Assembly (NCBI GenBank): GCA_029641185.1
Contig: JAPWGK010000011.1
Span: 558,001 to 622,000 of the forward strand
DNA from: Pseudofabraea citricarpa
Taxonomy: Eukaryota > Ascomycota > Leotiomycetes > Helotiales > Dermateaceae
Direction of reading: 5' to 3'
Length of the DNA stretch: 64,000 nt
The notes under the pieces are model-generated. The model did not search any database. It had not been told where the DNA came from and saw only the letters and a program-made list of their open reading frames with translations. The position numbers were made by a program, and so were the translations under genes. This document shows, piece after piece, positions 1 to 64,000 of the stretch; position 1 is the stretch's first letter, and every line of letters starts with the position of its first letter.

Positions 1-318
1 AGTTGAAGCCGAAGTCGAACTCACTTCGATACCTTGATATCTTTGGTATTAGCAAGGAAATCAATGTGTAAGGTTAGCCTTCATAGGTAGGTGGCAAATA
101 CTCAGTGTCAAGGGGAACTTTATTCTACTAGTATTGATTTGCACGTTTTAGATAGAAACTAATATTCACGTCTAGAATAGTCACAGACGAATATTATCAA
201 CAGCAAGTGGAAGGCTTTCACCGAATCATTTAACAGAATGTAAAAGCGAGTCACTCAACCCACGGTGGCCTTGTCATTATTCCTGCCATTCATGTGATTG
301 TTCTCTGAATTAATTGGA
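1..318. other. Gene-free left edge
   Basis: No coding signal or repeat was recognised. It lies just 3' of the gene ending at 319 and probably holds its 3' untranslated region. Confidence 0.4.
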
Positions 319-3300
319 CTACTCAGCCATCTTGGCATCTAACCCTCTTAACAGATCTTGGGTCTCTCGAAGGAGTTCCTTCCTCTTCTGCCGAATCTCT
401 GGGATACCCTGGGCATCAACACTATCTAATTTGAATATGACCTCATTCATAATACCCTCGCATAATCTCTTATATTCCAAATCCTTCTTTTTCGGGTCTA
501 CAGGAGGAGCCGAAGTGAATTGCACACAAAGAGGTAGGAACTTCGTGTGTAAATGAGTCGAAATAGCTCCCAGTTCATGGATAGCAGAGAATTGTGAGGG
601 ATCCTCTTCACTTGTCGTGCCCAGATTATTCCTATCTTGCAACTCATTGTCAATAGATGGCGGCGGAGGATTCCGTTTACTTGGCGAGCTTAGCTTGTCC
701 CCATCTTTCCCAGGACTTACAACGCACAAAATCTCTGACTTGTGCCGAAGATCATAATCACGACATGGCTTGAATGCTTCCTTTAACTGCGCTCCCTTGT
801 ATAACAACTTCAAATTACTTCCTGTAGGGTCGGGTAAATCCATAACTGCAGCGGCTCGCACTCGCACATCTTGAACTAGCAGCTTTCCATCTCCAATGCT
901 ATATGGAGGGAAATTGAGCGGATAAGTAATGCCTTTATTCTTGATAAACAGAACATCGTCATCGATTTCTTCTACTATTTCTTTCTTTAGTGATGACCAA
1001 TGTCCTGAGGGTGAGGGAGTGTTCGGTTGGTTTGCGTTCGAAGATTGCTTAAGCCGATTTGCGTATATCTCATCCATCTCCCTTTCCTTGGCCCGTTCTG
1101 CTTCTCTTCCCTGCCGTTGTATTTCAACCAAAGATAAAGTAGGGTCCGCTGTAGAAATTACCGGCTTCTGTTCTGGAGTGGGTTCATCCTCGCTGGCCTC
1201 TAAAGTTCGTTTTGACATACCCCCATATACTTCGTCGATCTCTCTTTCCTGCTCTCTTTGCAACTCTCGTTTTCGTAAGGCTTCCATGGCAGAATGGTAA
1301 AGATCTGACTCTGATTCTGATGTATGACTCTTTTCTTCGGATGGACTTAAGGATATAGATATAGCTGGCTGGTTGAAGTCGATTGGGTTATTAGAATTAT
1401 TCCCATGGTTTAAAGCTGCTTGAGTGGGATCATTATTGCCAGATGGCTCTGGCACTGTGGGAGTCTCCTTGTCTTGTATGGTGTGAACCGAATCAACGTC
1501 CTCAACATTTCTCTCTGGCTGCGGAGGTATATCGGCAAATGGTGCTTCGTCGTGACTTATACTATACTCATTCGTGGATCGTTGCTGTTCAGTTGTCGCA
1601 TCCTTGGTGGCTTTCGACGACTCAAACAGGCGCCTTCGTACCCCATCTTCTTCAAGGCTCGTCAATGTAACCGGACCTCCCAAAGAAAGATCGACTTTTT
1701 TATCTGGCGAAGGCTCAACAAGATGCTCCTCGTCCACGCGCTTGGGAGCAGCCTCGAGTATCTTAGAGTATAAATCCGTAGCGACTTCATGAAAATCTGA
1801 TATTCGCTTCAGTACCATATCTCTGTTAGGTATGCAGCCATTGATGACCCGTGCTTGTAAAGCGGGAAGTCGTTCCAAAATCAGTTGCTCGAGAACGCTT
1901 TGTAGTGATGCTTTTCTGCTCTCATCCTCAGCTGAGAAAGACGTTTCCAGAAATGAATTACAAGGAGGTACTATCTCGTTGTGGAAGTTTTCTTCGACAT
2001 TGAGCAGCTCGGCCATGAACTCTTCTTGCTTTTTTGCGTTTTTCAAAGCATCCTTATCACAATCAACACACGAGTGATAAAATTCTGCTTGCACAGCCTC
2101 TCTGAAAGATGTGGGATAATAGCATGTAATGTCTTGCCAAGTTCCACATGCGTCGCACAAAATCAAGTTTCCACTCGGATCCGTTTTCCCGCAAATGCAA
2201 CTGTAGATATTTGAGTCCAGGCGGGCTTTTGAAGCGAAAATGATCTCCGAAATTTGTTCCTAATGCGTAAATTAGATGTACTCCGATTATAAGTAATACT
2301 GTTCAGAATAAAACGACCACTCTTAATGAACGAGCGTTGGATAAGTGAAATGAAAAGGAAATGAAATTTTGCTTACATATGAGAAACGGCTCTGAACTTC
2401 AAAATGGGTTCCATGTTCGATGAATTCTCCTACGAGGTCCCTAAGAATAGTCTTCAGAACAAGATCTTTTGAGAACTCAGTTACGCGCCGATCAGTCTTC
2501 CTCCTTACACAACGCACATATGATGGAGGTTTCGCATCGGGGGGCACTTGGTCAAGAGGTGGATCATCAATAACAGTCCAATCCTGCAAGGGTTCTCTCT
2601 CCGGCACTGTTGGAGGATCGGCTTTGATCTCTAACTCCATTTCACTTTGGTCAGTGACTTCTGATCTCACTTCATTATCATCCAAGCTTTCATCCTCCAT
2701 TTCATCCCCATCGGTCCTCGGTAACACAAATAGCGCTAACTGTTCCATGTGCCTCCCAAGATGTCTTCTGAATTGCTTGAGAGTGCCATAAGGTTCGACA
2801 ATCTTGCCCTCGTTGAGGAATGCTCGACCTGCATCATGTTTTGGGTCAAGCAATTTAAGCTCCCAATCATCACACAAAGAGCAAGCTGAAGCAGGAACTC
2901 TGTCAATTGGCTCTTCACTCTGGAGTATAACGGCTTCGAGTTCCGATCCGGAGAAAGTAGTATGGTGAGTAGTTTTAAGGTGCTCTGAGAATTTGGTTGA
3001 TGAAGTAAAAGGTACATGCTGGCAGTACTGGCATGTCCACTCTCGCCTATGCGACTGAATTTCATGGGCAAACCACTCGTTGCGACTCCGGAACATCTTA
3101 AGATCACATTCCTTGAATGTGCATACATAAGGTTTGAGGTCACGGAAAACATGTTTCTTCCAAGCAGCTCTGTTTTTCACCTTTTGCTCAGTGTAGCAGT
3201 AGGGACACTGAAATGGTTCACCAAATACAAACGGCACATCCTCGAAAGCCATTTGCGGATGTGACGGGACAGTGAGCATAGACTCTTTCGATTCACCGAC

Positions 3301-4374
3301 AACTGTTGCATCATATGAAGTCTGCGAACCAAATGAGCCTGCACCATCTGATTCTGGAGGCTCATATACAGGCTCCGTTTGTACAAAAGTCGTGGCTTTC
3401 GTTAAGGCTATCGTCATTGTGGGATTTGACTTCGTTGCAGGCTTGATTTCTACTGGCGCCTCCCAGTCTTTAGAGAGTTTGTTATGATGTTCTTCTCGGT
3501 ATTTGAGATATTGGCGTCTTCTTGTCATTGCTTTACCAAGCCTTTCTAGAAGCCACTCGCTACTTCTCTTTGCATGGCCGTGCTTTTCTTTCACGTGTCC
3601 GATATAATATCTCGAATCGAAATTGTACCGAGTTGCCGCCTTCAGGTAGTCATCGCGAGCAGGAGATTTTCGAATCACCATCGAAAGCTTCATCAAACTG
3701 ACATTAGATGTCTCGATTGCAGTAAACAGTTCGTCCAGTTCTGAAGTTGTCTGGGCTGGCTCAGCACCATGCTCATCGGGCTGCTCCTCCTCCTCCTCCT
3801 CCTCTTCTTCAGAATCACTTATTGCTCCAACTTCCCAAGTTTCATTTGGTTCTGTGCCGAATACAATCAATGTCGCTTTGACAGGTCAGCCGTGATCAGT
3901 CAAGATGATACAGCAGTATTTTCCAAGTTGAACATAGCTATTAAACTTACCTGAAAGCATCGATTCCTGGAGATCTTTCAGAATCTTCAGAATTCTTTCC
4001 CGTATTTCCTTTGCATCCTTGAGACGAAAATCAAGGGAACTCTTCATCTGGCCACCCTGTAGGGCGGCTATGTTCGTAGCCCATGCCTTGAATCTAACCC
4101 GTGCATCGTGCATTCTAGCCAGAGCAATATCACGATCAAAGCCATTCTTCATACACTCGTCTGGTGTAGCATCGTGTATGGCGACGCATAGCCTTTGATA
4201 TAGACTCGTGTTATCGTTGCATTGCCGTGATATCGCCGATGTCGCCGCTGCCTGGCGCTTGAGTTCGTCTTGGACTTGGGCTACTTGAGAATTGGTAAGA
4301 TCCAGTTCACCCGTCTCTGTATCCAACTCTAGATCTTGCTGGGAATGCTTCTTTGGTTCTCTGACTCTATCCAT
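319..4374 (-). CDS. C2H2 zinc finger / PHD / ubiquitin-like / BAG domain protein
   Basis: Three exons: 4374-3951, 3875-2377 and 2259-319; introns of 75 and 117 bp have GT-AG borders and give 1287 aa in one frame. The N-terminus is helical, then comes an acidic Glu run (exon 2 start), a C2H2 cluster at about 364-445 (QCPYC, YVCTFKEC, WTCQYCQ) of the type common in fungal signalling proteins, and a PHD finger at about 662-708 (CICG, LILCDACG, HSCVDC). The C-terminus has a ubiquitin-like segment (about 1090-1155) followed by a BAG domain (about 1200-1284, HTKFLPLCVQF, then DPKKKDLEYKRLCE). BAG domains bind the Hsp70 ATPase domain and promote nucleotide exchange, so a chaperone-linked nuclear or regulatory role is inferred. 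The PHD ligand normally His in WQH is Asp (WQDITC). Domain calls are by eye; the BAG and C2H2 parts are the surest. It is divergent from the gene at 5053. Confidence 0.8.
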
Positions 4375-5052
4375 CTCGCTGTGGTGGAAGGATCTGTTTA
4401 CGAGCTAAAGGTATGCTCCGGTCTGCCCTATCCCGATCTTCATAGAAACTTGTAAGAACAAGTCCTCCAACATGAAAAGCAACGTCATGAGCCTCAGCTT
4501 TTGAGTTAGATGTTCTTCTTGCTTCGTAGCCTGATCTAGATGAGTATGTAAACCTCATGCGGCACAGCCTTCTGCAAATCCATTTCCAAGCAATTGCTGG
4601 CCGCTTTATCATGTTGTAATCCCCGACGTTATGGTAATTTTACATATACTTTCCAACAACTTTAGAATTTCCAGTAATTTTTATTCATTATGATACTTTT
4701 TTCAGTTTCAATTGCTTTATTATGTCTTAACAAACCAATACGGCATCTATTTAATGGTTAACTTCTTCAAGGGATTAAAAAAGGCTGGGTTAGATAAAGC
4801 AGCGTGACACTTCTCATTGCCGACCCCGCTGCAAATGACAGGGGTGTCAGCTGAAATCCAACGTCTGTATTCAGAGAACATCTTCTCCGAGGCAGTTTCT
4901 CAACATATACAACTCCTTAGGACTTATGGGACAGATGCTAGGAGCTCCTGATCAAGCCAGAGCACTGGAGTGCAAAGCTAAGAGGCTTTGCATTTGAGTA
5001 TCTGTGCCCAGATACACATCTTCAAGGAAGCGCCGTCAGGTCCCGAGACATC
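4375..5052. promoter_or_regulatory. Divergent intergenic promoter region
   Basis: This 678-bp AT-rich stretch separates two divergent start codons (4374 minus, 5053 plus), so it should hold both promoters. No clear TATA box or operator was identified. Short ORFs here look random. Confidence 0.4.
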
Positions 5053-7202
5053 ATGTCTGGTATTGAGATTGCCGGACTCGTCCTGGGTGCATTCCCGCTC
5101 CTCATTTCAGCGGCTGAGCATTATAGAGAAGGATTCGAACCGTTGGTAAAGTGGAAGAGGTTCCGAACAGACTTCATCGGCTTCATTGATGCCATGGCGA
5201 TCGAAAAAGAGCTATTTGACAACATGCTGGAACGATTCTTGATATCGGCAGATGTACCACACGAGGAGCTACAGGCATTCATGACAATTGAAAATTATGT
5301 TGGCTGGCAACGAGCAGATCTGGTTAAGCTTCTCCAACTCCGGCTCGGGCCGTCATACTCGGCATTCATGAGTACGATCAAAACTATGCATGGCTTGATG
5401 GAGGAATTGAAAAATTTACTGCTTCTGAAAGACGGTGAGGTGGGTTATGAATTTTACTTCCATTTCCTTTGATTACCACAGCTTGATAGTTACTGTATGT
5501 TTTGAGTTTATTGTATGCTTTTTGGTTACTATATACGGTTTAGTTGCCATATACCTTTCTATGCTGACGAGTATCCAGGTCAGCTGGGCCCGCGATGGTG
5601 CCAGCAAGTGGGATTATCAAATGAAACGAATTCATCTTAGTTTCAGCAAAAAAGGCACACGGACACTTGCAGCACTTGAGTCACACAACCGGAAGCTCAA
5701 TGAGCTATTGGACTCAAAAGATAAGTTGGACAGCTTGAAAGCCGCCAGGCAAGACACAACATGGGCAAATATCTTCGAATGTATTAGACATCATGCCAGT
5801 AGCCTTCATTCAGCTCTCAGAAACGGATGGCATTGCGATTGTTCGGCGCCACATACAACATCACTTCGATTGCAGAAGCGTATTACAGGCGGGTGGTCTT
5901 CCCAGTTCAGTGTTAAATTTTCAGTTCCACAGAAGAGGCTCCTTAACCATCGGGAATTTATAATTACTGTAAAAGAAAAGAACGACAAAACCAACTCAAT
6001 TCCAGATTCGCTTTCAATACCCGAGACAGATCATTATTTGTCCAAATTAAGAGAGAACTTTCAATCGAAGTCGTCAACCGAGTTGAATTTGGTGTCCCGC
6101 CCTTTACTTAGAACTCTCAGGTACGTTTTTATTTTGTTATGCGATCCTTGTCAGTTCCAGCCATTACCATATTACATGCTGACAATTGTGCTCGCAAAGT
6201 CCATCTGAAAGCGACATGAAGACAAATAGCTCCTCACGTTCAAGCTTTCGTGAGTTCTTCTCGTCTAAAAGCGAATCAACGTCCAGCTTCAGTACATTTT
6301 CAAGCTCAAATGGAACGCAATCCATGATTTCCACTACGAGTACAAAACCCAAGAAATCAGTCCGCATACAACCGCCAAGTGATGTTGCTCTCCTTACCTC
6401 TCCGGTAAAAATAGAACCAATGGTTACCGAGGTTCAAATCAACGATCTATGTACCACACTTTGTTCTGGCGATGATGAATCCTGTCTTGGATATCTTCTT
6501 GATGATGAACGAAGGCAGCACGAACTTCGCCCTTTAAAGTGTATTCAGCAATCTGCCTCCTGCTCAGCCTCAAGCGCGGACGGATTGCTTGAGATTATCA
6601 GTCTTGACACATTGCTCGCAAGAAGGACTGAATACAGGTTGAGCAGACATGATAGATATAGAATAGCAAGCGTCCTTGCTTCATCTCTATTGCAATTTCA
6701 GGCTTCTCCGTGGTTAGCCAACAAACTTGAAAAGAAGAACATATTCTTCTATCGAGTCGGTACAAAGATCAGTGTCGAGCATCCATATATACGAGAAACC
6801 TTTGCGTCATCTAAGATTCCCACGTCTCCATCCATGACAAAAGTATCATGCATAACAACGGAATTGCCCCAAAGCACTCGTTTTGCTGCACGAAACAGTC
6901 TCAGCCATCTTGGGATCCTTCTTCTAGAATTATGCTTCGGACAACCTATTGAAAATCAGGATTTCCGAAGCAGCTATCTCGGTACCGATGGAAAAGCACA
7001 TGAAGGAACGGACTACATGACGGCAAGAGATTGGGCTGAGATGGTGTGTGAGGAAGATCCAGCGTTGGAGCATATTATTAAGTGTTGTATTTTCTGCGTG
7101 TTTGAGGAGAAGGCGGACTGGGAGAATAAGAAATTCGTTCAGGCAGTTTATGCTAGTGTTGTTGAGCCTCTGGAAAAGATCATTGAAAAGTGGAGTATAT
7201 AA
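5053..7202 (+). CDS. DUF7580-type kinase-like protein
   Basis: Three exons: 5053-5439, 5579-6120 and 6200-7202 (introns 139 and 79 bp, GT-AG) giving 643 aa. The N-terminus (MSGIEIAGLVLGAFPLLISA) is the hydrophobic leader typical of fungal DUF7580 and HET-s/LopB-like proteins. The middle is helical and the C-terminus carries a degenerate kinase-like fold (HLGILLLELCFGQP, then the ARDWAEMV block). Members of this family are thought to be related to fungal non-self recognition and NLR-associated proteins, but no biochemical role is established. No intact HRD or DFG motif is visible, so catalysis is unlikely. The Ser-rich stretch in exon 3 (about residues 315-350) is probably disordered. It shares a divergent promoter with the C2H2/BAG gene. 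Confidence 0.75.
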
Positions 7203-7928
7203 TAGAGTAGCCAAGGAAGAACCTAATTTACATACGATATTAGGGGACAAGAAAGAAGCAAGTCAGTCGAATATAGTCAAACAATGGCCGCGTCCGAGTC
7301 AGCCCTCAAGTATATGAGAAGTCTGCTAGAGTACACACTTCTTTCGATAGTCTTGAATTCTTGAATACAGTTACTTCTCGACTGAGTAGTGAGAATATCC
7401 GATGTTCAACCTTTACGGTCTTATGCCAACCCGCTAACCTACCTAAGCCCTGTGAGAAGGTATCTGCTGAATCTTCCAAATAATTTGCTTGCATCAGTCG
7501 CAAACAGATTAAGCTATAAATCTGTACTGAAATGCTAATCGTGTGTGGAGAAAGTTGCGTGCGTAAATATAGAAAACAACCAACTTTACTGAAAAGCTAA
7601 AAACGCTAAGAGAAAAAACGACTGAAACTAAATACTAACTTTAAGATAAAGTGAATATCATTATCCTAAGGATATAGAGCTTGCACTGGTATTGGCCACC
7701 AGTGTGGCAGTGAATTAATACGTTGTGTGAATCAATTGGATGGATGGCTGAAAAGAGAGAGCTCATGTGGTGAAATAGCCCTAGCATGCCTTCCCTCATG
7801 TTACAGGGGTCGCAGTTTATTTAAGTAGCCATTGATTCGCGAGAATTTGCATATCACCATCCGAACAGACGGATCCCCAGAACAAGGAGACCCAGTTTCC
7901 ATTGGGATCTCCAAGTACGCGCGTTGAA
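7203..7928. other. Gene-free interval
   Basis: It contains the 3' end of the upstream gene and the promoter of the next. No repeat, RNA gene or coding signal was recognised. Confidence 0.35.
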
Positions 7929-8967
7929 ATGACCTCTGCTGTAGAATCTGCCATGCAGATTTTCCGACAGCATCAAAACGGCATGCTGAATGATCCATGC
8001 ACGTTGACAATGGACCCAGCGCAATATGAGCACTTCCTTAAGCGACTGGGACAAGATGACGTTAACTACAAGACAAGGTATGCCTCCCACAAGGCTGATC
8101 AAGGGTGCTATTGCTGACATTCAAGGTTTGATTACGATCCCAAGTACATGCTTTTGTCGGTTCGCATTACTACTACAACCCACAAAATTTTTACTGGTTT
8201 TGTTGCAAATGAGATCATGAGTCAACTCAACGATATCATCCGTACCGGAGGAGCGTGTGCGGAGTATGTTACTCGGATATATGATGGATGCTCATCCCGA
8301 ATATTCCTTAGGGAGGATGATCCGGTTGTAGATAGCCAAGGTACGAGAGTCTTTCACAAGCGGGACCCCGACGGGCAATTCCAGCACCGCAGGGCTAGGT
8401 ATCCTGGCGTTGTTCTTGAAGTATCCAATTCTGGTGATGGGGAAAAGTTAAAAAAGTTTGCATGGGATTATATCCGGTACTCAAATGCAAGTATCAAAGT
8501 GGTTATTGGTATCGACATCGGGCATGGTAACGGGAAGGAGGCAACTTTATCAGTTTGGCGAGCGCGATTTATGCATGAAGATGGCGAGGCTCTAGAAATA
8601 CTTGACGCTGAGCAAACAATTAAATCTCAGGTATGCAATTATTTTCATGAGAACGATACTAGTATCAAGACTGACCTTGACGCAGCCATTTCGGGCCGCC
8701 GACGGATCTCACAATTTGGCCGGTATCCTTCGTCTTGGTCTCGACGATTTCACTACTGATGAGATATTATCAAATTTCGACTTCAGAAATTCCAAAGAAA
8801 TCAGTATTCCATACAAGAAGCTTGCGGAATTTCTTGACAGAGCTGAGAAGATACAAGAATTACGAGAGTCGTCGTCTGGTAGCGGGAACCAAGGTCTCCA
8901 CTCCGAGCGAATAGCACGGAAGCGAGAACGTCCAGGAAGCGAAACCATTAGAGAAAAGGAGCAATAG
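7929..8967 (+). CDS. PD-(D/E)XK nuclease-like hypothetical protein
   Basis: Three exons: 7929-8077, 8126-8630 and 8686-8967; introns of only 48 and 55 bp (GTATGC...CAAG and GTATGC...GCAG) give 311 aa. The ATG at 7929 was chosen because it opens the frame (MTSAVESAMQIFRQ). The central block RYPGVVLEVSNSGDGEKL followed by IKVVIGIDIGHG and ATLSVWRAR resembles the core strands of fungal proteins with a restriction-endonuclease-like (Uma2-like) fold, with Glu in VLEVSNS as the possible metal ligand. The usual Lys of the ExK motif is not evident, so activity is uncertain. The tail after about 280 is basic and disordered. Fold assignment is inference from pattern, not from alignment. Confidence 0.65.
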
Positions 8968-9771
8968 ATTATGTTGATTAATTGGATACGTGGTTGTAGA
9001 GGGGAAAGCTGCTGTAACGGAGGAAACAACGTAAATACAGATAGTAGCTCGAGCGTACTTCCCTCGTCTTACACTTAGCCCTGTATCCTTTTCTAGCAAA
9101 AAGTGATTCCTACAATTAAGGGCTCAGCGAGATTACCCTTTAACTACATTCGAGTGATTCTTCCCTCAGTTTTTTTCTCATCTCCTAATATCATATGTGA
9201 ATTAGGATTTTTCAAGCCTAGTATATCTTTGGAACCCTTTTCCTGCTTCTCATATTCGTACGACGGCATGTCAGGCGATATCGCTAAGGCGTTTGTCAAG
9301 GCATGTGACGTTTGGTCACATGATCATGCTTTGCCTATGACAGAGAGTTGGTGTATGTGTCTCTTATAACAAGACTAACATTTCAATAAGGTTCTGGATA
9401 AATCAAGTGGTCTGGCTTTTTTGTGTTGATCACGAGTTCTGTTCTTTTCCTTGCACGTGACAGCGCGCGATTCTACGAACACCCACGGCTCTTCGCGGTC
9501 TAAAGCCACGACAGCGGTACCTTGATAGTGAAATGGTGCAAACAGCTACACCAACCTAGTACAATCTTCACGACCACCTTGCATCATTAATTGCTTTCTG
9601 ATTGCCTTCTCCACATCCCACATGTAGACTTATTGCTTACTCGGAGCTTAGGGACGCGCTCTCAATTCGCGAACATCACAGGCGCGTCAAGTCAACTCGG
9701 TTTACTGCGCATACCACCAGCCTTAAGATCAACAACCTTAAAGGTTCTACTTTCACCATACTGCCATTCAC
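8968..9771. other. Intergenic region upstream of the helicase
   Basis: Holds the presumed helicase promoter. Pyrimidine-rich leader sequence lies just before the ATG at 9772. Short ORFs in all frames look random. Confidence 0.35.
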
Positions 9772-12189
9772 ATGGGTAAGAATCCCAAGAAGGTCGCCTA
9801 CGTCGTCTTTCGTGGTAGGAAGACTGGCATCTTCAACTCTTGGGCGGCATGCCAAGAACAGGTCTCCAAGTTCCAAAATAACCTGCACCGGGGCTACGAG
9901 ACACTTGAGCAAGCTCAGCGAGAATGGGAGAACTGGCTACGAGAACCGGAATCTACTAGAACTTCAACTGCAATGAATGAAGAATATGGGCATCCCGCGT
10001 CACATGATCAGAAATACTCTATCCGGGGTCAGGCAAGCAGAGAGGCTCTGTCCATCTCATCTAGAAGCTCCTCGGATGAACCGGAAGTCATTTATGACGG
10101 GACTTTGGCTAGGATTCCGGCTTGGAAGCCTCCTGACGACGTTGTCGTCTTTGATCCCGAGAATCATCCTTTACCGCACGGCTGGGAAATGAGATACACC
10201 GAAGCAGATCATCCTTACGGCATCATACCATATTTTGTCAATCATGAAAGCAAAACTACAGCATGGGAAGACCCGCGTAGGACGTTCTTCAACAAACCGC
10301 CGTCATACCCTATTGATATTGAGCAACATGTCAATGGAATGAAACGATCCGCTACCCAATCCAATGATTCGATGGAATGGCCCATGGTGAAAAGATCAAA
10401 ATCGCAAACAGATCAGTCTCAACAATCCATCCAACAAAAGGAATCCCAAGGTCTCCTTGAATCTACATCTGAGCAAGAGCCTGTCATCCTTACTCCCGAA
10501 CAGCAAGCTGTGGTAGATATGGCAATGGAGGGCCATAACATCTTCCTTACTGGAGCTGCGGGAAGTGGGAAGACAGTTACACTCAAGGAAATCCTCCGCC
10601 GCCTGAATGAACGATACCCAGGAAGCACATCGGATGGCGCGAAGGTCCAAGTTATTGCCCCTACCGGGATTGCCGCTTTGCCTCTTGAGGGTAAGACCAC
10701 ATACTCTTTCTGTGGCTGGAATCCGGATTCTTTCAGGAGTTCAATCTTCAAGATCTTACTGAACTTCAAACAGCCTGTCAAGACAGCAATGCATGTGCTC
10801 AAGGTTCTTATCGTGGAAGAGGTTTCCATGGTCGAGAATCAATTCTTGGAAAGAATGAATCTACTTATGCAGCATATATTGTGTAACTCAAAACCCTTTG
10901 GCGGGAAGCAAGTCATCCTTCTTGGTGATTTCCATCAGCTTCCTCCAGTGAAACCTTTCGAGTTTTGCTTCGAATGCGGAGAGAAAATGGTCAGACTGGA
11001 TCCTGTCTGCACCAATAAAGATTGTATGCTTTTTGGATGGCCCTTCAGGCGTGGTGACAAATGGAGTTTCAAATCCGCTGTGTGGAAAGAACTTCGTCTA
11101 AAGCACGTAAAGCTTGACCAAATCCACCGCCAAAAAGACACCTCGTTTCAGGATATACTAAATAAAATCCGCAACGGTCACTTGCCAGATGATAAGGAGT
11201 GGCATGAGTTGGAGAGAAGAAAGGAAGTGCCAAAGGAGGCTTTCCCAGTAAGACTCATGTCGAGAATCGCCGAGGTCAAAGCTTTCAATGATGCTAAACT
11301 GGAATCAATCAAAGCTCCGGGAACAGGATGGATTGCAGATGACTCGTCTAAGAAGCTTGGCTTCGATCCGAACATATCATGGCCTACTTTTGAAATCACT
11401 ACGAAGTTGAGAGAGTACAAGGAGTCGTTGAAGGACCACCGATTTCCAACCGACCTAACTTTAAAAGTCGGTGCGAAGGTTGTCCTATTAGTGAATCTGG
11501 ACCCGACGAAAGGCTTGGTGAACGGGTCTCAGGGAACAGTGATTGGGTTTGTCGATACATCTGCGTGGACAAAGCAAGAATTGCACGGTAGTGAACAACA
11601 TCAGCGGCGGATGGAACTGCTGAAGGAATTCGAAAAGAAAAACAGCCCGATGAGACCCATCGTACGTTTCCGAAATGGAACTTCAATCGTTCAGAAAACA
11701 ATTATGCCTGAACCTCAAGAGTCGTTACGAGGCAGTTCCAATGATCGATATATTGTGTGCAGGGCACAGATACCTCTCGCTTTAGCTTGGGCTCTATCGA
11801 TCCATAAAAGTCAAGGAATGACACTTGAGCATGTCGAAGTATCATCAAGGGATATATTTGAGACAGGTCAATTATATGTGGGATTGTCTCGTGCAACAAA
11901 ACTCGAAGGGCTTACTGTCTCCGGCTACTCAAGGCAACAACTCGCTATTGATAAGGATGTCCTTGAATTTTACAAAAATGCAAAATGGGAAAGCCTCACA
12001 GGAAAGATGCCCCCAAAGGTTCCAGCAGCCACCTCAAAATTTGCCGAACCGACTCATGTCGAATCGAAAATTGATGAAGCGAGTCTTGTTGGCCAACGGC
12101 CTAGAAGAGCGAGCTCTTCATCTGCTGGCTCTATCGAATGGATCTCATCGGAGGAAGAATCACAAACTATGGAAATGCCAACTGATTGA
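9772..12189 (+). CDS. PIF1-family DNA helicase with RNase H1 N-terminal-like and WW domains
   Basis: Single exon, 805 aa. Residues 1-56 (KVAYVVFRGRKTGIFNSW, then YETLEQAQREWENW) match the caulimovirus viroplasmin / RNase H1 N-terminal domain, which binds RNA-DNA hybrids. Residues 131-169 form a WW domain (LPHGWEMRYTEAD, YFVNHESKTTAWEDPR). From 240 the PIF1 core follows: Walker A GAAGSGKT at 261-268, Walker B LIVEEVSM near 346 (the usual first Asp is Glu), GDFHQLPPV at 385-393, QIHRQ at 450, and the C-terminal SIHKSQGMTL and YVGLSRAT motifs. Cys399, 402, 413 and 418 could form an inserted zinc knuckle. PIF1 enzymes unwind DNA 5'-3', resolve G-quadruplexes and R-loops; the N-terminal domain would suit recognition of RNA-DNA hybrids. 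The C-terminus after about 740 is low complexity. Confidence 0.93.
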   Translation: MGKNPKKVAYVVFRGRKTGIFNSWAACQEQVSKFQNNLHRGYETLEQAQREWENWLREPESTRTSTAMNEEYGHPASHDQKYSIRGQASREALSISSRSSSDEPEVIYDGTLARIPAWKPPDDVVVFDPENHPLPHGWEMRYTEADHPYGIIPYFVNHESKTTAWEDPRRTFFNKPPSYPIDIEQHVNGMKRSATQSNDSMEWPMVKRSKSQTDQSQQSIQQKESQGLLESTSEQEPVILTPEQQAVVDMAMEGHNIFLTGAAGSGKTVTLKEILRRLNERYPGSTSDGAKVQVIAPTGIAALPLEGKTTYSFCGWNPDSFRSSIFKILLNFKQPVKTAMHVLKVLIVEEVSMVENQFLERMNLLMQHILCNSKPFGGKQVILLGDFHQLPPVKPFEFCFECGEKMVRLDPVCTNKDCMLFGWPFRRGDKWSFKSAVWKELRLKHVKLDQIHRQKDTSFQDILNKIRNGHLPDDKEWHELERRKEVPKEAFPVRLMSRIAEVKAFNDAKLESIKAPGTGWIADDSSKKLGFDPNISWPTFEITTKLREYKESLKDHRFPTDLTLKVGAKVVLLVNLDPTKGLVNGSQGTVIGFVDTSAWTKQELHGSEQHQRRMELLKEFEKKNSPMRPIVRFRNGTSIVQKTIMPEPQESLRGSSNDRYIVCRAQIPLALAWALSIHKSQGMTLEHVEVSSRDIFETGQLYVGLSRATKLEGLTVSGYSRQQLAIDKDVLEFYKNAKWESLTGKMPPKVPAATSKFAEPTHVESKIDEASLVGQRPRRASSSSAGSIEWISSEEESQTMEMPTD

Positions 12190-12577
12190 GTAGCAGCATA
12201 GATTGTGTTAGTTAATAATTTCTAGGATGGCACAGAAATGTGAAGAACATCCCGTCGAGCTGTTGGCGAATTGGATATCTTTACAGAAGCCATATGCCCA
12301 TTGTTATCGCTTATAACTCACCACTCCTACTGGATTATTGGAGCCTCGCAGAACGAGCACAGGAACATGGTGGCTGACCTTCACGGAAGAGTTCTCAAGA
12401 GTTGGACAACAGATATGCAGGCATTTGACAGAATTTTGTTCCATTCATAATATCTCGAACCACCAGGGAATAACACATGAGATTCTACAACAGATGACTA
12501 GCATCCTTACTTTAACGCCCACCAATTGCCACTATTCAACGCCTGTATCAAAACTCCTCATTCATGACCCTCAAAAT
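12190..12577. other. Convergent 3' intergenic region
   Basis: Between the helicase stop and the stop of the minus-strand secreted protein gene. It should contain both 3' ends; no specific terminator signal is claimed. Confidence 0.35.
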
Positions 12578-13405
12578 CTACAACGCTTTCGCTTCTGCCA
12601 AGGCTGCTTCGAGATCCGCAATCAACTTCTCCTTGCCTGTAGCGGCAGCCCCAACAGCAGCTGTTGAGTTTGCGCCAGCAGCAATCTCCGCCAATCGCTC
12701 ATCGTTCGTCTCTGCGCCTGCCTGTCCCACAGCGATGAGAGAGTTCTTCACAGCAAGGAGTTCTTGTCCCACAGCCAGTTGTTCAGGTGTTGCGGCGTCG
12801 CCTGCAGATTTTCCCTCCTCGCCAAGGACGATCTTCTTTGACAAGGTATCGATTCTTTCCGTAAGATCAGCCTCCGTGGCATTCTCCTTGCCCTGCGCTG
12901 TGTTGATGGCTGCTCTCACACCTTCGAAGGACAAAGCTAGTTTGTTGACACGATCAGCACTCGCTGCTGGATCGACAGCCGCCGTTCCATTTCCGGCTCC
13001 GGCAGCTATTTCATCCAGTCTTTGCTTGTCTGATGCCGCTGCCTCTGTACCAACAGCAATGATTGAGTTCTTGACGGCTAGCAGTTCTTCTCCTGCTTTG
13101 AGTTGGTCGGCGGAGGCAGCTGTTCCTGCGGACTTGCCAGCTTCTCCAATTGTCAAGGCATTTGCTAGCGAGTCAATGTTCGCTGTTGTCTCCTCGGGTG
13201 TTGTGGTTTTGCCCTCTGTGACGTCAACTGCAGCTCTCAGTTGTTCGAATTTAGTTGCCAGGTCTTTTATTCTTGCTTCTTGGGCAGTGGCGTTGACGGC
13301 AGCTTCTTGACGCCGATAAATTCCTGCTCCGTGTGTTGCAGGTGCAGCGAAGACTGACAGGGCCTGGGTGGCGAGAAGTAAAACAGATAAAGTAGATGTA
13401 TACAT
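12578..13405 (-). CDS. Secreted protein with an internal duplication
   Basis: Single exon, 275 aa. Residues 1-20 form a signal peptide (MYTSTLSVLLLATQALSVFA) and YRR at 30-32 is a probable Kex2 site. The mature protein is two diverged copies of a roughly 100-residue unit, at about 46-144 and 152-251. Each holds the shared marks LGEEGKSAG or IGEAGKSAG, ELLAVKNS-IIAVG and an IAAGA-N-TAAV ending. Predicted mainly helical, Ala/Glu rich, no cysteines in the mature part, a few N-glycosylation sequons. No known family is recognised; secretion is well supported, function is not. A TATA-like run lies about 190 bp upstream. Confidence 0.85.
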   Translation of the reverse strand: MYTSTLSVLLLATQALSVFAAPATHGAGIYRRQEAAVNATAQEARIKDLATKFEQLRAAVDVTEGKTTTPEETTANIDSLANALTIGEAGKSAGTAASADQLKAGEELLAVKNSIIAVGTEAAASDKQRLDEIAAGAGNGTAAVDPAASADRVNKLALSFEGVRAAINTAQGKENATEADLTERIDTLSKKIVLGEEGKSAGDAATPEQLAVGQELLAVKNSLIAVGQAGAETNDERLAEIAAGANSTAAVGAAATGKEKLIADLEAALAEAKAL

Positions 13406-15388
13406 TGTTGGAAACGGGGTGTTTAGAAAATTGGTTGGAATAGAAAGAATTGGATAAAGTCAGGCACAGCCAACAAAGAATAGAAAGAAAGAAATAAGTT
13501 AAGTCAATTAACAATTGCGAAAGGAGAAGAGGAAAGTCGAAGACGAATTGAATGATTGTTGATGATGGTTCTCTCAGTGCTGATCTTTCCTCTCTATATA
13601 TACAGATCTACCGGTACTCTTCTCTCCCATACCATGCCCTTGCAGCGCCCATCTGCGTCTATCGTTTACCGTTCATCCAAAACATCGTCTCTCTGACAAA
13701 TCTCATCGCTATGCCTCGCCATGCCGTGCCATCCTAAAATTTCGGCTCAGCTCAGCTCAGCTCGTCTCAAAAAATCCCATGTAACCCACGCATTGACAAG
13801 CACAAGATATCCCATCCCTCGACTATCGTGGCTGAGCTACCCTTTCCTTCTGCTTCCCCCTTTCCCTCGGTCTCTCAGTCAGCCTATCATGACCTCTGCT
13901 TGTCGTCCTGAAAGATGGAAGCGAGCGGTCTGAAGATCCGAGCCGTTTCTGCTTTCCGAGCGAGAAGCGACGAACCCGAGGAGCGAGGAGGGATTCGGGA
14001 TCAGATCGCGCGATCTCTCGCTTCTTGATTCAAGCTTAAATTTTTCTTCTTTCTTTTCTTTTTTGCTTTTAGAAAGTTTCTTTTGTCGTTGTGTTTGATT
14101 GGCAAGGGGGAAGTGGCTGTGTTTATTGGGTGAGGTGAGTGGGTTCTAAGAGGCAGTGTTTTTTGGTGTTTGATGTTGGTATTGTTTGGATGGGGGAATG
14201 AGATGGGATGGCATGAGAGGTTTCTGCCATCTTATGATTTTAGGGATATGGGATGGCGTGTTGTAGGTGCGTATTTGATGAGATGATGTAGTAATTTATG
14301 ATTAACTCATGTTCAGTTCAGTCACTCTGACTTCGAATTACTTCCCTGCTTGTCCACAGTAGATCTTCGTAGCGAGCTTATGTGTTTGGTTCGTGTACAT
14401 GTACATGGTGTGTTCTAGAACAATCTCTTCTCAAAGTCACCGATCATGATCTCCCTCTTCTCTCAAATATCGCCTGGAAAGGTCTTAATGGACCTCAATT
14501 AATTCCTCTCATAAACCTATACCACAACTCCACTATATGTTTCCAACTCAGCTCCTCCGTGTTGATCTCCCCAAAGGCAGATTTACCTACCTATCGTAAC
14601 CTCCCGAACAAACCCAAGAAAGAAATCTCGTCGATCAGAAAGTCGACCAGCAGCTAGGGTTCTCTCCCTAAAGAGAAAGAGTGTATCCGACAAAACAAGC
14701 GCGCAGGGGGAAGAAAACTTATAGCTTACCATTCATAGAGGTACGATCGGATAGAATGCGAGAGAGCGAGAAACGCAAGACCGAGGTGTTTTACTGAGCT
14801 CGCAGTTGCTGTACAGTAGGATTAGAGATTCTTAAGCGAATGCTACTGTTTTCCCCGAACTTCTTCGGGTTGGACCGATCTGCGACTTGAGATTCGCTTT
14901 TGGTCCTGCTTCTGCTTCTGCTTCTTTGCCGTTTTGGGATTTCACGCGTTTGGTGATTGGTGGTTGGTGGTTGGTGGTTGGTTGGCTATTGCTCACTCGC
15001 CTGCTCGCTTGCGCTTAACCCTCGCTTCGCTCGGGTTTTTGTTTGAGGATGGAACGGGTAGTGTTACATACTCAGTCTAGCTCTGTCTGTTCCACGAGAG
15101 CAGTAAAGAAAGGAGTGAAAGGGGAGGGGTATGATGGCCATTTGATCATGAAATATTCTTTTCACCGCGATAATTTTATCAATGTCTTCACTTCTCACAT
15201 TGGTGGCTACTCAGCCAATTCTCAGATGCCACCACCGGTCTACAGGTCATAACGAATGTATTAGAGATCTGAAATCTACTCTCCTACCTATAAATGAACA
15301 GCCCATCATTGATGATGATTATTCCTCATAAAGAATACCAAAACTCCAGAAAATGTCCCCCAACTCCGAATCGTTGTATTCTATTTTC
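13406..15388. other. 2-kb gene-free interval
   Basis: Pyrimidine-rich leader and promoter of the secreted protein gene (TATATATA on the minus strand near 13595-13605), then GC-richer sequence with a short GGTTGGT-type tandem repeat near 14950-14985. No coding exon was found. Confidence 0.4.
14950..14985 (+). repeat. Short GGTTGGT tandem repeat
   Basis: Several consecutive copies of a 7-bp GGTGGTT-like unit lie in the intergenic region. Simple-sequence expansion; no function inferred. Confidence 0.6.
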
Positions 15389-15807
15389 TCATACCCGTAC
15401 CGCGACGCCGCCTGAGTAGAGTTTCAATGGCGCAGCATCTTCAAGCCCTCTCTTTCCGCCGAGTGCGATGTTGCCCGTGTATGGATCTCGTGGGGCTGTG
15501 TTCTGATATCCGCGTCTTCCAACGTTCTGCATTTCCATCAGTTAGCTATCATATCATGATCAAATAACACAAAGTATGGCAAAAGAGATGAACTTACGGG
15601 TCTACCGCCTACTGCTGCATTGAAGTTTCGTGCGCGCACTACAGAACTCCATTCAGGAAATGTTCTTTTCTGAAGAGACAACGTTAAAAAAAGCTCTTGT
15701 GGAAATGGAAGGGAAGAGAAACTTACGATGGCGCTTTCGGCTGGAGGCGTTGTTGGGTAGGCGGCTGCAAGGCTGAAAAGGCACAGGAGAATGGTGGTAT
15801 ATTTCAT
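15389..15807 (-). CDS. Small secreted protein with Kex2-type sites
   Basis: Three short exons (15807-15727, 15669-15598, 15526-15389), all phase 0 with GTAAGT donors and pyrimidine-rich acceptors, encode 96 aa. Residues 1-16 are a signal peptide (MKYTTILLCLFSLAAA). After a short acidic segment comes KR at the start of exon 2, an Arg/Asn-rich middle and a second KR before the last 19 residues (GLEDAAPLKLYSGGVAVRV). The layout signal-peptide / KR / core / KR / tail is that of a Kex2-processed precursor, so a secreted peptide or effector-like role is possible, but no cysteines and no known family are recognised. The third exon is too short to appear as a long ORF; the clean phase-0 splicing supports the model. 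Confidence 0.7.
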
Positions 15808-18076
15808 TTTTGACGAGTCTGTGGGTTGGTTAGCAAGAAGGTCAATAAAATCAAAAGTTAAATGAAGGCTGTGCGACGTACTTTACGAAGGGTGGCAAAG
15901 ATATCGAAGCAAGAAAGCCGTAGAAAACGCAATGTGAGTCTTCGTAGTTATAGCAACAGTTATCGATAATAAGAAATCTCACAGATTTAACAAAGACGAC
16001 GAATATGATGAAAGATGAGAGATGAAGATTTCTTGATGGATTGATGGAAGTATGAATGAAGTATGAATGAAGTCGCTGCAGCCTTCTTTACCTTACCTCT
16101 TACCTCAACCCCGCTCAGTAAAGGCCCTCTCTCAGCCGCAGAAAGGAAAACAAGCAACGAGGCTTGTGTCAGCCAATGTATCTTCTTTGCAAGAAGCAAC
16201 AGCCAGGTCCGCTTCCAAGATGTTTCATGGAGATCATTTACCCAGATGGCGTCTCTGCCCTATCGAGAATAGATATGAGGTGACGCGTTCAACTTGACAA
16301 GTGTACCAAAGTCGCGCAGCCTTTCAAGATCTCGTTATTCTTTTCTCCTAGATTTTTTTTTAGGTTAAATCTTAGTCGTGATTTCGTCTTTTGGGGTCCT
16401 GCACAAGTAATTCGTGCTGTGTCCAGATTCTTCTTGTTGTCTTGTGCTTGTTTTGAATTCGATGCAAGTGCTCGCTTAGGAATTGGCTGACGCGCACTCG
16501 CTCATCGCCAAGTCTTGCCACAACAATGCCTTGTCTGCGAAAAACTGGTACTTACTACTTAGGCATGGTGTATCTTGCTCAGATCATGACTGAGATCTTC
16601 TTTGAGATGTCACAGACAACTAATCTATTTAAGTGGCATTTTGAAGGTAATTGCAAAATAAATGCCGTTTTGTTACCGAGCGTTATTTTGAAATCTCAGG
16701 AGATGTTAGCTGTATATAATCTTGAAAGATCTTGGAAGAGATAAACCATTTTAATGTTTTTGTGATGTCAGATGCTTACAATCGTCACACAAATCCATAA
16801 TGTTATATCACCAGAGAATTCGAAAGCTTTGCAATTGTAAACAGGTTTATAATTACCAAGTACTGTAAGAATGCGAATGCTTTATAGTTACTGAATGCGT
16901 TATAGCCAGCTACCTATTGATTTGTAACTCCCGAGTGTTTTGTAACTACTAAGTACTTGCTTGTTAAGAAAGAAGACTTTGACGTACACATGCAGTCACA
17001 TGACACATATCTCTGTCTGGGATGGAAACATCGCAAGCTGCTTACTCTTCAACCAATATCCTATAATCTTGAAAACCAGGAGATGTTGAGGTCCAACAGA
17101 GCAAGAGAGAGTATACGCGTTGTGCACGTTGGCAGATTGCATTCTATTGCTGTCAGAGGATGTGCAGAATAGTAAACATGTGATTTTCGGGATAAGGATC
17201 GACCGAATTCTATGCTGTTGGCAGTACAGTAGGACTTCTGTCATGATTTATTTACGATTCTCATTTGTAACAGCTGTATATGCGGCTCACAGCAAAATCA
17301 AGGGGAGCCATTGTCACATTGTCACCTGCCAACTCGAGAGTCCATATCACGTGCAAATACCCAAAGACCGGGAATTTTGTCTTCCCGATCAGCTCCAGCT
17401 CCGTGTCCAAGCCATAACATCTTTGCTAACGATTCCGATTTTCCCCATCCTTCGCGCATGTCTTGAGTTCTGACAGCAAATGGTGGAGTTGTTTCACGGC
17501 GCACACACAGTGGGGTGAAGCAGTATCACAGCTACCCCGCCAAGCCTAAATCCTCGGTGGAGTAGAGAGGGTCTGAGCTAGTCTCCACTGCTCTTTGACC
17601 TCGCAGAGTTCCCAGACGACATCCACCTCTAATTTGACCGCAAAAACAAAACATCTCGGAGCATCCTCTTATGGCATTACTCCGTGTCTGCGAGAAGGAC
17701 GAGGGCGAAGGTCAGAAGTCTGCCAGCTTGAGATTGCTTGAGATTGCGATGGTGGGTGATGAGGGGTAGATTGCGGTTCATGTACCTGGCTGAAAAGAGA
17801 GAGAGGGTCGGAAAGATGATTGGATTGATGTCGCTGCAGTGCACTGCGGTTATGCATCTTCATATCCGATACTGTACATGGGAGCCAAGTAGCTCTTATC
17901 CCAGTTGTGTCAAGAACATCGCCATTGCTTGTGTGCCTTACAGTGTAGAGTCGTAGACCTTGAATTCGAGATCCAGCGATTCTTGTCCCTTCGAGCTTCG
18001 AGAGCGCCATAAACCAACCAGCTTGAGATTGTAGAAGGCCGTTACTCCCGCCTGCTTCCTCCTCACTCATCGCATC
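15808..18076. other. 2.3-kb gene-free interval
   Basis: Promoter of the small secreted protein at the left and of the HD-domain gene at the right. The AT-rich middle holds a degenerate minisatellite (separate entry). A 165-codon minus-strand ORF at 17669-18166 overlaps the HD gene start and has no plausible protein features. Confidence 0.4.
16835..16970 (+). repeat. Degenerate AT-rich minisatellite
   Basis: About five imperfect units of roughly 18-22 bp, each containing a TTATAATTACC, TTATAGTTACTG or TTTGTAACTAC core. A similar core (ATAGTTACTG) occurs in the first intron of the gene at 5053. Confidence 0.4.
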
Positions 18077-18784
18077 ATGTCCAGCCTCCCAACGCGTGTC
18101 TGGGCTGGTGTCGTTGTCCCTGACACTCCCCTTATCACGAAGGCGTTGGAATATACTCGCTTGCACTCATCGGATTTCGCTTTCAATCACATCCAGCGCT
18201 CCATGCTCTTCGGATTCATCATTGCTGACAAGATTCCGGCCCTGGCTGATCGTGATCGCGAAGTCCATGCCATTGCTGCGCTGATGCACGATATCGGATG
18301 GGATCCCACGGGCGAGCTGATCTCTCGCGATAATCGATTCGAAGTCGATGGAGCCGATGCAGCTCGAAGTTTCCTGAAGAGAGAGGCTCCAGATTGGGAT
18401 AAGCATCGTCTGCAATTAGTATGGGATGCCATTGCGCTTCATACCATCGGTACGATTGTGTTCCACAAGGAAGCCGAGGTGCAGTCGTGCGCGTATGGCA
18501 TCTGGGCCGATTTCCAAGGACCCGATCGTATTCAGGGGAATCTGTTGACTTGGGATGAGTATAACAAGGTCGTGGAAGAGCTTCCGAGGTTGGATCTCAT
18601 GAAAGGGCTGAAAGCGGAGATGCTCAAGCTGTGCCATACAAAGCCGCACACCACGTTCGATAACACCGTGGGCGAGTGGGGAAACAAGTTCTTGAGTAAG
18701 GATGAGTATGACCAGAGTGGGAAGTTGACGGCGGACTTGCTGTGTAGTTGTGATCTGGATGGAAAGTCTTTGATAGAAGAGTAA
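18077..18784 (+). CDS. HD-domain hydrolase, cyanamide hydratase/DDI2-like
   Basis: Single exon, 235 aa. The HD metal-binding set is visible: His38 (FNHIQRSMLFG), His71-Asp72 (ALMHDIGWDP) and His122 (ALHTIGT). The order FNH-x-RS, then HAIAALMHDIG, is that of fungal HD proteins related to cyanamide hydratase, which converts cyanamide to urea in a metal-dependent reaction. The substrate here cannot be read from sequence, and many homologues act on unknown small molecules. The length is usual for the family and no secretion signal is present, so the protein is probably cytosolic. Confidence 0.85.
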   Translation: MSSLPTRVWAGVVVPDTPLITKALEYTRLHSSDFAFNHIQRSMLFGFIIADKIPALADRDREVHAIAALMHDIGWDPTGELISRDNRFEVDGADAARSFLKREAPDWDKHRLQLVWDAIALHTIGTIVFHKEAEVQSCAYGIWADFQGPDRIQGNLLTWDEYNKVVEELPRLDLMKGLKAEMLKLCHTKPHTTFDNTVGEWGNKFLSKDEYDQSGKLTADLLCSCDLDGKSLIEE

Positions 18785-19174
18785 GGTAATTGCAAAGGCT
18801 TACCAAACGTGGTTTTGTCAGAGAACAATGGTGTTGTGAAGCTTCCACCTGCAACCGTTTTTTTTCTTCTTCTAACAACGGCTATCAGACTCGAGTTGCC
18901 AAATCCTCTGTGCTATTCAAGGCAAGTCGTAGCGAGGAAAAGGAAACAAATCTTCTCATTGAAGTTTCTTTTGATGATCCAGGCCAAGCGCATCAATCAC
19001 GTGTGTGCGGGATCTTGCATCTTCTATCTGCAACCTCTTGTTTCATCCAATCTTCTCCATTGCCATTCATTCACATCCTCCACAACAAATTCACCACTGC
19101 GCTAACTCATCAATACTCTTGGACGTGAGATGTAAGTACTATTCATTCTCAGTTGTCACATCAGATCGCCAACA
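18785..19174. promoter_or_regulatory. Intergenic region, presumed promoter of the lysine-rich gene
   Basis: 390 bp between two plus-strand genes. Pyrimidine-rich stretches precede the ATG at 19175; no defined motif is claimed. Confidence 0.35.
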
Positions 19175-20774
19175 ATGGATTCTACCACTCCAACGCGTCA
19201 TGTGGCAGACGGCGCAAAGACAAAGTCGAATGCAAAGGCAACATTGAATGCAAATGAAAAAGCAAAGTTGAAGCAGGAGCGGAAGAAGAAAGCCAGGGAG
19301 GCGAAAAAGGAGAGGAGGCAGAAGAAAGCCCAAGCAAAAAAGGAGAGAAGAATGGCTTCAAAAGCGAACAGGACAACATCGGTCGACGACAAAATTCTGA
19401 GGGGCAGAGAAAAAAGACAGCTCAAGAAGGAGCGGAGAGAGAAGAAGAATGCTCGAAGACAGCTCGATATGGAGGAGAAGAAGATGCAGGAGGAGGAGCA
19501 AGCTCATCCATTGGAAAAGTCTCCCGAGCTCTCAGATGAGTTCGAGGCTGCCAAGAAGCAAGGCAAGGTCAAGCTAAACATCACCGTCATGAAGAAAGAA
19601 AAGCCAAAGGTAGAACAAGCTCATCAATCGGAAAAGTCTCCCAAGCTCTCAGATGCGTTCGAGGCTGCCAAGAAGAAAGGCCAGGAGGTCAAGGTAAACA
19701 TCACCGTCGTGAAGAAAGAAAAGCCAAGAGTAGAACAGGCTCTTCAACTTCCAGAGTTCGATGCATCAGCTGCTTCTTCAGCTGCAGCCGAGGGTTCCTT
19801 GAACAACCTCCACTCGCATACATCGATTGCTTCTTCTCCATCTCCATCAGAAGATTCAGTGAGCAGCTTAGCTTCAGAAAGCCCACTAGCCCCTTTATTT
19901 CCCGCCTTCTGGAACAACCCCTGGCCTCCAGAGGGAGAAGGTGAGCAGCAAGTTGCAGCAGACGATGACACGATCCGAGCCAATTCGCCAAGCAGCAGTC
20001 GAGGATCAACAGTAGAACTCAGACGAGGTTCTCAGACACCGGAATTCGAGCACGAGTACGAGGCTCCCGATAGTCCAATCGCTGAAGACGCACACGAGCC
20101 TCACGAGCTCGTCACGCAATCGCAATCTGGACGTCACATAGTTCTCAAGACACCCATGGGAGCTCGCATCTATACCAAGGTTGAAGACCCGAACAAGTTC
20201 GTCATCTACGCCGATCCCGCTGGTCCTCAGATCTACCAGCAAGCCGGTCTCGAGGGTGTGGCTGTTGACGAGTTTGAGAGTCTTCCTGAGGTTGAGGCTG
20301 CTCCAGGCCAACTACCACCCGAGACAATCTTCAATGCTGACAAGGTAGCTTTTGCCAAGTATCCCGCGATGATCCAGAACCTGTTGCGCAAGGGAGGCAT
20401 TCCTGGCGATTTGAGCCTCAAGGTACAGAATTCTTCCTCGTAATTAATCTATCGGGGTACTAATCGGATTACAGGACGTGGAGAAGATCATCGCGTATCG
20501 CTCGAAGCTCGAGAAAGGCCGAAGAAGAGGCTGGAAGAGATACATCGATGCTGCTACAGCGATGTATCGAGTCGGTGCCGTCAAGAAACGTTATCGCCAC
20601 ACGTACGACGACGACTTCGAGGCCTACCGCAAGAAGATCCAGAAGAAAGTACGACGCGATACCCTGGCTAAGATGAAGGATCTCATTAATGTCAGTGCGG
20701 GCGTCGACAAGCTGGATGGGATCATCCGTGAGAACCTGAAGACGGAATGGCCTATCTATTCGAAGGATCTCTGA
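19175..20774 (+). CDS. Lysine-rich hypothetical protein with repeats
   Basis: Two exons, 19175-20422 and 20475-20774; the 52-bp intron has GTACAG, a TACTAAT-like branch site and ACAG, giving 515 aa. The first 110 residues are very rich in Lys, Arg, Glu and Ala and should form a long charged helix or coiled coil with nuclear localisation signals. Then come two copies of an EKSPxLSDxFEAAKK unit (about residues 112-190), a Ser/acidic disordered part, and a more ordered C-terminal half (about 320-515) that includes basic helices such as KLEKGRRRGWKRYID. I do not recognise the family. A nuclear or nucleolar location is inferred only from composition. Confidence 0.75.
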
Positions 20775-21986
20775 GGTTTGAGAGGCGCGCGGAGTTTATT
20801 CTATGGGAAAGATTTGACGGGGAGTTTTAGGGTATCTGGTTTGGGAAATCTGTGGGAGGTTATTGCCTTCTCCTCTCGCGCTGGGGCGACAATTACCCGA
20901 AGCGAGACATGCAACTTTACATATTCTAATCATCACAGCACGAGCTTTATTTTCTTCTTTACTTTGCTTTCTTTGCCCTTGCTTCCGTTTAGTCGGGTGC
21001 GGCAAAACTTCACATAGATAGGTATCCACAATAAATCGTGCTTTCAGGAACCCTTTTTCTTAATCCTATGTGATGTCGCTTCGGGATAACCATATGCCAT
21101 GGTTTCTTTGCTTCGCCGAGGAAAGATGTCACAAAGGAAGAAGCAAAAATGTAGCGAGAAGGGTTCATTCACGAGCGGAGTTTTATTTCATCTACAGGAG
21201 TATGTATAAGAGGCAAGTGCAATACCATGCAATAAGCATGCATCATTTATACTTACCTCCTATACTTTCATCTACCTCATTCAGAATTGGTGTATTCTGT
21301 AGAAGTGCAACTGGCTACTATGAAGTCATGATCGCAAGGTTACTAGAGCTGAAGACGAGCAACCCATGGCTCGCCTCTCCGTAACAGATTTCCGCAATGA
21401 AGATGCATCCATCCTACATCCCAATGCACGAGAGTTTGGATATCAGCAAGCCTTTCGCCGTGTATTTCTACATATATCTGCTCTATGGAGTTCGTCGTCG
21501 GGTCTTCTCTATGCAAGTAATATCGGAGAAGAAAGAGCTGTACACTTTGTCGGCTACCAGGGGGGCAGAATAGCCATCTATGGTAGTAGATGGCTTGAGA
21601 TGGGTTTTAAGCTCAGTGTCACATTTCTCACTGATGGATAAATCAGAACACCTCGTACAGAGTTTTAGCATGATGTCCATCAATATTAAGAAGATAGGAA
21701 AGTGCTAGGCTGAGCTGAGAATCTGCCTTGAATGCTTAGGTTCGGCACTGGCATGTGAGGTGATACGAGGCTACTGTATAACTGGTGGATTTAAAATGAA
21801 CCTAATAGTCTTTATCACAATTGCTGTTATAAACTATTTTTAAGCTAATAAAGTCCGTGTTTTTCAAGCGCATATTGAAGATATCGATGATGTAAACACG
21901 CTTTTGCAACAGCATTATTCTAGGAAAGCGAAATTTATACACGGCCATCTCCGAAAAGCTTCGAAATAGATGATTTATATGCTCCG
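20775..21986. other. Gene-free interval left of the retroposon
   Basis: Contains the 3' end of the lysine-rich gene and AT-rich sequence. No coding signal was found; the last 200 bp are the flank of the insertion. Confidence 0.4.
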
Positions 21987-22833
21987 ACTCTGTGTATAAG
22001 GGAGGACGAAGACTTAACACCTGTACGCGGTATCCTCTACGAACCTGTAGCTCTATTTAATAGAGTCTGCAGAGCCAAGATTAAGTCTATTCTACGATCG
22101 CGTAGTACTATATCGGTCGATACAAGATCCCTAGAATAGGGGTTTACTAGAGAAAGCTACGGAACGCGTTACATAGTACTATAATAGTATAACCAAATCG
22201 ATCGATCATAGAACCTATTCGATTACCTAGAAGATTTCTACTCTAGGATATACCCTCCTACGACTTATCTTTCCGAAACACGAGCTATACCTCTTACGAC
22301 GAAGATATATATTAACAGGTAATCCCTAAAAAGGGGTCGAATAAAATACTACGTTTAAGGTAAGAGAATCGCCAGATATATAAGAGAACCTAGAGAAAGG
22401 GGCTTAGGAACCTCCGGCGACAGAGACGAGTAAACAAGAAGGGGCCTGGGTAGCATAAACAGGAGTATATAAGGGAGAAGGAGGTTAATAACCAGAACTA
22501 TAGCTTTATACTCCCGAATATACTAGAGGATAATATCCGCGGAGGTATAAGAAACGATATTAGCAAGAACCTATACGAAGAGTAATAATTAAGCCTCGAG
22601 GGGCTAACACGTGGAATTAAGAAAGAGCTAGGGAAGTACTATTAAGTCAAAAACAGGAAGACTACTATAGATACCGTGCCTAGAGAATCTGAGGAATTCT
22701 TAGAGGGAGTAGGAGACTCGTATTAGTAGGAAATCAACCTGTATATATAGATACGTCTATATAACGCCGTACGGCAGCTGAAAAGACTATGGAACCCAAA
22801 AAAAAAAAAAAAAAAAAAAAACTCTGTGTATAA
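21987..22833 (+). mobile_element. RIP-like degenerate retroposon with poly-A tail and 13-bp target duplication
   Basis: The 13-bp direct repeat ACTCTGTGTATAA occurs at 21987-21999 and again at 22821-22833. The first copy is followed by GGGAGGACGAAGAC and the second is preceded by a 23-base A run (22798-22820). That is the structure of a target-primed (LINE or SINE-like) insertion of about 820 bp on the plus strand. The body is unusually rich in TA dinucleotides and poor in CA and TG, and has stops in all frames, as expected after RIP. It is too short and decayed to tell a 5'-truncated LINE from a SINE-like element. No reverse transcriptase motif was seen. Confidence 0.8.
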
Positions 22834-22929
22834 TATATCTGATGATTACCTCCAGTATATATCTAGAAATTATCATCCAGATTAGGAAATGCAGGTGATG
22901 TCTTGACAGTCTTGTCTTGAAATTTGAGA

Positions 22930-24162
22930 CTACAAGAAAGCGCCCGTCGTAAGTCCGTATATTATGCCCTTGAGCTGGGAAATCTCTTGCTTGCAGGGGA
23001 CAGACAACTCTGCAAGAACAGCTTCGCGGAATTCCATATCCCACTTGTCGATACATTGCCTATCCAATGTCGCTTGCTCAAAGCCAGCCGGGTAAATACC
23101 ACCCATCGCCCAGTCGATGAGCCATATCCGACGCGACGTATGGTTCAATATTATATTCCGTGGAGCGATGTCTTGATAGGTGAGCACAAGATCTTTAAAC
23201 ATGAACGGGGCCAAATCAGGTAGTGCTTGGCGGAGCCGGAGGCCAACATCACGTTTATGGTTGAACCAGTCTTCCATTTCTTGTACCGTCTCAAAAGGAC
23301 CTGCACCATAGGCCGTGAACCACGGCCCTTGCCATGGTTCCCCATCAGTTCCCCCAATTGGACCCGGTGGCTCTTTGTTAAATGGCATGGACTGCATCTG
23401 CTCAATTAGATCGGCCACTTGCCGCACCACGATCTTGCGAGTCTCCGGGTCCAGATCGGGCCAATCGTCATTTAATAAGCTGCCAGTCATAAAATCCATC
23501 ACTATATACCATTGGTCTGGACCTGCGTTCCCCTCACCACATGACTTAGTGGAGAATACGCGGTGGACAGACGGAACTGGAAAACCTTTCGTCGCAGCGA
23601 ACGTTTGAACGTCAGCCTCCCAACGTGTCATCAACGCCCCTCCCTTCATAACGAGACGTTCTGAAATTCGAGCAACTTTGCTGTTGCCAAATTCGTATAG
23701 GATAGGCGATGTTTCGTAGAGATAGACAAGCTCCTCGTCTGACTTTTGAGCTAGATCAGATATATCACTAAGTTTAGCCAGCTTCAGGTCCATGCCGAAG
23801 TTGCGCCCTTCGCTCTCATTCTGATGAGTTTCTCGTCCATTCTCTGGCTTGCCATCTAATCGAATCTGAGAGCAGGCATCTTGTGGCTCGTTCGGCTGCT
23901 TTTCATCGAGTTCCGTGGTTTGAGTCTCTTGCAGCTGCTTTTCCTTGTTGCCATGTTCCTGCGCCTGCTTTTGGGCCCTCGCAAACTCAGTGTCATCTAG
24001 CTGCGGTTGGGGTTGACCTTGTCTCGAATCTTCCATCTGTCCAGGCAATTGCTCGGTGGCTAATTGTTTCGACATCTTCTGTGACTGGTCTCTATTCGGT
24101 AAATCCAGCACCCCAGCTGGTGGTACTTGCAAGTAGTCTGCCGTGCCGCGGCTTGGTATCAT
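22930..24162 (-). CDS. Aminoglycoside phosphotransferase-like kinase
   Basis: Single exon; the ATG at 24162 gives 410 aa (the frame stays open to a GTG at 24249). The first 130 residues are Gln/Glu rich and disordered. The APH/choline-kinase fold follows: ERLVMKGGALMTRWEADVQTF (beta-3 Lys and helix C), PVPSVHRVF, YIVMDFMTGS (hinge), then the catalytic loop LTYQDIAPRNIIL and the metal-binding IWLIDWAMGG. The usual catalytic-loop His (HGD or HxD) is Gln here, while Asp and Asn are kept. Such proteins are common in fungi, phosphorylate small molecules or are inactive, and have no assigned substrate. The truncated N-terminal lobe is present, so the domain looks complete. It is not evidence of antibiotic resistance. 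Confidence 0.8.
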   Translation of the reverse strand: MIPSRGTADYLQVPPAGVLDLPNRDQSQKMSKQLATEQLPGQMEDSRQGQPQPQLDDTEFARAQKQAQEHGNKEKQLQETQTTELDEKQPNEPQDACSQIRLDGKPENGRETHQNESEGRNFGMDLKLAKLSDISDLAQKSDEELVYLYETSPILYEFGNSKVARISERLVMKGGALMTRWEADVQTFAATKGFPVPSVHRVFSTKSCGEGNAGPDQWYIVMDFMTGSLLNDDWPDLDPETRKIVVRQVADLIEQMQSMPFNKEPPGPIGGTDGEPWQGPWFTAYGAGPFETVQEMEDWFNHKRDVGLRLRQALPDLAPFMFKDLVLTYQDIAPRNIILNHTSRRIWLIDWAMGGIYPAGFEQATLDRQCIDKWDMEFREAVLAELSVPCKQEISQLKGIIYGLTTGAFL

Positions 24163-24674
24163 AGCATTCTCATGCAATGAAGAAAGAAGTTGTCCTGGTC
24201 GCGGTGGGGGGGAAAAGAAGAAGCCACCAGTAGCCGTTGGATTAATCACGTGTTTTCTCTATTTTCTTTTTGAGCATGTGAGCATTATCATCCAGAAATG
24301 ATAAATATTGGAATATTCGGTCTGGTTTAAGAATAGGCTGCTCCTGCACCAATTTCTTCTAGATACCTAGGTAATTGATTGTTCCTTCGGAATTAGAACT
24401 TCTTTCGAACAAAAAGAATACCCCTATTTTTGTCTCCTGCTGACCAGGTTCACACAGACTATTCTTTTGAACACACCACATACTCCTATCCCTTCTACTC
24501 CGGGCGTGGTTTGACCCACGTGTTAATTATAATATAAGAAACACAACACGCAAAGTTCCATAACATATTTCAGTCGTTATAGGTTACTGAGGGTATAATA
24601 CTATCTCTCCGTTCTATAAACAATCTAGAGCAAACAACCAGAGTCCCTCCAAAGTCACCGCCTTCGATTTATAG
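24163..24674. promoter_or_regulatory. Intergenic region, presumed promoter of the APH-like gene
   Basis: It also holds the 3' end of F-box-like gene A, transcribed in the same direction from the right. AT-rich; no specific element recognised. Confidence 0.35.
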
Positions 24675-26840
24675 CTATAGCGTTAATTTGAATGTTCCAT
24701 TGGACCAGCTGCTCTCATTCCCATGCGGTATATCAAGACTTTGTCCTTCCCAAAGTGTAATAGAATCGTAAAGTCCCGAGAACCACCAGGCGATTTGCTA
24801 TGTAAGGATTAGAAATTTTCTTTCACCTTCAACTGTTGTATCTTACCTGTCCCATCTCAAATTCCTGGACGTCTTTCTCCTCGAACGGCTGTGATTCTTC
24901 AATTTCTTCTCGGAAATAGATATCGGTAACAATTTCACGGCTATATAACTTTGCAGTCCGAAAGCAAAGACTAGTTGCGTGGCCAAAGCTATGCTGATAG
25001 ATACAGGACGTTGGTAAGTTAGTGCGCCACTGTCCTAAAACTACGGGCGAACCTTCAAGGTAATACAGAAGAATACCAATGCAACGCTTATTCGCTCGAC
25101 ATACTTCGACCTTCTCTAGGTCAGATAATATAGCAACCGATAAGAATAAGCCGACGCTAGGGCTAGCGATGTCGGGCCATTCACAATTGTAATACTTTGG
25201 AGATATACGCGGCCTCTTGACTTGTGATTCGTCAGACTCGATGCCTACCCTTGATATCGTTTTAGAAATCTCGGGGGATTGATAATAGAATCCAACGACG
25301 TAACCTTTGTTCTCCAACAGAACCCATTTGTAATTTTCTTTTGAAACACGGCCTGGATCGACAAATGGCCCAAAGGAGTACAATTTATTGAGTGTCGTTT
25401 GCACCTAGCCGCTAAATTTAGCTTATGTTGCAAAGTGAAATACAGGAACTTACTAGCAGACCTGGCTGTATACATGCACTTTGTACACAATCGTTAAAAC
25501 GAATCCAGATATGAGCTATCCTTTCCTCAGGAAGAAAGGGACAATGCAAAGCACATCCTTGGCGAACCCCTGATAGCTGTGAGGTATTTGAGAAATGAGC
25601 CTCCAACCCACACATCCCAAACCCAGTCGCATAAACTGTTAAGCCACTGATATACTCACCCTCAGACCAAAGGGATAGGTATCTGAAAATTTGTTGTGTT
25701 GTGTGCTGCATTCTGTACCCCAACTTCAGATCTCGATGATAGTCAATTAATATAGCATCCGGGTCCTTCATTGAAAATGGAATGTTCGGTCTATCCCAGA
25801 GAACCTGGTTTGACGGAGCTTGAGCTAGGTCTGAAATAAAGCCGAAGCATAAACCCTAAAAAAAAATATTTAGCAGGTATAAAAGGTATGTGCAGTCTCA
25901 CTTACATTAAAGTGTATGTAGAAAGAAGAAGACCTGGAAGCTATCGACCCGTAGCCTAGAATATATTGATGGCTCGGAATTTTCCCAATCCAGTCGGATT
26001 TCCAAGTGTCTCCAATGAGCTTAATCGCACATATACCTCGAAGGCCGACTGCAAATGCAATAGAATACACATCCTCCATTACGAAAATCTTGCCTTCATT
26101 ATCATAGAGTCGTAACTCCTGGATGTAATCTACACCGAAGATTGGAATCGTCTGAATCGAAAGCCAGAGCCCTTTTCTCAAAACAATTTCACGGCTATCG
26201 GGGGGCCGTAGCGAATGCGCGAGGCGACCAGACTCGTTCGCTGCAAGCAGACAAGCACTGTATTGTGCAGTTGGGCCAACGTAGCTCCATATTTGGGCCT
26301 TCAGCTCTACTGGTAGATGTGACATTAAGTAAGGCTGAAGCTTTGTTTCCACATCAGTGGCCAATTTTGGGAAGTCGAAGGCGTATCGCGGCCATGATAT
26401 GATATCGTACAAGGAGGGCTCCGGAGTAAGTGCTTTGAGAAGCTTGTAAAGTAATATCCTAGAACACCCACCGAGTTCCGTGACGAGAGCTAGATAGCAC
26501 AAATTGTGCATGCAATATGCAGTTTGTTCGACACTATACTGCCCGCGATAACCTAAATCTCTGAAGATAGTGATTTCTTGAAGACACAGCGCTTGAGATG
26601 TATCGGGAAGGCGTGCACAGTCTGTAAGGACAATTTCACTTTCGTCAATCGTCTCAGTGTCACCTATATAGAGGACTATCCAAATATCAGCGAGTATCAT
26701 ACTTTGAGCAATTCACACCTGCCTGCACGGAAAGACGACTCCCAGTTACAGGAGGAATTCCAGGGGAAGAGACCACGACAAAGTCCGCATTGTTTTGTGG
26801 CCAGGAACTCGTTCCGCGTAGTGGGCTGCATGGCTGCCAT
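24675..26840 (-). CDS. F-box-like protein A
   Basis: Five exons: 26840-26723, 26675-25906, 25855-25454, 25404-24847 and 24797-24675, giving 656 aa. Intron 1 uses a GC donor (AG then GCAGGT). The model is supported by the paralogue at 38381-40567, which has introns at the same places. The N-terminus carries CGLC and later a CMHNLC cluster that could bind zinc. An F-box-like helix lies at about 157-172 (MSHLPVELKAQIWSYV). A conserved C-terminus follows, ending with the exon-5 block QIAWWFSGLYDSITLWEG. F-box proteins usually pass targets to SCF ubiquitin ligases; no partner can be named. It is divergent from the protein kinase at 27207, 366 bp away. Confidence 0.8.
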
Positions 26841-27206
26841 TGCTGTAGATGTCGGTCAAGGTGTTTGTGCTTTGAGTTGAAGGGGCATATTCACTAGATC
26901 GAGTTGATGCGCAGGTGATGAGGAGTTGAGGGTTGAGGGCTCTGATGAGTGATCTCGCAATGAACCGGCCCGAGACTAGTCGACTCGTCTAACTATAGGT
27001 AACCACCCAAAGTATATTGTTCCACCAGCGGTTGTTCTTGCGATCTTGTGTCTGCAGGCTAGAAACTCACCAGAGAATGTTTTAAACTCCCCCCCCCCCC
27101 CCATGCACGCCCAAAAAATCGGCCATCTTGCATCTATACTCCTTCTCTTCCTCCTTCTCAACCCTGCTATGGTTTTGCGTAGCGCTTTGTCCAACCACCT
27201 TCGCTC
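26841..27206. promoter_or_regulatory. Divergent promoter with a poly-C tract
   Basis: 366 bp between the divergent F-box-like A and protein kinase start codons, so probably both promoters. It contains a run of 14 C at 27089-27102. Confidence 0.45.
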
Positions 27207-28543
27207 ATGCTTCTTGTGTGTCGCTACTGCACGCAAAGTGCGAGAGTGACAGGTTCGACGTTTGTTTCCAGCTCTGGCTGCAAGTACATACGAGGAAAAG
27301 TACTGAAGGCTAATCCGCGACATCCTGAGCAAAGCCTCTTTCTTGCACAGTGAGTATCATTTCTCCTATGATCAAACCGTGGCTCATGTGCATCTAGTTG
27401 CGAGGGCCGACGATTTGTTCTGAAAACTGTGTCTCCATCAGTATTCGCGCAATCGAACGAGCTCAAACGTGAATTTGAAGGTAATACACGCTTTCGACAC
27501 CACATTGATGAGAGTGAAGCCGAACGCACTCTTGTTTATGAATGGTTCAGAGACCACTTGCTTCAGTTGATAAGTAAGCATCAAAATATCCCGCTCGCTT
27601 CGAGAAAATGGATCCTGCGAGAAATGGGAGAGGCATTGAGAGACTACCATGCCAAGAATTGGATCGACATAGGTACGCGAGAGAGAAAAGTTGAATGTTG
27701 CAATTCAAAGTATTTGCTAACGATACCCCTTCCTAGATGTGAAGCCCGACAATGTTTTTGTCGATTGGAGTTTGGATGAGCAAGGCCAGGTCAAACCAGA
27801 AAGAGTAGCATTGGGTGATCTTGACTGCTCGTTGAAGCTAGAAGATGGCGATCTCCTACGGATACCCAATGGAGGGATGATAGGAAATGTCATGTGGTGC
27901 GGGCCCGAACAGCTTACGGGGCAAGGAATTGGGAAGCCTTCTGACGTCTTTGCATTTGGTCTCATCGTAAGTACCGCAAGCTGGTGCTGAACAAGAAATA
28001 CGTGCTAAACGCTGCTTTTAGTGCCTGTTTGTGATAACAAACAAAGAAAAGCTGCATCCAAACTTCCAGGAGCTTGATAAAGCAGGCACCCCGCATAGAG
28101 AGGCATTAATGATTATATTGCTCGCATACTTTGGGCCAGTTCCTCAAGGGCTTTTAACACATATCAATGACGAGGTCTGGGCTGAGAGGATAACGAAGTT
28201 TGCGGAGTCACTTGAGGAAATGGGCCTAGGTGAGACTGAGCGCTTGGAGAATTGGCCGCAAGAGGAACAACCGGATCTTGACTTTGACACGAAGAAATTT
28301 ATTTCCCGTATGACGAACCTCGATCCAACGAAGAGAGTAACAGTTAATGCCTCGGGTAAATTGGTAAAACGGATCGGATCACTATATTGTATTTGTAAAT
28401 TGGGCCTCACTCCCAGCTCCATTATAAAAATGACAAATAACAATTTGCGAACTTGTTTTGCACTAGCTCTTTTGAATAGTAGAATAGCACAAAGGTTTAT
28501 ACCCTTTGTGTTGTCCATTTTTTCTCGTTGTTTGACCGAGTAG
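27207..28543 (+). CDS. Protein kinase-like protein with altered catalytic motifs
   Basis: Four exons: 27207-27349, 27398-27672, 27737-27966 and 28022-28543 (introns 48, 64 and 55 bp), 389 aa if the last exon is read to its stop. The order is glycine-rich segment (IRGKVLKANPRHPEQS), beta-3 Lys57 in RRFVLKTV, catalytic loop DIDVKPDN at 138-145, GDLDCS in place of DFG, GPEQ in place of APE, then KPSDVFAFGLI and ISRMTNLDPTKRVT. The His of HRD is Asp138, but Asp140, Lys142 and Asn145 are kept. Fungal members of this family usually end with EALxHPWF just after this point; here the frame runs into unrelated sequence, so the C-terminus is truncated or has a missed last exon. Start chosen as the first ATG in frame with the N-lobe. 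Confidence 0.65.
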
Positions 28544-30632
28544 TGAAAGCTATACTCGTTAGTAGGATGGGTCTCTATTGTCACACTTATAACGCTTCTC
28601 TTGAAAATAGGTAAGTTATACCCTTTTGGACTTGATTGTGTTACATGCTAATTGATTCTTTGGGGGCATGAAAGTTGAAGCTACATATAAAGAGACACAT
28701 GTGATACGCTATTTAGTAGTCGCCCCATGAAAATATAAATCTCTTGCTTACATCTTCTACCCTATGCCAAACTCCCTCAACGGTTTCCATTGTATGCACC
28801 AGTTCTGTAGGCTAAATTCTTGCTACAGATTAAATGTCAAGCGCTCTCAATCTCCTAGGCATGGAACCACGAATCGAAGGATAAATCGTAGAACTAATCG
28901 CTCACTCCTTTTAAAAGAGATGGTAAAAGTGTATTTGAACTCCGGAACCTGCCCATATTCACGTGACGTATATCACATGGAGTAATATTCTTCCGATCAC
29001 CTGACCTCGCCCTTGACTGATAGACAAACAACAACAACAACCTCGAGCAACTCCAGCAGCTCATTTAATCTTCTCTCGGAATCACCCGGTTGCCTTCTTC
29101 TTTCTGACCCATTTATTACAAATTTGAGCATGCGCGTCCGAGTCTGCATATACCTAGTTGGGAGGTGTCTAGCTCTCCGCTGATGAGTTGCGGAAGCTGT
29201 AAGCCGCAAGCCGCAATCACTCCACACATAGCCTTACGGTACCGTATAGCAAAATGGTCGAGAGGAACGAGGAGTGCTCTCTACTGTTGAGACTGTTGAT
29301 GAAAAGATCCTAGTATCTCCAGTTTTCAAAACTTAAGGACATACCAGCTGGTTGAGGCATAATCTCTTCTAAGTCACAACGGCAATACCATACTTCTGAT
29401 AAGCAACATCATTCGGCTCCGAAAACCAGATTGTTCGGGCGTCGTGGTCAGAGATTACAGTATGTGCAAAGGATGCCGCTCGAATGCCGGTCGGGGTCTG
29501 TAAAGCAGCTGTAAAGACGCCTCTCTTCTCCTCCTTTTGAGGGTAATCCTCGGATGTCGATGTCATCAGCTGGGGGTGAAAAGTGGGAGTGGGGCCCCAT
29601 GCGAAGAAAAAGAACCAACAAGCATGGCCTCATAACTGCAATTGAGCATTTCAAAAGACTGTCGAGCCCTCAAAGCTCTATCACGCAATTCTCTCGTCGT
29701 GGGAGATGCATGGAAATCTGTTGTTGCATCCACTATGCTGACCCTCTATGGCGAAACAGCATACAGCAATTGCAGCATTCCAATTATGCTTAAGCAGTTC
29801 AAGCGATTGATGAAATGCAGTATCGGTCATTGTTGACTTGTTTAATCAAATTAGTGATTCTGATCCGATGTACCATACTACAAACTGTCAGATACCACCG
29901 AGAGAGTGGCCGACTTGGCAATGGAAGTTGATATCCAGCAGTCCACGGGTCTTATCCGTTCGGTTTCCCCATTCTTCGTACAGATGGCTGGGAAGGAGTA
30001 ATTATCCCTCAATTTCGAGATCAGCTAATTAATGTTCGGATATCAGGCACTTTTTCACGAGCAAGATATGCCCCGATGTACCTGCGTTATGTACCTGCAG
30101 CAATCTATTCAGGAGTCAACCCAGATAACCGAAGCACGAAAGAAACCATCATTGTCTTTCGCCAGTCGAACCCGATTCCATCATTTGCTAAGAACTCACG
30201 TTCATTCTTGTCAGTTTAAGAGACAAAATTCCAAGCCGGCTCCAAGGCGGATCTCTTGAGAAGCCGAATTCTGCGGAGAATATAACCCCATCTTTGAAGA
30301 AAGCGGGGAACACGTTCACCGATGATCCTTCACGGCCAGTCAGGGAACAGCTGATCGCCCAACAGTGTTTTTTTTTTTTATAATGTCGGCAAGTATCCAC
30401 CTCGATTACATGGTAAAATAATAGTTGCTAGTATGCGAACTATGAAGCTTGGCCTATGTCAGGTACACCAAAGAAAAAACAAGGGCTTCCCCGAATCGTT
30501 ATAACGGTCCACTGAATTCTGCACTCGGTGCGAAATCGGGTTAATAAAAGTCAATTGGTTGAGTATAAGTAGTTCTCCATTTCCCGTTCAATTTTTCTTC
30601 TTCTTTCTTCAGGTCTATCCCCAGTTGACAAG
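28544..30632. other. 2.1-kb gene-free interval
   Basis: AT-rich, with many stops. A minus-strand open stretch at 29369-29566 looks slightly protein-like (ends KYGIAVVT) but has no start or partner exon. A T run of 12 or so lies near 30367. The right end is the GH3 promoter. Confidence 0.35.
30564..30569 (+). promoter_or_regulatory. TATA-like box of the GH3 gene
   Basis: TATAAG lies 64 bases before the ATG at 30633 and is followed by a pyrimidine-rich stretch, the usual fungal core-promoter layout. Assigned by position only. Confidence 0.4.
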
Positions 30633-33037
30633 ATGAAGACTTCTTTCTATACCGCGGCCACTACGGCCTTGCTCGTCAACCAAGCCACAGCTGGATGGAC
30701 AAACGTTAGTGAAGTACCATTGTACGGCCTCAGTCCCCCTGTGTATCCATCCCGTAAGTGTGCAATTAAATTCTCAATGATAATACATACTTACAATTTT
30801 CATAGCCCAAGGTCCAGGATCAACTTCACCAGAATGGGCGGCAGCATATGAACAAGCGAGAGCGTTCGTTGCCCAACTAACCTTGGATGAGAAGATGAAC
30901 GTGACAATTGGATACGAGGCCGATGTCTGTGTTGGCAACAGTGGTTCAGTTCCCCGACTTGGATTCAAAGGCCTCTGCTTTGAGGATGCTCCGTCAGGAA
31001 TTCGTGGGCCAGATTTCGTATCTGCTTTCCCTGCTGGCTCTCATCTTGCTGCTACATGGGATAAAGACTACATGTATCAATATGGCAAAGCACTCGGAGA
31101 AGAGTACCATGGAAAAGGCGTCAATGTTGCGCTTGGACCAGTCGGTGGGCCGTTAGGTCGTGTGACAAGAGGAGGCAGAGGTTGGGAAGGACCTGGGCCT
31201 GATCCTTACATTACCGGAGTTCAAATGGAGGAGATTGTTAAGGGAACTCAGGATGCGGGAGTCATTGCATGCTCAAAGGTCAGTCATCTTCAAGCCCAAG
31301 AAGAAAAAGAACCAATTTCTAATTATCCCACAGCATTGGCTCTTGAACGAACAAGAATGGCGTCGGCTTCCAAACCAGCTTGGAGAATCGCTTTCTTCTA
31401 ACGTAGACGATCTAACCCTCCATGAGCTTTACGCATGGCCTTTCATGAATGCTCTCCGTGCAGGAACTGGCGCTATCATGTGCTCATACCAACGAGCAAA
31501 CAACTCATATGCTTGCCAAAACTCAAAATTGATGAACGGTATTCTGAAGACCGAGCTCGGATTTGAAGGCTTTGTTGTCAGTGATTGGCAAGCTCAACAA
31601 GCCGGTGTTGCTACAGCCAATGCTGGCTTAGACATCGTCATGCCCGATTCCGGGTACTGGGGAAAGAATCTAACTGAAGCTGTCAACAATGGATCAGTCT
31701 CGATTGATCGCTTAGATGATATGGCAACTCGTCAATTGGCTTCTTTCTACTTCCTCAAGCAGAACGACAGCTCTTTCCCAGTTGCCAGCATTTTCCCCTC
31801 GACAGTCCAACATCCAATTCTTGATGTCCGAGGTGATCACGATAAACTCATTCGTGAGATTGGTGCAGCAGGCCATGTCTTGGTCAAGAACGTCAACAAC
31901 ACCCTTCCACTCAAGAAACCTCGCTTCGTCGGTGTCTTTGGCTATGATGCAGAGAACAAAGCAACAGCGTGGACAACCCCTCTCAGATTTGGTGGTGGCT
32001 ACGATGTTAACTTCGGCTGGGAGACATTCAACGGAACGATGATCACAGCCGGTGGATCCGGTAGCAACACACCGCCATATGTGATCTCCCCATTCAAAGC
32101 GATCCAAGACCGCGTGATTGCAGACCGAGGAAATCTGCGATGGGACTTCTACTCCGGCAACCCAACCATCGAGGCATCTCTTGAACTCTGTCTTGTCTTC
32201 ATCAACGCTTACGCATCCGAATCTTTCGACCGTCTCTCCCTTAGCGATGAGTTCTCAGATAACCTGGTTCTGAACGTCGCTTCTAACTGCGCCAACACTG
32301 TCGTCGTTCTCCACTCCGCTGGTCCCCGTGTAGTCGACGCTTGGATCGAGCACGAGAACGTCACAGCTGTGATCTTCGGTGGCCTTCCTGGCCAAGAATC
32401 AGGCCACTCCCTCGTCGACGTGCTCTATGGCGACGTAACTCCCAGCGGTAAGCTCGTACATACCATCGCCAAACAAGACTCCGACTATGGCAGTGTGCTC
32501 AACTCGACCGTGTCCTTCGACGCTTTCCCACAGGACAACTTCACCGAGGGCGTATATATCGACTACAGAGCCTTCGACAGGGATGAGATCGAGCCTCGAT
32601 TCGAATTCGGTTTCGGTCTCTCGTACACCACGTTCGAGTATGCGAACATCAGCGTCTCTTCTTCCTCGGAAGAGCCCAACACGGCTGAATATCCCGACTC
32701 GACGATTCCTATTATCCAAGGTGGCCATCCGCAGCTCTGGGATAACCTCTTCAACGTCACAGCCGTGATTACCAACACCGGCGACGTGGCTGGTGCTGAG
32801 GTCGCTCAGTTGTATCTCGGAATTCCCGGTGCGCCCATCAGACAGCTGAGAGGTTTCGACAAGGTCTTCCTGGAGGTCGGCGAGAGCAAGGAGGTGGTTT
32901 TCCCGCTCAGTCGCAGGGATTTGAGTGTATGGGATGTCGTGGCTCAGCAGTGGAGACTGCAGCAGGGCGTCGACTATACTGTGCAGGTCGGCGCCAGCAG
33001 TCGCGATTTGAAGCTGGAGTCGTCGATTAGTCTTTAG
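30633..33037 (+). CDS. Secreted GH3 beta-glucosidase
   Basis: Three exons: 30633-30753, 30806-31278 and 31334-33037 (introns 52 and 55 bp), 765 aa. A signal peptide (MKTSFYTAATTALLVNQATA) leads to an N-terminal TIM-barrel with LCFEDAPSGIRG, FPAGSHLAATWD and GVNVALGPVGGPLGR, all typical of GH3. The catalytic nucleophile is Asp in GFVVSDW. The alpha/beta sandwich domain (AGHVLVKNVNNTLPLK, GGLPGQESG) and the C-terminal fibronectin III-like domain (TNTGDVAGAEVAQLYLG) follow, so the enzyme is complete. GH3 beta-glucosidases release glucose from the non-reducing end of cellobiose and other beta-glucosides outside the cell. Numerous N-glycosylation sites agree with secretion. Its 3' end faces the MFS gene 257 bp away. 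Confidence 0.94.
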
Positions 33038-33294
33038 GTTGGGAGAAGGGGAAAAGAGGCAAATGTATTTTGACGATATATATAATTTATTTATGAAGTT
33101 ATGTTATTCATTCTAATTTGCACGGTTCCCCTTATCATGGCTTTTCTTATGCCTCTGTATACCTGGTTCGTATATGTCTCTTCTGTACGAGCGTCTTTCG
33201 CTCTTTTCTCTTCTATTCTCTGCTAGTGTCGTTCTCTTGTCGTGCGATTCTCGACAAAATGATCTATATGTAGATGACTGTGTATAGAATCCTC

Positions 33295-35107
33295 TCAACT
33301 CTCAGCATCAACCTCAGCCTCGACCCTCTTCAGCCTCCCCTCAGCTTTCCTCGGCAACCACCTTAGGCCAACCGTCAACCCCATCGCCAACAGAACCATA
33401 CCAATCCAGATCAACTGGCCATTCCAAATACCACTTCCAACACTGGCGGCAAACAGGCTCGCAAACAAGGCCGGCGCAACGGCTCTCTCGCCCGAAGCAA
33501 GCGTCAACGCAATGGCGTTCACGGTACCTAGCGACGATGGCGACGGGCTGATATCATTGACGGCAAGCTGCACGCCTATAAAGGCCATACTACAGCCGGC
33601 GCCTAAAAACACGCCTGCCGGTGCGATGAACCAGAAGGCCGTCATCCAGTTCTGCCGCAGCAGGAAGTTGCACAGTGGACAGAGCAGGAACAGGAATGGC
33701 CAGGCGATGCCGCAGCCGCGTAACACGCCGACGGTGCCGAAGCGTAACTGCAACGGTGGGAATACCAGGAGTGTCCAGAGGGCTTGTGCGATCCCGGCCC
33801 CGCCCAGGAAGATGGAGATTTGGAACGGGGAGAACCCGAACCCGCCGAGCTCGGGACTCGTGAACCAGAAGATGGGGATTACTGTAAGAAGATGTTGGCT
33901 TTTGCTGAGTCGTGTGGAGGGAGAGAAATAAAGGGAAATATTAGGGGAGGAGAACGTACTGGCTGTGTAGGCAAATCCGAGCACTAATACATATCCATAG
34001 ATGAGCAATACGTTTGATATGCCGGGGTATTTGAGGATTTCCCATGTCGATAAAGGTTGATTCGAGGATGATGCCTTGTCACTTTTCTTACCCAGAGTCT
34101 TTTTACATCTCGTCAGCTCTAGATACGCAGTGCAGGTAGAGATTTGTTAAGAAAATGGCTCACCTCCTTGACAAACAGTGCAGTGATAATACAAGCACTG
34201 GCTCCAAAAGCACCCGTTCCAAAGGTTGGCAAGGCGTATGGGTACTCTTTGAAGAACTGGACATTGCCGAATAGTCGTGGGTACTGATTCGTCGGATCGG
34301 AAAGTATACCACCTGAGATTCATCTGGGTTTAGAAAAGCGAATATCAGTTGAGCAAAGATCACGTACCAATAAAAGGACCAAGGAAAATGCCAAGGTTCC
34401 CTGAGAAACCAAAGAAACTGAAGGCTCTCGCTTGCGTCTTGGGAGTACTGTTCTCGCTAATCATAGCCCGGATAGTACTGAGGAGGTCTGAATTAATTCC
34501 TGTAGCTTCACTTAAGAGAATATTGATTATCGTGAGAAACTTACACGACGGTACCGGCAAAAGCACCCGCAAGACATCGGAATAGAACCATCTGCCAGAC
34601 TTCTTTGCTCATCCCGAACAATGCCGTGAAGATCGAGGCTCCGCCGAGGGAGAATACTAGCACTGGCTTTCTCCCGTACCGATCTGCTGCTCGTCCCCAG
34701 GGAATCATCAAGAGCATTTGGGTGAGCGAGAACAAGGATTCCTTTATGTATAAGTATGAGTTTTGCTTTTGTGTGTAGAGGCTACTCACGATCAATCCGC
34801 TATAGAATCCTACATCGGCTTGGTCCACCTTTCCCATATCGAAAATCATCTGGTTCATGAAGGGGAAGATGCAGAAGAAAGCAATTGGCTCGATCATTCT
34901 TGCGTAGCAGAGCAAGAAGATCTGGGTTCGCGGCAACGGCGTATCATCGTCGTCCTCTTCTGGATTATGGCCATTGCTCTGAGAGTGTAACAGAGGCTCT
35001 TCGTTTGGTTGAGTCGTTGGCCCAGCGGAAGAAGCAGCTAAGAGAGGTGTTGTCTCATTCTGGGCTGAATAGCTCTTCCCATTGCCGTTTTCTATGGACC
35101 CAGCCAT
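33295..35107 (-). CDS. Major facilitator superfamily transporter
   Basis: Six exons: 35107-34790, 34741-34545, 34477-34368, 34312-34164, 34098-33960 and 33881-33295, 499 aa with all phases consistent. A cytosolic acidic N-terminus (about 65 aa) precedes twelve or so membrane segments. The MFS motif A appears after TM2 as GRAADRYGRKPV, and TM4 has RCLAGAFAGTVVTIRAM followed by GFSGNLGIFLGPFIGG (motif C region). The pattern matches fungal DHA1-type transporters of the ZIFL/YCR023C group, drug or metabolite:proton antiporters of vacuole or plasma membrane. The substrate is unknown. It is divergent from the uncertain membrane-protein frame and the chromodomain gene to its right. Confidence 0.92.
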
Positions 35108-35621
35108 TTTCAGAGATTGTTGAAAAGAACAAATTGAGATGGAGTCCTCAGTTCATCTTATAGGTAGCCAGAACAATTACTAGCCGTCGTCGTCGTCCAC
35201 AGCACGTAAGAGTGTCGTTGCCTTGTGGCTACTGTAGCGGTCATATTGCCGTGCTACACCGCATTCCTCGGCTTTAAACGACCAAGCGGGACCGTATCGC
35301 CATCTCGCCCCTCTTCACCACTAGAATAAAAAAGGGGTGCAGCGGCAATCTTCAGAAGTTGCTTTTTGCTTCACTTTGAACGGTTGTATCTCCGCGACCC
35401 GTTGGGATTTCATCGTGCATGCTTGGTGTGGCAAATATATGGGGGTGCAGCGCGTCACGTGTACCCCTGCTGCACGCGATACTGACGCGAACTTGCTTTT
35501 TCGGTTGGCCATTCTTCTTTCTCTTTCTTCCATCAGTCAATCACAGTAACTCAGTATCAGCTTCTCCTCGGTGTCTTCTATTTAACCTTCTATAGTGTCT
35601 ATGAAGACTCGAATCTGTACT
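35108..35621. promoter_or_regulatory. Intergenic region, presumed MFS promoter
   Basis: 514 bp upstream of the MFS start codon. No specific element recognised. Confidence 0.3.
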
Positions 35622-36110
35622 TTACGCTAATGGCTCTCTGCTATGTGCTGTGTGCTGTGTGCAAAGAGCGAGCGAAGGTGTGCATTCTACAACGCGTCGC
35701 AACCACGCGATGGCGACGGCGATCTCAACGCCCATGCTCAACCGCCATGCAGCCGGGGCTTGAGGTGCATATATGAAGAAGATGGGGAGAAAAGCAAAAT
35801 GTGACCGGACTCTGCAAAGAAAATTGACTTTGTGAGAAAGGTTGATATTCTCGAGACACGTTTTTGGTTTTTGTCTACACTTCATAAAGCCATGGCAGAC
35901 TAACAAGTTTTCCAATAAGTGAAGAATCCAAGTGGTTCCAAAAAGATTACGAGAATATACCTCTTCACCAAGCCCATCCAGAAGTTTGGAACGCAAGTCA
36001 AGGCCCACGGCTCGGGGAACAAGGGACAAAATGCGGGCAAATGGTCCTGCAGCAAAATACCATGCGGGCGGCAAGACGCACGACACCCAAAATAAGTTGA
36101 GACTCAGCAA
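35622..36110 (-). CDS. Possible small membrane protein, DUF4499/TMEM254-like, start unclear
   Basis: An open frame on the minus strand reads like a TMEM254 (DUF4499)-type protein: LPPAWYFAAGPFARILSLVP, then FGTTWILHLLENLL, then a third hydrophobic stretch. A 69-bp in-frame intron with GTGTAG and TTTGCAG borders (35880-35812) would join FMK to VRSHFAFLP. No ATG opens the frame: a stop lies just upstream, so either an upstream exon was missed or the gene is broken. The family match is from memory of the pattern and unsure. It sits in what would otherwise be the promoter of the chromodomain gene. Confidence 0.3.
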   Translation of the reverse strand: MLSLNLFWVSCVLPPAWYFAAGPFARILSLVPRAVGLDLRSKLLDGLGEEVYSRNLFGTTWILHLLENLLVCHGFMKCRQKPKTCLENINLSHKVNFLCRVRSHFAFLPIFFIYAPQAPAAWRLSMGVEIAVAIAWLRRVVECTPSLALCTQHTAHSREPLA

Positions 36111-36228
36111 ACATTTTCCCTATTTCTTTGATTTTATGTCCTTTCCGACTTGCTTTCTTCTGTTCGTTGACTCGTTTCGTACTTTTAGTTCTTTAGTTAT
36201 CTTTTGACAAATTCGCTTCACTTTTGTC

Positions 36229-37802
36229 ATGAAGTTCAATTCATTTTCAGGGTGTCGGACACATCCTGCACAAAGTGGTACTCACGATGGCTTAAAAGCA
36301 TCGCGTTTTCTCAATTACGGGAACCCCACGAAACTAGTTGAAGCGTCGAATGCACACGAATCTCGACATGATCACAAACAACTTATATCACCACCAACGA
36401 GTTCGCCCTCTGCCGATGCTCACATTCGAAAAGTCAGAACCACTGTCTTCGAAGTTTCTTCTAGGTCTCCATCACCATGCTTTTCAAGTTCAGCAAATTC
36501 TATGGCAATTGCTTCTGCTTTCAAGGAAGTCTTTGTCAAAAATGAACCATCATACGAGGGCGGACATAGTAGTACAAATAATATAGAGCAAGGAATAGTC
36601 AGTCAGGGAAGTTCTACAGAAATTCTAGCACATGTCAGAGTCGAATCTCCTGTTTCTCTAATTTCTACGCCTATTTCACACGTTCACGAGATAGATAGAG
36701 AATCAATGCAGCCAGCATCTTCCACACTTCCTAGTCTATCGCCAGGACCTAGCGGCCTACAGGGTTTTTCAACAAGGCTACTACACGAAGAAGCCCACGC
36801 GTCGGGCCAAAATCCTAACAACACGGGAGAAGTTTACCAGGTCAGTTTTTAAACAACTATATAACCTCGGAGACTGATTTCTTCAAGTTGCCCTCCAGAT
36901 CACTGCGTGCCAGAAGACGAATATCATATCGAGTGCCGAGAAGAGTTCAAAGTCGGCCCAGTCCTCGACCCCGCAACCCAATTTTGTTACCCGATGATGT
37001 GGTACTTGACTCAATCGAGACGGATGTCGAGCCACTATTTAATGAAGAGTATGAGGTGGAGCGGATTGTAGGTGGGGGCATACGGACTGATACTGGACAG
37101 ACTGTTTACATGGTCAAATGGGTCGGCTACGAAGAACTCACCATCGAGCCTGCAGAATGCTGCATCAATTGCCCAGAGAAGATTGCTGAATGGAAGGCGA
37201 TACCGCGAGCGAATGATTTGATAAAGCAACAGTTTATGGGAGAGGAAGTTCGGAAGAGGAGGGAAATTGCAGAGGGTGAGAGGCGAGACAGGAGAGTAGA
37301 GAGAATGAGGGATGAGAAGGGGAGGTTTGTTTCTCGAGAGAGACAAGGTGTTCTTGAGCAGGAAAAAAGACACCGTCAAGGTACTGAAATTGAAGACTCG
37401 GGTGCTGAGAGAGTGATGATCCAAAGTGGGCCACAACCAATACGACCTGGAGATGTGCCCGCGAACCATCAAAATACAACGACAACACATCTTCAAACTG
37501 CCATACAAGAAAGAGTTGTACCACAACGGCCAGAAATATTGACTAGTGATACACAACGGAGACCGGAGCCAATCCTTCCACCACCAAAACCGTCAATGAA
37601 CTCCAACCTCTCCCAATCCGCTCAGACTCAGAAGAGAGACCTGGCAACGCTCCTTCGGCAAGAAAAATATGCTCTCCAGCCAGCAGGAAGCAGGATAAAT
37701 CGGCTGCGGCAAGAATTCCTTGGCTGTGAAGATATCAATCCAAAGCGGGTACGGATAATTAGTGGAGATGGGATGAGGGTTGAGTGGGTTAACAGGTGGT
37801 GA
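36229..37802 (+). CDS. Chromodomain protein
   Basis: Two exons, 36229-36840 and 36888-37802; the 47-bp intron (GTCAGT...TCAAG) is phase 0, giving 508 aa. The first 200 residues are Ser/Pro-rich and disordered. The chromodomain is at about 257-310: EEYEVERIVGGG, VYMVKWVGYEE and then the helix CPEKIAEWKA. The aromatic-cage positions Tyr259, Trp282 and Tyr285 are all kept, so binding of a methylated lysine, as in HP1, is likely. The rest is basic and Arg/Glu rich, with a final ordered stretch near 470-508. A role in heterochromatin is inferred. No chromoshadow domain was seen. Confidence 0.83.
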
Positions 37803-38380
37803 GATTTTGGAAAAAGCAGGAGGCAGGGACAGGGCGTATTTATAGCCAGGTAGGAATGAAATAGCTCCTTGAAGTTTCATCAGAGGAAGACGGGGCTGAT
37901 CTCTCCTGTTCAGATCCTCACCAATATCCGCTGAATTACCAGATATTGTCTAATATTATATGTATATTGGGATGCAACACGTGATGTATCGCGTGGGTGT
38001 TAATTCTTCTCCTCGATCCCCCTTTCTTTACCCTCCCCATCTTCACCGGGTTTCGATCTCACTTACCATGCTATGATGCCATTGGATCTTCTAAGGGCTC
38101 TTCGAACAAAAGACGTTGCGTCTCGTCATTGACTTTAGCATTACCATCGGGAGATAAGTCTTCTAGAAAGAGTGAAACTCCGAAGGCTATAGATTTACAT
38201 TACACATATTCCTTCTTAGAAATATAGTTACGAAGGGAATTTGTCGGCACACTTAGAAGCTCTGAATTAAAGGCTGCGTCAGCCTGTGTGAGTGGCTGGA
38301 GCGTCAGGATGGCTTGGATTTCTCTCGTTGTCTTTCAATCTACCTTGTGTAATCAAACAATGTCAAATCGCTTATAGTAC
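37803..38380. other. Convergent intergenic region
   Basis: 578 bp between the stop of the chromodomain gene and the stop of F-box-like B. No coding signal or repeat recognised. Confidence 0.35.
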
Positions 38381-40567
38381 CTAGGCCCTGTCATGTATGA
38401 TTGTGCCACTAGATTGCTGGCGCCACTCAACGTTTTTTGAAATCCTTCGAAGGTTTCCTTCCCAAGGTACAATACGATCAGAAAACCCTGAGAACCACCA
38501 AGCGATATGCTAAATTAAAATTAGCGTGGGTGATACATTGAGTGTGGACTGCCTCACTTCTCCTACTTTGAAGCTGTAACCGTCAGAGCCATTGATCACG
38601 TCGATACCGTCTTTCAAAACACAGATTCCTGTCACTATGTTATGGCCACCAGAGCTCTTTGTGCTAAAACAAATGCCACTAATACTCTCTTTAGAACTCT
38701 CATAGATAAAACCACGAGAATGTGATGAATCCCATTGTCCGAGCACTATCGGTGGTTTGTCGAAGTAATATAGCAGGACGCCCATACAGCGATCTTTGAT
38801 CTGGCACATTTCAATTCGGTCTATCCCATCCAAGTATGCATGAGATACAAAGAGACCGGCGTCTGGGCCTGCAATGGGAGGAAAATTGCTATCGTGATAC
38901 TGAGGTAATAGAGGTCTGGCGCTTTGCATAGAACCACCGCTAGTAATACCGAGCCTCGTAATTAGACTTGAGGCTTCATAATAAAATCCGTTAATGTGGC
39001 CCTCGCTTTTCAAGCGAATCCACTTGTACTTATTCTTGTGAATGTGACGTGGCAGAATAAATGACCCAAAAGAATACATGCGCTCGTGTGTCGTTTGAAT
39101 CTGTCAAGAGGTCAGCTAGCACTGTTATTAGGCGTGTACATCACAAACCACTAACGATGGCCGGGCCATCATGGCGAACGGCGAGGAGGTGATACGAAGC
39201 CAGACATATGCTATACGCTCATCAGTGCTGAGTGGGAAATACCGTGCACTGCCATTGCGGTATCCTGTCAACATTGATATGTTGGTGAAATGAGCCTCTA
39301 GCCCACTGACCCCGTTTCCAGATACAAATACCGTAATGCCTTTGATGTACTCGTTTTTGTTATACAACGAGAGATATCTGAAGAGTCGAATAGAAGCGGA
39401 CGAGCCTCGTTTATTTATATCTCGGTCAAAGTCAAATAAGGTAGCATTCGGGTCACTTAATAAGCTGGGTACGGCGATTTGATCCCACAGTATCTGAGTT
39501 GTAGACGGGCTGGAGCTCAAAACAGGTTTGAAACATAGTGACTTCGGTAGATTAGTTCGCATGTTTGTAAAAGATGATTAGCATGAACTCACATGTGATG
39601 TGAATCGAATAGTAGAATCTGCTGCTTGAACCCTTCCATACCAAGCTTGACCGCTAGTTTTTGGTATCTTGCCAATCCAGGCTGACTCCCAATCATGACC
39701 AAGTAGCTTAATTGCATGAATACCATATAGGTCTGTAATGTAACAGAGTTCCTTCGCAGTAGTATAACCGCTGCTGCCTTCAGGTTGTCTCTCAAAAAAA
39801 GATCGGATATAATCTATACCGAATATACGAATGGGTTCGGCGTGCAGGTGTGAGGACAACGTCACTTCCTGACAAGTCGGCAGGATCAGACAATCCGCAA
39901 GTCGTGCTGTTTCTCCAGCCACGATGACGAAAGAGCGCTCAGCCGTCAAGCCGACCTGTTCCCAGATGCGGCATCTAAGCTCATTTGGTAACTTTGACAT
40001 TATAAGCGGCTCAATCTTATGCAAAGATCTCTTATCAACTAGCTCGGCGAGCATATATGAGCTGAACAAAGATGGAGGTTTAAGTATGCCTAAATGAGAT
40101 TGGGATAGAGAAATGAGCGTGAGTGAATGCACGAGATTGTAAAGGATTTTGGAGAGAGGAGCGTCTTTTCCAAGCTGCCATTTGAAAACCCAAAAGCAAT
40201 GGTCGTGAAAACAAAATGCTGTCTGTTTAACTGGGTGTTGAAACTTGCCACGGCGAATACGGATGCCTTTGATGTTAGATAGACCGAGCAATGCAATATC
40301 AACTTCATCACTCATGTCAGGGAGTGTTGCGCATTCGGTAAGGACGACAGCATTCGCGCCCACTTTACTACTTATGTCTAGACGAAGGACTATCGACTGC
40401 ATTAGCATATATGTTCAAGATGTTACAAATGGTTATTTACCGGCACGAAAGTTAGATTGCCAGGTATTTTGGTTGTCATCTTGAACAAATTTCTTTTCCG
40501 GAAATTCCCCCCAGCATAATCCACAACATCTGGTGCTAAAGAAGCTAGATTCTTCTAGTAATCGCAT
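38381..40567 (-). CDS. F-box-like protein B, paralogue of A
   Basis: Five exons: 40567-40441, 40389-39593, 39541-39149 (or 39152), 39100-38558 and 38509-38381, about 662 aa. Exon number and intron positions match F-box-like A. Shared marks include CGLC near the N-terminus, FCFHDHC, the F-box-like MSKLPNELRCRIWEQVG, FGIDYIRS, FTNISMLTG, FYYEASS and the last-exon block HIAWWFSGFSDRIVPWEG. The proteins are clearly related but strongly diverged, so the duplication is old. Intron 1 has a normal GT donor here, in contrast to the GC donor of A. Function is as uncertain as for A: possibly substrate recognition in an SCF complex. Confidence 0.8.
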
Positions 40568-42131
40568 GATGTGACCACAATAAAGGTTTATCTGACGATA
40601 TACAAGAAATGGGCAATGGTGTTGGTAAAGCAAAGGATGAGGTAGACTAAAAATGTTCTAGATGTAAGCACGTCCGTCAACGCCGGGGAAATGATCTTCC
40701 TTTACAGCCAATGAGTACAGCGGATCTGAGAAGAGACAAAATCTAGCCAATAAGGATGCTTAGGAATAGAGGGAATTATAAGATAACTAGCGTTTAAGCA
40801 TGCATATGCCGGGAGCTGACTGGATACTATATAGCGGGAGCTAATTGCTAACGTAGTCTTACGTGAGTAGCCAGGGAGCCAGGGAGCCGGAGGATATAAC
40901 AATACACGTGACCCGGTAGAATATTCTTCCGGTCCGCTCCTGAAAACCGAAGTTATACTTTTTCAACTTTTTTTCGAGGGGGTATTTATTCGGATATCAA
41001 ATATCTTTATAACGAATAACACCGCAAAATTAAGACTTATACTATTCGAATCCTTATAAAAAGCTAATGAAATAGTGCCATGGAAAAATGAGGCGTTTGG
41101 TGAGGAAATATTCAGATGGCTCTTTAGGCATAGAGCGTTATGTCATGTTATAGCTGTTCGGTGCAGGCAGTATCGTGCTCGGTTCATTATCTGCGTTCGT
41201 GTCTATCTGCCAGTTGTGTCATTCAAGATGGAATGAGAGTAGATAAGATAAGATGAGATGGGCAAAAGAGAAGAAAGAAATAGTCGCCAGTATTCGTCTT
41301 AGTTATTTATTTTTGTTCCCGTCCCATCAAAAAGCCGTTCTTGATATCAGGTAGAGAAGTCAGATTAAAGTTGAAAGCACTCTCATGAACTCGAAATGAA
41401 AATGAAGAGGAGAGAGAAGACAGACAAAGATATATATATAGAAAAGAAATAGGATATAAGTAGATACGTAAAGATACCTTGTTTTCCTCTTCTATTCTCT
41501 CTGTGTCGCGTTATGTGTAAAGTGTACTAAAGGGCTGTAAATTAGGTAGGTAGGTATGTTTTAAAAAAGAAAAAAGGTATCAATTCTCCATTCTTCTCTC
41601 TTCTCTTTTCTTCTCCTCGTCCAATCCATCTCTTTTCCGCTTCCCTCTTCTCTTCTTTTCTTTTCTTTTCTCTCAAGCTAAGTCCCGAATCCCAGATCCA
41701 AGAACGACAGAGCCCATATGGTGTGATTGACATCGAGAGAGGTGAAAGACAAAGAACAAGAACAAGAACAAGACGGAAAGAGAGACAGGCAAGCAAGAGA
41801 CGCAGGGCGAAAAAAAAAAGTTATCCGTTCCACACACATACATATATGTTACAAACAACTCTTTTAAGATTTCTTCTCTCTTCTCTTCTTCTTCTCTCTT
41901 GCTCCCACTGTCTAACAACCCTCGTCACTCCCACTCCCACATCCAACCACAACAACCCGTGTAAAAAAGAAAAACCGCACATAAAATTAATCAACCACAT
42001 TTGGACGCGATATCAAAAAAAGTAAAAGAGAGCCGTGATGCATATCCATCTAACCACTTTCCCCCATCCTCAAATAAATAAAAAAGAACTCCAGCCAGCC
42101 GGAAAACGTAGAACGAGAACGACGGAACCGC
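40568..42131. other. 1.6-kb gene-free interval
   Basis: AT-rich, with polypurine/polypyrimidine tracts near 41570-41680 and 41720-41900, probably the long 3' untranslated region of the Asn/Ala-rich gene. No coding exon recognised. Confidence 0.4.
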
Positions 42132-43377
42132 TTATTGGCCGCCGCGTCCTCCACCGAATCCACCACCACGTCCACCGCCGAATGCTTGGTTTCCACCACC
42201 GAATTGGTTTCCGCCATTGGCTCCAGCGTTGGCTCCGGCATTGGCGTTTTGTCCAGCGTTAGCGTTCTGTCCAGCGTTGGCATTCTGTCCGGCGTTGGCG
42301 TTCGCATTTCCAGCGTTGGCGTTGGCATTATTAGCGTTTCCGGCGTTTGCATTTGCGTTGTTGCCAGCGTTTGCGTTTGCATTGTTGCCAGCGTTAGCAT
42401 TGGCATTGTTACCAGCATTAGCATTGGCATTGTTTCCACCGTTACCGGCTCCAACGGTGAACTTTTGGCAATCGTCTTGGGCTCCACGTTGAGCGACGGG
42501 CATGAGTACAGGTTGATGGTTGGAGGAAGAAGTCATGGTGCAAGCACGGTAGTTACCAGCGGGGAGACCACCAGTGACAGTTGCGGAGAGAAGACCCTTT
42601 CCATTTCCGGCATCGTTGACACCCTTGAAGAAGACGAATTGCTTTGGGTCCGGGGGAGTAGTGGGGTCGAGGCTGTTTCCGAGATCCTGAACGGTGAAAT
42701 GAGTGTGGCCAACGACCTTGCCGGAACCATCAAGATCTTGAGGAGCAGCGTAGTAGGTGACGTCGGCAGCAGTGAAAGAACCAGCAGCAAGACCTTGTGT
42801 CTGTACCTCGAGATCGAATGTGGTATCGGCCTTGAGATCCTCACCCATCTTTGGGTTGGTGATCACACCGGAAATCATGTTGTTTGTCGATGGGATCTTG
42901 CCCATGACTAGGACAGTTAGCTGCTTGAATATTCCCCTCGCTCCATTGGATACGTACCAATACCGTTACATGATCCACCCTGAACTTGGATACCGTTGGT
43001 CAATGTCTCTCCGGTACAGAAGTTGATGAAGTTGGCAGCGTCACTGAGCTTGTCAGTAAATTGAAGATCGAACCCATCCAGCATACTCACGTTGCTGATG
43101 CAGCTTCTCCATCGGTTGGTGCTCCATCACTGTTCGATCCCTTCTGAACGTTGGCTGCCAATAGGGTGAGACCGCCGTTGTTTCCTCCCGCGTTGTTATT
43201 ATTTCCGGCATTGGCGTTGTTGCCTGCATTGGCATTGTTTCCCGCGTTGGCGTTCCCGCCCTTGTTGTTGTTGTTCTGGCGTCTGGCCAAATCGATAGGC
43301 GATCTCCCTCTGATCGAAGCGCCCTCCACCACACTCGCGACGCCGAGAAGAACCGTCAAGATTGTTTTCGATAACAT
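42132..43377 (-). CDS. Secreted protein with Asn/Ala-rich low-complexity regions
   Basis: Three exons: 43377-43091, 43043-42958 and 42907-42132 (introns 47 and 50 bp), 382 aa. A signal peptide (MLSKTILTVLLGVASVVEG) and an ARR processing site start the protein. A short NANAGN repeat follows, then a conserved ectodomain with FINFCTGETLTNG, GSCNGIVMGKIP, GHTHFTVQDLG and ASSNHQP-like LPAGNYRACTMTSSSNHQP. The C-terminus is a long ANANAGNN/GQNANAG repeat ending in GGGRGG. The ectodomain matches a widespread family of secreted fungal proteins often misnamed ribosomal protein S17 in databases. The function is unknown; surface or spore localisation is inferred from the repeat and signal. A 258-codon antisense ORF (42135-42911) comes from the same repetitive codons. 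Confidence 0.85.
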
Positions 43378-45357
43378 GATGATGTGATATGTGTGTTGTT
43401 GTAAAACTCGTAACTCTGATTTCCTCCCCAAATATCAAACGTAGGTGATTGTTAGGTAATGAATTGTAAATGCGCTCAGCACGGGAAGATGACCAGCAAC
43501 GATTAGAATAGAAATGGGAAAAAGAACGGCTTCAGACAAAGCTGGAAATGTTTTTGAAGAATGAATAGAAGAGAAGAGAGAATGCGACACCAGGTGAGGA
43601 GAAGAGGAGTTTTTGGGGAAAAGAAGATTATGGATCTCCTTTAGTAACAGCCAAGAAGCTTATATGGCCCCTTCCCCTTAGCAGAGCCGAATGTGACATG
43701 TTGACTTTGACATGGCCAAAGAGTTAGGATGACAGGATGAAGAAGCTATCCGGTGTGTCAATCCTGCTAACACCGGGGCAATGCTACCTTGTTCCAACCT
43801 TGTTCAGACCAGAGGGGCATGGGGGTGGCAGATGCCAAGTTGTTGGCATTGCTTCATGTGTCGCTTCAGACGGTTTCGTCCCAAGAGCTTGATGAGCCTC
43901 CGTCCAATTCACCGTCTGAGAAATATTGGCATGCGACCGTGGGGGGGCTCATTGGCTGGAGCGGACCCCCGTCGACGGGCGGGCCAGGGTAGTTAAGCTT
44001 CTTTATAACCCTACCGGGGCCTGCGGGCTTGCTGAAGCTGCTTTGTATCATCGACTCGGCAACCGGTGCTTCCCTGTCGATATGTCGACACAGAATGCGA
44101 TGTCGTTTCCTGAATCGAGAGCGATCAAGACGACCAAGAAAATAAGGAAATGAAGGCGGGCGGTAAATCCGTCTTGGGAGGCGTCTGAGAGCTGGTCCCA
44201 ACACCGGTCAGCGATTGGGCCGACTGTCGCAGCATCAATGCCTTTTCTGTACAAGATCATCAGCACAATAAAATACCGTGGACCCGGAGGCTGAGGCTGA
44301 GGATGCGTAGAGGGTGTTGGTGTTGCTGAGCAGGCGCCATCCATCGTGTCTCCTCTCGCTCGCACAACAGAACGGATTCATATGATTCAATGCTGCACAG
44401 TGCGAGGGCGTCTATACGAGGACGTCCATCTGAAGCAGCCGCCGGGCGCGTGTGTTTCTCGTCGTGAGGTAGATGGGGGGTGAGGGCGGAGAGGATAGGA
44501 TGATGGATGGATGGGAACGAAACAGGTTCAGTGTGTTCTCGGTTCGCCGTTTGGACGGTCCAGGAACAGAGATCGTGGTGATCTTGGCAGATCTTGGCAG
44601 GGCCAGCGTGAAACGACGACCTGGACCCCGCCACCGCAATCTTGTCTCATCTTGCCCAGCGATGTTGTGTTGTGTACTGGAATAATAATCCAGCAGAGTA
44701 TGGTAATGTACGGGGTTGTACAGGTATGGGTACAGGTACAGATGCAGTACTGTACTGTCCTGTACTGTCCTGTACACCAACAGACAGACGTACAATCAGA
44801 CAGACAGCATGGCCCCCAACCTGCAGCCTTCCATTCCGTCGCTGCTCCGAGAGAGGGATCATCCATCACTGTTCCATTCTTCTAGGGCAGAAACGAGCTG
44901 TGTCGTTGATTCAGACTTTGAACTCCTGGTCACTGGTCAGGCTGACTTGCATTGCGCTGCGCATAACATCGCCTGGCCGGGGGTCGAAATTGGCTTTTCC
45001 ACTCACGTCGCCGACCAGCTGTGCACTGTGTATGTTTCGCGACCTTCGTCTCGTCCATCATCGAACGAAAGAAATGCTCTCGGTCCGTGTCAATGACGCT
45101 GGGGCATAACCGCTCCCAAGTTCCTTCCATCTTTCGGATGATGGCTCTCTGCTTGATGCAAGCTTGGACGCATGTCAAGGCACGGTTGATCGAGGGTCAT
45201 AGTTGTCCTACCATCCAGTGATCGCTCACCGGTTGACCAGTTATCCCCCCCAGCAATCAATGCGGTGCTTTCGATGCCGAGACGATCGAACTGAGAAGGA
45301 TCATTATAGTATGATGCCACCGCCGACCTGGGGAATCAATCTGCATGGAGTGTCAGG

Positions 45358-45400
<43 letters not shown>

Positions 45401-45743
45401 TATCTGTCTTGAGGCCAGATGATTAAGGCGACCTCGCACACCTCACACCCATCACCGATCAAGTCCCCGTAGACTCCCGAACGGCGAGTCAAAGACAAGG
45501 CGAAACGATGTGCGGCCTTGGAAATCTTGGTGGATAAGCTTGCTCAAGCTTTTGCTGCTACGGAAAATTAACCCAAGACTCTTGTTTTCTTGGGCTTGCT
45601 GCGAGCTAACTCATGACAGCCAGCTGTCAGTGGCATAATACGCACCGTGTACCTGCAACGGGGAACATTAAATGGGACCTGGGAACTCTATTCATTCTTT
45701 CTGAAATCTGTTTGACGTCGGGACCATCCTTCGTAGCTTTCTT
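43378..45743. other. 2.4-kb gene-free interval
   Basis: The promoter of the Asn/Ala-rich gene is at the left. GC-richer sequence with several overlapping ORFs in all frames (43780-45320), none protein-like. A TG microsatellite lies near the right end. Confidence 0.4.
45359..45398 (+). repeat. (TG)20 microsatellite
   Basis: Forty bases of uninterrupted TG dinucleotide, about 350 bp downstream of the 2EXR gene ending at 45744. Confidence 0.95.
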
Positions 45744-46562
45744 TCATATCCCCCAACCTTGATCTGCCTTGGGCGGGTCGAAAACTCGACTCCATGAGAG
45801 ATCCCAATCATATGAGCTGGTGATACCGAGGTAGTCAAGCTGCATCCCGTCAAACTCTACCTTTTTCGACTCTTCATCGTTGGCGGACCGAATCATCAGT
45901 ACTTCACCAAGCCCAGCTAGATAGCCGTTCTCGTCATGCCAGTCACGATGATGAAAAATATCCACCGAACATCCTTTCCATGGTGAAGCCATGTCATTAT
46001 CTGATTCTCCTTCCTTGCCAAATTCGGGTATGATATTGTATGATATCCAGTCATCCTCGACACGCGGTATGCGGATGAATAGAGAATCGGATACAGGGTT
46101 CAAGTATATGGCTCGGGTACCTTCGTACTCTCCCTCAAAGCAAGTCTTGTACCACTTCAAGGCTTCCTTTCGCGATTCTCTACACGCATGAAGAATACCA
46201 GGAGTAGCCGTCACCAAGCGGAACGTGTACGAAAGGCCGTCATCAATGCCGATCTCGTTCTTGAGTGCGTATTGGCGCCACCTGGATGTGCCCTCCAGTT
46301 CAGCATCGAGCTCTTCCTTCAGAAGATCCCATTCTCCATGTCTCAAGACTTCTTCTCTCAATGAATGATTGGGAAAGTCCTTGAATCTTTTTTCGACTAT
46401 CTGGACAACGACTTGTTTCTTCTGGTGGGCGGCCAGCTTCCAGATCATGTCACGGCTATGGAAATCTTAGTTGTGATTTGATATCATATGTTGGAGTGGC
46501 ACTTACACTTCTAGTGGTAGCTTTGGAAAGTGCTCAAACTTTGTGAGTTTCTCGTCTGCCAT
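45744..46562 (-). CDS. 2EXR domain protein
   Basis: Two exons, 46562-46507 and 46455-45744; a 51-bp intron splits a Val codon, 255 aa. The N-terminus FEHFPKLPLEVRDMIWKLA is the hallmark of the fungal 2EXR family (Leu-Pro-x-Glu-x-R-x-x-I/V-W). The family tail motif ILHACRESRKEALKWYKTCF and the YLNPVSDSLFIR strand follow. These proteins are abundant in ascomycetes and their function is unknown. The next gene at 47736 belongs to the same family and has an intron at the same point, so they form a tandem pair on one strand. Confidence 0.87.
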
Positions 46563-47735
46563 ATTGGAAGATGTGCAAAGCAGAATGAAGCCCAGGCTTT
46601 TAGCAATATGCCGTGGGCAATTAACGTGAATTGGTGTCAGATTCAAGAGCTAGAGCGGCAGTTGCTACCTGCCGTAGTCCAGCTCAGAAGTTCTTGATCG
46701 TATGCCACTTGTGCAGTTGTCAGAAGCAGCAGCTGTAACTTGAGAGCCGAAGAGTTGCGTAGATGAGAATCCGACTGGGTCGAGAAGACGAACCGTGTAG
46801 AAGATAGAATCTCTAGCTTTGCTCTTGGTTTCCGCCGCGGAGTGAATTGGTCGTTCTGGGGATGATGACGAACGTACGCGTAGTGGTGCTGAGTATGAGG
46901 AATCCTCGCTCTGGGTTAGATGGTGATCAGAGGCCCTCAGGCGCAAGGTATGGCATTTGGCATGGGTTGTGGTGTGGAAGGAGATTTGTTTTTCGCGCGC
47001 AAGGTTCGATATGAAAACAAAAGTTGGTCCTTGATTCACTAATTGACTTAGATAGCGCTATCATTCTCGTTCCTTCCTCAAAGTTTGCAATGGTCACGTG
47101 GTGGACTTGTCGAGTCAATAGCTGCCCACGACTATTATTGTTGCCTTTAATACCTACCGAGCCAGGCGAAAAGTCAACGTAACTGAGTAATTGCACTTTC
47201 GGTCTAACATAGCTATGACATACTCTTTTCTAGCTTCTATTCGGTCTTATGCGTATCATCTGCACATCTCGGAGTTTAGAGGCAGCACAAGACTCCAGTT
47301 CACAAGAGATACACCTTTACAACGGTCTCGAGTATCCCGAAAGCCTTGAACAAAAAGCTTGGAGTCGGTCGCTTACTTGGCATGGACATCAGTTCGTGTA
47401 TTTAGCCTTTTGCTCGCTACTGGCTCGGTGACAAAGTCTCGTGTTTCACGTCGTTATAATTAACTCTTGATTCACTCGAGCCCGAAGATTAAGAATGTCA
47501 CTATCCGCAGAGCAGCCGGCTAGTTCTTGCGTCTTTCCTTGGGCTTTGCAGAGAAAAGAAGAAAAGGGTAAAGTGACAAGAACGATCACCAAACGGGCGA
47601 CTTCTTAGGTGAAGCACAAGCATTTCCGCAGTCTGAAGTTCTTCTCCCATCACGACAAGAGACGAACCGCAGTCTGAACACTTGATCCTGCCGACAAGTG
47701 ACAGCTCTGGTCTGATCTCTGCACCCGCGAGCGAG
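46563..47735. promoter_or_regulatory. Intergenic region between the 2EXR genes
   Basis: 1.2 kb that should hold the promoter of the left 2EXR gene and the 3' end of the right one. No element recognised. Confidence 0.35.
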
Positions 47736-48750
47736 TTAATAGGTAGCAAACAAGCGATCCCACGCCGTGCTGCGCTCAATAGCAGCCGTCCGAATACATC
47801 GGACGGGGTCTGCGACACTGTCACTCAGCAAGCCCAAGCTGATCAACTTCCTCCGCCTCTCGCCGGGCAGCTCCCCCAACACGGTCGTGCAGTTCCCCAG
47901 GACGATAATCTGGACGCCGTCGTCAAAGTCATAGCCGCTGGCACGCATAGAGCGCAGCCGGTCCCAGATGCGAGTGCTCGCCGGCGGCTCATCTGGATCC
48001 GTGCGGCCAAAAAAAGCGACGTTTAACCAGTCGCGCACATGCACCCCGCGCACCAGGTTCCCTACAAACCCCCATTCCCGCCGCAGCCGGATATATAGCG
48101 TGTCGATGCCGGGGTTCATGTAGACGTGTCGCCGGCTTTCGCCCTCATAAGGGGGTTCATAACCATGTTGTGCTTGTGCTTGTGCTTGTGGTTGCTGATG
48201 CTGATGCTGATGCTGGGCCTCGCTCGGGAACGCATCTTCCGTACTGAAGCACGTCCGGTAGAATCGTAGGCCTTGCTCGCGTGCCTCGTGGTTGACGTGT
48301 AGGATTCCCGGCACGGCGGTCTTGGCTATGTAGTCGACTCTAACGTGTTCATCTTCCTCTTCTTCTTCGGATGATGAGGATGAGGATGAGGATGCTGACA
48401 ATGCTGTTGATGCTGCGGCGAAGACGGCTTCCTGCTCGCTTCCTCCTCTTTCATGTCCATATTCATAAACCCCATCATCGCTTGGCTGACCCTCGAGGGC
48501 AATTTGTTCTTGTTGCTCTTGTTGCTCTTCTTCCTCTACCTTGACGACATAAACCACGACATCACGAGGGTTATTCCGACAGGCATACTGCCAAACCTTA
48601 AGGCGTCTTTTCCTCGTCGATGACTATCAGCCCCGGTGTGATTGGATCGGGATTGCATACGAGCGAGCGATGCTCTCTCTGATAATCAGATAAGCAAGCA
48701 ACTTACAGTTCCAGAGGCAAGTCCTGAAAAGAGGCGAACATCATTTCCAT
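47736..48750 (-). CDS. 2EXR domain protein, tandem paralogue
   Basis: Two exons, 48750-48707 and 48606-47736 (intron 99 bp, GTAAGT...AAAAG), 304 aa. The spliced start reads FQDLPLELRLKVWQYACR, the 2EXR signature; without exon 1 the signature is lost. PGILHVNHEAREQGLRFYRTC and VYMNPGIDTLYIR match the family. Compared with the left paralogue it has gained an acidic/Ser insertion (EEEEQQEQQ, poly-Ser) and a His/Gln repeat near residue 165. Function unknown. The intron after codon 14 is conserved with the left copy, supporting a shared origin. Confidence 0.87.
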
Positions 48751-50088
48751 CTCCCTCTCTCCCACCCAACAAACTGTACCTCATACAGTCGCACCAGGAC
48801 TCTTCATTCCATGTTTCGCCGACCTCGACCGCGACCGGTTTAGCAGGCCCGTTAAGAGAAGCAAAAGGGAAGGTTGTACAGCAGATGTGCAGGTATGGCC
48901 TTGTGGTACCGACGGTATCGCATCACATCGTGTCAGGAACGCGTTTCACCGACTCTGGGCATTTCTGGGCGCGCGAGCACCAACCACGCTTCCCTCGTCA
49001 CGTGAGCACCTGCATTAATGGCATTGCATTATTCCCTCTCTTGCTGCCACCTTTTCTGCATTTGTGATTCTTGCAGGGCTGAGATTGAGATGGCGGATTG
49101 GAGATTGCGCAGGACGGAGATCATCACGTCAGAGTGTGAGAGTGTAAGAGTACGCCCGCGCCTTAGCTTACCTTGGTCTTAGTCCTCTCTCCTCGTCGCA
49201 CTCTCAAACGGCTTGGTTGTTTTCATCTTGTTTGCAAGTGAGTACAGTATGAGTGAGAGGCACAGAGGCACAGAGAACAAAAAAGACTCAAGCATTTTTG
49301 ACATCGGATCGCGTAGATCGATTCTTCTTGACTTGATGCCGTGGAAAGTTTATGCAAGAAAGAAGAGAGAGAAAAAGTTTGCCTCGTAGGAGTAGAGTTA
49401 TCATGCATGGGCAAGTAGAGTTCTTCCTCTGCGAGTCTAGATCCCCTCTCACCAATACTGTACTACGCTCTTCCCTCCCCCGCCGCGGAAGGAGGGAAGA
49501 TGAAAGTTTAAAAAAGAAAAGTCAGATGGGCACTTTTTATCCTCGCTATCCCAGTCCAGCCTCTCTATTCTATCCCATCTTATTACTCAGTCTCTGACTG
49601 AATGAATGATCTCCCACGTGGACCTTCTTCAAACAACAAGCGCCCTCCTCCTCCCTCACAAGCGAACAAGCACAAGAAAACGAAAAGAAAAATGATCGAC
49701 GGAGCTAGGTTATGGTATGCAACAATTCCATACACTACATGTTTGTTCTCCGGTCGCCATCCAGACAGAGGATTGCATGCATTCCTTTCCCCTCTCCTTC
49801 CTTTCCCGGCTTCTAGAAGTCGCATCTCTCCAAGCAGGGGAGCAAAGCAAGAGGAAGCGAGGCTCTAAATCCGAGTCAGTCAGTCAATCAATCACTCCAG
49901 CAAGAGACTTTCTCTCTCTCGCTCGGCTATATGTCTGGAACCAGAGAAAGGCAAAAGCAAAAGCAAAAGCACAAAGTAAGCTTTTACCAGCTCTCACCTC
50001 CCTTAACACGAGTGAGGTATATCCCACACCCACACAGTGCACACCCTTTCCCATATTCTCACTGTATGATCTCCGCCGTGCCCAAACC
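48751..50088. other. Gene-free interval
   Basis: Pyrimidine-rich and GC-richer sequence. No convincing exon was found. Confidence 0.35.
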
Positions 50089-50262
50089 ATGCCCTCCTCG
50101 CGATCATTTACTCTCCCGCTACAGCACGAAACGAAAGAGAAAGGCGATCACGAGGTTTTGTTTCCTATGCCTGCTGAAGCGATGAATGCTGAGTGGAAGA
50201 AATTAAGCATATCTAAGATCGACGTAGATGGGAAGCCTTGTGCTTCATTTACTTACTGGTGA
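50089..50262 (+). CDS. Possible small protein of 57 aa
   Basis: An ATG at 50089 opens 57 codons whose product starts MPSSRSFTLPLQ and ends KPCASFTYW. The Met/Glu/Lys-balanced composition and ordinary codon use look more coding-like than nearby frames, and a long pyrimidine-rich leader lies upstream. No domain or secretion signal is seen. No family is recognised, and it may be a chance ORF. Confidence 0.35.
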   Translation: MPSSRSFTLPLQHETKEKGDHEVLFPMPAEAMNAEWKKLSISKIDVDGKPCASFTYW

Positions 50263-51124
50263 AAATTTTAGCTTCTTGCGAGTCCAGCATTATCGTACGA
50301 TTCTCTCGACCTAGCTGCGATTCGAGAGATTAAGCATACTCGTGATCTGCGAGATGTCAGATTCAAGTCTTGTGCTTTACATGAGGGAAATCATTCCCTT
50401 GCGATATATGTTATACTAAGAAGACCAAGAGTCTTTGATGCGTTTCTTGTCTGCTGCATGCTATGCTGCATTCAATACTGGAAATTAAACATTTCTTATG
50501 ATCAGCATTTTCTCATGCTACCATTTCCTTGATGCACGCACAGAGCAATAAGATTAGGTTGGGAAGGACAGAGGGAATTGGGGAAAAGTTTAAACGCCTT
50601 GAGGGACAGATCTCACTCTTGCTCTCGCCACGTATTAGATCTTCTTTCTGTAATACACAGCCATCTCTCCCCGATCTAGTGGTTTCTAGTAACGAGAATT
50701 ACATTGCATGACTAAGGACAAGAACTTGTTACTACACTGCAACCGCAAAATTAGAAGCGTTGGATATTCTCTGATTAGGTAATTCATGAGTATGATCCGT
50801 CTGCCACTTGCCTGTAAACCTTCCCGTTTCCAAGTCCATCATGGTCATCCGTCACAAGGCAAAAGAGAGATTGTTCATGATAATTTTAGATACGAGGGTG
50901 AAATCAAGATTTGGGTAGTTGAATTGCAAGTAATTTGTATTTTCTAATGCGAGTAAAACATGATGTCCTTCATCAGAACTTGCCAACTCCCCTTCGCCGA
51001 GGAAAATAAAAGGCAGAAAAAGCAGCGGGGGAAAAATCGATGTATTCCTTGCTCAAAACACCGTGCCACTCCCTCACATCGAAAAGTAAGAAGAAAATAG
51101 TGAAGGATTTGTTGTATCTCCTGC
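50263..51124. other. Gene-free interval
   Basis: AT-rich 3' sequence of the peptidase-like gene and unassigned DNA. Nothing recognised. Confidence 0.35.
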
Positions 51125-52999
51125 TCAAAACTCCATGCCCCTGAGAATATTGTTTTTGATATAATCAGAAGGGAGCCGCTCAAGGCGGTAGTTTGTACCG
51201 ACTGGAAGCTTGAAGTACTTGAAGAAAAGGGTTTCAAGCGGCACGAAGTTTTCCTCATCGAACATTTTGTAGAGATTGTTGATGTCGATGCCCCTGCCAA
51301 GATTATGTGGGAGGTAAAAGGCGAACAAGAAGGCGCGTCCCGGAAGCCAGGGTGTTGCATACTTAACTCCAGCCATTGGGTCGACTTTAAGCTTGCGGTT
51401 CGTAGGCCAGTACTGGGTAAGCCAAGGAAGGTCGATGGTCCCCAGTTCGCCGTAACGGTCCATTCGGGAGATGAGAAACCACAAGTCAGTTGTTAATGAC
51501 CCGCGAACAATAAGCGTTGCAAGCCAAACCGTAGCAGACTGATAACCACCCGGTGGAATAAAACTGGGTCGTCCTTTAACGTCGATTTCTGTGTCATGAT
51601 CTCTAATAAAGGAGAAACACATTAGAGCTCGAACCACATCCCCAATCTCAGGCTCATTGCAGTTTGGCATCTGCATTGGCTGTTCTAGGCCGACCAGAGT
51701 TACAAGACATTGATCGTTCAGCCACATGAAAACAGAGAAGACAACACTTTGAATCTTTGCACGAGCGTAGATACCGCGCAGGATCCTCGGTGCAGGCGAC
51801 TTCTGCCCGTTCGAGAGGCCAACGTTCTCCGCCGCAGCCAAATAGAGGCCGGCATCATGCATTGAAATAGCATTGTCGTTGGTCTTGAGAACTTCTGCGC
51901 GGAAAAAGTCTTGTACTGCTGAGCCAAAACCAGGATCAACGTCCCGATCCCAAACATCGCGAAGCAGACTCATATCCGATTCTTTACGCAGAAATCGATT
52001 TGCTCTTTCAGGGCGTTCTGGATAGTCGATATAATCCAGATGTAGAAGTTGCTGCAAAGTGTTTTGGGCTTCTTCTGCTGAACCTCCAGAGCCACCAATT
52101 ACCGGGGTGCTCTTCGTGTCAGGCATTTCCTGCACACCGCGTTCCAGGTCTTTAGTGAATTCTGCCATTGTTTGAATGTCGATTTTGCAAAGAGATCTCA
52201 CAATGACTTCCGTAAAAAAAGATGATCGGAATCTTCCACTGGCAGATTTTCCCTTCACCCAGCCAACCAGGCCATTGCCCGAGCTTGCCTCATTCCCATC
52301 CGCCGCAGCTACCACAAGTCTGTTTTTCTGCTCTTCTAAAGGCAGGACTCTGCATAAAAGTCCACTTCCGCAGGCATTCGTGACAATATTGACTTGGACG
52401 TTGTCTTTGAATGACCTCAAATAGTTTCGCATCTCGGCAGGTTGCAGAACGTCGGTCCCAAGCACGAGGCCGCCGGTGAATGGCTTACCATGGCAGATAA
52501 TGATCATGTTGACAACATCGCCTGGCTCAGCTTCACTAGCTCTGCCCTTGATCCAGTCAACAAATTCTCCCTTGATCTTATTCTCATCTTTACACAGATA
52601 ATCATCTTGTCGATGAAGCGCCTTGAACTTAGAGTAAACCACCTTCTCGATTGTCTCTGTTCGAAATTTGATGTCTTGGAATCGGCCGCTTGAACAATAA
52701 TCTCCGAGGTTGACTGTTGACCAGAAGTGCCCTGTTCCTCTGATGTTCATGAGGTCGAGCTGGTACTTAATTCCGGCAAAGTCACCGATCATGAAGTTGT
52801 TGCTCTCTTCAGTTTCCTCGCCAACTCCAAGAACCACAAGCAACCAGGACTTTGGTTTGCGCTTGTTTGGAGTCATCGTCATCATGCTCATCTGGCTGCG
52901 GTTAACCTTGGATAGATCGGGGAAGTTCTTGCCAGGTTTCTGCGGTGGCTCTTTGGGGTTTTGCTTCTGGAGCTTTCCTCCACTGGGTTTAGGAGGCAT
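51125..52999 (-). CDS. Caspase-fold (peptidase C13-like) protein
   Basis: Single exon, 624 aa. The N-terminus is basic and disordered (about 1-50). A caspase-fold domain follows: SWLLVVLGVG (beta-1), NMIIICHGKPFTGG with His170, and VNIVTNACGSGLL with Cys210, the His/Cys dyad of clan CD (caspases, legumain, fungal homologues). Then VVAAADGNEASSG and SSFFTEVIVRSL fit the later strands. The C-terminal 300 residues are alpha-helical and of unknown family (LYLAAAENVGLSNG, FVPLETLFFKYFKLP). Substrate and activation are unknown. The lack of a signal peptide implies an intracellular enzyme. No neighbouring partner gene is evident. Confidence 0.78.
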   Translation of the reverse strand: MPPKPSGGKLQKQNPKEPPQKPGKNFPDLSKVNRSQMSMMTMTPNKRKPKSWLLVVLGVGEETEESNNFMIGDFAGIKYQLDLMNIRGTGHFWSTVNLGDYCSSGRFQDIKFRTETIEKVVYSKFKALHRQDDYLCKDENKIKGEFVDWIKGRASEAEPGDVVNMIIICHGKPFTGGLVLGTDVLQPAEMRNYLRSFKDNVQVNIVTNACGSGLLCRVLPLEEQKNRLVVAAADGNEASSGNGLVGWVKGKSASGRFRSSFFTEVIVRSLCKIDIQTMAEFTKDLERGVQEMPDTKSTPVIGGSGGSAEEAQNTLQQLLHLDYIDYPERPERANRFLRKESDMSLLRDVWDRDVDPGFGSAVQDFFRAEVLKTNDNAISMHDAGLYLAAAENVGLSNGQKSPAPRILRGIYARAKIQSVVFSVFMWLNDQCLVTLVGLEQPMQMPNCNEPEIGDVVRALMCFSFIRDHDTEIDVKGRPSFIPPGGYQSATVWLATLIVRGSLTTDLWFLISRMDRYGELGTIDLPWLTQYWPTNRKLKVDPMAGVKYATPWLPGRAFLFAFYLPHNLGRGIDINNLYKMFDEENFVPLETLFFKYFKLPVGTNYRLERLPSDYIKNNILRGMEF

Positions 53000-55023
53000 T
53001 GTGCAGTGATTGAAATGCTACTGAACCAGTGTAGCAGATGATGTAGTGGGATGAGTGTTGTGAATTGATGGCACCGATGTGGTTTTGTGGTTGTTTGTGG
53101 AAGGAAGAACCAGCAGCGAGGACCTGAATTTATAGCCACCAGATGTTTGCATCTTCTGCAACCAAACATTCACTGCTTAGTCTGTCAGATCTAGCGGTGA
53201 TTCACTCCCTCCTAAAAGTGACTAACCTCGTGAGTATACAATGATTCAGTCAAAATCATAATTTGAAAAAAAAACTAGACGACAAAAATTAGCCGTATCG
53301 GATCACTAGGGATACTTAGTACTAAACTAAAGAAAATCTAAATCGTATCTACGGTAAGCTAATAACCCGGACCTAAATATTAGTATAATCATATCGACTG
53401 GTGTGACAAATGTACCTAGGTACCTATATGTGTGGAAATTTGAGTTCAAATTGTAAAGTAAGAACCTTTTTTATCTGGAACGAAGCAGCAAACCTCTCAC
53501 TGGTAGTTTGCCTCTTATAGTAGATACGAAATAAAACTCCGCTCGCTCTTCCAGGAATAATTGCACATTAATCGACGCAGTGAAACAAAGCACCCCAGCC
53601 TCAGCGACTCGAAGACTCATTTCACCGCCTTCTATCAGAATAAAAATGCGGTAGGTGACCAGCATATTAGCACAAAGCATACACCGGTCCACCTCCTACC
53701 TAGATCTGGTCGGATTATGCTATGATTTTCGGAACATGTGTGCACGAAAAGAAAAAGAAAAAAAGTTCGAGATGTTAGTAGATTTCATGGGAAACTAAAT
53801 TGGACCACTGAACTCCCAGACTCCTTGGTTTTATTAGTTGAAAGACTACCTGAATGCTGTCCCTAAACCCATATTTTAGGCTATTTGTATCTACTTCGAG
53901 GTCTACATGAGATAATTTTCATAAGATATACTCGTATATGCAAGCCCCCAGATAAATACGACTTGGTGAATACCATCCAGGCAGTGATTATCGGCATTTT
54001 GTGGTTGGCTTTGAATAACACGGATCTTTAGAGTTGAGAGTCCTTGCCAGATTATTGACATTAAAGAATTTCGGAGCTGGCAAGGCAACTACTTGAAAAT
54101 GCATACCAGCTTGCTGAGCTTGCTGATCAAAAGGTGTCTATTTCCCCCTCTTCTCATCGTGTGAGTGGTGTAGCGTTGACGAAGGAGGGAAAGAAAAGGA
54201 AATTTGGCGACGAAGAGGCCTAGACAATTCATTACATCAATCCCACGTAGATGGATCTTCTAGATCTTATATAACCCTGATTCTATAGAAATTATGCTTT
54301 GTATCGATGAGGCTTTCATCTGGCTTGCCCATGTTGTGATCGATTAACTTCATATGATCTCATTCTTGGTACGTCTAGAGCGTAAGCGAGCACGTTTTAC
54401 CAGGTTGGATCCTGAAGATTCGAGAGCAGCTTACAGGGTCATGGCGGACATCGAAGCGCTTTCCATCTGACGTGTACTTTGCCGTGGAAAAGATGATCGC
54501 AATTCTTGAAGAGATCGAGATGTCTTCAGGAGCTACTGCTCCGATCTTGCTTTCTCTGGAAACTTGACAGTAACTGGATATACTCCTTCCCCCTCGAAAA
54601 TCATAATGATGAGTGATGATGCTAAGCGATGGGCAGTTAATTTTCATGGAAATGAAATGATTGTTTTCCAGGCAATTTCTGGCCTATCAGACGGTCTTTA
54701 CTTGATGGATTGAAATCCCAATAAGTCCCATGAAAAAGGATTTCGACGTCATCTCAAAAATGGCCTAGCACGATCTGAAGTCGATGGTCTATCATCGGGA
54801 AGGCAGCCGATTAAGCTTTTTGACCAGGGTTGTAGCCCGGCGGGAGTTTGAGAAGGGGATCAGTGCAGGGATAATGCCGTTCCAAATACGCGTATAACGT
54901 ATCCCGTATATCAGTAGTATTATTAGGATTTGATGTCAGCCGAGAGGTGAGTCTCCAGAAACTCATCCATATAATAATTTTCGCTCTCGGATTCTTCCTT
55001 TGATGGTCTTCATCTGAATCAGT
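53000..55023. other. 2-kb interval with gene-like fragments
   Basis: AT-rich. Two plus-strand stretches read like exon ends: one near 54075-54231 (LLENAYQLAELADQKVSI, ending KKRKFGDEEA) and one near 54447-54569 (VYFAVEKMIAILEEIEMSS). Both end in stops and cannot be linked to a start, so they may be pseudogene debris or missed exons. No family is recognised. Confidence 0.35.
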
Positions 55024-58000
55024 ATGAACGTAACTCACGCTGTTACCAGCTTAGAAGAAGTTGTTGACGCTTCCGAGCAGATACTTAGCGAGAACACGAA
55101 CGTCACAGGCATGTTTTCTTCCCAGTCCTATTCTACGCGCTGCAGATATCTGATTCAAGCATGTAGATAATGGCCGTGTCAACGTCAACCTAGATTCGAG
55201 ACTTATTCGAGCACTTTCCTTCCTTGTCCCAGAACAACCAGATCAACGACCTATCGAGGCACCACCAGCATACGAAGACTTTCGCGAGGTCACCATCAAA
55301 TTGAAAATCGTTATTCAAGTCGTCGGGAGCCGAGGAGATGTTCAACCATTTATTGCCGTCGGTAATGAGTTACAAAAACATGGGCATCGAGTCCGTATCG
55401 CGACGCATGATGTCTTCGAAGACTTTGTGCGACAGTCAGGTCTAGAATTTTATCCCATAGGCGGAGATCCTACGGATTTGATGGCGTATATGGTGCGGAA
55501 TCCTGGTTTGATACCTAGTATGAAGAGCTTGAGAGCTGGTGAGGTTCAACAGAAGCGTAAGATGATCGCCGAGATGCTTGATGGTTGCTGGAGATCGTGT
55601 GTCGATGCAGATCTGGTAACTGGAATCCCGTTTGTGGCAGATGCGATTATTGGCAATCCGCCGAGTTTTGCACATATTCATTGTGCTCAGGCTGTAAGTA
55701 TACTCCATGTGGATTTCTTTCCTTGGACTTCTATGGGAAAAAAAAAAAAAAAAAAACACGAGAGCTAATACACAAGTATAGCTGAATATTCCTTGCCATC
55801 TTATGTTCACCATGCCTTGGTCCAGCACTAGAGCGTTTCCACATCCACTTGCGAATCTAAAGTCGTTGAAAAAGTCTACTGATCCACGAAGCACAAATTA
55901 CCTGACATATATGGTTGTTGAATGGTTGACATGGCAAGGGTAAGCAGCATATAAAATACCAAAGAGGATATCTAATAACGACATATAGCTTAGGAGATAT
56001 AATCAACGATTGGAGGAAAACTATGGACCTTGAAGCTGTTCCAGTAACTGAGGGACCTCTTCTGGCTGAAACTTTGAAGATCCCATTTACCTACTGCTGG
56101 AGTCCTGCATTGGTTCCAAAACCATCAGACTGGCCATCTCATATTGGTAAGTTTACCCAAGGAGAAAGAAACCACATTCTCAGACTAAAAATCGATCAGA
56201 TGTGTGTGGATTTTTCTTTCGTGAGGCTCCAAAATTCGACCCACCAGCAGATCTCGATCACTTCCTACGCAGCGGACCACCTCCTATCTATATCGGGTTC
56301 GGAAGCATCGTAATAGAAGATCCCGATAAAATGACAGACATCATCATCGAAGCAGTCCGAAAGACGGGCGTGCGTGCCATTATCTCACGCGGATGGAGTA
56401 AATTAGGAGGAGACTCACCAAACGAATCAGATATCTTCTATCTCGGTGACTGTCCACATGAATGGTTGTTTCAAAACGTTGCGGCAGTGATCCATCATGG
56501 GGGTGCAGGAACTACGGCTTGCGGTTTACTAAATGCGAAGCCGACAACTATCGTACCGTTCTTTGGCGAGTAAGTTACTCTCACTATTTTCCTTGCCGGT
56601 CTATTGCGATTGACCTTTGTGATTAGCCAGCCATTTTGGGGCGACATGGTGGCAGCCGCAGGTGCTGGACCCTCACCAATTCCACACAGAAGTCTCGATG
56701 GTCAGAAACTTGCTGATGCGATAAATTATTGTCTTACCCCTGACGCCAATTCAGCAGCTGGTAAAATAGCCGAGAAGATGAGAGCAGAGAACGGCGTCAA
56801 AACTGCAGTTGAATCGTTTCATCGGAATCTACCCTTATATATAATGGGATGTGAAATCTTGCAAGATCAACCGGCTACCTGGGTATATGAGAAGTCAAAG
56901 AGGACGATAAAGCTCTCTAGCATAGCTGCAGATATCCTAATGTGCCACATGAAGATTGACCCGAAAAACCTGAAACTGTAAGTAAAAATTCCTTAAATTA
57001 CTACCACATTTTGGAACATATTACAGGAATCTTTGCTAACTACACATCTCTTGCTAGCTGTCAGACTAAAAGAACCGTCATCGAAAATCGGCGTTGGGAT
57101 CCTTTTACAGCATCCGCCGCAGCAAGCATTGGAATCTACGCCAACATGCTAAGCGACACCAAAGGCATCGTGACAAAACCGTACGAGGAGTACAAAAAAG
57201 ATAGAGCCAACCGTACAGATTCTCCCAGACCCAATACCAGCGCATCCATACCTTCAAGAGCGACATCTATGCCAGATGGAGCAGAACTCACAAGTGAGTC
57301 ATCAATGGACACATTATATGAGCACACCTCTGCTCCAGATATCAGACCCTCCACAAGAAGCGGTGCTCGTACCGCAGGTGCCATGGCTACGGCATCCGCA
57401 AAGAGTATAGGAAACTTAATTGGTCGCCCCGCAAAGGGTCTTTTCGTCGACGTACCTATGGCTTTTACAGATGGTCTGCATGCCGTGCAGGATATGTGTG
57501 GCAATGAGGTACGGAAACGCGATGAAATTATAGATTGGAAGAGCGGTGTCAGCGTAGCTGGGAAGACGTTTGCTACTGGGATGGCCGGAGGTATGGTAGA
57601 TATTTTCGTTCAGACATATAAAGGCGGACGGCAAGAGGGGGCGTTGGGTGCTGTCAAAGGGTTTGGTGCAGGGTATGTTGGGACTTTTACGAAAATTACT
57701 TCTGGTAAATTGCATTCTCTCCATTTTAAATTTTCTGGTTCAGGAACATCTGTTAATTTGTTGTTCGAATAGCTAGTGTGGGCCTTCTTGCATATACAGG
57801 CCAAGGAATCTACAAGAGCATCCACGCAGCACAGCATGCGAAAACCAAGAACCTGATCATAGAACGCAGGTTCGAAGAAGGTGATCACGCGAGTAGAAAT
57901 GCCCAAATTGGACAGTTTAGCCACGAGGCTATTCTCAAGAAGTTCTCAAATCTGAAAAATAATATCCCAGATGAGGACGATGGAGCCCTGCAAGCGTGGC

Positions 58001-58080
58001 TTCATTCGGATAGCATTAGTAGAGGCTTCTCACGCACTATTGGTAGTACTTCTCGAACTTCAACAAGCAGGGGTTCCTGA
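55024..58080 (+). CDS. Sterol 3-beta-glucosyltransferase-like (Atg26-type) protein
   Basis: Eight exons (55024-55108, 55167-55693, 55782-55939, 55989-56146, 56200-56569, 56627-56977, 57058-57704, 57773-58080), 867 aa, all phases consistent. Intron 1 has a GC donor. From about residue 74 comes the GT28-type N-terminal domain ([30 protein letters not shown]). The GT1 C-terminal domain carries [11 protein letters not shown] and the donor site DCPHEWLF...[20 protein letters not shown]...DQPFWGDMV, the pattern of UDP-glucose:sterol glucosyltransferases. The C-terminal 270 residues ([20 protein letters not shown]) are those of fungal homologues. The enzyme should glucosylate sterols or similar lipids at membranes. 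There are no PH or GRAM domains as in Atg26 proper. A 17-A run lies in intron 2. Confidence 0.9.
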
Positions 58081-58431
58081 GAGACATTGCGGTTCCATGC
58101 TACCCGAGATCGAAAGAGATCCGAAGCAAAGACGAGGTTTTTGCTCAGTTACAGCGTTTTAGCGTGCAGAGATACCTTGTATAAATATCCACAGGAGAAG
58201 GATTGTGTGTTAGCCTTGGTTAGTATATAGATTTGAGTATTTCTGAATTATTGAGGATCATTTATATTACAGCTTTCCTTTTGGGAATATGTCTTATTTT
58301 GATAAATTTTCACCATACAGAATCACATTCCAATTTCTTTCCAATCCAGAAGTGCAAAAGTGGAAAATCTGATTCTCGTTGAATTAAATAGACAAAAGCA
58401 ATTACTAACGATTTTTCCTAATCTCATAATA
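58081..58431. other. Convergent 3' intergenic region
   Basis: 351 bp between the glucosyltransferase stop and the kinase stop on the other strand. AT-rich; nothing else recognised. Confidence 0.35.
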
Positions 58432-60089
58432 TCATTTTGACGATGAGTTTCCGATATGGAACCAAGGATGACTTAGCATTTCTTCAGCTGTTATGCGATT
58501 TCCTGCATCGTATATAAAGATCTTAGACAGAAGGTCATAGAGCAAAGCTGCCTCACTCTCTAAAATCTTTGGCATTGCCTCCAGGAGTCCATCTAGCTCG
58601 TCATCGTAACAATAAAGATAAGTATTGTCAATCTTGGTGGCTGTAGGCTTCCAAACAATATCGGAGAAGCACTGAGGGTATGGCTGATTTTCATTTTTTC
58701 TACACACTGGATGCTCCGGTCGAACTCTGCCAGTCTCGACGACGCTATTCTCGGGTTGGTCCCATATCTTGTAGACCAGATCTTTCATCGATCTTTTACC
58801 TTCTCGTTTCTCAAGTGGTTTACCATTGGTGGGGTCTTTAGTCGGCTCTCCATCATAATCAAATAATGTATCCTCCCATGAGGCAGGCGCGTCGCCGAGA
58901 GTCTGGATGATGATCCTCATCAAATCCGCCGGAGAAGTGACTTCGTATTCTGAGAAGGGGCCTTCCCCAGATCTGAGTCGGAAAATGGAACAACCAAGTG
59001 CCCAAACATCGCTTGCGGGACTAGCCTTAAAGCCCGTCGCTACCTCAGGTGCTAGAAACTCAACTGGAGTACCTAGCATATCTTCGGGGGGTGATGATGC
59101 CGGAAAGGACTGGTCAAAGTCGATTAAGCTGACATCTTTACAGATCAGGCTCTCTTCAGCAGACAGAAAATTGAGCGACTTCACGATATATCTTGGGCCT
59201 CCTGGACCCGGTTTCTCTTCAAAGAAGGCCTCAAACGGTGCCGTCTCAGGCTTACCAAATAAGCGATAGATATCACTCTCTGTATAGTGATCGATATCCA
59301 ACAAATCGAAAAGGATATTAGCTGTTGTCACGTCTAGATACGTTAGCAGACGATTAAAAAAGCCAAGGAGCTGCTCAGGAACCTGGGTGACTCACCTCCG
59401 TGGCATAGGCCATGTGCATGCAGATCAGCTAAGGCCTTCGTTGCTTGGTAGCTAGCCTTACGAGATAGGCACGGTGTAATCCTGGAAAAAATACCATCAG
59501 ATAGTTGAGATATGGATGGGCCTAAAACAGGCAGTACGATGCAGAGATGGGTACCATTTGGGCCATTGAGAGTGAAGTGCTGCTCTTCGACAATGAAGTT
59601 GATTGGAACTGTATCGCTGGCATGATGCGAGGCTGCATCGCAGTTCAACTTCCTTTTAGTACAGGCAGATGCTGAGTACTCGGCCATGACAATTTTCAGA
59701 GCCACCCACTTATGATCTTTCTGGTCCTGCGCCAGCCAGACAGTAGCGAAACCGCCGGCACCGAGTTTGTGCACAATTCGATAGCGCCCATCGTAGATAT
59801 CACCCAGATGTACAGGATGTAAACCCCCAGGCTCGTACCTCTCGAGGTTTTCAGTATCGCCGAAGTTTAATTGAGGCCAGGGTAAGGACTCGGTGTCGTC
59901 TGCGGGCGGATGAGGCGACATCGATGGATGAGGTGACATTGATGGATGAGGTGACATCGATGGATGAGAATGAACTTTGTGAGGTAGAGGTAGTATGTAG
60001 AATGGTAAAGGAGAAAGAATGTATGAGATTATTATTGATTGCGAAACTTCTTTGTTCTCTAATAGGACAAAGGTTTCCGGATATTGCAT
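58432..60089 (-). CDS. SRPK-like protein kinase
   Basis: Two exons, 60089-59396 and 59333-58432; a 62-bp intron splits the catalytic loop at HG|DVTTAN, 531 aa from the first ATG (487 from Met45, which may be the real start since residues 1-44 are a hydrophobic stretch unlike the family). Three SMSPHP repeats (residues about 44-61) are encoded by 18-bp repeats. The kinase core starts with YRIVHKLGAGGFATVWLA and has the SRPK lead-in YEPGGLHPVHLGD. The catalytic loop is HGDVTTANILF (Lys of DxKxxN replaced by Thr) and DFG is DFD (LIDFDQSF); ITAEEMLSHPWF ends it. SRPK relatives phosphorylate SR-type splicing factors; this divergent member may have other targets. Confidence 0.85.
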
Positions 60090-60255
60090 TACAATGAGTC
60101 TTTCAATGAATTATAGGCAATAAACAACATCATGTTTTAGCATAAAAGTTAGCATTTTAATTTCAAAATTCTTCAACTTATCTACAAACATTTGTTATAT
60201 GACTATCCCTGAATCGAGTTAAGAGCTTCCTCTAACACAACCTCCCTCAATCAGA
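60090..60255. other. Kinase promoter and array edge
   Basis: AT-rich 166 bp between the kinase start and the first array motif; presumably promoter. Confidence 0.3.
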
Positions 60256-63032
60256 TTCGTTGCGTGACGGACTTGAAACCAATGATTCACTAGTAACTCT
60301 ACCAATAGCATTCTCTATGAATTTCGTTACACAACGGACCTGAAAGTCAAGTTTCACAAGAGCTCTTAGATATAATAAAGATCTATGTAATTATAATTCG
60401 TTGCATAAAGGACTTCGTCGCTAAAATTCACTTGAGATCTACTGAAGTTGAAATTTCTTTCTTTACTATACACCTAGAATATTTTTCGTGTCCATTCCAT
60501 AACAGACCTAAAGACAAAGACTCACTTAACTTTGTCTAAGCAGATTCGTTGCATGACGAGCTTCGAACCACATGATTCACTGTTTATATAGTTTTATCCA
60601 GCTATCTAGTGTATAAAATCTTATTTCGTTGCATGACGGACTCCAAATAATAACTCACTCAGAGGTTATGCAAAGCAATAATCATATTTATCCAGTTTCG
60701 TTGCATGACGGACTTTTCACAAGGCGGGCTTTTTCCGGCAGTATCCTAAAGTATAATTCACTTTACAAATCCTGCTAAAGTTAAAGACAGCACTGGTTTA
60801 AGTGAATCTTGAGTACATGGTCCGTCACGCAACGAAGTTGGGAGTTATTGCAGAGCAGGAAGGCAAAGGTGGTCAAAGCTTCTTGGAAGATCCGTCATGC
60901 AACGAAATAGAGAGATATTCTACCTTTATAGAAGCAGGAGTAAGTGGTCAATGCTCGGAAGATCCGTCGTGCAACGAATTTAAAAGTTATTCCGGGTTCT
61001 AGCAAAGGCGGACGGACATACCTGGTCAAAGCTTCACAGAAAGTCCGTCATGCAACGAAATACAAAGACAATCCAGCTTCTCTGGAAGCTAGAGTAAGTG
61101 GTCAAAGCTTCGCAGAAAGTCCGTCATGCAACGAAATAGAGAGATAATCCAGCTTCTGAGAATGCTGGAGTAAGTAAGTGGTCAAAGCTTCTTGGGAGGT
61201 CCGTCGTGCAACGAAAAGACTCCCCAGGTGAGAGTTGGATATATCTCTGTTTCGTTGCATGACGGATTTTTGGAAAAGCTTTGACCAGGTAGCCGTGTAA
61301 TATGTAGCGAACTACCTCTTACCTATTCCAAGTTCGTTGCATGACGGACCAAGAAACCAAAAATCTTTCAGTTACCAAGATGCTAATATTTACCTAGGTA
61401 GTGTACTAGCTTTTTTTTCGTTGCATGACGGACCTCCCAAGAAGCTCTGACCAGGTAGCTATGTAACATATAGCTAACTACCTACTTACCTAGTTCAAGT
61501 TCGTTGTATGACGGACCTAGAAACCAAAGAATTTTCAGTCACCAAGATGTTAATACTTACCTAGGTACTTCACTGGCTTCCTTTTCTTGCATGATAGACC
61601 TGGAAACTGAAGACCCAGCAGATGGATTTAATATTTGGCTAACTGTTTCGATTTCGTTGCGTGACGGACCTGGAAACCAAAGATTTTCCAGTTACCAAGA
61701 TGCTAATATATAGCCAACTACTTACCTAGACTGACTTCGTTGCATGACGGATATGGGAACTGATGATTCACTAGACAGCTGTGGTTGATAACTAGCTATT
61801 TGGCTCAACTTCGTTGCATGACAGACACTGAAACCAAATATTCAATGCATACATATAAAGAGTAACTGTTTCGTTACATGACGGACTGGAAACTGAAGAT
61901 TCACCAGACAGCTGTTAATATCTAGCTACTGTGCAATAGTTGCATGACGGGTTAGGAACTAGAATTTACTAGGTTGCTAATTTATCTATTAATATCTAGC
62001 TAACTGTTTCGATTCTGTTGTATAACGGACTAGAAACTAAAGATTTACTAGGTAGCTGTTAATATATAGCAAGCTTACTTTCGTTGCATAACGGACCTGG
62101 AAACCAGGATTCACTGTGTAATCCAATCCAGCTGTTGATATCTAGCTAACTGGTTTACTTTCGTTGCACGACGGACCTTTGGAGAAGCTTTGACCAGAAG
62201 ACTGTTTAATATCAACTTCGTTGCATGACGGACCAGAAATCAATTATTCACTGTCGATGAAAAGGATATGGTATGACTTCGTTGCGTGACTGACTTCAGC
62301 ACCCATCATTCACCAGGTTATTATTGCAAGCATACTACTGGCATTACTAAATTCGTTGCATGACGAATGTTAAGGCTCAGCATTCACTACTGACTGTAAT
62401 GCCTATAGATATAGATATATGAGGTGGTGATTTGAGATTTGAGATTTTCGTTGCATGACGGGCTTCAACATTCACCACTCACTCAGATTTTGGGTGCAGG
62501 TTTATATATGGAAGGAGTTTCGTTGCATGACGAATTTTATTTCTTAGTATTCACTGCTACTCACAGATATATGACATGGTGATTTGAGAGTTTCGTTGCG
62601 TGACGGACTTCAGGACATTCACCACTCACTCAGATTTTAGCTACAGGTTGGTATTTTACAGAGCATTTCGTTGCGTGACAGAATAAAGTGTCTATGATTC
62701 CAAGCATCAGTAGTCTTATGAAATTCGTTGCATGACGGACACCACCATTCACTCCCAAGAGTTGGTAGTATAATAAGATTCGTTGCATGACGGATTAAAA
62801 TCACCATTCACTGCTGACTGTATGCAGTCCCATCCAGGCCTAAAGTACACCAAACCTGCTGACTTGGAACTTCCGTTGCATGACGGATCTCTGACTGTCA
62901 TTCACTTGTCTCCTAGATTTTGTGCAGAGGTTGATATTTACAAAGAGTTTCGTTGCAAGACGGACTTCAGAACATTCACCTCTCACTCCTTCATAACAGT
63001 AGTAGTAATATAAATTTCGTTGCATGACGGAT
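60256..63032. repeat. Satellite-like array of a 17-bp motif, CENP-B-box-like
   Basis: About 36 clear copies of TTCGTTGCATGACGGAC or its one- to three-base variants, 53-95 bp apart (usually 67-84), plus a few decayed copies (60492, 61584, 63106). Forward copies start at 60256, 60323, 60397, 60545, 60625, 60697; reverse copies at 60820, 60890, 60962, 61043, 61119, 61199; then forward again from 61251 to 63016. Spacers are diverged but share pieces (GATTCACT, CTGACCAGGTAG, ACCAAGATGCTAATA), so this is a minisatellite of about 75-bp monomers in which the 17-bp core is much better conserved than the rest. The core shares TTCGTTG with the mammalian CENP-B box. No ORF is coded here. It lies between the kinase promoter and the 3' end of the deoxyribosyltransferase gene. 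Confidence 0.9.
61180..61285. repeat. Large inverted repeat inside the array
   Basis: Two adjacent, oppositely oriented array units give arms at 61180-61216 and 61250-61285 that pair almost fully (GGTCAAAGCTT with AAGCTTTGACC, and the two 17-bp cores), with a loop of about 33 bases. It could form a hairpin or cruciform. Confidence 0.75.
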
Positions 63033-63252
63033 CACTGTTCACCATTCACTCCTGGGCGCAGTCTTATCCAGCTTTGAAATACACAGATCCCTGCCAACTT
63101 GGAACTTCCACTGCATAAAAGACCTCTGTTCAAGGTAGAAGAATTGTGTTGAATAAGTTACAGAGTGTATCTTGGGGAGCAAGGCTAGCAGTGATATCAT
63201 GTGATGTTGAAATATGAACAATCCCGGGTATGTACTAAATTGAAGACGCTTC

Positions 63253-63798
63253 TTAAGCAGTCTTCTGTGCCTCAAAGAGCTCAACAGCTACTCTGATGGC
63301 CTCTTCGGCGGTCTTACAGAGTCGCTCAACCCCGCAAGCAATCATGAGATTGTCAACCGAACCGGCCGTGCCATCGATAGCCTTGAACTCCTCAACAGAC
63401 ATTCCTTGCTCGTCTCTGAGATAACCATCCTGAGCTCTCTCGACCTTGTGAAAGTCCTTGACCTTACTGACATAAGAGCGATCGTTACTGGTATAGCCGA
63501 CGACAATCTTCTTGAGAGCCGCGGCAGCACCCATCTCGTAGGCGGTGCCCACATCCATGGACGGACCACGAAAGGGCGTCATGTTGGCAATGATGGCATC
63601 CGAAGCGATGATCAGATCCATGTTTGCCGATCGGATATATGCAGCCTGGGCATGACTGCCCTTCTCTGCATCCGACAGCTCATTGTCCATGGGGTAGAGA
63701 CCTTCCACGCCATGCTTGTCACACAGGGCCTTCAACTCTCTCCCTTTGGCGATGGGGTCCCGCTCAAAGACGTCTGGTCCTGCAAGGTAGATCTTCAT
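63253..63798 (-). CDS. Nucleoside 2-deoxyribosyltransferase family protein
   Basis: Single exon, 181 aa. The family marks are the N-terminal KIYLAGPDVF, the MDLIIASDAIIANM strand and FRGPSMDVGTAYEMG, with Glu88 as the probable catalytic nucleophile. These enzymes transfer a deoxyribose between nucleobases or hydrolyse deoxynucleoside monophosphates. The size (about 180 aa) is normal. The family is mainly bacterial; fungal copies are known in scattered lineages and are often explained by horizontal transfer, which the intron-free gene would fit but does not prove. Its 3' end faces the 17-bp repeat array. Confidence 0.9.
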   Translation of the reverse strand: MKIYLAGPDVFERDPIAKGRELKALCDKHGVEGLYPMDNELSDAEKGSHAQAAYIRSANMDLIIASDAIIANMTPFRGPSMDVGTAYEMGAAAALKKIVVGYTSNDRSYVSKVKDFHKVERAQDGYLRDEQGMSVEEFKAIDGTAGSVDNLMIACGVERLCKTAEEAIRVAVELFEAQKTA

Positions 63799-64000
63799 CT
63801 TCGTTTGTCCGGACTACTGCAGTAATCTCACTGGATAGTGCTGCGACGTTTGAGATTAAAAGCAAGAGGCGGGGAGTATGCGAGCGAATGGCAGGGTACT
63901 ATGATGGCGTCTGAGAACGAGCGTGGCATGATATAAGAGCATCTTCGCCCATGTGGAGAGTCATGACCAGCCACTGGCAGAGATCAGACGGTGTCGCAGT
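63799..64000. promoter_or_regulatory. Presumed promoter of the deoxyribosyltransferase gene
   Basis: 202 bp upstream of the ATG, ending at the window edge. No motif is claimed. Confidence 0.35.

Follow-up and report, generated by a model that had tools for sequence, protein, structure and literature searches.

The array of short elements at positions 60256-63032 of the window belongs, in our best reading, to a class of intergenic arrays of putative binding sites that occurs throughout the genome. Throughout, the window denotes the whole stretch of DNA that was analysed (64,000 nucleotides), i.e., bases 558001-622000 of contig C3 from a genome of 44 Mb in 43 contigs. The feature is real and genome-wide and, on balance of the evidence from sequence comparison, the arrays appear to be under selection. 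That the arrays are both protein-bound and selected is in our judgement probable; this judgement includes neither the candidate protein nor the job discussed below.

Using a weight matrix built on the motif, we find 36 non-overlapping units within 60256-63032, which is the number that a sequence-only reading of the window had given. That reading had also reported both orientations, and the units indeed run along the array as 6 plus, 6 minus, and 24 plus. If up to 3 mismatches to TTCGTTGCATGACGGAC are allowed, the window contains 35 matches (0.12 expected from shuffles), of which 34 are within 60256-63032. The remaining one, a stray match with 3 mismatches on the minus strand at 45053-45069, is far from the array and probably due to chance. 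With up to 4 mismatches, the array holds 37 matches, and their spacing from core start to core start is irregular (52-148 bp). Respective features are as follows.

60256..63032, mixed strands: window array of 36 units, each a 17-bp core plus a diverged spacer (weight matrix)
60256..60713, plus strand: first block, 6 cores (mismatch scan and weight matrix)
60820..61215, minus strand: middle block, 6 cores (mismatch scan and weight matrix)
61251..63032, plus strand: third block, 22 cores (up to 3 mismatches), 24 cores (weight matrix) or 25 cores (up to 4 mismatches)
61583, 61936, and 62014, plus strand: degenerate cores of the third block (scan with up to 4 mismatches)
61736..61772, plus strand: example of a bipartite unit, with the core at 61736-61752 and ATTCACT at 61766-61772
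58435..60110, minus strand: left neighbour, protein kinase domain in two open stretches, 5' end toward the array
63253..63798, minus strand: right neighbour, open frame of 181 aa with coding score 55, 3' end toward the array

CRISPR had been excluded from the outset, and correctly so, since the host is eukaryotic and the spacers are diverged duplicates of one another.

A genome-wide search for the motif, which had been suggested along with the sequence-only reading, reveals at least 30 arrays with 3-53 units each. If up to 3 mismatches are allowed, the full motif has 658 genome copies compared to 63 for the pattern read backwards; for its 15-base core CGTTGCRTGACGRAY, 234 copies face a single one for the reversed control. 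The motif is not confined to the window; an occurrence there alone had been named as part of the case that would speak against a bound array. Among the exact and near-exact copies listed, most are clustered.

The regions scanned initially were 31, i.e., the window and 30 other places; two regions of contig C7 were added afterwards. An array of at least 3 units (weight matrix) is present in 28 of the 31 and yields 494 rows. Non-overlapping are 488 of them, and the figures given below for 494 rows retain the 6 overlapping reverse readings of near-palindromic cores. The C7 regions contribute two further arrays, which are kept outside the 494 rows, and the motif places C1:3404517 and C17:342930 lie outside the regions examined. 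Isolated cores are found in L005 (one), L004 (two), and L010 (two), and the sites of these three loci are excluded from the 28 arrays. Arrays are 0.2-4.2 kb long and their elements are mostly spaced by 50-110 bp, with a mean unit of 72 bp (419 spacings up to 110 bp). The spacing reveals no helical phasing (p 0.25 at 10.5 bp; lowest p 0.065 at 9.5 bp among 7 periods tried). All cores of an array share one orientation in 23/28 arrays, while 5/28 are mixed, the window array among them. In L022, a separate short tandem repeat (CTGACTGAGCC, CTGATTGAGCC) follows past position 2223 and starts about 20 bp or less from the last core.

The element spans about 20 bp with the consensus RTTTCGTTGCRTGACGGACYT (494 rows) and a total information of about 29 bits. 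Per-base conservation of core and spacer, another suggested check, was assessed on the same rows. One base is found in at least 88% of them at all core positions except for the soft positions 9 (A or G), 11, 15, and 17, and in at least 97% at positions 4-7, 12, and 13, while the flanks carry little information beyond 2-3 bases on either side of the core. The original observation of spacers that have diverged much further than the core thus extends from the window to all 28 arrays.

The core consensus shows a pseudo two-fold axis. Here, the pairs 1-16, 3-14, 4-13, and 5-12 are complementary, i.e., 4 of 8 pairs, and a purine is opposite a pyrimidine in 8/8, a symmetry that would suit a dimer. 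When a row departs from the consensus, it often does so by the symmetry-restoring base (141/142 non-consensus bases at position 9, 42/44 at position 10, 87/99 at position 15, and 71/102 at position 11). Selection for core symmetry is nevertheless suggestive only, since these departures are transitions, which are also favoured by deamination. In young duplicates, the cores show 47 transitions vs. 7 transversions and the spacers 170 vs. 88.

The predominance of single-orientation arrays (23/28), together with a core that can be drawn as a 6-pair hairpin, would be in line with an element that acts as RNA, i.e., with transcribed arrays whose core is a protein-binding or small-RNA element. However, 0/6 pairs of the hairpin covary and the paired-row counts are near the expectation under independence for 6/6 pairs, such that a structured RNA stem is rejected. 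Furthermore, 5 arrays including that of the window are of mixed orientation, and no Rfam family reaches its gathering score in the window. Altogether, we hold the RNA reading to be very improbable.

Next to the anatomy of the core, its divergence relative to the spacers is informative about selection. Core identity is 84.8% within and 84.3% between arrays. For spacers of different arrays, the average identity of 47.1% (764 random pairs) compares to 45.6% when shuffled, and within an array, it is 51.7% for random pairs (n=36) and 57.3% for adjacent units (n=400). Shared ancestry without selection fails to explain the cores, since these are alike where the spacers of different arrays are near-random. 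A homogenisation of each array on its own predicts cores that are more alike within than between arrays and is therefore contradicted by the nearly equal values.

We also compared substitution rates for adjacent units. In 49 pairs of adjacent units, the spacers are at least 70% alike; their cores show changes at 54/833 sites (0.065) compared to a spacer rate of 0.109. When restricted to positions 3-8 and 12-14, a split that was chosen after conservation was known, the rate is 0.034 (15/441; p 6e-9 vs. spacer), while the remaining eight core positions show 0.099. For the 25 pairs with spacers at least 80% alike, core and spacer change equally (0.047 and 0.048), and for the 21 pairs with at least 90%, the core value (0.039) is slightly above that of the spacer (0.032). 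Such equal or faster core change in the youngest pairs is expected if there was too little time for selection, and it is equally expected without selection. Units were located via their cores, which biases core conservation upward. This bias is limited, given array mean scores of 23.1-29.5 bits vs. a cut-off of 8 and given the rarity of missing units (18/460 intervals are same-orientation gaps above 130 bp).

Neutral decay of a minisatellite or satellite is thus rejected based on both identities and substitution rates, i.e., core and spacer do not diverge alike, with the youngest pairs alone not separating the two. A sequence-specific trans-acting factor, as put forward in the sequence-only reading, stands as the best reading. 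We infer it because the core is the same in arrays with unrelated spacers and changes more slowly than these.

Concerning array growth, neighbouring spacers are identical or nearly so in places (L014, L019, L020, L028), which argues for an enlargement of arrays by tandem duplication. Spacers also resemble each other between arrays, namely among L001, L011, and L029 as well as among L019, L020, and L025, where the latter group is also linked, more weakly, to L017, L021, and the window. An identity of 66% is reached by 124 between-array unit pairs compared to 0/4,394 shuffled pairs, with the common accessory box (see below) adding to the similarity and being destroyed by the shuffling. Units may therefore have moved between loci, or arrays may have split.

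Moved units would also be compatible with arrays that are copies of MATE-like low-copy mobile elements, whose repeated palindromes serve as plasmid replicator or transformation enhancer as in AMA1. Like our arrays, MATE elements are low-copy dispersed repeats of a fungus; their units measure about 60 bp and include a conserved palindrome of 16 bp. Judged by this description, unit length and palindrome-like core may be similar to those reported here (mean 72 bp; pseudo-palindromic core with 4/8 complementary pairs). According to PMC8954384, AMA1 of Aspergillus nidulans corresponds to the centre of two MATE elements in inverted arrangement, which show some mobile-element features, and confers autonomous replication; the accessible part of PMC9910759 has nothing on MATE. 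In contrast to copies of a mobile element, most arrays have unrelated spacers, vary in their number of units, and in 5/28 cases even in orientation within the array. Shared boundaries or terminal repeats were not found, i.e., BLAST detects no flank-to-flank similarity among the 28 arrays (using flanks below 1.5 kb for L022-L030), and only weak words are shared near array ends, e.g., CTACCTACC in 4 arrays. We consider a MATE-like nature of the arrays unlikely.

The flanks also bear on the idea that the arrays are what is left of the subterminal transposase-binding repeats of a DNA transposon, which would have been kept because the transposase of the live element used them. Short repeated transposase sites near the ends are known from plant CACTA elements, and the cores outside of arrays, single in L005 and paired in L004 and L010, can be counted in favour. 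Against it, beside the lack of shared flanks among the 28 arrays, no transposase domain is seen in our Pfam scan of 40 flanking frames, which covered the window plus 19 loci (neither L021-L030 nor the C7 loci) and left 11/40 frames with no matching family. A DNA transposon with ends is rejected, given that neither transposase gene nor terminal repeats were found in the flanks covered, and the transposon ends considered in the sequence-only reading are disfavoured on the same grounds. Remnants of the described kind seem very unlikely to us.

Beside the core, many units contain a second conserved word. The 7-base words ATTCACT/AGTGAAT occur 180 times in the spacers compared to 2.9 expected from the flanks of the same loci. 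Based on a matrix with a threshold of 7 bits, an ATTCACY box is located at most 32 bases 3' of the core in 306/494 rows, compared to 14 in shuffled 3' sequences and to 52/494 rows with a box 5' of the core, some of which will belong to the neighbouring unit. For the window array, 19/37 rows show an ATTCACY-like box within this 3' range, all of them forward. The box is not universal among arrays and its orientation is largely array-specific, as listed below for a threshold of 6 bits.

Forward only: window, L006, L017, L019, L020, L023, L025, L028
Reverse only: L001, L007, L008, L009, L011, L012, L014, L015, L026, L029
Both orientations: L016, L021, L022, L024, L030
Absent: L002, L003, L013, L018, L027

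Alternative second words are AGATAA (14/20 rows of L028), AAGCTT (11/20 rows of L022), and AAGGCT (5/6 rows of L002 and 4/11 rows of L062). Given the frequent 3' box and the other words in some arrays, the unit often appears to be bipartite, i.e., to combine the core with an exchangeable second site. In the L028 array (1606-2634), the second box of most units reads AGATAAG, which is a GATA-factor-like site.

We also inspected the genomic surroundings. In none of the 33 regions is a coding block called inside an array. According to the Pfam scan, which covered 2 frames of L083 in addition to the 40 flanking frames, the flanks encode transporters, kinases, an oxidoreductase, a velvet factor, two SNF5 proteins, and other ordinary genes. 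The arrays of both L003 and L020 have an SNF5/SMARCB1 gene nearby, which is probably a chance observation. With regard to gene orientation, the 28 array gaps divide into 11 convergent, 4 divergent, and 13 tandem cases compared to 9, 13, and 18 among 40 control gaps. An enrichment between convergent genes is striking by eye, but it is not upheld by the tests (main settings: Fisher p 0.11, binomial p vs. control fraction 0.034; six settings: Fisher p 0.07-0.45, binomial p 0.014-0.31) and is thus a trend only.

The arrays might also be clusters of transcription-factor sites, each acting on a neighbouring gene as enhancer or silencer while a second factor binds the accessory box. Bipartite units, the GATA-like second box of L028, and the location between coding blocks are what such clusters could look like. 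On the other hand, the neighbouring genes scanned are without obvious common function and promoters are not favoured, as reflected by the low number of divergent array gaps (4/28 vs. 13/40). A control of single neighbouring genes is thus a quite unlikely explanation.

A centromere is not supported. Contig C1 alone carries six arrays of at least 3 units near ordinary genes, and several arrays per contig in such surroundings argue against it.

As to the resemblance itself, the ungapped alignment of core and CENP-B box shows 12/17 identical bases. An equal match is obtained for 24/20,000 shuffled cores (200/20,000 for the gapped score), where respective p values overstate the likeness because the box was picked after the fact. 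Of the nine essential bases of the CENP-B box (NTTCGNNNNANNCGGGN), 7/9 agree in the best ungapped register, i.e., the full set is not found. In this register, the first C and G of CGGG differ, and one essential position, the A, is G in 28% of the core rows. The likeness claimed in the sequence-only reading is suggestive only. Both the box and the core are 17-bp words within repeated DNA, with protein binding being putative for the core. The mammalian centromeric satellites with CENP-B boxes differ from the arrays reported here, which are dispersed and irregularly spaced rather than forming one block.

The core was also compared to five other motifs (gapped score, 3,000 shuffles each). The score of CRE is reached by 248 shuffled cores, and those of the motifs other than RFX and CRE by at least 1,090. 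The RFX X-box consists of the half-sites GTTGCC and GGCAAC over 14 bp; it was rejected, since the core consensus is without the second half-site and the gapped score is reached by 186/3,000 shuffled cores.

With respect to a potential binder, the sequence-only reading had expected pogo-type transposases in number. This is not confirmed by the 4 matches of PF03221 (CENP-B/Tc5 DNA-binding domain) in the genome. The strongest is at C11:359133 in the gene of L083; the others are at C12:2470739, C14:86699, and C14:181498. A genome search with PF03184 (transposase core) provided 0 matches and carries no weight, as its controls were silent, too. The CENP-B-type gene of L083 has one locus in the genome. 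Its product shares 94% identity with the 'centromere binding protein B' of Phlyctema vagabunda; among its named homologues are proteins called 'centromere binding protein B' or 'HTH CENPB-type'. The full-length Phlyctema homologue P0121 (568 aa) has human CENP-B 1hlv as its best match among solved structures (E 3.2e-9, residues 129-253), while the second exon of the L083 gene alone matches 1hlv with E 0.045 only. Across 41 long fungal homologues, the first helix-turn-helix stretch hardly varies. Judged by homology, the genome encodes a conserved single-locus CENP-B-type protein. This host protein is, given its single locus, the 1hlv match of its homologue, and the near-invariant helix-turn-helix, a fair candidate for the binder and no more. 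That it actually reads the element is possible, with the odds somewhat against it.

The proposed mechanism is the following. A sequence-specific DNA-binding protein of the host would read the element, possibly together with a partner that binds the accessory box. Local tandem duplication would enlarge the arrays and their spacers would drift, while purifying selection for binding would maintain the cores. We are less sure about the steps beyond, i.e., that side-by-side copies might allow for cooperative loading of the protein and that about 30 chromosomal places might be marked for a job requiring a strong local platform. Such a job may be replication, as for AMA1 (PMC8954384), chromatin organisation, or the pairing of chromosomes; the regulation of single genes is the less likely option.

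A joint reading would combine these elements into an undescribed class of chromosomal loci in filamentous ascomycetes. It would comprise about 30 dispersed intergenic CENP-B-box-like arrays. The protein loaded onto them would be of CENP-B type, domesticated in ancient times and conserved across Pezizomycotina, and would organise chromosomes at these places in replication, pairing, or silencing. As a whole, we regard this combination as rather doubtful. If true, it would constitute a CENP-B-box-like array system outside centromeres. The fungal CENP-B-type proteins among the homologues carry names given by homology, and we know of no DNA targets of such proteins in filamentous fungi. Since the element is sharply defined and present in hundreds of copies, it is readily testable with one recombinant protein. 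If another protein binds, the arrays would still chart about 30 special places on the chromosomes of a fungus. In either case, they provide a natural experiment on birth, growth, and selective upkeep of binding-site arrays.

Other systems share parts of this organisation. In nematode meiotic pairing centres, many short motif copies are clustered within chromosome regions and are read by a DNA-binding protein, which is putative for the arrays studied here. The latter differ by several arrays per contig of 0.2-4.2 kb each and by a longer motif. Plasmid iterons and bacterial partition sites likewise consist of arrayed sites, each about 20 bp long, to which one protein binds, with the protein again putative in our case. 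In contrast to them, we observe irregular spacing at 30 or more loci on eukaryotic chromosomes.

In the literature searched, which leaves most subscription papers and supplements outside, we found no description of such arrays and no occurrence of six 13-base core strings. Contigs of viral (3 matching stretches) and prokaryotic origin (27) showed single matches each and no array, where about 60 chance matches are estimated per 257 billion random bases. To detect mis-annotated arrays in other fungi, we also used a reading frame that is open by chance in one array as a protein query, for which 0/122 candidates scored.

Finally, the window contains additional repeats. An 18-bp tandem repeat GGATGAGGTGACATCGAT with 3.4 copies (59908-59968) is located within the kinase-domain open frame that adjoins the array. 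Tandem repeats of 18-36 bp, e.g., GTTGCCAGCGTTAGCATTGGCATT, are found at 42225-42444 and 43208-43254, the former lying in open frames on both strands that are about 257 aa long. A 117-bp tandem repeat with 2.1 copies (19499-19747) lies within a 422-aa open frame. The host most likely belongs to the Helotiales, given that the open frame at 9772-12189 is 72% identical to a PIF1 helicase of Phlyctema vagabunda, followed by the best-scoring named matches in Coleophoma, Hyphodiscus, Chlorociboria, Monilinia, and Sclerotinia, which are members of this order.
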